This document shows, one piece after another, positions 1-64,000 of a DNA stretch of 64,000 bases (within the stretch, counting starts at the first letter, position 1; every line of letters starts with the position of its first letter). The position numbers and the translations under genes were made by a program. Source of the stretch: Asterias amurensis (lineage: Eukaryota > Echinodermata > Asteroidea > Forcipulatida > Asteriidae); NCBI RefSeq assembly GCF_032118995.1, contig NC_092663.1:2294001-2358000 (forward strand). Reading direction: 5' to 3'. The notes under the pieces were generated by a model. It had not been told where the DNA came from. It saw nothing but the letters and a program-made list of their open reading frames with translations, and searched no databases.

Positions 1-96
1 CATGTGAAAGGGATCTTACATCGGTTGTTTTTTAAACCACATATCTATTCTCACCTTCTAGAGTTTTCTGTAATCAAGCTGATGGTCTCAGCTGCT

Positions 97-508
97 TTAA
101 AGGCAGTGGACACTATTGATAATAACTCAAAATAATTATTACCATAAAACCTTTCTTGATTTTGAGTAATGGGGAGAGGTTGGTGGTATAAAACATTGTG
201 AGAAACAATGCCCTCTGAAGTGACGTAGTTTTCGAGAAAGAAGTTATTTTTCCACGACTTCAGTTTTCGAGACCTCGGATTTAGAATTTGTGGTCTTGAA
301 ATCAAGCATCTGAAAGCACACAACTTTTTGTGACCATGGTGCAACAAGGGTGTTTTTTCTTTCATTAATATCTCCCATTGCATTCCTTGCAACTTCGACG
401 ACCGATTTGGGCTCAAATTTTCACAGGATTGTTGTTTTACGCATACGTTGAAATAAATTAACTGTGAAGACTAGTCTTTGACAATTAACAGTAGTGTCCA
501 GTGTTTTG
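97..508. mobile_element. Palindromic TTAA MITE, family A (copy A1)
   Basis: Begins TTAAAGGCAGTGGACACTAT and ends near a decayed inverted copy (GTGTCCAGTGTTTT). The interior has the family's landmarks: a block ending in CCTCTCCCCATTACTC (seen here reversed), a short hairpin around GAGGTCTCGAAATC, and a stretch ATAACAAACCTGTGAAAATT. About a dozen copies exist in the window, in both orientations. It is non-coding; short open frames inside are accidental. Confidence 0.85.
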
Positions 509-869
509 AGATAACTTGCATATGGGATTTCGAAGGCATTGCAGGTACACCATATGCTTATACTTGCCATGGGTGCGTTTCAATCGCGCAATCGTTGCCA
601 GCGTTTGCGCACATTTGCCAACAATTTCAAGTGGAATTAGTTGTGCGCCACGACCATTGGCGAACATTGGCAACTTTACGCGAACACATTTCTGAGGTGC
701 TGGCGAGTGGTTTTTAAAATGGCGGACAAGCATACGTTATAATTTTTTAGTCACAATCGATAATGTACAGATTTTAAATAACAAAGTTTATTAGTTGATG
801 CCATGATGTACAGAAGAGGATCAGCATAAACAAAGTAAAAAAATCAACTACTACGGTGTCTTAATAATT

Positions 870-1556
870 TCAGGGCGCTGCCATATTGACATCACGTGGA
901 CCGCTGACATGGCCGATCGGTAATTCTTTACCATGGCCGTCGCCAGCACCTACACCATTGAAAGAAATGGCGCAGTCGGCAGTCATGTATTCTTCGAGTT
1001 GAGGCCCTCCGGGACTGTGCGGCAACTTCCGGAGAGGAGTGCGGTTTTCCAAAGCTCTCTCATTATGAACATAATCAAGCCGGTGACCAATTTGAACAGG
1101 AATTTTACACTTACAGTTACAATGACCCGCTCTATTACCCCTGAACCGAAGAATTCCATTCGCTTTTAGAATAGAAAGCAATCCAGGCTGAATGGAGTGA
1201 CAAGAAGTCTTACGGATATTAAAAGGCTGACCACGGGAATACATTATAGTAGAATTACTAGACATGATAGAATGAGAACTATCTGAATGTATAAAATGCA
1301 ACTCGTCATTACTAGTGGATCCAATATGAGGGCCTGGGTTCACAGCAATATCCATAAATATTGTTATGTCATGTGGATGGTCATGACCAGGAATAACAAG
1401 AGTAGTTTGGCCATGTTTGGACCATTTGACTAATGGAACTTTAGAGAAATTAAACCCAGTACGGCACAGCTGTAATGTTACCCCATAACAGGGTGAAAAT
1501 GACACAACAAAATTAGTCAGACACATGTATTGGTCTGGAGACACAAAAATACTCAT
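870..1556 (-). pseudogene. LINE fragment (CR1/L2-type N-terminal region) with degenerate 2A-like motif
   Basis: A 228-residue stop-free frame on the minus strand. Two features recall the N-terminal part of CR1/L2-type non-LTR retrotransposon proteins: DIAVNPGP near residue 70, like the D(V/I)ExNPGP 2A motif reported at the N-terminus of some sea-urchin non-LTR elements, and LLSILKANGILRFRGNRAG near residues 126-144, like the conserved block ahead of the endonuclease. The 2A-like motif has Ala where the ribosome-skipping consensus has Glu, so cleavage is doubtful. No endonuclease or reverse transcriptase follows, so it is a fragment or an unrelated frame that captured one. The frame ends DVNMAAP just before an E-box and CRE-like stretch near 885-900. 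Family assignment rests on recalled motifs and is moderately sure. Confidence 0.5.
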
Positions 1557-1920
1557 TTCTGACAGTCACAGCATCAGAAAAGGTTTGAACCCGTGACTTA
1601 TGTATGATAAAAATCAGATGTAAAAACACCAAGAGACGAGAACGGCACTATCAGGCAACAACCATGGTGAGCACACGTTAAATAGTGAACTCGACCGGAG
1701 ATAAAAAACACATCAAAAACATCAAAATAACAAGCAATACAAATCGGAAAAAGCACCAAAATGTATCATACAAAAGCACATAAAGCTTACCAAACACGTC
1801 AACAATAAATATAAAGACGATGCCAAAAACTCAGCAAAGATTAAACGGATAAAAATAAGCAAAGGCACTGGAGAGACAAAATAAACAGTGGCGGCTACAG
1901 AACAGCGCCCTCAACTTAAA

Positions 1921-2300
1921 GTACGAAGGTTTGTTTGTCGGAAGGTTTGTTTGTCCGAAGGTTCGTTAGTCCGAAGGTTTGTTTGTCGGAAGGTTCAATT
2001 CAATAGTCCAAAGGTTCGATAGTCCTAAGGTTCAATAGTCCCCAAATTGACAATTAGGTTCAATCTTCAACCTTTTTATTGCAATTCGGACTGCCGAATC
2101 TTTAGACCAGTGAACTTTCGGATCAATGAACCTTTGGACTATCGCATCAAATGTTTGGACTAACAAACCCTATTTCATTTTCGGACTAATAACCCCCTGT
2201 TATGGGAAATTTGTGCAGTCGGGCTATCGAACCTTCGGACGATTGTACCTTTGGACTAACGAATGAACGGACCTTCAGACTATCGGGCAGACACCCCAAT
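1921..2300. repeat. Degenerate GTCCGAAGGTT repeat array with inverted halves
   Basis: From 1921 to about 2045 the motif GTCCGAAGGTTYG recurs on the plus strand at about 14-19 bp spacing. From about 2080 to 2300 the same motif recurs inverted (AACCTTCGGAC). The whole is a large imperfect hairpin of short repeats, centred near 2060. No gene is visible between 1560 and 2700. Confidence 0.75.
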
Positions 2301-2845
2301 TTTCTATACCTTTTGCCTGGGTAGTAGTTATAAGCAGGACAGTTCTTTTCAGAACTGAGAAGTCTCCCGAACATCCGATAAATCTACTAAGCGGTAGTAG
2401 AATAAAGAAAAACGGTTCTCTAAGAACAAACTCTACCTGGCAAGTAAATACACACATGGTGTTACCGCAAACCAAATATATATTGATACATTATACCTCA
2501 CCATGCAGTGCCTCAAATCATATAGGCCTGTAGGATAGATTACTAACAACCATTTTCATGTTCACTTTTTCTTACCTTTCACCGGTCTCATTGTGCACTG
2601 TTTGGAACGTCCTCATCTTCAGGTTCCAGGAAAGGAGCCTGGTTGTTTATCCATAATTCCTTGATGTGTAGAATGCCTTGAAGACTCTGATGTTTCCATC
2701 GTTGTCCTCTGAAGCCTTCAAGACCTTTTGCTACACACTTAGTTGAGGGACATCATGTTTCTCATGCTATAAAAGGTTAAAGGAAACATTACTCATTGGG
2801 GTGCTCGAAAAAAAAGAAGCAATTGTAATGAACTTGTTCTCTTCC

Positions 2846-2970
2846 TGGGGCCGATTTCGCAAAGAGCTAAGATAGAACTTAACTCTGCTTGAGATAAATC
2901 TTAATGATGGGGAAATGTCAATGAGAATCATGTATTGGAAAGCAAGTCTTAACAAATGCTTCGCAATTTA
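2846..2970. repeat. Degenerate copy of family D palindromic repeat
   Basis: Starts GGGGCCGATTTCGCAAAGAG, matching the left end of the better copies near 45.4 and 45.9 kb. The right half is decayed. Confidence 0.4.
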
Positions 2971-3440
2971 AATTCTTCATATGTGCAGTTCCTTGTGGAA
3001 GTAGTAAGGGGGCAAGAAGCAGGCAAGAAACAAAATGCGGGGATGGGGGGACAAGATCGTGAGGGTGTGGGGAAAAAAGGACACTGATGATAGTCTGCTC
3101 AATTAATCTTTACAGATTTAGCGATGTGCTTTATACATGTGCTTCTGGATAAAAAAAATTAATTGTAGCCAACACCTTCCAGTGGCCTTCAGGCCTTCTG
3201 TGTCAGGCAACTTGAATAACAAAAAGATAGAAACAAATCCTACATGAATGTTTGGATGTTGTTTTGCTAAAAGAAAATGGTCTCTATCTTTTGAAAAGTT
3301 AAAAAGCAGACCGTTTGTTTGAGGTTCAACATCAATGGCGGTTAACTTTGACGGATCCAATTTCACCACAAACCTTGGCAAGCCTGGTGTTTTATTGATT
3401 TCACGAGATAATCATTTCGGATGAGCGAGGAATGTCAAGT

Positions 3441-3531
3441 GTTTGTTAAACATTGTGATAAACGGCTCCCTCTGAAGTAACATCGTTTTTGAGAAAGATC
3501 AGTCTTTGTCAATAGTGTCCACTGCCTTTAA
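3441..3531. mobile_element. Truncated family A MITE, right end only
   Basis: Contains ACGGCTCCCTCTGAAGTAAC and ends AATAGTGTCCACTGCCTTTA. Its terminal TTAA is shared with the left end of the family B element that follows, so B appears to have inserted into the TTAA at the edge of A, or both share a target. Confidence 0.8.
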
Positions 3532-3917
3532 AGGAACACGTTGCCTTGGATCGGACGAGTTGGTCAAAACAAAAGCGTTTGTAACCGTTTTTTATAAAAT
3601 GCATATGGTTGGAAAGATGTTATAAAAGTAGAATACAATGATCCACACAAGTTTGCCTCGAAATTGGGTGGTTTTCCTTCTACTGTGCGAACTAACATGG
3701 TCGGCCATTTATGGGAGTCAAAATTTTGACCCCCATAAATGGCCGACGTGTTAGTCAACGAGGTAAAAGGAAAACCACGCAATTTCGAGGCGTGTTTGTG
3801 TGGATCATTGTATTCTACTTTTACAACATCTTTCTACCCATATGCATTTTATAAAAAACGGTTACAAACGCTTTTCAAAGACCAACTCGACCGATCCAAG
3901 GCAACGTGTTCCTTTAA
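3528..3917. mobile_element. Near-perfect palindromic TTAA MITE, family B (copy B1)
   Basis: A 390-bp element reading TTAAAGGAACACGTTGCC at the left and its inverse at the right. The two arms are inverse-complementary almost to the centre, around TGGGAGTCAAAATTTTGACC near 3720. The open frames it carries on both strands are by-products of the palindrome. By eye it differs at only about five positions from the inverted copy at 13734-14123, so the two are recent relatives. Confidence 0.9.
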
Positions 3918-6449
3918 AGACATGTATAATGTGCCCCTGGTTGATTTGGCGAGATAATGGCTTTTTATACCTTTTTTGCAATTATATTACCAAATATAAT
4001 TTTATTCAATTGTTTTTTGCTTTTAAAATTGAGATAGTGTAGTATTGCATATTAGTTACTAATATAGACCAGATTAGAGCTGCGAGTGCAAGTACATGGG
4101 GGTGTATTACAAATAATATTAGCCAAGGACAAAGTGTATCGTAAGTAACTGTTACGCAACTAACCACGATTTTGGGGCAATGCCTGGAACTGATGAGAGT
4201 TATTATATATTTTTTTCCTTACCAAAACACTTGCTAGTACCCTTGTAGTTATAGAAATAGTAAAGTTTGTTCCTGTGTGAGGAAACTTTTTGTTAAAAGA
4301 CAAGCGTTTTTTTTCCATGTCCCTTTTTTGTAACGTAACTAACCAAAATTAAACTTATCATAACAACCGAATAAATGTGTCTAGAAATTTGTAATTTTTT
4401 TGTATAATGCATGTAGGTTTGGGTAACATGTAGCCATGGTACAAAAATGGAGACTTGGTAGGCTTTCATATTAATATTGGAGACCGCCGAGCTGTGCTAA
4501 GCAGCTAAAAGTTTAACGAAACTAACCATGGAATTGCCCATAAGCTTTGTTAATTCTACCATCATTATCTTCAAACCGTTTAAGTTTTATGTTATTATAG
4601 CTTGTAAGCCTTGTGTAAATCTGTGGACATGTTTTGTGTCATACAAAAACTACCAAAACCTTTAAAACTTGTTGTCGGCATTTGTTGTCAGGCGTATTGT
4701 CAGTTATCGTTGCTATGTGCAATGGTTTTGGGTTTATATTCAGGTGGGTTTTTTTCAGGGATGTGATTGGCTGCTGAAAAAAAGGAGTTGTTTTGAGGAT
4801 GGGGGTTAAAAAAAAAGAAGCTATATCCGATTTAAAACGGACAAATCAAATCCCTGTTTTTCCGAATTCCGCTTGTAAAGTTGTTTTTTAGCTAAAAATA
4901 AAAATTCCGGGAGGAAAATAAAGCAACTATCTAAACGTCGAATGTAACTAGTCTGAATTTGATTTCCTTGAAGTTGTGTTTACATTACTATATTTAAGGA
5001 AGCCCTCGATAAAGGTTTAGCTTCACCGAAGTTCATGCGCTCTGTATATATCCTATATAGAGGGTTTGTGTATCTTTTATTTGAAGAAAAAACCTTGTCA
5101 TAACTTTCTTTGAAAATAAGTTCGGAGTGACGCGATTGACTAGGTACATTGTTCGTCATACCTATAGCCGTAGGCCATGTCAGACAACTGGCAACCAAGA
5201 CCCACCGTCAATGAAACTGGGCCCCTTTCTTGCGAAAATCTCCAAAAAGAGAGTACAAAAATTAACATTTATTTGAATGGTCGCATATATTTTTTTGAGA
5301 TCGTTAGGCAAAGTTTGGGAAATGACTCATGATTTGCCAAAATGCACTGCATTTGGTTGCTTCATGTTGCTTGTAAAAGTTGTCTCATGTGACAAGGAAT
5401 TCAACAGCAAACAGAGAATCAAGTGACATGGAAAAGCCGCTCCCGTTAATACATACCGGCTAAAAGTGCATGGTAACTCTAAACAATAATTCAATTCAAA
5501 GTTTTATAACTTTTTCTGTGACGTCACTCAATTGATGAAAAAGTAGATTATTTTTACGAATTAACAGTCAATTAATTGTATATACGGGACCTACAGTTGA
5601 GTGTACAAAGTGATAGTTCAACTTGAAAATGAATCTTTCCCAAAATAACACGATGTGAAAAAAATCAGCTGTAAACATTTATTTCAATGTCCAAAAGCAT
5701 TTACCAGTTAATCAATTTAATTTAGTAAAAGACGTAGTCCTAAGTTAGGACGAATAACTCGTCCTATACTCGAGATAAGACTAATCCAACCCTGTTTTTG
5801 AAATCCCACCCGACGCCTTGCACGTACACTGTAAAAAATTTGTGTGAATTCACAGTAGCTTTTTTGTTGGAAAGAATCAAAAATGAACAGCAGAAGTTGC
5901 CGTTTTCCTATTTCTCTGTGAATATACAAAACATATGCAGTCTCTAAACAGTGTGCTCCTATTCTCTGTAAATTTAAAGTAAGTCTGCTGTTGTAGGAAC
6001 ATTTTGTGACGGTACAGTGAACCCTTGAGGATTTGACACATTCTGCTGTTTCTGAACAGCCGGGTTGTCCTCTAACAGAACTAACTGCACTCTGATATAG
6101 CAGCTAATTGCCTTCCATTCTTAGCCACTATAATAAACTGCGGATTTAGGCTTTAATATCAGTGCTGGAAAGGGAAAACTACGGCCCTCATCATCGGTGT
6201 GGCGCGGGCGGGCATGTGTGGTGTAGGCTACTCAGTAAAGTAAAAATTGGAATGAAGACTCGTAGGCCCTAGTAGCCTAGAGCTAATTTTCGTCCGAAGA
6301 TTACAGGATATGCCCCTACTCATGTAAAAAAGCATTGCATTTACTATCATAGGAACATTGTGGTGTCGGACTAGAAAGCTCTGAACTTTCCTTGGTTCAT
6401 TGATACAAAATTCATTTAACAGAGATCGTCCCCCCTAGCGTATCACACT
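3918..6449. other. No gene seen; AT-rich intergenic DNA
   Basis: No frame with recognisable protein similarity or coherent exon was found. A decayed family D piece (TCCTAAGTTAGGACGAATAA) lies near 5735-5815. An ACACTGTAAAAAA end near 5826 resembles the ends of the 13.6-kb hairpin. Confidence 0.5.
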
Positions 6450-6721
6450 ACAGTGATTTTTCCCTGGTGGCCCTCAAATTTTTGCATTAAACAAAGAGAA
6501 GACGGGTACCATTACGAAGTTCTTGTCGTCTTCTGTGTGTGTGCGCGGCAAAAAGGGGAAAAAGTGATCAGCAGGAACTGGTTCAGACCGGCTGGATCTT
6601 CCGCCGTCGTTTGTGCGCGTGCGCTCTCTCCACCATCACGTCACATTGTGCGCTCACTTAACTTTTGGAAGAGTTTGTACTTGACCTTTGCTGATCAGTT
6701 TCCACGACAAAAAAATTACAG
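6450..6721 (+). other. Possible 5' exon ending in a strong splice donor
   Basis: A comparatively GC-richer stretch (6480-6640) precedes TTACAG/GTAAGATT at 6721/6722, a good GT donor. The open frame through it does not join in frame to the next recognisable exon at 8114, so if it belongs to that gene it is 5' UTR or an intermediate exon is missing. Its role is inferred only from the donor and the base composition. Confidence 0.25.
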
Positions 6722-7427
6722 GTAAGATTAAGAACACTATTCTGTGTTATTAATATGAATATTATTACTATTATTGTAAGTCACATGGTTAACATAAGCC
6801 TAACGCTCGTTAGGCTTGAACATAAAATATGACAATTGGAAAATTTATCATGTTTAGCGACAGACGATCGTCAGATCGATGCAGATAGACGTGATAGATG
6901 ACAGATTGTGTGTGTTTGTGTGTGTGCATGCATAACGTCAACACAACACACACAGACAGGCTGCATGTGGATTTGGGATGATTTGTTGTTTGCCATGGTC
7001 CATGGACATGAATTATAAAGTTGTTTTTCTGGTTCTGGAAATGTCTTGTCTTTTGCTTTACTAGCTTTCCAATTTCAGTTAATTAAAATTAGCCTACCCT
7101 CTGGCTCTAGTTTACTAGTAGTATTTTACAACATGTCTAGTCGATCATCTGAGTCTGACTGACAATACATAGATGTCTTACTCTTAGTAACATTACATTA
7201 CAACTAAAAATCAGCAAATTAATTCAGTAAAATGAAAATGAATGTGATTATTTCAGTAACAATTTTTTATACTAAAAATTCCTACACTAGGCCTAGGCCT
7301 ACCTATTAACCTTACTACTGTTTTTTTACTTGGTTGGCAAGCTGATTTATACTAAACTCACTGTGGTGAACATATGAGCAGATGAGGATGCATTAAAACA
7401 CATTTTTTAGCCTGGCATGCCAGGGGC

Positions 7428-7568
7428 CGATTTCACAAAGCAATAAAATTCATCGCATGACAAATTTTCAGTATCACCATAGAGATTTGTATTGTGACAT
7501 CACACTTTACTTAGCAACTACGATTGATTTGAAGTTACGATCAATTTGAGATCTTTGTGAAACTGGCC
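7428..7568. repeat. Palindromic repeat related to family D
   Basis: Starts AGGGGCCGATTTCACAAAGC and ends with the imperfect inverse GATCTTTGTGAAACTGGCCTC. The ends match the other GGGGTCGATTTCACAAA elements. The interior differs, so this is a separate subfamily. Confidence 0.6.
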
Positions 7569-8113
7569 TCTGGTCTGGTAATGGTATAGTAAGTGACGAT
7601 CCATTTTGTTTGTATCTTTTTGTCGATTGAGTGCTACTGCTAGTAGTAGTACTGTGTAGTACTGTTCTGTAGTAGTAGGTTTGTTCACAACCGCTAGAGG
7701 GCGCTGCGCGCGCTGGACCAATTTCCGTTAATGAAAACTGTGCCGCGATCTCAAGTAGTGCGCCAATTATTTAATAACTAATGGATCAGTTGAAAGTTTT
7801 CTTTAAATACTTTTCAAGTGGGAACATCTTCCAGTTCTGACTTAACCAGATATATTCGGCATTTGTTTATCGACAAAAGGTACAAGTACAACATCAATAT
7901 TAAACCCTTACTTTTTAATATCATGAAATAACCAGTGAAAAATTCATCGCGTTTTGTATGCTCTTGTTATGAGAAATGCTGACAACAGCTTAAAGGGACA
8001 CAAAGTATAGCAGTGTCATGGTAATTACCAATGTTGTAAATGGCCTCTGGTATTTATATATTTTGAATGTTATACATGTTTGTGATTTGTTTTCTTTTTC
8101 TTTCTGTATAAAG

Positions 8114-10167
8114 GAAACTGCAAGAAGCTCTGACTTTGACTGTGACACGGATAGTCCTGTACTGGCCTATGCAGGTAAAAAATACCTTCGAAAATAACTG
8201 ACATTTTAGTTCCCCAATTTAATTTAACCATTAATAATAACTTGAACATTGAATGATAATTTTCTCACCTGAAGTACATTTGAGTTGAAAATCAATCATA
8301 CTTAAATTTTTGTGCATATGCTTACAAGGATAAGTATAGTATTACTGATGGAACTATGGTGTTTCCCATACTTAATAAAATCAATCTTAAATCAGATGGT
8401 TTATTGTTTCCAATAAGACATTTTGTCTACAGCTTTGTGCTCATATTTGAAATTGTAAAGTGAACTTGCCAACATTTTTCTTAAAAACTTAAACTCCCAC
8501 ACCCTGGATCATCTGAAAAATACTGCAATATTTTGTGGTCAACAAAAAATGTCACCGATTCAACATTTTAAGCCCACAGATTTCCTATGCTCATTAGACT
8601 TACCCCGTGTGTCTTAAAAATATTAACTGTGGGTAGATGTAAATAAAGATTTGGTAAAAAAAAAATACCTCATTTTATAACCTAAACTGGTCCTTTTGTT
8701 ATTTGCATTTGCAAATAAATTGATGTTTGTTTAAATGCTTGTTTCTGCTGCAGGTGACAACCCCTTCCTGAGCGCAAAATGTGCAGTCTGCATCGAAAGG
8801 AATCCACTACTCCATTGCAGTGATCTTCTCAAGGGTCTTCAGATGTGGTTCGTGGTGTTCTATGTTTTCAATCTACAATACCCACCTAATATTGCAGCTA
8901 CTCCTGAGTTCATGCAAAGGTAATTATTTTGAAGCACTTGTATTATTCTTCATTTTGGCCAAGTGGAAACAACTGCAGTTCAACTGCACTTAAAGAGCGG
9001 CTTTAATGTGACGTACTCATTTTCCAATAGATATAGTCCTCATGTGAGTGGTGAAAAAATTACAAGTCTCTTACCTCATGTTAAAGTGGTGTAATTGCCA
9101 TTCTATTCGATACCCTCCAGTGCAAAATTTGTCAACGTTCAAAACATCCTACATGACATCATTCAAGAGAAAAATGGGTTCATTTTTGTACCGGTTGTTT
9201 TGGTTCATTCGTGACTTCAATTTGAAACATGACGTCATTGGATTATCAACAACTAATGAGTCTTTTCCATCCAAGGAGGCATTTTTTGGAAAATAAGTAT
9301 ATCACAAAATTGAATTTGACATTAAAGACCCTCTTTAACTGTGTGATTAAGTCTACAGTGCACAATCCAATAAATTCAGTAAAACTGTTGGAATAAATCA
9401 ACCACAATTATTTTGTTCATAAATGCCAACAAAGATACAACCGCTTTTGTTCCAGTTAGTTTACCTGCCAAACTTGTGTGACTTAAGACATGCAAGTGTA
9501 AACCGAAATGAATACTTATTTTACACGGTACTGCAGCAAACAGTGCAATAGTGTAATGGAGCATAAAAGTTGGATTTTTGCAAAAATTAGTTGTTGTTTT
9601 TTTTCTGAGTGTGCTTACCCCCCATGAACATTTTGTTTGCATTTTTTTTTTCTGTTCTGTGGATTCAGTGAACGTTTTTGAGTCTAATGGTACCATGTTA
9701 GAAGAGTTTGTGAGCAGCCAAATTAGTTTTACACGCAATTTCACACCGTACTGCAGCTGACTGTACGATGGGGGGGGATAGACGCTTTTGACTGGCATGG
9801 TGCAGCGCAGGGTTAAGAGCAATAGTCAAAAAAGAAAACAAACATTTTTTAACAAACATTTTCCCTCAAGAGTATTTACTACTGTTAACTTCCTTTAAGA
9901 CTACAATCTGTTTAGAACAATGCCCATCAACGAGTATGACAAATAAGCATAATCATACAAATCAACTTTAAAGTGGATACTGGCATACAGAATTAGATTG
10001 ATGTGTATAATGTACAGTTTTGTATCTTTTTTATGTGCAGACTGCTGTTCAAGATTAGACCGGAAAGAGGCAGCAAGAGGTCCTCCAACACCAAAGGAGG
10101 GCCCAATAACAAAGTTGTACAACTTTGTACCAAGCTGAAAGACTTTGAAGAAATGTGGGTGGTGTAG
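8114..10167 (+). CDS. Uncharacterised protein, last three exons (5' part not found)
   Basis: Three exons join without phase conflict: 8114-8174, 8754-8919 and 10041-10167, each with AG and GT borders; the last ends in TAG. The joined C-terminal 117 residues start ETARSSDFDCD and contain DNPFLSAKCAVCIERNP, then a hydrophobic run LQMWFVVFYVFNLQYP, then PEFMQRLLFKIRPERGSK, and end KLKDFEEMWVV. The pattern (acidic Ser-rich lead, FYVFNLQYP, then FMQR and a basic GSKR stretch) resembles C-termini of uncharacterised multicopy animal proteins I recall from fish and invertebrates; I cannot name a domain. Exon borders are well supported, function is unknown. The start codon must lie in exons before 8114. 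A palindromic MITE sits in the second intron. A possible poly(A) signal lies 157 bp past the stop. Confidence 0.65.
8990..9338. mobile_element. TTAA MITE, family J (copy J1), intronic
   Basis: Left end TTAAAGAGCGGCTTTAATGT, right end AAAGACCCTCTTTAA. The interior shares TTCCAATAGATA and GTCCTYATGTGA with the copy at 11299-11565. It lies in the intron between the exons ending at 8919 and starting at 10041. Confidence 0.65.
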
Positions 10168-10323
10168 AAGTAAAACAGTTCAGATAGCACTAAAGTTGAA
10201 TGGTTTTTTTTTAAACGGCACTACATGGTGTATGTAACAAAATTCCTGAGTGTTTTAGCTAGTTTTCTTGTTAAAGTGAACGCTTTAACTGTTTTTAACT
10301 GTTTCACTCTTGAATTAACAAGC

Positions 10324-10329
10324 AATAAA
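10324..10329 (+). promoter_or_regulatory. Candidate poly(A) signal AATAAA
   Basis: AATAAA lies 157 bp downstream of the TAG of the gene ending at 10167 and is followed within 40 bp by T/G-rich sequence. Assignment is positional. Confidence 0.4.
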
Positions 10330-10554
10330 GTAGGATAGGTTTGTCTCAGTTCATAACCCCCCCCCCCCAAAAAAAAAATAAAAATAAATAATAAATAAAA
10401 AAAATAAAAATAAGCTTTGAAATTTCATAAAATTTACTTGGTGTGACAAACATGTAAAAAAAAAAACACTAACTGGGGGAATTTTTTTTTTTACAGATGT
10501 TCGCTGTTACCCTGTTGGGCTTAATATCTGTGTTTTTCTCCATGCACTGATGTG

Positions 10555-10662
10555 TTCAGCACTGCATACTCAGTACTGGGTATACAGTGCTTATAATCTA
10601 CATCAGTGTATGGATAAAAACACACAATTATAATTCTTTATCACCGATGCAAAATTAACATG
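10555..10662 (+). mobile_element. 3' part of a tRNA-derived SINE, family H
   Basis: Carries the shared tail: GTATACAGTGCTTATAATCT, a CATCAGTGTATGG block, and AATTCTTTATCACCGATGC. It matches the tails of copies near 30.2, 60.7, 61.3 and 63.9 kb. The Pol III head is absent or unrecognisable. Confidence 0.55.
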
Positions 10663-11298
10663 AACATTTTCTCTTGGAACCAGTTCAAGTATGTACTGTA
10701 TTTAATGTTTTTATAAGTATTATTGCTGCAATGCTTATAATAGACAGATTGAAATTGTATAATCATTAAAGACTGAAAAAATCTTCCCTTTTAAGTAATT
10801 TTAAACAATGTGAAAAACACAATTTTATTCAAAAACATCACCTTCAGTACACATTTGCACTGGCAGAAATTTAGACAAAAGGCCTATACTTATGAAGTTG
10901 GAAATACTGAGCCAGTGTTTCCATTGTCCGATCATTTGAAACTGTATGTAAGTTGCCTCAAGCCGACCTTTGGGGGTTCAAATTTTTGGCAAACTTTGAT
11001 TGATTTTCGATAAAGGGGCACTTCAGACCAAAACATTTCGCAGGATGCTTACAACCATGATCATCTTTGTAACAGTAGTCTTTAGGTTGAAAATGTTACA
11101 CCATTTGTTATCAAGGTCATCACCAGTGTATGAACCTACCCCTAATTAATAGTTTCTCTTGAAACAATTTCCATTATGAATTGAACACAAACGTAGTACG
11201 AATCGTGTTTTTGTTATTGATGCAATATTTATGGACAATAGAGACTGGTTGAAGTCGGTAATGTGTAATAGTTAAAACATGCAGAGTTGTTCACTTAT

Positions 11299-11565
11299 TT
11301 AAAGAGGAAGGGAAATGAGCAATTCATTTTTGTGATGTACTCCTTCTTTTCCAATAGATAGAGTCCTTATGTGATCAGTGGGGAAAAATATCTCTAACCT
11401 CACTTTAAAATGATGTAAATGGCCCTTGTATTCGATAACTTTCCGGGGCAATGGTTATCGAATACAATGGCAATTTACACCATTTTACAAGAGTAGAGAC
11501 TTGTAACTTTCCCCCAATCACAGGGGACTCTACCAAAATTGAATTGGTCATTTCCCTTCCTTTAA
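11299..11565. mobile_element. TTAA MITE, family J (copy J2)
   Basis: Left end TTAAAGAGGAAGGGAAATGA and right end TCATTTCCCTTCCTTTAA form good inverted termini. The interior is an imperfect palindrome around TATTCGATAACTTTCC and GGTTATCGAATACAATGG. Confidence 0.8.
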
Positions 11566-12770
11566 GTCATTTTAAACAATAAATTATAATGTAAAAAAAA
11601 AGTATTTAAAAGTATTATTCCTTGTGTACATTATGACGACAGTTGCATTATTTTGAGTGAATTTCAATTAAAGTTGAAAAAACTGTTAATGTTTTGTGAA
11701 ACTGAGATAAAACGTGTGTGATATGTCTTTTATTTTCTTGTTTGAATTATATTAATGAGAGGGTGGTCAAGGTAGCAAAACAAAGCATTGTGTATACACA
11801 GAAGATTGGTGATCCTATGTGACATAACAGAGATTCAACGTAAACGCGCAGAAAGCAGTGTATGTTCTGTCGCAGAGAGTTGTTCGTGTACAAAACAATA
11901 TGTTGAACAAAATCCTTCAAATAAATCTACTGTTGTGCCACAGAGCTTCTACATTTTAGCCAACATCAATTACAGTGGATTGTGCTGTGAAGGTACAGTA
12001 CACATCACAGGAGATTCTGATGTTGATGCACAGTGGAAAATCACAGTTGAATCTTCTGTAGACAAAAGTAGCCTCCGTAATGCCAATTGACAAAACAAAC
12101 TACTGTAAATTAACAACATTTTTTTTAACAGTGTAGATTGGGTTTTCAGTCCGGACTTTGATCGCGTTGGTTTTCCCCTTTGGGCATAAATATGGGTTGT
12201 TTCTATAACAATGATAAATGTAATCTCGTTTTATATTCATTGGCGCTAACTGTGTCAATTAATGCGATACATCGAACCAAAACTTGAACTACAAACATAA
12301 ATTAGCATATCAATGCATCTGGCAAAGTTCCCACTCAACTCAAACCTCGAACAGAACTAAAAAAACATGAACCCTTCTCTATTAATATCCCGATTCCTGG
12401 AACCGGACGTGTTTTTTCTTGAAACCACAGCAACGACAACAAGGTGAGTTCGTGTACATAAGCACAACCATCCAATAAACGGGCCCCAAATTGACAACTG
12501 CGCCATCAGGAGTATTTAATCAAGAGTTGCAATAGTTTTGTCATCACTAATTTTGGAAGCCTCCTGATCAACGAAACCGCACTAAAGAACAGTCTTCAAC
12601 TAACCATGGGGATAGGCTTGATAAAAGGTGGGTCTTTTGGCAAACAAATTAAAAGTTCTAGCAAAAAAATTAATCTGCCTTTTTATTTTTCCAGTTCCCT
12701 CCTTTTGATTAATTTATTGAAACGATGATTGTCTGTATCATTCATTATGTTCTGTAGCTTTTAGTGACTT

Positions 12771-13165
12771 TTAAAGCCAGTGGACACTATTGGTAATTGT
12801 CAAAGACCACTCTTTTCACTTGCTGTATCTCAACATAATATGCATATAAAATAACAAACCTGTGAAAATTTGAGCTCGATTGGTCGTCGGAGTTGCGAGA
12901 TAACTATGAAAGAAGAAAAAAACATCCTTGTCACACGAAGTTGTGTGCTTTCAGATGCTTGATTTCGGGACCTCAAATTCTAAACTTGAGGTCTCGAAAT
13001 CAAATTCGTGGAAAATTACTTTTTTCTCGAAAACTACTCCACTTCAAAGGGAGCCATTTCTCACAATGTTTTATACTACCAACCTCTCCCCATTACTCGT
13101 TACCAAGTAAGGTTTTATGCTAATCATTATTTTGAGTAATTACCAATAGTGTCCACTGCCTTTAA
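12771..13165. mobile_element. Palindromic TTAA MITE, family A (copy A2)
   Basis: Full-length copy: TTAAAGCCAGTGGACACTAT at the left, AGTGTCCACTGCCTTTAA at the right. The GAGGTCTCGAAATC hairpin is intact near 12985. Confidence 0.9.
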
Positions 13166-13339
13166 CATGAGGGCATAAGTAAGGCTCCAAATTCGCTTGA
13201 CACACATGTTTCTCCTGAAGACAGGCAGAGTATACTGTTCGAAACATCGATACCACACCGGCACTTTTCAAAGCCAACACTCATACAAAAGAGATTTACA
13301 CATTGTTGTACCCGCAAGTTTACTATTTTATAGTTTCTT

Positions 13340-13605
13340 CATATGTTTCTGAGTAAAGAACTACTTTCAAAGCATTCTCTGTTTGAAAAGTGTTTGCCTT
13401 CAAAGTTGCTGAAATTGAACCAATCACTTCAGCTCACCTATGTTTCTTAATACAGAATTTATCTCAAAGCATTCTGAACATACTTGTCGCCAAACTCGCT
13501 GAGATCGAACCAGTCTCTTCACCACACCTATATGTTTCTTACCACAGATTTAATCTTTAAACATTCTGAGAAGTTTGACCAAAATTTGTTTTCAAACTTG
13601 TTAAC
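13340..13605. repeat. Degenerate ~110-bp tandem repeat, left part
   Basis: Successive units share CTCAAAGCATTCTG, a gap, then CGCTGAGATCGAACCAGTC, CACACCTATATGTTTCTTA and ACAGATTTAATCT. The array breaks off inside TTCAAACTTG at about 13600 and resumes at about 14800. Confidence 0.7.
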
Positions 13606-13729
13606 ATAAAAACATATTAGTCAAAACAACGCTAATTAGTCGTATGAGACATGATTTTGACTAACTTGCATCAAAATCATGTCCCTTATGACTAATTAGC
13701 GTTGTTTTTACTAATATATTTTTACAGTG
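13603..13729. mobile_element. Foldback element, ~58-bp arms
   Basis: Left arm 13603-13660 and right arm 13671-13729 are inverse complements with few mismatches, the core being ACGCTAATTAGTC / GACTAATTAGCGT. The right end reads TTTTTACAGTG. It sits exactly at the break in the 110-bp tandem repeat. Confidence 0.8.
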
Positions 13730-13733
13730 TGTC

Positions 13734-14123
13734 TTAAAGGAACACGTTGCCTTGGATCGGTCGAGTTGGTCTTTGAAAAGCGTTTGTAACCGTTTTTTAT
13801 AAAATGCATATGGGTAGAAAGATGTTGTAAAAGTAGAATACAATGATCCACACAAACACGCCTCAAAATTGCGTGGTTTTCCTTTTACCTTGTCGACTAA
13901 CACGTCGGCCATTTATGGGGGTCAAAATTTTGACTCCCATAAATGGCCGACCATGTTAGTTCGCACAGTAGAAGGAAAACCACGCAATTTCGAGGCAAAC
14001 TTGTGTGGATCATTGTATTCTACTTTTAAAACATCTTTCCAACCATATGCATTTTATAAAAAACGGTTACAAACGCTTTTGTTTTGACCAACTCGTCCGA
14101 TCCAAGGCAACGTGTTCCTTTAA
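13734..14123. mobile_element. Palindromic TTAA MITE, family B (copy B2, inverted relative to B1)
   Basis: A 390-bp near-perfect palindrome bounded by TTAA. The asymmetric mark GTTTTGACCAACTCGTCC is at its right end, whereas B1 has it at the left. B1 and B2 are therefore in opposite orientation about 10 kb apart. Confidence 0.9.
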
Positions 14124-14452
14124 GTGAGTTAGCCATGTTTTTTTATGGCACAATTAGCATTTTTGTTAATTACTCCTCTCGTGAATGGAGTAGAAAGCCT
14201 TCCTTTCATGACTTCCTTCATTATACGTTTGAAAAACATAATGGAGAATTTGAGTGGCCTAGGTTATCGGGTTTATCTTCTACGTTCATATCAAGTGACA
14301 CTGGTCCAAGGTTCTGGGGACTTCCCCATAGACATGTACTGCTGGAAATGGCAAGCAACAAACTTGTCTGTCAACAGGTAGGACAGACTTGACTGTGTGC
14401 CAGCTGGCAAGCTTCACCAAAGCTTCCTAAGAGTTGTTTACTATGGTGGTCA

Positions 14453-14485
14453 GGGGTGGGTTGGGGTGGGGGCGGGGATGGGGGA
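14453..14485 (+). other. Potential G-quadruplex tract
   Basis: Six runs of three to five G separated by one or two bases on the plus strand, fitting the common four-run G-quadruplex pattern with room to spare. A C-run lies at 14626-14639 on the same strand. Confidence 0.6.
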
Positions 14486-14799
14486 TTTTGTTTGACTTTT
14501 TGAATGGAGTGTCTGAAGAGAAAGGTCAATCGTGTGTAACCTCTTTTTGAGTCGGGCATAAATGTGTTCAGAAAGTAATGGGCCTTGAGTAAGAAGATCT
14601 TTTTACCTGTCATCCTCCTTCCAACCCCCCCCCCCCCCCACCTCAAAGGTGGAAAGGTGGTGGGGATGCTTAGAGTCCATTTATGCAACAGTGAATCCCC
14701 CGTGTTGGGTGTATAGTGTGTACACAGTGTATTAGTGTGCCATGTTTTTCCTGGCCTGCTTAACAGATAGTATTTTTTCTGCTTAGCGTGGAATGCAGG

Positions 14800-15015
14800 G
14801 TTAAACCAGTCGCTTCAGCTCACCCGTGTTTCTTACTACAAAATCGCTGAGATTTAACCAGTAGTTTAACCACATACCATGTTACTTACGACACAGAATT
14901 AATTTGAAAGCCGTCTGATAAGTTTGACAAATTGTTTTCAAACTTGCTGAGATTTAACCAATAGCTTCAGCACACCTATTTTATTAATACATAAAAATAA
15001 TCTCAAAGCATTCTT
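14800..15015. repeat. Degenerate ~110-bp tandem repeat, right part
   Basis: Resumes with TTAAACCAGTCGCTTCAGCT, then GCTGAGATTTAACCA, TTTTCAAACTTGCTGAGA and CTCAAAGCATTCT, the same unit as at 13340-13605. A further decayed unit may lie at 16023-16085. Confidence 0.65.
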
Positions 15016-16183
15016 ATATCGTAGCGTCATACGATATCGACCCTCATATGTTTTCGAACCCCCCAACTTTGATTACCGTTTACCGCGAGATTGTGCAAGC
15101 TGCACCAGTGACAGAAGCTATGCAGTTTACTCACGGTCTGTATTTTCATCAGGCTTAATCATGCCGAGAATAAAGTTTCCTGACGTTGGTTGTGCTCAAA
15201 TATTTATAAAATGATTGATTTTTGATACAGATCACTAGTGCATTATTATGCCAACATTCAAATGAGTCAAAGAAACATAATCCAACCTCAAAAGTTCAAA
15301 ACAAAATTACTATCTGCTAGATTGAGTTTCATTCTGCTTTAGTCACTAGATGGATCACGTGAGGTGGTTACTATTTGGGATTCTATGGTGTGCCAGTATG
15401 ATGACAAAATTAAAATATTTTAAGTGAAAATGGCAACAATTTTTATTTTTTATTAACTGCATACTGTAACTAAATTCCGATAAGCGTAAAAAAAAATATT
15501 ACGTCTATATTAAAGAAAATATATCATAGTTTGGTTTCTTATCTCCTGAAACAAAACATAACTGGTCTAAAATGGGGGGAAACGGATTGTTATGAAGTGT
15601 GTGTGTTTTAAGGGGTGGAATGTTTTACCACCATGCCTTATCTCGATTCTAATATAGTAGCCATAATGCCGTGAGACAAAAATGTAATTAAATTTGTTAA
15701 GTATAGTAATTGAATAATCTTTTTGATTTATTTTGCACGCCATACTAGCTTCGGAATATTCAATAAAATACCAACCAATGAAAGGTGTGAAAACATATGA
15801 CGTTGCTCCAATGTCATGCATGCATAAGCACTGTTAATGGTGGACTGTCTCTCGCAACGTAAAACCAAAACTTCACAAATTTCAACACACCAGGAAGTGT
15901 AAGTGTTATTGTTAAACAATTGGATAGATGATTTGAAAAAAAAACATTCAGTTTTTGATTGTGAAATTTTTTCCTGTTATCCTACTGAAAACACATGACA
16001 CCAGGATATATATATTTTTAAATTGTCTTGCAACTTTCTGACATTAAAACAGTATCTTGAGCACACCTATATTGCTGTTAAAGCCTTGAGCGTCACTGAT
16101 AACGGATGCGCGTTTATAACAAGCAACTATTATCTTAAAATAAAAAATATTTTAATCGTGTTTCTAAACTGTTTTGCATGCAG
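15016..16183. other. No gene seen; upstream region of the lysozyme-like/VWA gene
   Basis: The start-codon exon of the downstream gene should be here or further left, but I could not choose one. The region shares ordered blocks with 26590-26900 (see findings), for example CCAACTTTGATT, GGTTTCTTATC, and CATGACACC(A/T)GGATA. Confidence 0.4.
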
Positions 16184-16623
16184 TTGCCCTATTGGGCTCT
16201 TTGATGGTCGCTTGCTTCATCAAGCAATCACTGGCTGGTACGGACAACACCATCGTCCCAGGAGCTTTCGGTCCTGATGTCGTAGATGCCACCATCGGCA
16301 AGATAGCAATAGTTGAACAGGCCAGCCAACTCGAACCGCACGACAGGATTCTGATTCGCATAGCATGGGTAGAAACGCAGTTCGGCACTGCACAGCGCAC
16401 TGACCCTAACTACTACGGTGGGATATGGCGTGTCGATCGTGATATGTTTGATGTTACTTTGGGCATGTTAAACATGGACAGATACAGTGATATATTTTTG
16501 GCGATTTTAACTTACCTGGGGATAAAATGGGTCCAGTCTACTTGGGAAGACTGCCGTCAACCTTTGTACTCCGGTCTTGCTGCCCGTCTATTTCTTCACA
16601 ACGCCAACCCGATCATTCCACCG
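16184..16623 (+). CDS. Exon: signal peptide and lysozyme/SLT-like domain
   Basis: Preceded by a pyrimidine-rich tract and GCATGCAG; followed by the consensus donor GTAAGTGG at 16624. It enters in phase 1 (needs one base from an upstream exon) and leaves in phase 0. The Glu in WVETQFG is placed as in bacterial lytic transglycosylases, where an ES/ET dipeptide carries the catalytic Glu, and GGIWRVD may stand in for their GLMQ segment. The domain's C-terminal helix (SVEQQAIYWRDNYP) is in the next exon. Open alternatives are a catalytically dead lysozyme-like fold or another all-helical domain. Confidence 0.6.
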
Positions 16624-19600
16624 GTAAGTGGCATTGATATCGTGGCTATCAAAGGGTGTACGTTTGGTATCTCTCCCTGAATAAATGACAATAAAAACTT
16701 ATTTCTTATAACGTAAGTCTCATGAATTGTGTACCCCGTGCATGGTGGTAGAGTTTAAAGGGGTGCTATATTTGCTGTCATTTATTTCGGATATATGTAT
16801 TGAACATCAATAAAATGTGTTTTGTTTTTTCCCCGACATATCTCACTTGCGTAATTAGCGAATAAGTCATGCCCCCCCCCCCCCCCCCTTTTGTGGATTG
16901 TTACCGCTCCCCTACCATCGACGTCACGTCGGGAATTCAAACATATCGTCGGCAAAAAGAGTCTGGTCCCTAACTACACGCGCCTAGGTACCAGGCCACA
17001 CAGTGCACACGTCTCTATATGCACAGCCAGGGGGCCCAACGGCTCGGGTTACCGACATGACGTCACGTTTATGCAAATGAAGGCTCCCTTTTAGGGGCGG
17101 GGTGGGTTCCCCTCATCTCTTGAAAACCATTTTTAAAATACTTGAGCATTTAATAAAAAATTTAAAAAAATATTTCAGGTTTAAAAAGTCAAGGTTAATC
17201 GTAGTTGGTTGTTTTTTTTGTTGGGGTGTGTGTGTGGTTGGTTTTTTACAGTTTTTGTTTTGCCCGTCTCGCTTTGATCTTTATATTTTATATGATGTAT
17301 TGAAATATGCATTGTTTTATGATTTCATTAATGTCTTATAAATATTAATTTGGAACAACAAGTAATTTTTATTAGAACCAACACAACTCGAAAGAAATTT
17401 ATTGTGCATTGTTAAGATGATCAGAGCATACTGATCAAAACTGTGATTTGTCAACCATCAGGCCCAATTCCGTAATTACTAAGCACACACATTTGCTTTG
17501 CATGAAATTTCTTCCTTTACCAACCAAATTTCCGTTTGTTGTTTATTGCTTGTTACTTGTATTCAGCTGTTGTTTGCTTATCCTGAAAATCACGTGGAAA
17601 TTTGGTAGGTTTTCCTGTTTTTATCAAGGAAGAAACTGGCGTCATCATGCTAAGCAAATTTTTGTGCTTAGCAGCTCTATGAAATTGTGCCAATAGTTCT
17701 TTTCACAGATCCAACACTACACAAAAAGAAATTTACAAGTGATTTCTTTTGCTGTTTTTTCTAACTCCGTTACTACAGGGCTGGTCTGTGGAGCAACAAG
17801 CAATTTATTGGCGAGACAACTACCCACACGATCCTCCTACTGGTGATGTGACGTATTTTTCCGAAAGAGTTGCAGAATTACCAGGTAGGTTGTTTACAAC
17901 CAAGAGGGCGTTTTTGTTTTTGTGTTTCAAAGGGGGTGATGTTTTATGAGGGGGATATTTTTTGTAATTATTTTCTAGTTCATTCAGCAGAGCTGGCACT
18001 CTTTAAAATAAAAAATAAAAACTTACAACAACCAAATCACAACTCTTATGGAAAGGACTCTCTGCAATGCCTGTAAATCTCTCCCAACTGGCATTAGTGG
18101 AGATATCAAGTCCAAGGGGGCGAAGACTGATTTCATTTCAAAACATCTTTCCAAAGATCAAAATAAAACTTTCCTATCTGAGATTGTTGCGAGCTTCGCT
18201 GGTAAGTAAAGTTAAATGTACATTAAGCTAGTTTTACATAACCTATTATACACGTCAACTTATTATACACGTCATCACGCGATTTATTTTATTAGATACT
18301 TTTCTTGAAACTAATCGGGCAATAAAACAATCAGTGTTACCATTTTAATTGTTGATTTTCTTTTATTTCACCAGGATGTACAAACAAGGGCATCGATTTG
18401 GTCTTTGTAGTTGACAGTTCTGGAAGTGTTAAACCAAGTAATTTCGAGACGTCCAAGCAATTTGTCAATGACATTGTCGATTCATTTGAGATTGGTAGCG
18501 ATCGCACACGCGTTGGAGTCATTCAGTATTCCTCCTCTGTTAACATCGAGTTTCACTTGAACCAATACACGGATAAAAGTTCACTTCAACAGGCGATTAG
18601 TAGTATAAATTACATGGGTGGCGGTACTAATACGGAGGGGGCTTTGAATGTCATGGTAGATGAAGGTTTCAGTGTTACAAACGGAGCCAGGGAGCTTGGT
18701 ATCCCTCGGGTGGCAGTTGTTCTAACAGATGGTCAATCACAAGGAGCTGACCGTGTCCGTGTGCCAGCAGACAGAGCCCGCGAAAAGGACATCATAATAT
18801 TTGCCATCGGTGTGACGGCAAACATTAATAAGGCTGAGCTGAACGCCATTGCAAACAAACCGAGCCATATCTACGTGTTTGAGGTTAGCAATTTTGATGC
18901 TATCGCAGCAATCGGTGCTATACTCCAAGATACCGCATGCGATCGTAAGTATTTTCCATGAATGTCTGGTCTATTAAAGGGACACACCGGCCGAATTGGG
19001 CTATTTGGGCTACAAAATAGACTAAGCTGTGACTTCAACAGTCTTCCAGGAATAAAGAAGAACAGTCTTTAAAAAAAATCATCAAATTAAGCCGTTTTTG
19101 AGCATTTTAAGACAAAAACACAGGTCGCGTGATTGTTCTAACCAAAAAGTGGTACAAACAATCACGTGACCTTCCGGGCTAGTTTTACTTGCAGCCGTCT
19201 AAAAGTAACTTACTTAACCAAATTTAAATCTTTTTTTTACAAAATTATTTACGAATAATTGACGAAAAAGATCATGTATTCAAATTATCGCTACAAAATG
19301 TAAATAATGGTGAAATTTGTAACATAAGATTCACATTCAAAGAGTCCGTGTAACTGAAGCTTGTTATATGGCCGCTTTGGTTTTTAAAATCATTTTTCGC
19401 TAAATACGTGACATTTTGATGATTTTTGTTTACAGCAACCATGTATAAAAACATTATTTATGATTCTCCACCCCTTAATTGCGTAAACGGTGAGCCGGTG
19501 TGTCCCTTTAAAGGAACATTACATATTTTTTTGGCTAACAAGTAATCCACCATATTTACATGAAAAAAACTGAAGAATTTTGCGATCGATCAGCCATCTG

Positions 19601-20831
19601 GGTCACGAAACATAGTGAAAAACTATCACGGTGCTGGGACGCATACAACAGCCACAGCCAGGAACACCGGGGCGAATCCCTTCTCTTTTCGATAAAAAGA
19701 TGTGACTAACGGTTTTACGTCCCATCCAAAGGGCGAAGCAATGAGTAAATGTCTTGCTTAATTAAGGACAAAAGTGTCACGGTTGGGATGCGAGCCCCCA
19801 CGTTCTTGGCACACCGTTTTCCACGCTCCCTCTACGACACACAGTTACTTCACTTGATGTTGAACCCACACCCCGATGACCTAACCACTAGAACTTTAAT
19901 CGGACGCTCTAAACAGCTCGACCATGAAACCCTTTATTTTGTAAAAAATATAGTCTTCAATGCTTAAGATTTGTTTGGGTTTTCAGAATCTGCTGAGCTG
20001 CCTCCACTCGCCGAGCTCAACGGTACAATCGGAGAAAACCAAACACAGAACTTCGTCCAAGACATACCTCCAGAAGGTACCACCATTATTCTCCGAACAG
20101 CTAATGGTGCTGTAGTCATGTATGGATCCAAAACCATCGAGATACCCAACTCGGCCCTCAACGATTTCAACCTGACAGCCATCGAGGGACAGGGCCCCGT
20201 GGAGATCTTCATTGGAGAAGGCTTTTTTGGTAGTTTGCCCGGCCGTAGACGACGTCAGGTATGACTTTCAACTTAAAATGTTTTCAAAGACCAGTATACT
20301 CACTTGGTGTTTCCGAACCAAAAATTTAACAGATTTGTAAAAATTTGGACTCAATTGGTCATCGAATTTGCAAAAGAAAAATGTAAGAAAAAACACCCTC
20401 GTTGCATTAACACTTTGTGTGCTTTCGGATGCATAATAAAAGGCTCCAGCTGAACTGTTTTATCATTAATATTTGTTTGAGAAATTATCTTTTCTCAAAA
20501 ACTACTTTTTGTTTTTCTTTTTCTTTTTCTTCAGATGCCTAATCAGAACGACACGAAAGCGAACAATGAAACAATCGGCAACCTGTATATCAGCATCGAG
20601 GGAAAGCAAGCAACCAATGTCTTCTCATTGGTTACAGCCGAGGGTGACGTCACCAAACCAGAAGCCACCGAACCGGGAACCACCCAACCGGAAACTACCG
20701 AACCAGAAGGCACCCAACCCGACACCACCAAACCTGACAATGGAGTTGGCATGGTCACTACGACAGTGCCATACATTGCTCTGATTATTCTGATTGGAGT
20801 AATTATTGCTCATTTGGCAAATGCACTTTAA
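16184..20831 (+). CDS. Secreted/GPI-anchored protein: lytic-transglycosylase-like domain + VWA domain
   Basis: Exons by frame and splice borders: 16184-16623, 17779-17884 (or to 17888), optional 18056-18201, 18375-18944, 19987-20258 and 20535-20831 (TAA end). An earlier exon must supply the Met, because no in-frame ATG precedes VALLGSLMVACFIKQSLAG, which reads as a signal peptide. Order: signal peptide; SLT/lysozyme-like domain with candidate catalytic Glu in IAWVETQFG, then YYGGIWRVDR and SVEQQAIYWRDNYP; an optional segment with CNACK; VWA with MIDAS DSSGS, GGGTNTEG and LTDGQ; a segment ending LPGRRRRQ (possible furin site); a TEPxxT/TQPxxT stalk; and a terminal hydrophobic tail VPYIALIILIGVIIAHLA with no basic cytoplasmic end, favouring GPI. 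About 611 residues with the optional exon, 561 without. It probably acts at the cell surface, in matrix or in defence; this is inferred. Confidence 0.8.
17460..17691. mobile_element. Palindromic element, family C (copy C1), intronic
   Basis: Left end GGCCCAATTCCGTAATTACT, right end CAGCTCTATGAAATTGTGC. The arms carry CTAAGCACA...CATGAAATTTCTTCC and its inverse. It lies in the intron after the lysozyme-like exon. Confidence 0.8.
18056..18201 (+). CDS. Probable alternative exon (Cys-pair segment) of the VWA gene
   Basis: Open for 48 codons plus split codons, flanked by GGAAAG/G and G/GTAAGT. The frame that matches the VWA exon reads TLCNACKSLPTGISGD... and ends SEIVASFAG. The CxxCK start recalls saposin-like or other small disulphide domains, but no confident match is claimed. 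Inclusion needs the upstream exon to use the donor at 17889 (AG/GTTGTT), four bases past the better donor at 17885; skipping it with the 17885 donor is also in frame. Confidence 0.5.
18375..18944 (+). CDS. Exon: von Willebrand factor A domain with complete MIDAS
   Basis: Encodes CTNKGIDLVFVVDSSGS at the start and about 180 further residues of a canonical VWA fold. All three metal-ion-dependent adhesion site elements are present: DxSxS (DSSGS), the Thr in GGGTNTEG and the Asp in VVLTDGQ. The alternating hydrophobic strands and helices (VGVIQYSS, VAVVLTDG, IIIFAIGV) are standard. Leaves in phase 1 at C/GTAAGT. VWA domains of this type bind protein ligands through a divalent cation. Confidence 0.95.
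18974..19511. mobile_element. TTAA MITE, family I, intronic
   Basis: TTAAAGGGACACACCGGC at the left and GCCGGTGTGTCCCTTTAA at the right: 18-bp perfect terminal inverted repeats with TTAA at both edges. An internal hairpin CGCGTGATTGTTCTAACC / ACAATCACGTGACC lies near 19130-19170. It lies in the intron directly after the VWA exon. Confidence 0.9.
19610..19900 (-). mobile_element. tRNA-derived SINE, family G (reverse copy), intronic
   Basis: Reversed, it carries the shared tail (GAAAAGAGAAGGGATTCGCC, GTTGTATGCGTCCCAGCACC) and the TGTCCTTAATTAAGCAAGAC segment. The tRNA-like head is diverged compared with the copies at 42.2, 44.2 and 51.6 kb. Confidence 0.65.
20275..20515. mobile_element. Diverged partial family A MITE, intronic
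   Basis: Shares TCAAAGACCAGTATACTCAC, GTAAAAATTTGGACTCAATT and TTGCATTAACACTTTGTGTG with family A, with clear divergence and without the right end. It forms much of the last intron. Confidence 0.55.
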
Positions 20832-22438
20832 ATCCAAACCGATTCGACTTCCTTATATATAAAAAGATCTTTATCATGCTGCCGCCATCTTGATCATGTT
20901 CCCTGTATCCAACAACAGCTACGGTTGCTAATATTCATTGTACGAAAAGGAACCAGACTCATTCTCCTTCCAGCCTCAGTTTGCTAACATTGATTTGAAT
21001 GGGATAAAATCAAGATGGCCGCACCATGATAAGGTCTAAGCATGGAGGAATTGCGCACCTTTAGCACATGAGATCATCCGAGTATATAGGGCGCCCTCAT
21101 GCATAAAGAGCGGTTAGTTTATGGACACACTCCGCGCAACAGCTTTGTTGTACATTTATAGGCAATCAGTTGTATATAGGTTTTGTTGTTTGCTGTGTTT
21201 GTTCTCTTTCATCATTTTCGTCTGCGACAATGACGGCGCGATGACGTCACTGCATGAGGCCTACATTGTTTCTAGAGTGTGATAGATAGCTAGATAGATA
21301 GGTCGATAAAAGGTTTACTCACACAAGCCGTCACAGCATAAAGACTGAATTTCAACTATGATACAACATTTTAAAAAAATTGAAAGTACATCATTAAAAG
21401 TACAGCACTGTATAAAAATCACTGCGAAAAGGGACACAAAAAGCAAAATGCAACCACATACCTCACCAACACAGCCAGAATAGAACAAAACAAACGAACA
21501 AACACAGTCTCACACAAACGACAGCTAACTCTAGTACTCTGCAACGATCACAAAACCAATACGCAAGCAAAGGCACAAAAAACGTTAACAAAATGTGGAG
21601 AGCTTTATAGTTAAATTCAAGTTCCCCCAGTATTTCCAGGGGCCCCAGAACTAACGTTTGTCTCCTGTGACTACAATAAAAGAAACAAACAAATTTGGAA
21701 ACTGTATTACTGTTTTCTTTTTGAGCAAAATGTGTAAGTTTTTGAACTTCTGCGAACATAGCATACTGCTTTTGTTGGGGGGGGGGGCTGAAATGACTAG
21801 GTTTTTAGAGGGGTGTGGTATTATTAACAAAGTAAATAATACTAGCAGGAATTGTTGTTCTTAGTTTTAAGACATGTTTATATTTTCAGTAGTTACAAAT
21901 CATTTTAAAGAGGTGTGGGTGATAAACTATATTGTGTGGTACTAAGTAGACTAAGTTTTGGGTTTAAGTTCAACATACCAAGTTCCAAAGTGAGGAACTG
22001 GGGACAAAAGAAGTCCGTGATTATGTAGGAACTTGAAACATTGTGTCGACTAACAATCGTCCATACACTGACAGCTCTATGCATCGACTATGTGGGCATT
22101 CCTTGCTTCTGTATAAAGGGAAATGAGATTCTTCAACACTTTAAACAAACATTGTGTGGACGTGTGTAAGTCAACATAGTGTTTCAAGTCAACACACTGT
22201 GTGGGCTTCTTTTGTTCTCTCTCTGCATAATAGTTATTGTAAGGTGATGGTAACGAAGTTTGTAGTATTTAGATTATGTTGTTATTAACTAAAAGTGTTG
22301 CTATATAGCCCATTACACAACCATTTTTATATACCAAAATAATTCACAGACAGTTAGGGTCATAGAATAGTTGATGTCATCGTTACACTGATTTATAGGC
22401 AATTAATCAAAAAAGACATCATGTTAAATTGTTCTTTT
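20832..22438. other. No gene seen; 3' flank of the VWA gene and intergenic DNA
   Basis: The 3' UTR should start here, but no poly(A) signal near the stop was identified; the first clear AATAAA I noticed is near 21675. A short CTAGATAGATA microsatellite lies near 21290. Confidence 0.4.
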
Positions 22439-22989
22439 ATTCATAAATACCTCAGACAGTTTCGCTTTTCCTATTGGTGGAGAGCGCGTCACGTGGGTGT
22501 GTATAAATCTTTGTTTATGACCAGTAAAAAGTGTTGAAACATGGGCGTAACACGCGAGCTTGCACTTGTTCTTTTAAGACAGTTTCTTCATTCCTATTGG
22601 TCAAGAGCAACGGCTGAAACAGTTGTGCCACATCACGCGACGCGCAACACAGCATTCCCATATAAGGAGTTGTTTACCCGAGGGCGGCGGAGGGCTCTAC
22701 CATTTCTTAGCTGGAGGCGTGTTGTGTTGAAAGAAATCATTGAACAATTATAATTTTTGCATTTATTTTACTTTTTGACCAAAAGGTGTTGATGTTTTTG
22801 ACCGAAAGGGTATTAATGAATGGGAATCAAAGTGCGTTGAATCGGTTTTCAACTAGCGGGTTTAAACCTGCCGAGGCCAGGTTCTTTAGAATTTACCTCG
22901 ACTTCGTCTCGGTAAAATTATCAAGAACCAGGCCTCGTTGGGATTAAACCACTAGTTGAAAACATCTTCACCACACATTGATTCCCTTA
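22439..22989 (+). mobile_element. Composite non-autonomous element, family E (copy E1)
   Basis: About 550 bp in three copies. The first 380 bp are bounded by inverted ATTCATAAATACC / GGTATTAATGAAT. They hold CCTATTGG, CACGTG and TATAAA in order, and a short frame from ATGGGC (22541-22753, 70 residues, start MGVTRELA). The last 150 bp form a long hairpin with arms around AACTAGTGGTTTAAAC and GAGGCCTGGTTCTTGATAAT. No transposase is present. The promoter-like boxes and conserved frame are described in findings. Confidence 0.75.
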
Positions 22990-24345
22990 GTAATAGTAAA
23001 TACATAGTTACAGTCATATTATTAGTTTAGTAGTAGTAAATAATCGCAAGCCCAATTTCACAGAGCTACTTTAGGCAGCCTATGGTGCTGTACAAAATCT
23101 GCTGAGCAAGAATTAGCAGGAAACCTGTCAATGAGTGTATACATTTTTATATGATTTTGACTGGTAAGCTATTTCAAGTAAGCACTCTACAGTTTGTGGT
23201 TTACCAATTATTCCACATTATATAACTGGCATACAGATCCTTGTCATTTGATTGGTGGAAATTACTTCACGTGACATTCACTATTACTCCCAACCGCACC
23301 GGCGATCAAAAAGACCTATTCGCCCATGGGGAATAGCATTTCCCATCCAACAGTTAGGATCATCCTTGTTTAGATGGATACCGGCGCATCATAAATGCCC
23401 ATTATTATTATTAAAAACTAATATAATGATGAAATAAAATTTAAAAAATTAAGAAGAATTTATTAAAAAGTGATTACAAAAAAGGTTAGTAACTTCTCCA
23501 AAATTTCGCAATGTTTGAGAAAATGTCGCAAGGATTGTAGAACATATTTTTTAAAAGTTGTTGTTATTGACATAAAGCTCAATTCGCCCGAAAATGTTAA
23601 CCAGGAATGTTGAAAAAGGGGCTTAAGAACAACGCTACGAAGCCGAAAACACCCCACGTAGCACTAGTAGGGACTTACGCACTTGATTGAAGTTACGAGT
23701 GCTTCGTGAATATGACGCAACTCGCAAAGAACGAACTAGTAACACGAAAGTGCTTACTATAAGGCTTATAGAAGAAAAGGCTTCATCAATAAGGCCCCAG
23801 GCTCCTAGTGGATTATACCAATGCCTATACGTACATCCTACGGACTGTGAATTGTAGGTGGCAACGGGCCCTTTGTGGCGATTGACTTCGCCTAATATTG
23901 GTTCCAAGTCTGCGATCGAGGCTTTCGGTCTACCTGCTGGCCCTTATTATAGGACTCTTTCTCTGTACAGGTACTGCAGTGTAGTACGAAAGTCTAAGGC
24001 CGTCAACGTTATCCTACGATCACGAGTTGGATGGGGCGCGTGATATAGGTAGTCTGTGGGTGGGGCGTTCTTTGTGGCTGACGCAGATATAATAACCGCA
24101 ATCTCAGACTTGAAATCAAGTCACGTCTGGGTCGATATAGCCCAAATTGGGTTACTTTTTTGTTAGGTGTTCGGGCCAACAGCCCGAAATACCTCTTATT
24201 GTGGTTTTTTTTACAACAAAACTGTTCAATCGACTGTGGAAAGAATATAATCGGCAATGTCACCCCACGGTGAAAGTACACCCTACGCTGCACTCTTTCT
24301 GTGTGGCTCCCCTTTCTGTGTCAGGCTGCTCCAGACAAACTTGCC
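22990..24345. other. No gene seen; moderately GC-richer unassigned DNA
   Basis: No coherent coding exon found. 23640-24290 is less AT-rich than its surroundings and looks like old transposon or unique sequence. A small inverted repeat AGGTGTTCGGGC / GCCCGAAATACCT lies near 24165-24195. Confidence 0.4.
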
Positions 24346-24662
24346 TTAAAGGCAATGGACACTATTGATAATTGTCAAAGACTAGCCTTCACAGTTGGTG
24401 TATCTCAACATACGCATAAAATAACAAACCTGTGAAAATTTGAGCTCAATCGGTCATCAAAGTTGCGAGATAATAATGAAATAAAAACAACCCTTGTTAC
24501 ACGAAGTTGTGCGTTTAGATGGTTGACTCCGAGACATCAAGTTCTAAATCTGAGGTCTCGAAATCAAATTCGTGGAAAATTACTTCTTTCTCGGAAACTA
24601 TGGCACTTCAGAGGGAGCCGTTTCTCACAATGTTTTATACCATCAACCTCTCCCCATTACTG
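24346..24662. mobile_element. Family A MITE, right end missing (copy A3)
   Basis: Starts TTAAAGGCAATGGACACTAT and runs through CAACCTCTCCCCATTACT, then stops without the terminal inverted repeat. Confidence 0.85.
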
Positions 24663-25904
24663 ACTACTGGAGAATAGGCTGACACAAAAAACAAACTAAT
24701 GCTCTGCTTTTGTTCCATTATATAATTATTACTCGTCAATAGAGGGCGGTATGTAAGATGAGTGGTCTTTGTAACTGTATGTGGGAAAATTACTTCTTTA
24801 AATGGCTTATAGTTAATGTGCATTGTTATAGGCATAACATGGGAGGGGCAATAATTGTTTGAATCGCTATGGTTGGAATGTCCCGTCATGCATTTGGGCT
24901 GCTTTTGTAATGGGTTTCGTAGAGTGCACTATAAAACCAAAGGAATTTTATATTGTGGTTGAGATTTGCGTTGCGGGTGCTGAGAAGGGAACTGTTTGGG
25001 TGTGAACCAGCGGACAGCTAGGCCAGCGTTGAGGCTGTGTCGTGTCGACCCGTCTAGCACGGGTAGGGGTCCGGCGGGTGTTTTAAGGCCCATCAGCAAC
25101 GCAAATCCTCCCGGGAATCTCGGACCCAAGGATAAGCGGTGTCGAAGCCAAAGGCATTTTGAGTAACTTTAAACTAATTTAACTGGGATTTAATCAAGCC
25201 ATGGGTTATTCACTAAATGTCCCTTGTTCTAAAATGCTTGCAGCCATTGACTATTTTTTGCCTAAAGAGTTGATTATTGTTTGCCTAAAGGATTCTATTG
25301 CTGTTGTTCAATTGATCTTTTGGGTATGGCCATTGTGAAATTTGTGAAGGCGTAGCTTTACCGGGTTTAAATAGAATTGTTTGTAGTAAAGGGCTTCCTA
25401 ATGTAACATTTACAGGAGTTCCCGTGACACTAAACCACACTTGGTCTGAACGGTCCTCTGGGGCGTGGTCAACCTTCAGCGGGAAGACTTACGTGGGGCT
25501 ACCGATGGTAACAAGGGGACGGGGGTCCACTCCTCTGAGCAAACTTATTCTCGAGACTTAATCAGCCGTTCTACAAACTCTATGTCGCCTTTCTGATGTT
25601 TTTTTATTTATTTAGGGGAACTTTCATTGTATTAAAGTCTGAATGTAAACTTATTTACTTATGCATGAAATTCATATTGTACGGATTGCCCTAAGCTGTG
25701 GAGAATGTAAAGGTGCAAAACTGGAAGATTGTTAAAGCTGAATTATTGTGGGGTACTTCTATTAAATTGTAGTTTCTTTATTATTTCTAATCTGGTGTCA
25801 CTGTGTTCCATTCTTGTGTCTGTGTTTTATGTATGATATTAGTCCGAGTAGAGTGGCGCAAGGGTCCACTCTGCGACAGTCTTACTATATCACCATCTCC
25901 TTTT
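24663..25904. other. No gene seen; unexplained GC-richer block at 24950-25560
   Basis: The block contains CCCGGGAATCTCGGACCCAA and GGGACGGGGGTCCACTCC but no protein frame of note. I could not assign it to a transposon, RNA gene or exon. Confidence 0.35.
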
Positions 25905-28213
25905 ACTAGTTAGCCTTGCTCAAGGTAGCCTTCATCAAGGCTGTTGACGTACTGTTCCCCGGCCCGGTTCGCGGCACACGCATGCAGTGCATACACAAGT
26001 GTACATTACCATACATTGTACAGCGAGAACAGTATAGCGTAGTCGTGAGTACGGTCGTGTCTTTGTACTTTCAACCTCATACACGTGGCTCAAACCAGCC
26101 TTGATGGGTTTGTAAAGCTTTATCGGAATTCCGATAAAAGGGTATTCATGATGTGGGCGTGTCATTCTAAACATTGGCCAATCACAGGCGCGATTGAGAA
26201 TGACGTATTACTGCTAGCAATCATGGCTGTACGCTAGCTGTATGTACATGTACTGTACTACGTGCTTTTTATAGCAGTGTCGGTAGCGTGGTGTATATTA
26301 GCTATGATTGTAAGGGGGTCTGAATGCGCTGCTGGACGGGTGAGCCGGACAATTAAGACTCGCCTGGTCGGTATTAAAAATGGTGTTGAACAACTTTGAA
26401 CAACTTCCGTTGTCTTGCGTTTCATTATAACACGAGGACTAGCATCATAATTACAACGTAGCTGGTAGATTTGTCCCTGAATTGGAAGCTGCTGTACTAT
26501 AAGTGTAACGTTGTAGTGTAGTACTAGTAGTATGGCAAGAGTTAGTTTATGAAATTGAACTTTACTTGTAGTTGTTGTTCAGCCACACGCCATCTTCTAC
26601 CGTCTGGTATGTTTTCGACAACACATATTTTCGATCTCCAACTTTGATTTACTGCGAGAAACGTAATGAATAATATATGTCTACATTAGGACAAAATAAA
26701 CAGCTGGGTTTCTTATCCCATCCGGGCTGTGTTTGTGCTTCAAGGGGATGGGGTGTGTTGTACTGTCATATGCCCAACACCTAAGAATTCTTACCAAGTA
26801 GCCATCTTGCCGGAAACCCATGACACCTGGATACCTTTTTAACCTTTGTCAAACACATTTCACATGGTCTAATTTTCTTCCTTCTATTTCTAAACCCATG
26901 ATTGATGCATTAAACGCGGTTGTTATATTTTGTTGAAAGTTTCTGTAGTTGTGTTGCAAATTACACACCACTGATTTCCAGCGACTTACAGTTTTGTTTT
27001 ACTAGTAGGGATTTCTCCCTCGCCCGCCGCCATTATTGCAACTTTACTATACACAGCCACGGCTTGTTTACAATTACGTCGACGAGCACATGTGTGCGAG
27101 TGCTTGCAGATCAACGTTGTGATTGACATCGCAGCGAGAGTTTATAGGTCAACCAACAACCAATGAGAACGGGTTGTTAGTAAACATTAGCATAATGAGC
27201 TCCGCCCTCAATTTTGGCAGATACAAAACCATCAAAGCGCTACTTGGGAAGTACCCATGTACCGTAAGTGTACCGTAAGTGTACCGTATACAGATAGTAC
27301 ATGTACATGCACAGTACGTATGTGTACATACGCTGTACACGTATTATATGCACTGTGTTATGTATGGGGGTGCGCTGGTGGAATTCAGTGATGGGGACTG
27401 GGATTTTGCAGATCGCGGCTGGCTGTAGCGCCTTGATCAAGGCTATGCTCAAGGCAGTCGCATTATTCGCTCCGAAAAGACGCAGCTGTAAACCCACCCG
27501 CCGTATACCCTGTGCATGGTGTGTGCGATCACACCGAATGACCAACCCGTATACACACTGTCACATCGCACGAATACTGTTCACACAAGTCATCGCACTC
27601 GTACACTGTCACATCGCACGAATACTGTTCACACAAGTCATCGCACTCGTACACCACTAACCGCATGCGGAGGCCGTCAGGCCGACAGCCTTGTCGGATC
27701 TGTATCTTCCCGTTTTAATGTGTTGTATTGAAAAAATTCCACTAGTGGACGAAATTGGGGGGGCTCGAGGATATGCTAGTATGCAGCTCATGAATATGTA
27801 TATCGTTCGTCAGACCTATCAGACAACACAGGATGTGAGGCAAATGAATTATTCATTTTGACGTCCAATCACGCACTTCCCTTATCACGACCTTTGGACC
27901 CTATCATGCATCCGTGGTGGTGGTGTGTGAGGTAAACATGTCTCGTCTTTCGCGGGCATTATGGTAATGAGCTGACCGTGGGAACTCTTCGCTTATTATA
28001 GTAATGAGGTCAGTGGCTTCAACACAGATCTACAAGGCTGTCGGCCTGACGGCCTCCGCATGCGGATAGTGTACGGGGGCATCGTGTCGTGCGATGTTAC
28101 GCACAGTGAATACGGGCGGGTTTTACGCACAGTGAATACGGGTGGGTTTTTATACAGCGGTCTTTTTTCGGAGTGAATAATTCGACTGCCTTGAGCAAGG
28201 CTATTTACTAGTC
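25905..28213. mobile_element. Composite foldback region just upstream of the transporter gene
   Basis: Ends resemble each other in inverse: TTACTAGTTAGCCTTGCTCA at 25905 and CTTGAGCAAGGCTATTTACT near 28191. Inside, a stronger inverted pair spans 27446-27694 and 28032-28206, with a perfect 34-bp match (27661-27694 against 28033-28066) and related AACCCACCCG blocks. A 48-bp unit is repeated in tandem at 27561-27656, and an 11-bp GTACCGTAAGT unit near 27258-27290. No coding region was seen. Confidence 0.6.
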
Positions 28214-28749
28214 AATTGTTCAGTTGAAATGTTTATCTCAAAAAGTTCGATTAACAAGGTGAATAAATGCACACAAAAAAAGGACTAATATTTGACTCAG
28301 GATTGTTTGATTTGTTGGTTTCTTGAGTTCAATGCAGTATTTTCAGAGTCCATTGTCATGTGACAAACTACTTAAGGATAAAATCCTTGTATTTGTTAGG
28401 TGGTTTGATGTCTGATCTAGAACGAGGGGATTTCACTGAACTTTTAACGGCCACCAAACTCTGCGCTTACGTTCACCATACGGTAGGTCGAAACAGCTAT
28501 ACTCAACCGAGTGCACGAATAGTTGCTTGTGTATCGACCTATATTGATAGTTTTGAAACTCTTTGATTTATTTGCCGCTGTATTAGGTAGGTCGCAACAC
28601 CGAGTGTTTCGAATACCGTGATGCGTAACGAATGAGTTGTGGAAATGTGGTTCGTGTGGTAGCAGACATATTGGTTGCTTTGAAACGCTTTGTTCTACTG
28701 GGCGCTTTAGTCTACGAGGAACGCAGAGTGAAAAAAGGTCTGCACAGCA

Positions 28750-30147
28750 ATGTATTTTTACGGAGGAAATTCTGAGAAGTGGTTGAGAGTTTCCACAAGT
28801 ATTGGTTGTCTATATTTGGAAAGCTGTTTGCATGGCGCAGTGGTGCCTCTTCTTACCGAAGTGCAGTGGCAACATCAGCAGAGCAGTAACGCCACTATCG
28901 GTGAAATACCAAAAGGTTCAGCTGCATCATTCGCCTTAGCCGCCATGTTCGTGTCCACGGGATTGTTGGAGGTATTATTCTCACCGATTGCCGGTTTAGT
29001 TGCTGACCGGTGGGGACTCGATGCAGTAGTTCTCTTCGGTTTGCTTTGTTCTACATTCAAATGTCTTCTCTACGGACTTGCACCTTTTACTCCATTTATT
29101 CTAATGACTAACCGTTGTTTGCAGGGTGTGATGAGCGCGTGCACCCAAACCATGGCCATGGCTAGGATTCGAGACGTCTATGACGAAGTATCACTGGAGT
29201 GCACGATAGTAATTGGAGTGGCAATGTGTAAGTTGTCTTTCAGTTTATTCGCGGGCTTATTCGTAGGCGAGATCTTCCGGTATCTCGGCAGCGAAGTTTT
29301 CCTCTTATTCCTGCCTGTTGATGTAATACTCATTGCGGGCGTGCTGTTGACATTTCGAACTGAAAATTTCCACAAGGATGAGACTAGGTCTGAGGTTGCA
29401 GGAAGACAAGTCGACACGAAGAATCAACGTTCTGTGCGATGGCGAGCCCTTTTCGATGTCCAAGTGTTGATTGTCGTATTCGGTATCTTGGTAGTTAGTC
29501 TAGGACAAACGTCACTCGAACCTTCCCTTGAAATTTGGGTTCAGTTTATGTTTGGAGAAGGTACAGTATCGACGGCGCACATACTTGGACTATGTGGATG
29601 CTCTGTTGTAGTGAGCACCGTATGCTGCACCTATGCCCTCGGCACCTTCAGCAAAAACTTGACGTGGATACTCTGCTTTGTGTCTCTTTGCATAGCAGGA
29701 CTACCCTTGGTGCTTGTTAAATTCTCCCCATCTCTCATCGCAGCATCAACTTACTTGGCTGTGTTTTTCTTCGGTTTACAAGCATCTCGTCTGATATTAA
29801 TCACCATGTGTTCTATGATCGCTGTGGTGCGATATCCTGAAGCATACGGCTTTGTGTTCTCCCTCGTGAACTTTGGTTGGGGTGCTGCATTCCTCATTGG
29901 ACCACTCGTAGCCCCGTTTCTATTTGAATCTGCCTGTGCCATCTGTATGATTGGTGTAGCTTGTATTTTAACAGCTCTACTGACATTTTTTCTCCAGCAT
30001 TTGGACTCCAAAGATGGACTTTACTTCATGGATTGCATCTCTTGCAAGGCCTTTAATGGTGATGGATATCAGTTGATTGCAACTAACGAAGACATTCTAT
30101 TTACTTATGACCAAAAACAGGTTATGATTCAAAACATCGATAAATAA
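28750..30147 (+). CDS. SLC18-like (VMAT/VAChT-type) MFS transporter, intronless
   Basis: A 465-residue single-exon gene, close to the usual SLC18 length. The ATG is the first after an in-frame TGA at 28726-28728. Twelve hydrophobic segments fit an MFS fold. SLC18 landmarks: LYLESCLHGAVVPLL in TM1, motif A variant FSPIAGLVADRWG after TM2, NRCLQG in TM4, EPSLEIWV in TM7 and YGFVFSLVNFGWGAAFLIGP in TM10. The family exchanges cytosolic amines or acetylcholine for protons across vesicle membranes. Aligned by eye with VMATs, the TM1 Asp is Glu, the TM2 Lys (FASKAVMQ) is Thr (FVSTGLLE), and the TM10 Asp (IADVAFCMG) is Asn, so substrate and coupling may differ. The C-terminal tail (DGYQLIATNEDILFTYD) has tyrosine- and acidic-type sorting candidates. 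It may be a retrocopy or, like vertebrate VAChT, naturally intronless. Exact subfamily uncertain. Confidence 0.8.
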   Translation: MYFYGGNSEKWLRVSTSIGCLYLESCLHGAVVPLLTEVQWQHQQSSNATIGEIPKGSAASFALAAMFVSTGLLEVLFSPIAGLVADRWGLDAVVLFGLLCSTFKCLLYGLAPFTPFILMTNRCLQGVMSACTQTMAMARIRDVYDEVSLECTIVIGVAMCKLSFSLFAGLFVGEIFRYLGSEVFLLFLPVDVILIAGVLLTFRTENFHKDETRSEVAGRQVDTKNQRSVRWRALFDVQVLIVVFGILVVSLGQTSLEPSLEIWVQFMFGEGTVSTAHILGLCGCSVVVSTVCCTYALGTFSKNLTWILCFVSLCIAGLPLVLVKFSPSLIAASTYLAVFFFGLQASRLILITMCSMIAVVRYPEAYGFVFSLVNFGWGAAFLIGPLVAPFLFESACAICMIGVACILTALLTFFLQHLDSKDGLYFMDCISCKAFNGDGYQLIATNEDILFTYDQKQVMIQNIDK

Positions 30148-30162
30148 TTACTAACATTATTT

Positions 30163-30300
30163 GTTTGGTATGACTTTGCAAAGGGCTTGGGTTCGAATCC
30201 CATCTGAGTATACATGTGATTTGTTTAAACAACTCGAGAAAGTACCGAGTATAAAAAACAAAATGAATATTCTTTATCCCCGAGGCAAATTTAACATCTA
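30163..30300 (+). mobile_element. tRNA-derived SINE, family H (copy H1)
   Basis: Contains a B-box-like GGGTTCGAATCCCATC, then GAAAGTACCGAGTATAA and the tail ATTCTTTATCCCCGAGGC. It begins about 15 bp after the transporter stop codon. Confidence 0.65.
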
Positions 30301-30777
30301 TTATAACATTATTTTGATTGACACATAGAACAATATAAAAAATACATCTGCATCTGTCAGCTACTGTACAAACGCCTGGTGTGGCTATCCCGTACAGATG
30401 ATCGTCAAAAATACTTGATTAATTGCTTGATTTTTAACCCATAACTTCATAAAGCATTAGGATGATTTGTAAAGCATTTAGAAATCAGTTTGTTGTTACT
30501 TTAAAATATTAACCTTGCGGTCATGGTTATCCGTCGCTCGTAATGGTTCAGAGTAGTTTTCATACTATAGTTGTCACTGGGCTTGCGTGACTAGCTGTGA
30601 AAGGGACCATTCAAAATCAAGGTAAAAAAAAGTACCCATACACCTCAAATTTATATAGTTAACAAAGAAGATCAAAGTTGGTCTGACCATCAAATGAATC
30701 AGATATTTAAGATGAATGGTCTCCAACCAAAATCAGTAGTTTCCATTGACTGGACATCGTTGTGAATAATTATATTG

Positions 30778-31088
30778 TTAAAGGCAAGTATTCACACTTA
30801 GTGTATCCCAACATATGCAAAAAATAACAAACCTGTGAAATTTTGGGCTCAATTGGTCATCGAATTTTTAAGAAAAAAATGCAAGAAAAAACAATTTTGT
30901 TGTATTACTTTGTGTGCTTTCAGATGTATAAAAGACTTCATCTGAAGTGAGAGGGAATTTCTCTGTCTCAAAAACTATACCATACTTCAGAAGAAGCCGT
31001 TTCTCACGATTTGATATACTATACAGCATTGCTCGTTACCAAGTAAGTTTTTATACCAATAACTATTTTGAGTCATTACCAATATTGC
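30778..31088. mobile_element. Diverged family A MITE (copy A4)
   Basis: TTAAAGGCAAGTATTCACAC at the left; AATAACAAACCTGTGAAATT inside; ends TGAGTCATTACCAATATTGC without its terminal repeat, directly against a family C element. Confidence 0.7.
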
Positions 31089-31263
31089 ATAGAGCTGTTT
31101 AGCACACAAATTTGCTTAGCATGAAATTTCTTCCTTGATAAAAACAAGATTACCAACCAGATTTCCATTTGAGGACATTTGGTTGGTAATCCTGTTTTAA
31201 TTGAGGCATAATTTCATGCTAAGCAAACTTGTGTGCTAAGCAGCTCTATGAAATTGGGCCCTG
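31089..31263. mobile_element. Palindromic family C element (copy C2)
   Basis: Arms ATAGAGCTGTTTAGCACACA and TGTGCTAAGCAGCTCTATGA around a centre TCCATTTGAGGACATTTGG. Its left terminus is missing where it meets A4, so one inserted into or deleted the other. Confidence 0.8.
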
Positions 31264-31469
31264 GTTAAAAAGCGTAAGGACCAATGGTCGCAGTACTCCA
31301 GAACTGATGTTCAGGGACATACTTCATTTTCAAATTAAGATATTGCTGAAGTAAAAATCATCTAATCACGTAACAATATTTTCTATAAGGTACGGACAAA
31401 CTATGCTACCTGAATAAGAGCAGCCAAACCACCATGTCACAGTGACTGGTAGCTTGCTCAAGTTCTGCT

Positions 31470-31855
31470 TTAAAGGCAGTGGACACTATTGGTAATTACT
31501 CAAATAATTATTAGCATAACACCTTTCTTGGTGACAAGTAATAGGGAGAGGTTGATTGTATAAAACATTGTGAGAAACGGCACCCTCTGAAGTGTCATAG
31601 TTTCCGAGAAAGAAGTAATTTTCCATGAATTTGATTTCGAGACCTCAGATTTAGAACTTGGAGGTCTCGAAATCAACCATCTAAACGCACACACCTTCGT
31701 GTGACAAGGGTGTTTTTTCTTTCATTCATATCTCGCATGTTCGATGACCGATTGAGCTCAAATTTTCACAGGTTTGTTATTTTATGTATATGTTGAGATA
31801 CACCAACTATGAAGGCTAGTCTTTGACAATTACCAATAGTGTCCACTGCCTTTAA
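31470..31855. mobile_element. Palindromic TTAA MITE, family A (copy A5)
   Basis: Full length with TTAAAGGCAGTGGACACTAT and AGTGTCCACTGCCTTTAA ends; opposite interior orientation to A2 and A6. Confidence 0.9.
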
Positions 31856-32171
31856 TAGCAGAAAATTGTAAAGCACTATTTAAAGGGACACTGTCGCCAT
31901 GATCATTTTCTGCTTGTGGCTTTTATGGAAACATGAACTCTCACAGAGTTACTCAAGGTGCATGCGTTAACCGCCACATGACAGAACAAAAGCTTTTATG
32001 GGCGCCACCACTATAATCGGTGAAATTCAAGGGATAGTGGAACCATTCAATGGATTCCAAACAGATTGTGGTGTGTCGGTGGTTTCGGTTCAAGCAATTT
32101 TGGGTACTGTTCTGAATAGCCGATATATCATTATCGCAGTCATGCATGCCGTTGTGCGAGGTATTTTTCTG

Positions 32172-32541
32172 TTAAAGCCGTTATACACTGTCGGTAAACA
32201 GTATTGTCCGAGTCCCACACTTCGTGTATCACACATAATATATAAAATAACAAACCTGTGAAAATTTAGGCTCAACCGGTCATCGGAGTCGGGAGAAAAC
32301 AACGGCATAACCCACTCTTGTTTCCGCACGTTTCGCCGTGTCATGACATGTGTTTAAAATAAATCCTTAATTCTCGCTATCGAGAATTGATATTGTTTTA
32401 CTGTTTTCTCAAAAAGTAAAGTATTTCATGGACTAATATTTCAAGAGAAGTTTTTCACCATTACCTTCTGTAAACCCTGTAAATTATTTGTAAATCTGAG
32501 AACATTTTTTTTTTCTGTACCGAAAGTGTATAATGGCTTTA
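32172..32541. mobile_element. TTAA MITE, family M (copy M1)
   Basis: Left end TTAAAGCCGTTATACACTGT, right end CCGAAAGTGTATAATGGCTT. It shares AAAATAACAAACCTGTGAAA and the GGTCATCGGAGT block with family A but has its own termini and interior (CGCACGTTTCGCCGT). Confidence 0.85.
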
Positions 32542-34289
32542 TACAAATGACCCATACACGTAGGCCTTTGATAGATTTCAAACGCTCGAGTGTATTTGGA
32601 ACTTTGTGTCACATCGAAAACAGAGAGTATACTCTTCTTTGAATAAAGTTATTTATTTCAGAACCAATTATCTGCTTAGCGGCCGATTTTGTGCTTACTC
32701 TGCGATTTCCATTTCGCTGCTAACCGTATCACGCGAAAAGGCTTGCTAACCTTCCAGTGCTTTCTTACCGCACGAAAATAAATAAAAAATGACGTCACAA
32801 TGCAAATTCATGGTAAACGCCCAATATGGCCGCCCAATTAGTTTGCTAAATTGTGAAATACTCCGCACCTTAGCACCGTTGTGGCTGTTACACATACCTT
32901 TTGCAAATACCCATTGCGCTAACACTTACTGTTGAATAAGGTGCATGTCTAGCTTAGACCAGCATGCACATCGCTCCACCCCTAACGCGCGCATCAGTAG
33001 TTTTCATTGGCCTTGTCCTGGCTTAATTAAATATACAACTTTGTTGTAAGCAGCTGTTGCAAGTTGTTTGCAAAAACACGCTAAGACAGATTGTTTTAGC
33101 GGGGCAGACCGTTATATTTATCTGCGGGGCAGACCGTTATATTTAAGGCTAAAAATGTCAACACAACAGTACAACGCACACTCAATGAGTGTCACAGACA
33201 CAGTCAAATGGAAATAATACGTACTAGCGGGATGCCGCGCTTCGCGCCGCACCCCACTAGATGAGGAGGATTCTAGTATACAAATGTTGTAAAAGGTAAT
33301 GTGGGGGCAAGGGAGGTATTCTTACAGGTAATAATCATTTCGTAGGATTGGATTAGAAATTGTATTTATAATCGGTATGGAAATTTGTCATTAATGTTGT
33401 ATTTTGATAAAAATTAATTGTTGAGCGTGCACAACTTAGTTGTGAAACGTCGCGACGCGTCGCCTCCCCTCCTCACCTTCTCTCTTGCGTTCTCCAACTC
33501 AAGGAATTGGTGTTCGTTTCTGGAATTGAGCTTGAATATTGGGGATGGGTATACTTGGCATTGATGGTACTTGGCATGATATGTAGGGTATTTCGTAATA
33601 TTTTAGTGTTGATCGAGCGGGCCAACGCATTATCCGTAATGTGGATTAAGTATCGCCTCATTTACGCATAGTTTTAATTCAATCGGCTTTTGTCATTGTG
33701 TCAATTTTATCCACTGCACTGAGTATTTCCCAGCTAAGGTGACTGTAAGGGTAATAATGCTTTGTCGACTAAAAATATAGCACTTACACTGCTACAATGA
33801 CACACTTATTTTATTGTGTTGAGCACATTTGGTATAATCCAGTTACACGGATTTGAGTGGTCTAAGTCAGGTCTCCCCCCTCAACAATAATCACCGCTGC
33901 TAATAGCACAGGAGAAATCCGACTAAAACGGCTTGTATGAAAGTGGTACCCACACACGTTCTGTGTGTGGGGGACGACATAAATATGGACTGTACCACTA
34001 ATGGTGCAGAGTTAAATGGAACAAATAAAGTTCCACAACAATGGGTTGCTGTTTGATGCGTTTAAAAAATGCTGGAAAGTTGGGTAGGCCTACATGAGTG
34101 ACTTAATTGTAATAAACACATATGTAACAGATGCATGTATTAAAGCCTAATGTTTTTTATTTAACACGAAATTAAACCCCCTGTACAAAATGGTATATAC
34201 ACAATGCCATTTACCCCTCTGCGAAACATCAATGAGTCACTCTGGAATGTTAATGGGAGTCCGAGGTTGCCACCCACTTCAAACCTAAA

Positions 34290-34446
34290 GAGGTGGCTCT
34301 GTGTGCAGCCTACAGCTTCCCCCCTGCCCCTAGACCAACAGGTGGCCCATATCAAAACCAGACAACCACAGAGGTGACTCTGCGCGCAGCCTACGGCTTC
34401 CCCCTTCGACCAACAGGTGGCCCATATCACAACCAGACAACCACAC
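34290..34446. repeat. Tandem duplication, ~76-80 bp unit
   Basis: Two units each carry GAGGTG(G/A)CTCTG, GCAGCCTAC(A/G)GCTTCCCCC and ACCAACAGGTGGCCCATATC, followed by ACCAGACAACCACA. The second is slightly shorter. A minus-strand frame passes through both. Confidence 0.8.
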
Positions 34447-35274
34447 ATGTAAGGAGATACTGCTCGTGACTCCAGCCAATCAGACAACTCGTAAGAGGGA
34501 GTTCGGTTCAGGGTTTTGTAGACTTGCAACCCGACGTCTGTAACGATACAGCCGTGTTGGATTCCACAAGGATGCCATGCCACTGGACCTTCTAATTTTC
34601 AATCCAAGATGGCGCGGGTTACGCTTTTAATAGTATAGATGATTGGTTCTCTCTGAAGGCAACCCTATTTATTTTAAGTAATTACCAATAGTGTGCAGTA
34701 AAAATTCAGAGACTATACTCTTTTTTAAAGAGTAGGACATTCCAGAGCACTACACAAGTGAAAATAAGCCCCATCCAATCCATTAATCTCATCACAATTA
34801 CCAAAAAGAGCCAAAAAATAAACTATCAAAACACTTTTTCCGACAGCGCCCTCTTTTGAACCATCCTCCTGCAGCAAATAATTTTTTTCCAGTTGTTATT
34901 GGGGACAGAATCTCCTAGGACAAAGTTCTGTGTGACAACGGAATCCTAACAATCATTCGTCCCATACTTGGTTGGAACATTCAAGGAACTCATATTGAAC
35001 TATCCTATTATTGTAAACTATTACACTCTGGGAATTGTTTTAATTTTTTTATTAGTGATATCTCAGAATATCTTTATTATTATCAAATATGTTTCATCTA
35101 AAGAAAAAGATCAGTGCATAATTCCAAGAAAAATATATATCCAATTTCATTATGTACTACTATAAAAATCATTCATAATTTCTAAGTACATTTTCAGACA
35201 AGTATCAAATACAGGCACAGGATACTTTACAGTTGAGTTTCCAGTTTGCTAACCATCAAACATTACTATACTAG

Positions 35275-35815
35275 TACTTAATACACTTGAGTACTACTTG
35301 AGCAGTACTCGAGAAGTACTAGAGTACACTTGAGAAGTACTTAAGTTCACTCGAGTAGTACTTGTGAAGTCTCAAGAAATTATCGAGTACACTTGAGAAG
35401 TACTCCACACCACTCGAGTAGCAGCCTGTCGAGTAGTACCAGAGTCGTACTTGAGAAGTCCCAAGAAGTACTCAAATACACTCGAGAAGTATTACAGTAC
35501 ACTCAAGTAGTACTCGAGTAGTACTCAAGCAGTACTTGAGAAGTACTCAAGTACAGTCAAAAAGTACTCCAGTACACTCGAGTAGTGCTCGAGTAGTACT
35601 CGAGAAGTACTCAAGAAGTACTCGAGTACAGTCGAGAAGTACTGAAGTACTCCAGTACTGGAGTAGTACTTGAGTACACTTGAGAAGTAATCCAGTACAG
35701 TACTCACTACTGTACCCGAGACTCTTGAGTACTACTTGACTGTAGTGTACACATAACTACTACAGTTTATACTCGAGTAGTACTCGAGTAGTGTGCTCGA
35801 GTACCTACTACGAGT
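35275..35815. repeat. Degenerate AGTACTYGAG minisatellite, self-complementary unit
   Basis: A repeat of AGTACTCGAG and variants (AGTACTTGAG, GAGAAGTACTC) at about 10-20 bp spacing over 540 bp. The unit contains the palindromes AGTACT and CTCGAG, so each strand can fold on itself at many registers. Confidence 0.85.
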
Positions 35816-36338
35816 ACTACATCACTGGTTTTTTCATCCCGATGTGTTCGATTTCATTGGATGCGTTCTAGATTTTATTTCTACCTTCTTGGAAACTCCT
35901 GTAGAAAATTACAGCAATAAATATACAGTAACTGAAGTTGTACTATTCTTTAAAGCTAGTGCAGCAGCTCACTTAAAACGGCTGTGGTGTCCTCATGATC
36001 AAGGCCAGAGGCTGTATGGATTTCTTCATTTCTCCAAGTTAAAGGACATGTGCATACGCATTCTCCAGAGGTATGACAAGCAAGACAGAGGGAGTAAATG
36101 GGTGAGTGAGAGTTCATCATACAGCCAAAGGCCTGCTTTGATCATGATGACACAGCCCCTTTAAGGAAAATAATAACAAATACTACACATTTGTGTCCAT
36201 GTAAACAAATCTGCGACAGTTTCAGCTCGTTTTATTGTACACATATCCGTGCATGCAAGCAGCGAATATTATTGTACTAAAAATAACTGTGTCCACCACA
36301 AAGTGGATTATCTGCCATCATGCCTCCCATACCTGGCT

Positions 36339-37401
36339 GGGCCCAATTTCATTACTCTGTGTTACAAGACAGTATTCACTTTACACAGCTTGCACAGAAA
36401 TTTGACGCTTGTACAGGAAGCAGGGAATTGCAGTAAGCAGAGCCATGAAATTGGGCCCTGTTTAAGAAATAATTACTTTGAACAAACAGAATAACTAGCT
36501 CTACTTACAGCACATGTGCATCACTTGCCTTGAGAAAATATTGAGTTGCTGTCCAGTCTCCTTCCTCTTAATAAAATGAAATATTTTGTATATAAGTTAT
36601 ATATTTAGTAAATAGTAAATTAAAAATAAACAAGATACATAAATAAACATGTTTGATATCAACGCATACAAGCCAAAAAGTCACAGTTTAATTTCAAAGA
36701 GCTGCTAAAGCAGTAAAATTTGCCTACAAATATTTCCGCTAAGCATATTCTAAGCAGGATACCGGTCATAGATTGTAGAGAAGGAGTGCCATTTTGGCTA
36801 GAAATCACATTCTTGTAAGCATAATTTTGCTGTGCTTAACTACTTTTGAGCAATAAGAAGCCCTATGAATTGGGCCCAGTTATAGAGCTGCTTAAGCAGA
36901 AAATATTGCTGAACAATTTCATGCTTAAAAGGAAAAGCAGGATACCAGGGTGCATGTGACATGGTACTTTGGCTGGTAACCTTATTTTCTGGTAAGCATA
37001 ACTTTGTTGCGCACTACTTTTGTGCTTACGCAGCTTTAAGAAATTGGGCACAGGGTTCAATCACACTAGAGCTAACTGCAAATCAATCTTAATTGCTAAG
37101 CAGAGTGTGATGTCACAATTCAAATCAGTGTGGTAAATAATATCACGTCAGCTCATCTTAAATGAACCTAAGCGCTTTGTGAAATGGACATCAGGGTCAA
37201 ATTTCATAGAGCTGTTTTAAAAGCACATTTTTATAGTTAGCTAAAAAAAAGCACAACAAAATCATGCTTGTACCAGAGTAAGTTTACCAGCCACACTACC
37301 ATGACACATGTACAATTTGAGACTGGCATCCTGCTCATTTCTGCTAAGCAGACAGCTGCTAAAGCAACATTTTCTGCTTAAGCATGAAATTGGGCCCAGG
37401 A
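36339..37401. repeat. Cluster of four palindromic family C elements
   Basis: Copies at about 36339-36463, 36688-36879, 36879-37050 and 37193-37401. Each is marked by GGGCCCAATTTCAT or decayed variants at the left and ATGAAATTGGGCCC at the right, with CTGCTAAGCA-type arms. Ages differ: the first and last have clear ends, the middle two are diverged. Confidence 0.7.
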
Positions 37402-37536
37402 CTCAGATTAGATATCTGTCACAATTTTGGTAGCTCCAACTTGACTTGAGTCACACCTGTATAGCTCTATGGCCGCACCGGCAAATGACACAGATTTGTC
37501 ATACACAGCACACACGAAAGTGCTGTCATGCCAGTA

Positions 37537-37915
37537 TTAAAGGAACACGTTGCCTTGGATCGGACGAGTTGGTCTATGAAAAGCGTTTGAAACCATTTGT
37601 CATGAAATGCATATGGTTAGAAAGACGTTTTAAATGATCCACACAAGTATCACTCAAAATTGCACGGTTTTCATTTTACGTCGCGAACTAACACGGTCGG
37701 CCATTTATGGGAGTCAAATTTTTGACCCCCATAAATGGCCGACCGTGTTTGTCAACGAGGTAAAACGAAAACCACGCAATTTCAAGGCACATTTGTGTAG
37801 ATCATTGTACTCTACTTTTACAACATCTTTCTAACCATACCGATTTTATAACAAACGGTTACATAGCGCTTTTCAAAGACCAACTAGACCGATCCAAGGC
37901 AACGTGTTCCTTTAA
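37537..37915. mobile_element. Palindromic TTAA MITE, family B (copy B3)
   Basis: TTAAAGGAACACGTTGCC to GGCAACGTGTTCCTTTAA with the GGCCATTTATGGGAGTCA centre. More diverged from B1 and B2 than those are from each other. Confidence 0.9.
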
Positions 37916-38164
37916 AAAGATTATAAGTCAACTTGAATTGGATGTCAATGGCCTGATACAAAACTGGCCAAAGAGAATGGTCTTAGAATTATAAACTTAA
38001 AGGAAAAATATAACTAAAACCCAACAAACACACAAGAGATCATGAAAAACAATTTCAAGAATGAAAAATAAAGAAATCAAATATTTTTAAATAGGTGAAA
38101 ATTATGCATTTCTGGCAACAAAATGTGTAAAATTCAAAGACAAATTACAAACAGGGATGTGTAT

Positions 38165-38530
38165 AAGGCACTGAAAACGTTTGGTAAAGACTAGTATTCT
38201 CACCTGCTGTATCCCAACATGTGCATAAAATAACAAATCTAAGCAAATTCTGGCTCAATTAGTCATCGGAGTTGCAAGAAAAAAGGAAAGAAAACAACCT
38301 TGTTGCACAAAGTTTGTTACAAGATACCCGAGAGAGGCTTCAGGCTTGAAGTTTTTCTACTATTCAAATATTGAAGTGAGAAATTACTTCGTCTCAAAAA
38401 CTATGCTTCTTCAATTCAGAGGGAATAGTTTTTTACCAATGTTTAATACTCAATTACTATCAACAGCTCTCCATTGCTTGTTACCAAGTAAGTTTTTATG
38501 CTATGATTGTAGTTATTACCAAACGTGTCC
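38165..38530. mobile_element. Diverged family A MITE
   Basis: Shares TAAAGACTAGTATTCTCACC, GCATAAAATAACAAATCT and GGCTCAATTAGTCATCGGAG with family A. The ends are decayed. Confidence 0.6.
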
Positions 38531-40630
38531 AGTGGCAGGCCAGATACTTCACAGAGGCAACGAAGGCGATTGCCTCCGTGTCCCCTGGTCAATGCCTTGG
38601 TGCCCTTTACCAAGAAGAAAATGCCTTGGTGCCCTTGCCCTTTCAAAACCGAAGCATACAGCCCTGCAGTGGCATTAATTTAATGTTTAAAATCTCAGTA
38701 AATTTCAGATCACACAAAGGGGCACGACCGTTACTAGTGATTAATTTTCCAGAAAATTTGAACACAGGCTCATGTTGGTGCATTGTCATTGGTGCAACCA
38801 TGCTAGTTAGCATGATCATTAAAATTTTGAAGATTTCCGTATTCTGTCAATCCATCACTTCAACTTCTTGTTCACTCACTTTAACCGAAAGGAATACATG
38901 TATCTCATTCTAAGAATAAGGAAATGTTTCCTGTCAAGATATACAAACAAAGTTTTGTTAACTTGTAACGATTCTGTTGAATGTTGTATAAGCTATGCAA
39001 AAATTCAATACTGTGAAACACTATCGCTGTCTGCTCAATGAATCCAACAACGGAATACAAAAATATAGAGTACACCATATTTACATTTTGAGCTTCTGTA
39101 TAAATACTACAGTAAAAATCCTTGAATAACATACTCGAGACTGTTGGTTTTTTTGCTAAATAACTCGTTCATTATACATACCTAAAAATATTCCGTGTAA
39201 TATCAGTCCAAATGAGCTCAAAACCATGGAGAATTCGCACACGGTCACACGGTCACAGTACACGACAGCATGAATAATTGATGTTTGGTTCCCTCTACGG
39301 CACAATGCGGAGTCTCGCTCTCATCTCCGTTTCTTTGAAAGGAACCATACTATTATTTTTCCCCTTGGCAGTTTTGGGCTATTTTCAGCACTTTTTTATC
39401 GTCTGCTTTTTCCCGCCTTTTTGTGAGCATTAGTGACAACGTACACTAGAACTTCCAAATGGACGGATACTGTTTATGTGTTTGTTTTTTAACAATGAGG
39501 AGGAAAATGACAGACGGTACCAAATGATTTTGGGAACAAAATGAAGCCACAGGTTTCACGGCGTTCTGGAACGCTTTCAAAAGCTGGTGGGGTAATCAAC
39601 TGGAATGGCTCGGGCTGCTCGAAGCGTTCTTGTGGGGGAACACTTTACTTTATCTTCGGGAACACTTGGTTTGTGTTCAATTTGAAAGAGTCCATAGATA
39701 TCCGTTGTCGGTTTCCTTTCAATGTACACGTAGCTGGCCAGGCGTCATTAAACTGGACATCACAACCGAAACAGCGCCCTCACTGGAGTTCAATGAATGC
39801 CTGCCATTGGCTGAGAGTTGTTTTGTGTGCCACACAACAGGCGAGGGCGCACTTTTACATTGTTTGACATCAAAGAGATCTATTATCCAATGACCTTATT
39901 TTAATTTGACCAATTAGAGTCCGTTTGGAGTGGTCGTCATGTGTTCATTTAATGCATAATTTTTAGGCAAAATACATTAAACGAATAATTATCATAAATA
40001 TCATAGAGATATATTTTTCACTGTGTTACTAAAGAAAATTATCACTAAAAAAAAGAAACAAAACAAAACCCGCAAGACAGCCTTTTATAAATATAACCAT
40101 ATCCTTGAGAAATGTCTTGTTTAAAATAAAATCCAGATGGAAATCAACAAAGTTGATACAAAAACCAGTAGTAATACTAAGAAAATATCAAATAATGTAT
40201 GCAAAATATGAAAGTGTTACGCAGAATTGTTGTATAGTAAAATAAAAAGAATTACAGTGCCTATGCTACAATAGAAAAAGTGTATTGCTTCCCTACGGTA
40301 ACATGTCTTAAACCACGAAGGTAAACGTGTTGGAATTCATGGAAATACCAAACCGCAATTTGTAGTGGAAAAATTGCAATATTTTGAACATTGAAGGCGA
40401 AATTTTGAAGGCGAAAAAAGACATTTCTACATACCAAAAGACTACAACAGTGTTTTTCCCAATTCACCAGCTAGTGTAGCAGGCTGATATGTGCGAAACA
40501 GAACCTATACACGCAGCTTCTGGCCAATATACAAAATATCTATTTTATTTATCATTTCTGATAAAAAAACAGCATGGCAGGGGAGCATTGGTAATAGGAG
40601 AGCACCGATGGTACCATCATAGTAAGAACA
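38531..40630. other. No gene seen
   Basis: Two overlapping frames at 39541-39893 (108 and 87 codons) show no recognisable domain. A CCTTGGTGCCCTT-type repeat near 38590-38640 recurs weakly near 43790 and 46030. Confidence 0.4.
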
Positions 40631-40901
40631 GGGCCAAATTTCATGGCTCTGGTTACCGCCAAATTCTGCACTTACGATCACGATTCCCTGCTTACGAGCA
40701 AGCGCCAAACGTCTGCGCTAGCCTTGTAAGCATAGAATGTAAGCCTTGTAAGCATAGAATGCCTAACGCGGAGTATGCATGCACAGAAGCAAAAATTCAC
40801 CGCTAACCCAAGAAATATGTTTGCCGTAAGCACAGAATTCCCTGCTTCTGTAAGCGCCGACTCTGTGCTTAAGGTAAGCAGAGCCATGAAATTTGGCCCT
40901 G
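40631..40901. mobile_element. Palindromic family C-like element (copy C7)
   Basis: GGGCCAAATTTCATGGCTCT at the left and AGAGCCATGAAATTTGGCCC at the right: 20-bp inverted ends. The interior carries an imperfect direct pair of TTGTAAGCATAGAATG. It lies 3' of the kinase gene. Confidence 0.8.
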
Positions 40902-41211
40902 ATTCTTTAGCTTGTGTTATTGTGGGAAGGATTATTTCAAAGTACCTTCCAGAATAAACCCACATGATCTATAATACACTCATTCAGCAAATATGGTGTA
41001 TCCAGGCCAGCAACAGATTTCACGAAACGCTAGGATTAATCCTATCTCGAGTTCGGACGAGTAGTCGTTCTATTACCGTGACACTAACGAATATACTGTT
41101 AAAAAGTCAACAAACTGCCTTTAAAATAACCTACAATAAAAACTAGTATTATAAGCCCGTACATACATAAACCTGAAAATAAAAGCAACTGAAACAGTGT
41201 CACATTTCTTC

Positions 41212-44200
41212 TTAACTTGAGCTATTTGCACCTTCGATATTGCCCATGATTCTCACAAGATTCTGCAGTCCATAAACACATCCTCTGTTGCATTCTTGAT
41301 CGCTGTCGAAACTCTCGGAATCCTGCTCTGTGTTGCCGAAATCAATAATGCGCAAATCGACTGCCGCCGCTGATACGTCTCTAGTGCAGCCTTTAGGGGA
41401 AGGTTCTACAGTCTGGTCCCCTTCATAGATCAACAGCAGAGAGCTACTGAGGAAGGTGTGGGTCTTGACTGTTGAGATGACTTGTATGAGAGTGTTCAAT
41501 TTCTCAACAAATGAGGGGATTAACTCAGTCCTCACCCGTTCGTTGTCGCAGAGGTAATCTGAAAGTGCCCTCTGCAATCCGTCTTTTGAAAGGCGACGAC
41601 CGTCGTATTTGTTGCGGCACTTGTAGATGCCTCTGTTTGGTTGATAAACCTGATTCAGAACAAAATACAAAATATGTGAACCAGTGACCTATATAATTTA
41701 ATCAAGTTCCTAGATCAGGTCAGAGTTGAAGTCATGAGTTATCTGGGCCCAATGTAATAGAGCTGCTAAAGCACAAATATTTTGTCTTGATAAAAACAAA
41801 ATTACCAACCAAATTTCAAAGTGTTTTTTCAGGATTAAGCAAACAGATGAACACCAGTAACAAGCGATATGCAACTGATGGAAATTTGGTTGGTAATCCT
41901 TTTTCATGAAGATATTTCATGCTAAGCAAATTTTTGTGCTTAGCAGCTCTATGAAATTGGGCCCTGGTCCGAGTCTGAGACACAGCACGATTCATGAGTT
42001 CATGGGTGAAAATTATTACGAAAATTATTTTTACTAACTACAACATTAGCTAAAGGGGGGCTGGTCTACATCACTGTTCGTTAGGCAGGCACCAATATGA
42101 AACTTTAAACTTTTCTTCTTTTTCTTCATTTTGAGTGCAGCCTTCATGATTGAAGATTTACTCACTGCAAATACTCCAGGGCGAAACCCCTTCTCTTCAT
42201 GATAAGATCACCGAATTCAAACTCTGATGTTTCTGATCAGCAGAGTGTGGGTTCGAATCCCCAGCCGTGACACTTGTGTCCTTAAGCAAGATACTTAACC
42301 ATTGGTCCCATGTGTTGTGTAAAGCATGTAAAAGAACCAAGTGCACTTATTGAAAAGAGAAGGGGTTCGCCCTGGTCTTCCTGGCTGTGGCTGCTGTATG
42401 CGCCGTAGCACCCTGTAAACCTAAAGGTGCTTAAGAATTGAGTCTCAGAATTCATCAATGCAATAACCTATCTTTCTGAAAGTTTGTATATACTCAGCGC
42501 CTTAAGTACCTTGTACCCAAACTTTGTTGATCAGAAACACCACACCAGAGCTTAAGTTAGGTGGTCTTAATTGCTCAACACAACACGCCACTAGTATTAA
42601 AGGAACACATTGCCTTGGATCGGTCGAGTTGGTCTTTGAAAAGTGTTTGTAACCGTTTGTTATAAAATGCATATGGTTGGAAAGATGTTTTCAAAGCAGA
42701 ACACAATGATCCACACACATTTGCCTCGAAATTACGTGGTTTTCCCTTTACTTTGCAAACTAGTACGGTCTGCCATTTATGGGAGTCAAAAATGTGACTC
42801 CCATAAATGGCCGACCGTGTTTGTCGACGAGATAAAAGGAAAACCACGCAGTTTCGAGTGATACTTGTGTGGATCATTATATTCTACTTTTAAAATATCT
42901 TTCTAATCATATGCATTTTACAACAAACGGTTACAAACGCTTTTCAAAGACCAACTCGACCGATCCAAGGCAACGTGTTCCTTTAACACATCACACAACA
43001 CTTTACACTGTGAACATTTCATCAAATTAGATGGTCATGTCATGAAGAAAAAAACAAAGAATGGTGAGTGTCAATTCTGCTGTGGTCTCCCTATTTGGAC
43101 AATATTACTTTCTTCAACGGCTCAGTTTGATTTGACAATCTGCAGTGATAGCATTGGATAATTTCTTACTTGCATTCCACATATTCTGAGACCTAGCGTG
43201 GCTGTGGTCGTTGCAGCATCGCGGTCAATGTGAAGCTTGCGCTTGGCTTCTGAGTGGTCCTTGTGGTACGTCCTCGTGCCAAGTTTAACGTCCAGTATGC
43301 ATGGGGATTGGAACTGCCACGTCAGATTCTCAAGAAGAATAAACTCTGAAGTTGGGGGGTGAAGATTTAATAATTAAAGTACGGTCAATATGACTGCATA
43401 AAAAGAAAAATTCAAGGGCTGTCAGAAGTGATGTAGTTGGTGGCTGGTGGCAAAGGGCAGGTACATTACCAGCCGCTTGGCCAGCCACAAGACCGGTTTT
43501 CCTATTATATAATACTCCAGGGCCCAATTTCATAGAGCTGCTAAGCACAACAATTTGCTTAGCATGAAATTTCGACATTGATAAAAACAGGATTACCAAC
43601 CAAATTTCCACGTGATTGTCAGGATAAGCAAACAACAGCTGAATACCAGTGACAAGCAATATGCAACAAATAGAAATTTGGTTGGTAAGCCTGTTTTTAT
43701 CAAGGAAGAAATTTCATGCTAAGCAAGTTTGTGTGCTCTATGAAATTGGGCCCAGGTCTCCAAATAACCCAGGGGACCAACAGCAACTGCTGTGGTGCCC
43801 TGTTCAAGGTTCCGGTACAAACTTACTTACATTTTCCTCATAGCGGTGCCCCTGACCAGAGGAAAATTAATGTGCCCCTTCAAGAGCGAAGTCCAAAGCC
43901 CTGCCCCTTGCATTGAATCGTGCTCAGCACTTTTGCTTACAGAGCTAGAAATGAGTGGGGTACCAGGTGGCAACAGTATAAATTTAATGGAATGTTGGCT
44001 GGTAACCTGTTGCTGCTAAGCAGGACTTGTCTGTGCTTAGCATGATTTTGTGGTTACAGTCTTTATGAAATCAAGCCCTGGTCTTAAACTGCTCGAGCTA
44101 CGTCTTAATCAGCTGTTACCAGGAAAACATGGTCATGTGACAACCTTTCAACCAATAGGACTGCCTAAAGTCTTTGAGGCATTTATGAATTCATGTAAAA

Positions 44201-46471
44201 ACTTGGGGTGTCATGGCCGACCGAGTGGTTGAGGGCGTTGGACTTAAGTTCTGTAATTTACAGAATGTGGGTTCGAATCCTGGCATGCTCAGTCAGGCCA
44301 CTTGTATCCTTGAGCAAGGCACTACTTGATCACAATTGCTTCTCTCGATCAGGAGTGCAAATGAGTACTGGTGAAAGCCGGGGAGTAACCTGTGACGGAC
44401 TGGCATCTGGGGAAATAGAAATATCCTCTGTATTTTAATGCCAAGGAAACCATATTGGCTCGGCACAGACTTTACTTTTACAAAATAAAAGAATGCAATA
44501 CCATGAAGTTTGCCAGTTCCATTGTCCCTGTGCATCCTGTCTAACTGTCGCTGATAGAGATGGTGTCCCCAAGGGTTTATTTGAGTCATCTTACTCCCGG
44601 AATGGTCCGCAAATACTACCTCTGAGTCGACTCCTTCCAATCTAAACCCATTAAAGCAAAATACATTAATTATTTATTAAATGCAAGCAGACCCCCTGGG
44701 CAAAAAGTGGAGTTTACTACTGGACTAGTCGCGGCTCAAACACTAAACGGGACAAATTTCTCATACATGAGATTTATGGCTGCAAATGTTTATAGCAGGC
44801 GATATATAGTAAAAATCATGCTAAAAGGATTGTTGGAAGTGATGTCTGATTGTGCTGCCTAAGTAAATTGTGTTGTCATGAATAATCTTGGGTGACATAA
44901 TTGGTTCACCAAACAGGTAGTGGCAACTATTTTGTAGTACTCGTGATGTTTTGTAGTAGTCGTGGCGGCACAATTAACCTAGTAGTTTAAAAAATTTAGT
45001 CGCAACTGGACTAAGCAATCAATGGTCGCGACTACGACATAAGTCGCACTAGTCACCTAGGCTTTAACGCAGGTAAGATTTTCGACAAGTAAAGAACTAT
45101 GTCACAATGCATGAAGTTTTGTTTTATACCTTTGGGGATGTTTCCACTTCGGCGATCGATGAACCTTTGGATTACATGTAGAAGACCCCCGACCCTCATT
45201 TTCAACACTCGGGTTTGGGAGAGAACCTGTAGGCTGGCGGTGCATTCTACAAGTACGTGGGTAAGCTCTTAAGCTCATTGACCCGTCGTCCTCCTCTTGT
45301 ATAGAGACATGTACAACCCCTAAAATAAAATACATCAAAATAGTATGCCTAAAAAATCGCTCCACTGTAAAGGGCAGGGCAATTTTCCATTTTGTATCAA
45401 ACTAGGGGTCGATTTCACAAAAAGTTACTTAGGACTAGTCCTAGGAAATATAAACGTATGGCTAGTCCTAAGTTAGGACAAGCAACTTGTCCTAACTAGA
45501 GATAAGACTAGTCCTAACTCTTTGTGAAATCGACCCCCGGTATTTTATTTATTGGTCCTTCCAAAGGCTCACATACATAGTACACATTGTCTAGGCTTTA
45601 ATAGACATAACATGTCAGGCAATATAATCACAATTTTTATAATTTTTCCCCCTCAAATGTCAAATGTAAAGTACAAGGCATTTTACCGTTTTGTTAAGGG
45701 CACCTCTTTAAGGGATATGTACTGTACATTTCTAGGGGCATCAAGGCAAGTACCTCCATGCCTATACATGTAGATGTAGATTAGTATCAAACCAGGAATT
45801 TCATTTATAGTTTTTCCCAGTTGCAAAACTCACAGCAAGTTGAACCTCAATGCAGGCAGGCCCAGAATTACATTGCACACGCAGGCCACGGAGACCAAAG
45901 CCTATGTTGCCCCTGGAGGCGATTTCACAAAGAGTTAGGAAATAGGAATAGTCCTTGGAGATATAAAAAACATGGTTCTTCCTAATTTAGGACGGGTAAC
46001 TCGAGATAAGACTAGTCTTAACTCTTTGTGAAGTCTACCCCAAGTCTGGCCTTGGTGCTCCTTCAAAAGTTTCCTTATTAAGATTTACCAATGGAAGTGC
46101 GATTGCAAAATTAAAACTTCTTGCCGTTTCAAAGATGAAATTCTAGTGCCTGCATTTATGACCTAGAATGGACCTTTCCAAAAGAGGGTGTCAGTTTCCA
46201 TGGTGTATCGTTTCTATAACAGAATTACCTTTAAACCCTGGGGTGAATTTGGCCAACTCCGGTGAAAGCGTTTTGTAAAACTGAAGCTCAGCTGGTTGAA
46301 CAGGCTTGCAGACAGTTGCGTCGTCATATTTCATCATGGCTGTATGACCCCCGACCTGATGGACAAAGGGCACCAGGGTCACACAATCATTGTTCGCCAT
46401 CTGCACCTCCTATGTCAAGGTGCATCCTTGATGGAAATAGTTGATAGTCTCGGAGTTCTTGGGTCCTCTGT
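41212..46471 (-). CDS. IP6K: Inositol hexakisphosphate kinase, complete coding region
   Basis: Five coding exons on the minus strand: 46400-46229 (ATG), 45319-45130, 44641-44502, 43345-43170 and 41649-41212 (TAA). Phases 1, 2, 1, 0 agree and sum to 1116 nt, 371 residues, slightly shorter than the roughly 400-440 of human IP6Ks. The upstream AG at 46472 suggests a 5' UTR exon border. Family marks: FVHQVGGHTAMMKYDD and VCKP at the N-terminus (typical of IP6K rather than IPMK or IP3K); INPWGHHLYQRQL; FILLENLTWQF; the PxxxDxKxG signature as PCILDVKLGTRTYHKD; ATLGLRICGMQVYQ; the SSLL motif as SSSLLLIYEG; and the catalytic IDF as DLRIIDFGN, then GCVYGLQNLVRIM. The enzyme phosphorylates InsP6 to 5-InsP7 using ATP in cytosol and nucleus. 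All catalytic motifs are intact. The linker after GSMSLRAYP is short and variable, as usual. Introns hold family B, C and SINE insertions. Which vertebrate paralogue it matches cannot be told. Confidence 0.95.
41744..41966. mobile_element. Palindromic family C element (copy C8), intronic
   Basis: GGGCCCAATGTAATAGAGCT to AGCTCTATGAAATTGGGCCC in the last intron of the IP6K gene, about 95 bp upstream of the final exon. Confidence 0.85.
42205..42430 (+). mobile_element. tRNA-derived SINE, family G (copy G2), intronic
   Basis: B-box region GTGTGGGTTCGAATCCCCAG, then TGACACTTGTGTCCTTAAGC and the tail GAGAAGGGGTTCGCCCTGG. A reversed tail piece (CCAGGGCGAAACCCCTTCTC) lies just to its left, so two copies meet head to head. 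Confidence 0.75.
42597..42986. mobile_element. Palindromic TTAA MITE, family B (copy B4), intronic
   Basis: 390 bp, TTAA at both edges, centre TGGGAGTCAAAAATGTGACT. It lies in the last intron of the IP6K gene. Its arms are more diverged than those of B1 and B2. Confidence 0.9.
43518..43755. mobile_element. Palindromic family C element (copy C9), intronic
   Basis: Good ends AGGGCCCAATTTCATAGAGC and CTATGAAATTGGGCCC with the TTTCCACGTGATTGTCAGGA loop region. It lies in the intron between the third and fourth coding exons of IP6K. Confidence 0.85.
44209..44450 (+). mobile_element. tRNA-Leu-like SINE, family G (copy G1), intronic
   Basis: The head GTGTCATGGCCGACCGAGTG (A-box region) and GTGGGTTCGAATCCTGGCAT (B-box region) look like tRNA-Leu. 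It continues past the tRNA end into CCTTGAGCAAGGCACTACTT and a body with GCAAATGAGTACTGGTGAAA, so this is a SINE, not a tRNA gene. It ends about 50 bp before the third IP6K exon. Confidence 0.85.
45405..45539. mobile_element. Palindromic family D element (copy D1)
   Basis: GGGGTCGATTTCACAAAAAG / CTTTGTGAAATCGACCCC ends. The body is made of TTAGGACTAGTCCTA motifs, themselves palindromic. It lies in the first intron of IP6K, with D2 about 380 bp away. Confidence 0.85.
45915..46041. mobile_element. Palindromic family D element (copy D2)
   Basis: GGCGATTTCACAAAGAGTTA to TAACTCTTTGTGAAGTCTACC, weaker than D1 but the same layout. Confidence 0.75.
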
Positions 46472-46807
46472 CTGCACAAACAAATACAGGTTCAGGTTAG
46501 ATAAAATGTACACACATGCACTTGAAGGGTGCGTTTGATTAGCTTCCATGGGTCGACTCCGGTCTGCCCCCGGTATGTTCAAATAGCTTTGACGGCATTC
46601 CAGGGGCTCACCCGGGTCAGCCCAAGTGCCCTGCTTGTGGAACAGGTCACTTGGGGATGACATCACCACCTGAGGGCGACTTATCAGTCAATTTAGCAAA
46701 TTAACATATTAAAATTGCCTTTTGGCACTGGTACAAAAAATATCTTACTAGGTCTGGGATCAGCATTCATACTAACTTTCTATTTCTTTTGTTATGTATG
46801 CCTCTTT

Positions 46808-47009
46808 AAGCCCGATTTATACTTCCGGCGAATGCGAATGCAATGTGAATGTGACGTGGATTTGACGTCACAACTATGTTTTTGCTGCGATATTTGCATA
46901 AGAGAGTTTCAGAGCATAAACTCAACTGCTGCTAATTATTTGTTGCGAATTTTGACGTCAACATTCGCATCGCAATTCACATTCGTAGGAAGTATGAACC
47001 TGGCTAAAG
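46808..47009. mobile_element. Palindromic MITE, family L
   Basis: AAGCCCGATTTATACTTCCG at the left; AGGAAGTATGAACCTGGCT at the right; arms carry GCGAATGCGAATGCAATGTG and its approximate inverse. It lies 0.4 kb upstream of the IP6K start, in the possible promoter region, and contains TGACGTCA at 46873-46880 and TGACGTCA-like sites. Confidence 0.75.
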
Positions 47010-47191
47010 TGAACTTAATCGCTGTGTACTAACACACAAGCCTGATAAAGAAATCTGTTCTCTATTTTGGTCAAACTTACTCTAGCCAGTCTCCAGTGAG
47101 TACAGTTTTTTTACAGGTATAGTTTTTATGCACTACATACATCCATAAATTAATCATTATTATTCATGACCATTCATGCCATTGGATTGGA

Positions 47192-47582
47192 TTAAAGGCA
47201 GTGGACACTATTGGTAAGTCAAAGACTAGCCTTCACAGTTGGTGTATCTCAACATATGCATAAAATAACAAACCTGTGAAAATTTGAGCTCAATTGGTCA
47301 TCGAACTTGCGAGATAATAATGAAAGAAAAAACACCCTTGTCACACCGAAGTTGTGTGCGTTTAGATGGTTGATTTCGAGACCTCAAGTTCTAAATCTGA
47401 GGACGAGGTCTCGAAATCAAATTCGTGGAAAATTACTTCTCTCTCGAAAACTATATGGCACTTCAGAGGGTGCCGTTTCTCACAATGTTTTATACCATCA
47501 ACCTCTCCCCTTTACTCATCACCAAGAGAGGTTTTATTCTAATAATTATTTTGAGAATTACCAATAGTGTCCACTGCCTTAA
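47192..47582. mobile_element. Palindromic TTAA MITE, family A (copy A6)
   Basis: Full length; TTAAAGGCAGTGGACACTAT to AGTGTCCACTGCCTTAA, with an extra GACGAG at the internal hairpin. Confidence 0.9.
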
Positions 47583-48350
47583 GTTTAAGACAACATACCC
47601 ATGGCGTTTTCCACCAGCATTTATTTGTATCATTGTTGCTTCTTTTTATATGCAAACCAATTTCACATTGTCCTCAAAAGTTCCCAGATCAGATTGTTCA
47701 GGAGATTGCCAGCCATCTCAAGACGAAGACAAAGTGACCGATCTCTGACCCCTCCCCACCCAGCCCCGCCCCTCCCATCCCGCTGTATGGAAAATGTTAT
47801 TGTTTTTACGACCAATAAAATACTAGCCTACTGACTGTGTGATGGCAATGACTAGGCAGATCATAAATAAGGTCTTTATTTGGGCCTAGACAATTCATAT
47901 GTGAACCGTTGATTCACTGATTTTATATGCTTATTGTCTACAAAATATTTGTGCACTGCCACTGTTTTGTCCAAGATTTTTTTTAGAAAACTTCACAATC
48001 CCATTCATTGTTCTTTTTGTAAATAAAACGACGGTTTTTTATAAAAAATAATTGAATTTAGGCTACTTTTATATTATTTTTCCATTTCGTAACAGCTTTT
48101 GGTTGATTGTTAAATCCTTGTAAATACTTCGTACTTACTAGTAATTGTTGATATTGTCCGATGTTGGGATCCCGATGTTGGTCCCTGCTGTAGTTTGGAA
48201 AAAATAAAAGTAGCTAGCCACACGACGACAATAGTTTTTTTCAGCAACGTGTATCATATGTTTTTATATTGCAGTGCACTCCTTCGCCGTGCGTGAGCCC
48301 CGCCCATAGCTTAAAGCCTGCCCTCAACGTTAATCGATCTAGAGCACTGA
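47583..48350. other. No gene seen
   Basis: AT-rich except 47750-47790 (C-rich). A 5' UTR exon and promoter of the IP6K gene could lie here or in the next kilobases, but no reliable donor was chosen. Confidence 0.35.
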
Positions 48351-48510
48351 GGCCCTTTTCGAAACCACGGCTTTGGCTTTTGGCGGCTCATGCTAGCTTG
48401 GCCTGGTGGTTGTTTTGCCAAATTGCTCGTGCTTTGTGTACATGATCAGGGCTTCAGAGGAGGTAATGGAGCCGAAGCCAATTGCGAAGTCGTAGATTCG
48501 AAAAGGGCCT
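48351..48510. mobile_element. Palindromic MITE, family K
   Basis: Ends GGCCCTTTTCGAAACCAC and GTAGATTCGAAAAGGGCC, with partly inverse interior GGCTTTGGCTTTTGG / CCGAAGCCAATTGCG. Single copy here. Confidence 0.75.
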
Positions 48511-48564
48511 AAGACTTGGGACCATACTTGCAACCCCTATTCAGGACAACTGGATTTAAATACC

Positions 48565-49083
48565 TATAATTATGGAAGGCACTAAATACTAAACTCCACA
48601 GCGGTTCGGATCGGGGAATACCCAAGCGAGAATGACCTTATGACGTCATTTTGCATATGCTTGCATCTTTTAAACATGAAAATATTAACAACCAGGTCCC
48701 AGTGGTTAGTCCACTCTTATGTAACAACTCCCCAAACCTGCTGCTACAAATGTACTTGAATAAAGAGGTCTGAAGCAGTGCTTGCATCTTTTAAACATGA
48801 AAATATAAACAACCAGGTCCCAGTGGTTAGTCCACTCTTATGTGACAACTCCCCAAACCTGCTGCTACAAATGTACTTAAATAAAGAGGTCTGAAGCAGT
48901 ACTTGCATCTTTTAGACATGGAATCATTAACAACCAGGTCCTAGTGGTTAGTCCACTCTTATGTAACAACTCCCCAAACCTGCTGCGTGGGGGATCGTCG
49001 CGAACCGTGCCGGAATGTTCCGAGAGCACACAAAAAGTTCCGAACCGCTGTAGAGGTTTGTTTTTAGTGCCTTCCTATAATTA
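48565..49083. mobile_element. Foldback element carrying a 121-bp tandem array in its loop
   Basis: Inverted arms of about 44 bp at 48565-48609 and 49040-49083 (TGGAAGGCACTAAA and CACAGCGGTTCGG with their inverses). The loop holds 2.7 copies of a 121-bp unit starting TTGCATCTTTTAAACATGAA at 48661, 48782 and 48903. The third copy is cut short. Confidence 0.8.
48661..48986 (+). repeat. 121-bp tandem repeat, 2.7 copies
   Basis: Units begin at 48661, 48782 and 48903 and are nearly identical, with CCAGGTCCCAGTGGTTAGTC in each (one base differs in the third). The close match suggests recent expansion. Confidence 0.95.
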
Positions 49084-49086
49084 TCC

Positions 49087-49223
49087 TAGACCAAGTAACT
49101 GGGGCGCTCAGTACTCCTTTTTTCGAATTATGACATTATCGGTCGTACCTATCCACTAAAAGTAAGGGTTACCGATGTCAAAATTCGAAAAAAAGGAGTA
49201 CAGCGCCCCAGTTACTGGGTCTA
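49087..49223. mobile_element. Foldback element, ~55-bp arms
   Basis: Left arm TAGACCAAGTAACTGGGGCG... and right arm ...CGCCCCAGTTACTGGGTCTA fold with few mismatches around a 23-bp loop. It begins 3 bp after the previous foldback ends. Confidence 0.85.
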
Positions 49224-49414
49224 GTGGTTCCCCCACCCCCTACCCCACCATATATGGGGTCCCCCCATACAACCATAAAGTGAACTGTTAAGAACCATAG
49301 GGTAGTGGCCTCTTTTAAATCATTCTCCTGCAGCCTATGTTAACTTTCCATCATAGGGACATATCGGAGGTCATTGGTTCGAATCCTGCTCTAGTCAATT
49401 TTTTTTAATCCAAT

Positions 49415-49900
49415 ATTCATAAATACCTCAGACAGTTTTGCTATTCCTATCAGTGGAGAGAGTGTCACGTGGGTGTGTATAAACCTTTGTTTATGAGGAG
49501 TAAAAAGTGTTAACACATGGGCATGACACGCGAGCTTGCACCTGTTCTTATAAGACAGTTTCTTCTTTCCTATTGGTCGAGAGCAACGGCTGAAACAGTT
49601 GTGCCACATCACGCGATACGCGAGATGCGCACAGCATTCCCTCATAAGGAGTTGTTTACCGGAGGGTGGCGGCGGGCTCTACCATTTCATAGCTGGAGGG
49701 GTGTTGTGTTGAAAGAAATCGTTGAACAATTATATTTTTGCATTTATTTTTACTTTTTGACCAAAAAGTGTTGTTTTTTTGACCGAAAAGGTATTTATGA
49801 ATGGGAATCAAAGTGTGTTGAATCGGTTTTCAACTAGTGGTTTAAACCCGCCGAGGCCTGGTTCTTGATAATTTACCTCGACTACGTCTCGGTAAAATTA
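49415..49900 (+). mobile_element. Composite family E element (copy E2), right hairpin arm missing
   Basis: Matches E1 from ATTCATAAATACCTCAGACA to CTCGGTAAAATTA, then stops at the hairpin apex. It retains the short frame MGMTRELAPVLIRQFLLSYW at 49517. Confidence 0.8.
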
Positions 49901-50124
49901 CTTTTTTTTCTACTTTTTGGATATGTTGTTTAAGAGGGTTTCAGGAGACACTTGCAAAAAACATTTCTGTTGCAATTTTGTCTAGGTCAAGCCATATTTT
50001 GGCTTAGATTGACCATGGAGGTTATTCCTCCATGGATTGACTAGACTATAACTGCTTGGCCATCAAAGGCTGTGATTATGAGTAAAATTCGCTTGTGGGA
50101 AGGGACTTGGCTCGAAATATTGGT

Positions 50125-50232
50125 TTAAAGACACTGGACACTATTGGTAATTGTCAAAGAACAGTCTTCTCACTTGGTGTGTCTCAACATATGCATAAAA
50201 TAACAAACCTGTGAAAATTTGAGCTCATTTGG
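50125..50232. mobile_element. Left end of a family A MITE (copy A7)
   Basis: TTAAAGACACTGGACACTAT through ACAAACCTGTGAAAATTTGA; truncated after about 108 bp. Confidence 0.85.
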
Positions 50233-50929
50233 TCTTTGAATAAAAAAAAAAACTATAGATTTATGACAATAACTCCTTTTTAAAATCTACAATCATTATT
50301 CCTCTTATTGTTTTATTTCATTCTCTCGGGAAATACCCAGCTCACAAACTGAAACCGAATATAAAGCAATGCATTGCTCGACATAAAAACATTTTCATCT
50401 CACAACAATCAAATTTTAAAAAAGCAGTTAACAACTTAGTTATGGCAAGAAAAGTTAGTTTAACGGCAAGAGGTTTTCAACATCGATTAACCATAGAAGC
50501 AATGAGCAAGTATTAATGTATCAATGAACATATAGCATGAAAGTATTTACTAAACGTACATGTAGGACTAACAAGCAACCAATATTTTCCAGTGATTTGG
50601 CCCATCTTTAGGGCTATGTCACATGAAGCAATTTACGGGCAACCAGTTCAAAGCAATCTCCAAGAAGAAAAGCTGTTAACATTTCAATGTTCAGATATTT
50701 TTGTTGTTGATTGTAAGACATTGTTCGAAAAACTACTCATGTGCTACCAAAGTGGTCCTGTAGCATGCACTGTAGTTGGTTGCCTCCAAGTTACCTGTAG
50801 TGCAAAAGTTGCCTCGCCTGACAAGATAAGGTCAATGTCACTGTGAGTTATTCAGTGAAGTGCACATTTTAGGCGACGGGCGTTTACACTAGCTGTAGTC
50901 ATAGCTGTAGCTGCCAATGTGGACATTGC

Positions 50930-51294
50930 CTAAAGAAACAAGTTGCCTTGGATCCGACGAGTTGGTCTATAAAAAGTTGTTATAACCGTTTGCTATAAAA
51001 TGCATATGTGGTTGGAAAGATATTTTAAAAGTAGAATACGAAATTGCGTGTTTTTTCTTTTACTTTGCGAACTAACACGGTCGGATATTTATGGGAGTCA
51101 AAAATTTGACTCCCATAATGGCCGACTGTGTAAGTTGACAGGGTAAAAAGAAAACCGCACAATTTTGAGACGTGTTTGTGTGGATCATTGTGATCTACTT
51201 CTACAACATCTCTCTACCCATATGCATTTTATTAAAAACTAGAAACTCTTTTCAAAGACCAACTCCTCCGATGCAAGGCAACGTGTTCCTTTAA
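50930..51294. mobile_element. Palindromic family B MITE (copy B5)
   Basis: Most diverged B copy. The left end is CTAAAGAAACAAGTTGCC, lacking the clean TTAA; the right end is GGCAACGTGTTCCTTTAA. It lies just 3' of the BCL-2 family gene and holds an AATAAA on the minus strand near 51228, which could serve that gene's mRNA. Confidence 0.85.
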
Positions 51295-51400
51295 TAGAAG
51301 GACTGCAGCTTTGAACTTAGTATATTATCCTGACTCGTGTACACTTTTATAATCGATTATCTACAAGGCACACCTTCTCCCTGAAGTTGAGAGGATCACG

Positions 51401-53522
51401 TCATCTTGAGTGTACGTGCAGCATCACCAATGCAGTCATTCCGGCGAGGGCCGCCAAGCCTAGAATGTTCTTCCAACAAACCAAGGGAGAAGCTGGGGAA
51501 ATAATTCCCATCTGCGAAATACAATATAATGAAATTGAATTGTATGGAAGTCTTATATAGCGCACGCATTTACCAACAAGGTATTCAAGGCGCTTAGTAT
51601 ACACATTATTACAGAAATGAAGTTATGAATACTGAGACCCAAATATGTAGCACCTTATGAAGGGTTTACAAGGTGCTATGGCGCATTCAGCAGCCATAGC
51701 CAAGAATACTGGAGCGAACCCCTTCTCTTTTCCATAAGTGCACTAGGTTATGTTACGTGCATTACAAAACACACGGGACAAACCGCTTTACGTCACATCC
51801 AACGGACAAAAGCATCGGTTTTGGACTTGGCATCGGACTTGGACTCGAACCCACACTCTGCTGATCAGAAACACCAGAGTTTGAATTTGGTGCTCTTAAC
51901 CGTTCGGCTATGACACTTCCAGCTTTTAGAACAAGCTTTTAGTTTGAGATGTAATTTGGGGTTTATCAAGCAAATGCACTTCTGTAAAATGAGCATATAT
52001 CATTCTTCCATTTTGGGAGTCAATTCCAATGTGTACATTTTGACCACCAAAATGGTGGACACTCGTACCCCTATCTTTAATATATTTTCTTAATATTTGT
52101 GTTGAGTAGTCACCAGCAAACTTACCCAACCCCCGTGGCTGTTGATCCATCCCAGCAAGTAAGTATCTATGTAGCTTATTGTCCACTGAGCAATCTGCTG
52201 CACTAACTGCGGCATTTCGTTCTGAATGCAGTGGATGACTAAGTTGCCGCTGAAGGTCAGTAACGAGACGATCCGACCCCACGAGGGCTGTATTCCATTG
52301 TGGCTCACGTTAAGGTTGAACGAGTTGTAAAAGATTTGATTGACGACTCTGTAGCAATGGTGAAAAAAAAACAGAAACCAAAGTAATTTATAAGTCATTG
52401 TGAGAGTAGCCTGAGCTTGAACATTAGTTTAACATACACTTCATCGAGGCTCGTGAAGTACGCCAGAGATCTGCCTGTTGAGCGTCAATAATAACCTTTT
52501 TACATCACAAACAATTTTTAAATAATAGTAGCTTGTTCCTATGGCACATTTCACAATAAGGTCTTGATGCGCTTTACATTAGTGCCCTGGTCATTGGGCA
52601 AATAAACAATTATTTCTTTAATCTTTCTCAGCTCCCTGGGGAGTATACTGCCCTGAGCTGCTGTAAGATGCTAGTGGCTTTTTCATACACAATATCAACC
52701 TCTACCCTCGTGATTCAAACCAATACTCAGATGCGACTTAACCACCACAACTTGAATTCGGTGTTCTCAACCACGTGGCCACGACATCCTTTTAAAAACA
52801 CTGGACACTATTGGTATCTCAACAATGCATTTATTAACAACCCCTGTGAAAATTTGAACTCAATTGGTCGTCGAAGTTGCAAGATAATAATGGATGAAAA
52901 AACACCGTTGTCACACTATTAGTTGTGGCATTCAGATGCTTCATTTCGGGACCTCAAATTCTTATTCGGAGGGTCGGACTCATATTCAAATATTTTAGTG
53001 GAAAATTATGTTACTTCAGAGGGAGCAGTTTCTCAAAGTCAAAATGTTTTATCATCTTCCTATACTGTGCAGAAAGCTCCTCTGGAGTATACTCGCACAT
53101 TGGTTGAGGTGCAAACTAGCAGGTGCTATCAACAGCTCTCCATTGCTTGTTAATACCAAGTATGTTTTTATGCTAACAATTACTGCAAGTAATTACCAAT
53201 AGTGTCCAGTGCCTTTAAACCACGGAGATTACCAAATCGTCTGGTTCCTACAGGAAAAGAATCTGACAAACCTGTGGAATGTGCTGAATGCAGTGTCTGG
53301 TGTTACATGAAGGATGTCCATCATATCCAATCCATTGGTTCTCAGCTGATACTGATACTCAACTTCAGACGTCATTTTCCTCAAAGCATCTTGAATCACG
53401 GGGATACTGCTTTGGTCAGAGTGTAGACCCTCTACATGTATAAGCGGGCACTCCAACCCATTACTCTGTGATTTATAGTGAAGGAAATCAACTACAACAC
53501 TGGCTGTGGTGACACCTGGCAT
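51401..53522 (-). CDS. BCL-2 family apoptosis regulator, complete coding region
   Basis: Three minus-strand exons: 53522-53272 (ATG), 52348-52126 and 51511-51401 (TGA), phases 2 and 0, total 585 nt, 194 residues. Domains in order: BH4-like SVVVDFLHYKSQSNGLECP (residues ~8-26); BH3 region IQDALRKMTSEVEYQY, where the usual GD pair is replaced by SE; helix HVTPDTAFSTFHRVVNQIF; BH1 PSWGRIVSLLTFSGNL; BH2 LLGWINSHGGW; C-terminal membrane anchor ILGLAALAGMTALVML then HVHSR. The intron right after the BH2 Trp is the conserved position in this family. It would sit on mitochondrial or ER membrane and control outer-membrane permeabilisation. The BH4 suggests a pro-survival BCL-2/MCL-1 type. The short 36-residue stretch after BH2, the LVIHCIQ segment and the IP6K neighbour recall BAK. 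I leave the subtype open. Confidence 0.92.
51640..51918 (-). mobile_element. tRNA-derived SINE, family G (copy G3), intronic
   Basis: Reversed head GAAGTGTCATAGCCGAACGG, B-box CAGAGTGTGGGTTCGAGTCC and tail AGAGAAGGGGTTCGCTCCAG. It sits in the second intron of the BCL-2 family gene. Confidence 0.85.
52535..52791 (-). mobile_element. tRNA-derived SINE, diverged family G-like (copy G4), intronic
   Basis: Reversed head ATGTCGTGGCCACGTGGTTG and GTTTGAATCACGAGGG B-box. The tail with CAGCTCAGGGCAGTATACTC differs from the other copies. It directly abuts the family A MITE at 52792. Confidence 0.65.
52792..53218. mobile_element. Family A MITE (copy A8), intronic
   Basis: TTAAAAACACTGGACACTAT to AGTGTCCAGTGCCTTTAA; it contains an insertion near 52965-53130 relative to other copies. 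Its right end is about 50 bp from the first BCL-2 family exon. Confidence 0.8.
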
Positions 53523-55144
53523 GTTTCGTGGTCGCCTGTTATCAATCTTTAACTATTCCGGTCTTGGCCTGGGTGTAGTGAAGCTTCTTCAGCACAATAT
53601 CTTGGTCAGTCTACTCTAGAAAAGAGTCTGGAAAACAAAATAGGAACACAAAATGTATGAATCAATTTCAACCCAATGTATGCTGAATGCAGTCATTGAG
53701 TTGAACTTTTGCTCTTGAATTGAAGGGGCACAGCAATTTCTCTCCTGGTAGTTGGAAAGGGGACGTATTTTTAGTTTGTATTGGATCCTTGCACAGGGTA
53801 GTTACTACTAGAAAAAGGCTCTCCCTCATGTGACTGTTAACTAAGACTAAGAGCATCACATCAACAGTACTACAGAGCACCACGATGCTGTGGGTTATTT
53901 TCGAGGCCTGGAAACTGGATGACTCGTACCTACTTCTAGAAGTTAGAACTGTATAGGTTCATTCCGATATCGCTTCCAACCAAATAGCGGAACGACCCTC
54001 ATAGTTCTAAGACTAGGACGTAACTCGCTCTGAAGTCTCATTTGTAGAAACTATTAATTATAAAGGTTCCCGGAGCCGGCCTTATACTTAATAGTTTCTA
54101 GAAGTAACTCGTACCTATAGCCCAGGTTGGACTCCTCCGTTGCAGGCAACGTGACAGAGTCCAGGGTATAAAGGTGCCGTACCATTGCGAAAAATTTTCA
54201 AAAATCTGACGTCCTACCACTACCAGGGCTACTCGTACCTACTACGAGTACACTAGGCCTCGAAGCAGCAATTGTGGTGCTCTGTACATTTGCTGCACTG
54301 CCCTCTGCAACTTGCAAGAATCCAATGCAATTTATAACCCCTTTAATTTTTACCAGAGGAAATTTGGAAATGTTTCAGTATCCTGCCAGCTAGGCTAGCT
54401 TAGCTGTAATGTAAACATGGTAAAATGGCTCTCTTTTAAAACCAGTCTCAAAGTAAGGGTTCCAAAATAAGTTCAATTCAATGCAATAAATATGACAGAT
54501 ACAATTGTTGAAACATTTTTTATTTTTTTTTATGAATTTAAAAAGAAGTAATCCTAACTAACTAAACTAAGTTTAAAATGAAGCAGATAAATAAGGGGAA
54601 GATCATGATTTCCCGTATTCAACAAGCTGACTTACACAAATGGTCGTCCCTCTCGCATGCTCTCGCCTACCCCAAATCCAACAACACTGTTTGCACTGTA
54701 CTATAATAGAAAATAATTATGGCTGATTCTGAGTGTGAGAGTTCCGCATACTCTGGCTGATTACGGGATGGACAGTCTGTGTACAATGTATGTTGTTGAT
54801 GATAGCACGAGGAAGTAAACGAAAGAGGGCGCTAACACGCTTTAGTGGTGGTGTGGCAGGAGATTTTTCTCTGGGCGGGGCAAATTAATATTTCCCGAGA
54901 CAGCGGAGCGGCAAACCAGATCCGGCTGTTTCTGCTGGGTCGGCATGTTAAGTTCAAATTTATTTTGTGTTCCCGATTGTCGAGAGGCTGACATCATTAG
55001 TAGACCAAGAGCATGGCGGAGAGAAAGGCTTCCTCCATGGACAAGCAGAACGAACAAAATGCTAAAAGCAGCAAGTTTCAGTGTAAAACATTCAGAGGCG
55101 AGAGGGCATTGAAAGAAACTTTCCTTAGAAAGCGATGACTCGTT
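53523..55144. other. No gene seen; 5' flank of the BCL-2 family gene
   Basis: The 5' UTR and promoter of the gene at 51401-53522 should be here. A loose inverted pair around CTTCTAGAAGTTAG and TTTCTAGAAGTAACTCGTAC lies at 53920-54115. No exon was identified. Confidence 0.4.
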
Positions 55145-55297
55145 TTAAAGGCAGTGGACACTATTGGTAATTACTCAAAATAATTATCGTCATAAAACCT
55201 TTCTTGATAACAAGTATTATGGGGAGAGGTTGATAGTATAAAACAATGTGAGAAACAGCTCCCTCTGAAATGACGTAGTTTTCGAGAAAGAAGTAAT
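55145..55297. mobile_element. Half-length family A MITE (copy A9)
   Basis: TTAAAGGCAGTGGACACTAT through CGAGAAAGAAGTAATTTTC, ending at the internal hairpin position. This resembles the break in other truncated copies. Confidence 0.85.
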
Positions 55298-55565
55298 TTT
55301 CATCTATTAGAGCGAGATTAGGCCGTATAAGTTTTTTAAAAGATCCACTCCCATGCTGAGACGCAAGACAAAGGAGTTCCGGATACTTATTTTGTGCACA
55401 AGCCGAGGACATTGACTTGACTCCTTTTCTAAACTATAGACTCGGATGTAAAAATATTGTGCAACCTCGGCGGCTATTCGCCTATAATTATAGTCGGGCT
55501 CGAATCGGCATACCTGGAACTGGGGCTCAAAAGGTTTGGTTCAAATGCATTTGCAACCGTATAAG

Positions 55566-55598
55566 CATAGAGCAAGGACCAGTGGTCCTTGCTCTATG
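55566..55598. other. Perfect 33-nt hairpin
   Basis: CATAGAGCAAGGACCA, one spacer base, then its exact inverse complement. This is too perfect to be chance decay of an old element. Confidence 0.9.
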
Positions 55599-57950
55599 GT
55601 ATAAGTAATCCAACAAAATAATTGTTATAGGTAGAATATTCTTTTACTAATCGTATCGTTCAGAAAAAAATGTGCGCCACCACGTTCTTCTTGGCCTTTT
55701 GAGTTTGATGCGGACATAATTCAAAAGCGACAGGGCTATAATACAGGAACCAGCATTTACGGGCCTCCGCGGGCTCAAAATAGGTTTGCGAAACACCGTG
55801 TGGTGGATATCGACTTTGCGGAGGCTATGGTAGCCTAAAGTTGTAATGGTTCTAAAAAATAACCACTTTCCGCAGAATTCCAACACAACACTAGTTACCG
55901 CAAACCTCATAAAAGTTGACTCCACCATGCAAAGTTTCAAATCCTACTACTAAATTGATTTGACCCGTCGAATCATAATATTGGGTGAATCATGGAGTGA
56001 CTAATGCATACTCCAAGACTCACGAGATTAAAGCTTACCTCACAAACAGCCAGTCATCAGCGGAGACTCTTGGTCTGGACCCGTCTCAAACCTAACTTAT
56101 AAAACAGCCAAATTAATTTCTAACAGTGGTAGATTTTCTTCACCAATGACTCGAGCACTCTTCACCAGCAGCTGAAAAACAGTGTCGGCTCTTTCACTGA
56201 CCATGAAGCTAAGAAGGCCAACATTTATATTTTTGACAAGCGGGAGTTCTTAGGGAAATCCCCACCAGTTGTTAGTCACCAGCTCAAGTTGTGCATGTGA
56301 CAAGAACTCGGTGTGCGTCAGCGGATGTTTAGAAACTCAATAGCTTTGTTTGCACGACCAACCTTTTGACTAATCCCAGCCTCCCAGACAAATATTTCCG
56401 TTTAATGGGCTGAAAAAACTGAGAGGGTTTTTTAAAATTAATTCCCAAAATCTCAATTTTTATTGCAATTGATTGCATCCGTGCAAGAGCTCAATAGCAA
56501 GGTAATGCTTCGGCTTACAGATTCAACCGATTTAGTAGATATGCGGTTCATTTTATTTTGTCTGGCACTCTTGAACATAATAATATGCCAAGATGTCTGG
56601 CACGCCAACAGATTGATGGTTGGCGGAAAAAAGGGAAAAACATAACAAAATAACAAAAAACAACAACATTCAAACACAATCAAATATCAGGTCTTGGTCA
56701 GTTAACCATTAAAGGTCTCCCGAACAAAATAAAGAAGAAAAAACCTTCTGGGGTCCCAGGTAAAGTCTACTGGAAACATAAAATAAAGAAAATAGGGTTC
56801 GTTGATTTAAAAGTGAAAAAGAATACGAAACAGTTGCCTTTTACAGTTTATCTGTTTATTCGTATTTCGTAAGTCGTACTTATCCTCGTTTAGCGAAATT
56901 GTTTGCCTCTTTACAAAATTTAAAATGATTAAATCAGCAAAATCTCTAGTCGAACCAGCTTTGCTAAAAATTGAATGATGATTGTGTGTCATTAAAAAGA
57001 ATGAGTGTGCTAGGAACATGAATGCCTCAAAACGAAATTGAATGACCGAATTCTGAATTTGAAACGCAGTAAAAACCGGAGAGGCAAAATAGCTTTAATT
57101 CGAACGCATGGAAATTAAATTGGCTGCTCATTTTCCGAAATTTACCGATAAAACCTATATTATGTTTGTGGTAAACGGAAATACGAACGCATGAATAAAA
57201 TAAGCCAACGAAACTATGCAAGTTTTCCTGATACCTGATCTGTGACCTGTGTGTATGCAAGCTGTGCTTCCAACTAACAAATATAGTCATCAATCTGACG
57301 ATGCATTCAGTTTGTTGTATTGACATAATCCTTGGTGGGATTGTTTATTGTACAAACAAAAACAAAAACTACCCCTTGTGAACCCCCCGGGAATCTAATA
57401 GCAATTTACAGATGCTTCGCCAGATTTTAATACGATCTGAAGGCCAAAATAAGTTAAATTGCATCATCCCAGGATACAGAGAGTTGCTGGCTTTTCCTTT
57501 ATAAAAAATTATTTCAACGATTAAAAATTTAAAAAATATAGTGAATGGCTGGATCAGCCTTTTCATTTTCATGTATTATGACGTCAATGTTTCAATAATT
57601 TGCATGTCACAGCAGTCTGGTGCTTGAATACTATGTACTTCTGTACACAAAGTGACACATTATAGCTGACACTTTGTTTCGTAGTGTGTGCACGAAACGA
57701 ACAGTCATGAATATTCATTAAGTTACACATTCTCCTGATTGACCGCAGTTCAACCAATCAGAATTAAGGGGTCTGAATAAAAATCGTTCTATACCTAAAG
57801 TTCATGGCGTTAAAAATATGTAGCAAAAATATTCATTTTGTTGAGGAATACGGGAAAACAATCATCCAGGCTATGTGTGTTGTCATGACAATCGAGACGA
57901 AGGCACGCGTGTGCATAGGTTTTTCGGGACCCCTTACACTTAACCTTTCC
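55599..57950. other. No gene seen
   Basis: AT-rich, with several short frames lacking any recognisable domain or splice context. No MITE of the families above was identified. Confidence 0.4.
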
Positions 57951-58918
57951 ACAACTCCGACGGGCAACTCACAAATACGACGGACAACTCACAACTCTGA
58001 CGGACAACCCACAACTCCGACGGCCAACTCACAACTACGACGGCTTAACTCACAACTCCGACGGACAACCCACAAATCCGACGGCCAACTCACAACTACG
58101 ACGGATCAACTCACAACTACGACGGACAACTCACAACTACGACGGCTCAACTCACAACTACGACGGACACTCACAACTACGACGGCTTAACTCACAACTA
58201 CGACGGACAACACACAACTCCGACGGCCAACTCACAACTACGACGGTTCAACTCACAACTCCGACGGCCAACACACAACTCCGACGGCCAACACACAACT
58301 ACGACGGACAACTCAAAACTCCGACGGCGAACCCACAACTCCGACGGACATTTCACAACTCCGACGGCCAACTCACAACTCCGACGGACAACCCACAACT
58401 CCGACGGCCAACTCACAACTACGACGGCTTAACTCACAACTCCGACGGACCCCACAACTCCGACGGCCAACTCACAACTACGACGGATCAACTCACAACT
58501 ACGACGGACAACTCACAACTACGACGGCTCAACTCACAACTACGACGGACACTCACAACTACGACGGCTTAACTCACAACTACGACGGCTCAACCCACAA
58601 CTCCGACGGACAACTCACAACTACGACGGCTTAACTCACAACTACGACGGCCAACTCACAACTACGACGGCCCAACTCACAACTCCGACGGCCAACTCAC
58701 AACTACGACGGCCCAACTCACAACTCCGACGGCCCAACTCACAACTCCGACGGACAACCCACAACTCCGACGGCCCAACTCACAACTCCGACGGCCAACT
58801 CACAACTCCGACGGCCCAACTCACAACTCCGACGGACAACCCACAACTCCGACGGCCAACTCACAACTCCGACGGCCCAACTCACAACTCCGACGGCTCA
58901 ACTCACAACAACGACGGA
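57951..58918. repeat. 20-bp minisatellite, about 48 units
   Basis: The unit is CAACTCACAACTMCGACGGC with 19-21 bp variants. Two main variants (CTCCGACGG and CTACGACGG) alternate irregularly, and larger blocks of several units recur, for example the CTACGACGGATCAACTCAC block near 58098 and 58478. Because 20 is not a multiple of 3 and lengths vary, the frames through it are not protein-coding. Confidence 0.95.
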
Positions 58919-59235
58919 GGCTGTCCTCTATGGAACACCATAAGATGCACCAAAAAGTAAAGAAATGGTTAAGAATAGAGATAGATCCATTTTGGGTTAA
59001 AGATGGTATAAACAGTTTGCGACAGCTCGTTCTGTTTTCTGATTTAATACGTTTTACTTATTTTGAAGTCTATTAATGTAAAGTTGATTTAATGTATTTT
59101 TGTTCCAATGAATTCTTCCTGGGTTTTTTTTATGTTAATTTGATCGACAGCTTTATGTGAAGTTGTTGTATAGTGTGGCTTCCAAGAGGCACTCTTTAAT
59201 CTTGACTTTCCAAAGCAGGACTTTCTATCAGCTCT

Positions 59236-59619
59236 TTAAAGGCAGTGGACACTGTTGGTAATTGTCAAAGACTTCACAGTTGGTATAAATTATCTCAACA
59301 TATGCATAAAATAACAAACCTGTGAAAATTTGAGCTCAATCGGTCATCAAACTTGCGAGATAATAATGAAAGAAAAAACACCCTAGTCACACGAAGTTGT
59401 GTGAGTTTAGATGGTTGATTTCGAGACCTCAAGTTCTAAACTTGAGGTCTCGAAATCAAATTCGTGGAAAATTACTTCTTTCTCGAAAACTATGGCACTT
59501 CAGAGGGAGCCGTTTCTAAATGTTTTATACCGTCAACCTCTCCCCATTACTCGTCACCAAGAAAGGTTTTATGCTAATAATTATTTTGAGTAATTACCAA
59601 TAGTGTCCACTGCCTTTAA
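59236..59619. mobile_element. Palindromic TTAA MITE, family A (copy A10)
   Basis: Full length, TTAAAGGCAGTGGACACTGT to AGTGTCCACTGCCTTTAA. The internal hairpin GAGACCTCAAGTTCTAAAC / TTGAGGTCTC is perfect. Confidence 0.9.
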
Positions 59620-59908
59620 GGCTGGAATGCACTTTTTTTGGTCAAACTTTTACCAATAATTTTGTAGGTTAATTTTTTTAAAGAAGTTGAAACTGAAAGT
59701 AGATTAAACCCTGTGCTTAAACAATATCAACATAATGATCATACTTCGTGACCCTGAAACACTCATGTGATGTGTGATCCAATTATGATCCCATGCAATC
59801 AAACGGATATCAAAGGCAAGTGTGTCTAGTCTTGGCTCAAGACGTCAGTTGTAAATCTCCATAGCACACCTTTTTAAGCTCACCAGTCAAGTTGGTTAAA
59901 AATCATGT

Positions 59909-60210
59909 TTAAAGGCAGTGGACACTATTGGTAATTACTCATTACATAATAACATTATGAGAAACAGCTCCCTCTGAAGTGACATAGGTTTTGAGAAAGG
60001 AGCAATTTTCCACGAATTTGATTTCGAGACCTCAGATTTAGAATGCGAGGTCTCGAAATCAACCATCTAAAAGCACACAACTTCGTGTGACAAGGGTGTT
60101 TTTTCTTTCATTATTAACTCAGAACTTTGACGACCAATGAGCACTATTATGTTGAGATTCACCAAGAAAACTGGTCTATGACAATTACCAATAGTGTCCA
60201 GTGTCTTTAA
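59909..60210. mobile_element. Family A MITE with internal deletion (copy A11)
   Basis: TTAAAGGCAGTGGACACTAT to AGTGTCCAGTGTCTTTAA, 302 bp; interior reversed relative to A10. The pair is 290 bp apart and in opposite interior orientation. Confidence 0.85.
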
Positions 60211-60654
60211 TGGAAAGAAACATGATAGATTCGTTGAAAGAACGAGGTTTTTCGGAGATTTGGGTAAAAAATATAGGGAGGGCTAAACAAAGATATTAGT
60301 TTAAACAAACATAGATTGGAAAACTTGCATACTCTGATTTTAATATAAGATATAGTTGTTTATTTTATAAAGTCTCGAAGACACTCAAACTGGTACTTTA
60401 CTTTTTATAACTTATAAAATAAGATAAAGTCATAAAATTATTGTTGAAATCAATTATTATGTATGAAAAATAATTAAAAAGGCTTGCGAGGGGGAAATGC
60501 CTTTTGAAAAATGAAACTATGTTTAGCCTCAAAAAGCATGACTTGAACTTGTAATTGAAATAATACATCATGGAACTCATTATAGATAAGAACTTTGAAT
60601 TGGGATAAGTAATTTGGTTTTACTTGCCCCAATTTGTGTAAGCACTGTATATTC

Positions 60655-60830
60655 AGTACTTTCCCCCCCGAGTCCTGTGAAGAAATCACAGGCATATTAT
60701 TCTGCTCTTGATTGGCAAAGATCGCGGGATCGAATCCCACCCAAGTAATTTGCCTGTGATTTTGTTTACAGAACTCAGGAAAGTAATGAGTATACAATGC
60801 TTTACACACATTGGTGTAAAGGGTACACCA
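60655..60830 (+). mobile_element. tRNA-derived SINE, family H (copy H2)
   Basis: GCGGGATCGAATCCCACCCA as B-box region, then GTAATTTGCCTGTGATTTTG and GAGTATACAATGCTTTACAC. Confidence 0.65.
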
Positions 60831-61079
60831 AATAATAACATCCTAGAGCATTGAACACTACCAGATTCTCAGCTGACTTTATCAATCTAAATGTTCACTT
60901 GAAAGCTAATAATTTGACGCTAAATTTCATTTTCCCAATAGTTAATGCAAGTCTTAAAAGTATTTTGAACATTTTAGGAAACTGCAGTTTTAATGTAATA
61001 CAGTGGTTTTTACAATAGTGACGGTGGAACAAAACTAACTGCATATTAATTTCGGTTTTACCCTGAAAAAAAAAACAGA

Positions 61080-61165
61080 GTTTGTGAAAGTACCGAGCAC
61101 ATGGTGCTGACACACACTTTGGTGTAAGGGTAAAAACAAAATTAATATTCTTCATCCCCGATGCC
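61080..61165 (+). mobile_element. SINE family H tail fragment (copy H3)
   Basis: GAAAGTACCGAGCACATGGT, then TTCTTCATCCCCGATGCCAA; no head. Confidence 0.6.
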
Positions 61166-61242
61166 AATTTAACAAAAATTTTACCACTGCGTTAACCAAT
61201 GCTAAAATACTGGATTCAAACTGACTCTAGCTACCAAGCAAT

Positions 61243-61412
61243 CACGATGGTCTAGTTGGTTAGACTAGTTGGTTAGCATTTGAATTGCAAAAGTTGTGGT
61301 TTCAAATCCCACCCGAGTAATACTATGTATTCACTGAGTAACCAGTGCTAACACACATCGGTTTGAGGGTAAACCAAAATGGATACTCTTTATCCCCGAT
61401 GCCAATTTAACA
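61243..61412 (+). mobile_element. tRNA-derived SINE, family H (copy H4)
   Basis: Head GATGGTCTAGTTGGTTAGAC (A-box-like, with a local duplication of TAGTTGGTTAG), B-box TGTGGTTTCAAATCCCACCC, tail CTCTTTATCCCCGATGCCAA. This is the most complete H copy. Confidence 0.8.
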
Positions 61413-61860
61413 TATATGTTCAAAACTAAAAAATTCACGGCCCTAACGCGATGTTGAGAAATGGCCAGGTGTGGGCAGTGGACGCTTGCATGAGCTCCTG
61501 GTTGACTGGTGACAGCGACTGTAAGGACTGTAGCACACTATCCTCATCTATACTCATTACAATGGTCATAAAATTATTCCCCATGGTCCACAACAGTAAT
61601 GGACGTACAAGAGAAAAGGAACCAGACTATGTACTCTTCCAATCTCGATCTGGTGGATTAGACCATTCTATTGCAACGTCACAGCCCAAGTTTTTGCCAA
61701 CAGAGGTCGGAAAACTTTGGAAAGCCATACAATGCAAATCCAAAACAAATAGCCATAGTTTGTAGAAATATTACACAACAAGGGAGAGTATCTATTTTGA
61801 AAAGCAACACAAACCGACCATCTTCTATCCCAGTTCTCAGCTGTACGCGATTTTATCTCT

Positions 61861-63203
61861 TCATTCCACTGCTGCGGCACCCACTTTGTTTTTTGTCCTG
61901 TTCTTTTTACCCGATGGTTTTCTCATTATTGGTTTATTCTGATCGGTCGTTTGTGATTGTCCAGGGTTCACATCCGCACGGTTTGAGTTTTTATCCTGTT
62001 TTCTTTTTCTGGATTGGTTCTTTTTCTTGTTCTTGTCTTCGGAGCCGTCTGCCCAAAGATGGTCGTAAGAGCCGGGAGCTTGGTACCTGTTATTTGAACA
62101 TGACAAAAATGTTATACGGGATTGGTAAAGATAATACAGGGGTGAGAGTCATTACTAACAAAAAAGTCTAAAACTTGGATATACAAATTCAAAGGTATGT
62201 TGAAATAATGGCATGTCTACCGTTTGGTAACCCCTGGGGGTATAGATTCCAAGGAGCTTTTGGAAACACTTGTATCCAAAGCACCAGAGAAGCAGACCAA
62301 TGAGCAGGATTTCTTTATTTGTGGAAAAAAATAGCGTCTGATTTTCTTCACCAGGCCAACATAATAAGTCTGAATTCAGCCAAAAGTCTGAACAATCTCA
62401 ATTCTCATCCCTGATAATAGTAATGATAATAAGTCGTTTTTTATATCACGCTTTTTACACAGCTTTGTTACTTTGTGCATATGTTGATTTACACCAAGTG
62501 AGAAGACTGGTCTTTGACAAAGGTGTCCAGTGTCTTTAAATAAGGGAATCAATGTGTGGTGAAGAGGTTTTCAACTGGTGGTTTAATCCCAACGAGGCCT
62601 GGTTCTTGATAATTTTACCGAGACGCAGTCAAGGTAAATTATCAAGAACCAGGCCTCGGCGGGTTTAAACCACTAGTTGAAAACCGATTCAACACACTTT
62701 GATTCCCATTCATAAGTACCTGTTCGGTCAAAAAACATCAACACTTATGGTCAAAAAGTAAAATAAATGCAAAAATTATAATATTTCAATGATATCTTTC
62801 AATACAACACCCCTCCAGCTATGAAATGGTAAAGCCCAGTCAAGGCCCTCAAGTAAATAACTCCTTATAAGGGAATGCAGTGCGCGTTGCGCTTATCGCG
62901 TGATGTGGCACAACTGTCTCGGCGGTTGCTCTTGACCAGTAGGAAAGAAGAAACTGTCTTATAAGCACAGGTGCAAACTCGCGTGTCACGCCCATGTTTC
63001 AACACTTTTTACTGGTCATAAACAAAGGTTTATACACACCCACGTGACGCGCTCTCCACCAATAGGAAAAGCGAAACTGTCTGAGGCATTTATGAATGTA
63101 ATAGAAATAACAACTCCGAATAACGTACCCACATTCTTGGCTCGGCAGTGACTCTTTGGACAGCAGTATGGAGATTGTTGGTATGTCTCTGCTGACTTTC
63201 AGC
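61861..63203 (-). CDS. Probable 3' exons of an unidentified gene with a Lys-rich C-terminus
   Basis: Two minus-strand exons, 63203-63129 and 62086-61861 (TGA), have good borders (a pyrimidine-rich tract then TTGTAG/G, GG/GTACG, and AATAACAG/G) and compatible phase. The joined product reads LKVSRDIPTISILLSKESLP then SQECGYQAPGSYDHLWADGS, then a very basic tail (KNKKKNQSRKRKQDKN) ending GAAAVE. I do not recognise the family; the tail suggests a nuclear or nucleolar protein, which is only inference. Earlier exons would lie above 63203, probably beyond the window. A family E element fills the intron. The plus-strand frame over 61671-62171 is the shadow. Confidence 0.4.
62456..62539. mobile_element. 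Right end of a family A MITE (copy A12)
   Basis: GTGCATATGTTGATTTACAC to GTGTCCAGTGTCTTTAA; directly abuts family E copy E3. Confidence 0.75.
62541..63097 (-). mobile_element. Composite family E element (copy E3)
   Basis: Full-length reverse copy with the complete hairpin (62560-62690). On the minus strand it retains the frame starting MGVTREFAPVLIRQFLLSYW, which ends after about 50 residues. It lies in the intron between the 62086 and 63129 exon borders. Confidence 0.85.
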
Positions 63204-63310
63204 CTACAATCAAATATAGAAAACAATTTATTATGAAAATAATAATAATAATATTTAAAATTTGTATTGCGCCCCTTACATACAAAATGATCAAAGGCGC
63301 AAAACACATG

Positions 63311-63684
63311 TTAAAGCCATTGGACACTTTCGGTAAACAGTAATGTCCAAAGGCCCGCACTTCGTGTATCACATCTTAAATATAAAATAACAAACCTGTA
63401 AAAATCTAGGCTCAATCGGTCATCGGAGTTGGAGAAATAACGGGAAAACCCACCCTTGTTTCCGCACGTTTCGCCGTATAATGACATGTGTTCAAAATAA
63501 ATCCGAAATTCTTGACGACGAGAATTGATAATTGTTTTAATGTTTCCTCAAAAAGTAAAGCATTTCATACAATAATATTTCAAGAGAAGTCTTTCACCAT
63601 TACCTTCTATAAACCCTGTAAGTTATTTTTAAATCTGTGAACTTTTTTTTCTTTTTCTGTTCCGAAAGTGTATAATGGCTTTAA
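63311..63684. mobile_element. TTAA MITE, family M (copy M2)
   Basis: TTAAAGCCATTGGACACTTT to CCGAAAGTGTATAATGGCTT plus TTAA. A close match to M1 at 32172. Confidence 0.9.
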
Positions 63685-63784
63685 AAAGCACAGAGTGGAA
63701 GAATAAGACAAAGAAGAAAGACTGGTCACCAGGACAGTGCCCAAACAAAAGTATGGGGATACGGAATAGTAACAAGTTCTCTCA

Positions 63785-63990
63785 GTGGTGAAGTTGGTAT
63801 GACAATGATCTAGAATTGCAAAGGTCATGGGTTTGAAGCCCACCCTAGTAATAAGCCTGTGATTTCTGTTCACAGGGTTGAGGAAAGTACCCGTGACCCG
63901 AGTATACAGTGCTAACATACATCGGTGTATAGGGCGCCTATGGGTAAAATCAAAAGTAATATTCTTTATCCCGTATGCAAAGTTCAATCC
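63785..63990 (+). mobile_element. tRNA-derived SINE, family H (copy H5)
   Basis: GTCATGGGTTTGAAGCCCAC as B-box region, GGTTGAGGAAAGTACCCGTG, and the tail ATTCTTTATCCCGTATGC close to the window end. Confidence 0.7.
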
Positions 63991-64000
63991 ATTAAAGGGT

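Follow-up and report, generated by a model that had tools for sequence, protein, structure and literature searches.

In bivalves, GH24 phage-related lysozymes fall in a phage clade nearest to marine phages, and have gained introns and been duplicated (Ren et al. 2017, PMC5303276). The same study describes fusions of these lysozymes to the animal genes PGRP, MALRD2 and HSPG. Animal GH23 lysozymes, including the placozoan PLys, have likewise been ascribed to bacterial transfer in a further study (PMC12855814). Rusticalin of ascidians joins a phage-endolysin-related domain to an animal part (PMC6339383), and GH25 muramidases are a further precedent (PMC4241558). For arthropods, HGT-chimeras have been described, animal genes fused with horizontally acquired fragments (PMC13389597).

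We analysed a stretch of 64,000 nucleotides (the window) from contig 16 (C16) of the 491.5-Mb, 23-contig genome of the starfish Asterias amurensis. The last contig of this genome (16,427 bp) carries mitochondrial genes in its first 9,900 bases, open in the echinoderm code. The window contains a real gene of six exons, which join in phase to give a predicted protein of 568 aa. Its features are as follows (window positions):

12606..12627, + strand: exon 1, the first coding exon, with the ATG at 12606 and the beginning of the signal-peptide-like segment; phase-1 end; found in five of five copies
16184..16623, + strand: exon 2, remainder of the signal-peptide-like segment and the greater part of the lysin-like head
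16240, + strand: start of the head within exon 2
16372-16374, + strand: Glu codon of the head, in exon 2
16429-16431, + strand: Arg codon replacing Gln, in exon 2
17779..17884, + strand: exon 3, C-terminal end of the lysin-like head
17824-17826, + strand: Pro codon replacing Asn, in exon 3
18375..18944, + strand: exon 4, VWA domain (Pfam PF00092) with DSSGS, GGGTNTEG and LTDGQ (complete MIDAS) and a Cys on either flank
19987..20258, + strand: exon 5, a segment with no assigned fold, RRRR-Q at its end
20244-20255, + strand: furin-type site RRRR, present in four of four complete copies
20535..20831, + strand: exon 6, end of the segment, TEP/TQP stalk, hydrophobic C-terminal tail and stop

A sequence-only reading of this DNA had let the gene start at 16184. 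This position turned out to be a splice acceptor, and the true coding start lies at 12606, in an exon 3.6 kb upstream that was detected by comparing the upstream DNA among the copies of the gene. Exon 1 supplies the start codon and completes the signal-peptide-like start (MGIGLIKVALLGSLMVACFIKQSLA); the conservation around it extends upstream to 12511 in all five copies and includes noncoding sequence. Splice signals and compatible phases were found at all five exons described earlier (16184-20831). The motifs read beforehand from the letters (WVETQFG, GGIWRVD, DSSGS, GGGTNTEG, LTDGQ, RRRR and TEP/TQP, together with the hydrophobic tail) are all contained in the spliced translation.

Intron 1 harbours a repeat unit of about 100 bases, which contains CTCGCTGAGATT.AACCAGTAGCTTCAGCACACC and is located at about 13340-13600 and 14800-15020 of the window; among the matches listed, several occurrences of the unit are seen in the first introns that were compared. 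Elsewhere in the window, a 471-codon open frame without a stop (28732-30144, + strand) looks like an intronless MFS transporter. The window holds 46 ORFs with a length of 95 aa or more, of which one has a match to PF07690 (4.4e-22), another to Bcl-2 (1.5e-18) and another to inositol polyphosphate kinase (3.1e-25). The stretch 58001-60000 has a GC skew of -0.25 and an AT skew of 0.18, unlike the remaining window.

The encoded protein consists, in this order, of a signal-peptide-like start, a head of 164 aa (aa 27-190), the VWA domain, the segment with RRRR, a Thr/Glu/Pro stalk and the hydrophobic tail. The VWA domain is beyond doubt, with its match to PF00092 (3.8e-52), and its MIDAS is complete, with the DxSxS, T and D motifs present in the translation. 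The solved chains nearest to it are those of collagen VI, thread matrix protein and integrin I domains (60 of 106 chains listed at 1e-8). Hydropathy peaks at the N- and C-terminal ends are the basis for the putative signal peptide and the putative GPI anchor. RRRR and the hydrophobic tail are common to all four complete copies, and in three of these four an Arg is situated within the tail. From these features the product is probably secreted and located at the surface, and anchoring by GPI is plausible.

At least five copies of the head were found by searching the genome (10 exon matches; both counts are lower bounds). The two on C16 are separated by 214 kb, and C9 carries the other three inside about 48 kb. 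All five have kept exon 1 and the order head exon, head-end exon and VWA exon, and in four of them the last two exons are present as well; these four are open frames of 567-575 aa. The sequence-only reading had the exon 16184-16623 spliced to the VWA exon. Since the exon order recurs in five of five genomic copies, and all five exons in four of five, this splicing is well supported. In the remaining copy, C16b (C16:2092500-2112300), the last two exons were not found in the searched stretch, which holds no Ns. C16b, which has the first four exons, may thus be an incomplete duplicate or the gene of a soluble form.

The copies were compared by the method of Nei and Gojobori, without significance test. 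For the signal and head part, dN/dS was 0.25-0.36 in nine of ten comparisons and 0.54 in the closest pair, the window copy and C16b. For the VWA domain it was 0.21-0.46 in nine of ten comparisons, the value of 2.25 for the window copy and C16b resting on a dS of 0.016 and thus on too few changes to interpret. Between the two chromosomes dN/dS is well under 1. Head and VWA domain are most likely under purifying selection.

The assignment of the head to the Pfam SLT family did not stand. No match to PF01464 was obtained with the head at E values up to 10, and a search of the whole starfish genome for this family was empty at E 0.1; 8 of the 14 control genomes were positive in that search. Membership in plain SLT (PF01464)/GH23 was rejected on the missing Pfam match and on the changed Gln and Asn motif positions. 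Searches of Pfam, with its GH24 phage-lysozyme family, and of NCBIfam gave no match of any kind to the head, single-sequence searches of the PDB gave none, and collection scans using the starfish copies alone detected no relative. Two matches in a PDB profile search with the five paralogues (0.47 and 0.97) were taken as chance.

Entry to the family of the head was given by a weak tblastn match in a huge phage (1e-3). A match in a Nocardia plasmid (0.4) was dropped, as it is located in overlapping unrelated ORFs. Among the PHROGs the head matches phrog_3108 over most of the profile length, with 0.0038 for the window copy and 5e-6 and 9.1e-5 for two paralogues. The search of the starfish genome with phrog_3108 yielded no match, but the 14 control genomes were likewise silent, which makes this search void. 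Relatives of the head were then sought in viral and bacterial contigs and in phage and plasmid records. They were present in at least 121 of 600 stretches in a first scan of viral contigs (80 kept), in at least 376 of 456 in a second one (80 kept) and in 22 of 47 stretches of bacterial contigs. With tblastn, 18 phage records, including the query's own, and 181 plasmid records, 172 of them from Klebsiella, were found. The family is common on Klebsiella plasmid records, and 17 of the 20 listed are 47-80 kb long, like phage-plasmids such as phiKO2.

An HMM built from 93 unique non-animal domains scored the five starfish copies at 48.8-66.3 bits, whereas the best of 1000 shuffled sequences reached 3.8 bits; the relation to phrog_3108 is therefore far beyond chance. 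In a profile-profile comparison, starfish head and phage family matched with 99.1% (1.7e-18), and BLAST aligned 128 aa of the window head with the viral domain L157 at 35.9% identity (2.8e-20 with the database size set to 1e9). The head is homologous to the phage family phrog_3108, of which we are practically certain.

AlphaFold confidently predicts a helical head (pLDDT 89.6, pTM 0.88), in which Glu45 is placed at the end of the predicted helix 35-46. When the PDB was searched with this model, none of 101 fold matches reached E 0.001. The first 11 (GH23 chitinase, MltE, GH19 chitinase and phiKZ gp144; TM 0.23-0.45) all belong, as we take it, to the lysozyme superfamily. A single one of the 153 matches to viral models passed the E 0.001 threshold (5.0e-5); it is to an uncultured phage protein and has a TM of 0.80 on the query. 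A member of the phage family was modelled with a pLDDT of 95.6, and its top PDB matches were GH23 chitinase (E 0.093, TM 0.50), phi6 lysin, MltE and EtgA. None of its 77 matches reached 0.001; the first six are of lysozyme type and other folds appear from rank 7. When the phage profile was aligned with a profile of 18 SLT domains (18 of 21 SLT loci), its Glu and Gln coincided with the SLT motifs; the match had a probability of 2.3% and a score of 21.1, the best of 10 column shuffles scored 17.4, the reversed profile 14.9 and the starfish profile alone 16.5, which is below the best shuffle. The sequence-only reading had named a lysozyme-like fold with Glu in the cleft as what would support it. 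The Glu at the helix end and the leading place of the superfamily agree with such a fold, but the PDB matches are weak and fall short of E 0.001. We consider a divergent lysozyme-type fold likely, though not proven by these models. As a whole, the analysis supports the proposal that a secreted or surface protein combines a lysin-like head with a MIDAS-complete VWA domain, Glu45 of the head being at the end of a predicted helix.

Six residues, E45, Q64, R116, W139, N144 and G150 in the numbering of the window head, are constant in 114 of 114 non-animal domains. These are the 93 unique domains, from at least 102 loci listed, and 21 domains from 26 loci chosen among 80 listed; neither partial matches nor contigs already represented were counted. 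Part of the constancy of E and N reflects how the sequences were chosen, because the scan motifs held the Glu or the WKxxxN region. The second viral scan (376 of 456) tolerated R for Gln and P for Asn, and the set E, Q, R, W and N is likewise intact in six phage proteins obtained by motif-free tblastn. All five starfish copies retain E, R, W and G, and in all five Q64 is replaced by Arg and N144 by Pro. Lytic transglycosylases have a Gln in a GLMQ-type motif and an Asn in a YN-type motif. By analogy with them we assume that the Glu of the head is the acid and that the glycan is contacted at the Gln and Asn positions. As both residues are lost in every copy while the domain is constrained, an altered activity, or binding only, is suggested. 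Ordinary cutting of cell walls by the starfish head appears doubtful.

What the phage members of the family do was approached by way of their neighbours. In the open-access literature we found no function for a phrog_3108 protein in print, and among the matches listed no paper title deals with the function of phiKO2 gp54. In Salmonella phage PMBT28 the phrog_3108 gene directly precedes a holin gene (phrog_785, 6.6e-27) and an Rz-like spanin gene (phrog_89, 1.1e-5). In phiKO2, the protein encoded before gp54 (phrog_3108) is gp53, which is small, shows hydrophobic stretches by eye and belongs to a functionally unannotated PHROG. For three other phages (Vibrio phage 2.096, Shewanella phage 1/44 and Pseudoalteromonas phage B8b), the gene upstream is phrog_5076, which is not a known lysis gene and, where read, not membrane-like by eye.

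A set of 83 neighbour proteins was collected from 38 of 46 representatives, excluding lysin proteins above 300 aa and neighbours above 260 aa; double family matches are possible in this set. With 25 of 51 matching families listed, most were functionally unannotated, holin families matched 5, 4 and 2 neighbours, one spanin family matched 2, and the structural families terminase small subunit, head closure and tail completion matched 1 each. A hydrophobic segment was present in 44 of the 83 neighbours versus 23 of 143 background ORFs, the latter being mechanically derived ORFs of at least 60 aa with lengths unmatched to the neighbours. All five large phage proteins scanned contain a phrog_3108 domain, four of them C-terminally, and two of the five, the viral proteins L058 (86-2893) and L070 (161-3538), combine the domain with a match to an endolysin-annotated family. 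In L154 and L155, the nearest to the starfish head, the domain is the C-terminal part of proteins of 229-258 aa, and the large ORFs adjoining them are without PHROG match. Since some phage members adjoin holins or spanins, a lysin role is suggested; the best reading, albeit not proven, is that the phrog_3108 phage proteins are endolysins or virion lysins.

A tree of 76 domains places the starfish copies together with the viral domains L047, L154 and L155 (92/90, just under the star level of the program), and all other rows of the enclosing clade (97/89) come from viral contigs. The tree was rooted by midpoint, and the starfish branch is long (1.81). A transfer from phage or bacteria to the animal is probable as judged from these sequences, and a phage source, direct or via a bacterium, would be the simplest account. 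Introns, chromosomal context and duplication argue against contamination, which was rejected in view of introns, animal chromosomes and at least five copies over two chromosomes.

From these results we derive the following scheme, to which we give an even chance as the best explanation overall: a captured marine-phage lysin domain, altered at its site and fused to a VWA domain, would serve in the recognition of bacterial glycan. A phrog_3108 domain of a marine phage may have entered the lineage of this starfish horizontally, gained introns and been placed after an animal signal peptide and before the VWA domain, stalk and hydrophobic tail. Duplication of the fused gene would then have led to the five copies. 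The product would reach the cell surface, probably GPI-anchored, and cleavage at RRRR could free the part with head and VWA domain. The VWA domain may grip a ligand of host matrix or cells via the MIDAS metal, and the head may recognise a bacterial peptidoglycan-type glycan, with cutting altered or absent, as Gln and Asn are gone and Glu is kept. Bacterial recognition as the main role falls slightly short of an even chance. The more specific version, in which a disarmed phage lysin keeps fold and Glu, binds the bacterial wall uncut and acts, with the MIDAS VWA, as the pattern-recognition head of a furin-releasable immune receptor, is rather unlikely, at roughly three chances in ten.

Other readings of the head have to be weighed against this scheme. 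It could still be an active muramidase or lytic transglycosylase, which with the kept Glu and a rebuilt cleft would work as a tethered or released antibacterial enzyme. The retention of Glu, R116, W139 and G150 in all five copies and the sequence constraint on the head speak for such an enzyme, as does the bivalve HcLyso1, which lyses bacteria (PMC5303276). The Gln and Asn found in all 114 relatives are nevertheless Arg and Pro in all five copies, at positions that contact the glycan if the analogy with lytic transglycosylases holds, and we regard an active enzyme as unlikely. A scaffold or carbohydrate-binding module, serving matrix assembly or adhesion unrelated to bacteria, would agree with the changed site residues and with the resemblance of the VWA domain to collagen VI, thread matrix protein and integrin I domains among the chains listed, but the surface residues R116, W139 and G150, typical of the lysin family, are kept, which speaks against it; it is distinctly unlikely.

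The origin of the head could also be read differently, as an old eukaryotic domain that was inherited by descent or that phages took over from eukaryotes. With its long starfish branch and midpoint root, the tree is compatible with either direction, and relatives were sought in viral, bacterial and plasmid sets. Phages and bacteria, however, carry a wide range of family members, and the starfish rows stand at a single place among viral contigs, so that we hold this descent to be quite improbable. An artefact, be it contamination, a pseudogene or the chance joining of exons from two genes, is hardly credible: the gene model rests on genomic sequence and C16b lacks the last two exons in the stretch searched, but five copies on two chromosomes share introns, identical order and phases, and four complete open frames coexist with the low dN/dS between the chromosomes.

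If the captured-lysin scheme is true, a starfish has independently acquired a probable marine-phage cell-wall lysin. A phage family without annotated function would gain a testable role (phiKO2 gp54, PMBT28), and the conversion of an enzyme to a receptor would have a test case, in which every animal copy of a domain still under selection differs from the relatives at two of their constant residues. We found no paper with this family, phylum, VWA fusion or these site changes in the open-access literature, although such a paper may still exist. The kind of event, capture of a phage lysozyme, is already known, whereas the family, the phylum and the VWA fusion appear to be new.

Compared with known systems, the starfish head shares its domain family, by sequence, with phiKO2 gp54 and the protein of Salmonella phage PMBT28. 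The phrog_3108 phage proteins have neither introns nor a VWA domain and keep Gln and Asn, and the starfish protein differs on each count. With SLT/GH23 transglycosylases and goose-type lysozymes the head has in common the helical fold, the Glu at a helix end and a weak PDB similarity, but it has no Pfam SLT match, its Gln and Asn positions are changed and the profile match is not significant. HGT-chimeras concern arthropods only, and by term search the main text of that study does not mention phage or von Willebrand (PMC13389597). Rusticalin is of a peptidase (A500-type) fold and without VWA domain, unlike the starfish protein (PMC6339383). The bivalve GH24 lysozymes resemble the starfish head in coming from a marine animal, in being phage-related and in their introns, duplication and fusions (PMC5303276). 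They are of the GH24 (T4-type) family, belong to another phylum, act as active enzymes and have no VWA fusion reported in that study (PMC5303276), whereas the starfish head is a member of phrog_3108 with an altered site.
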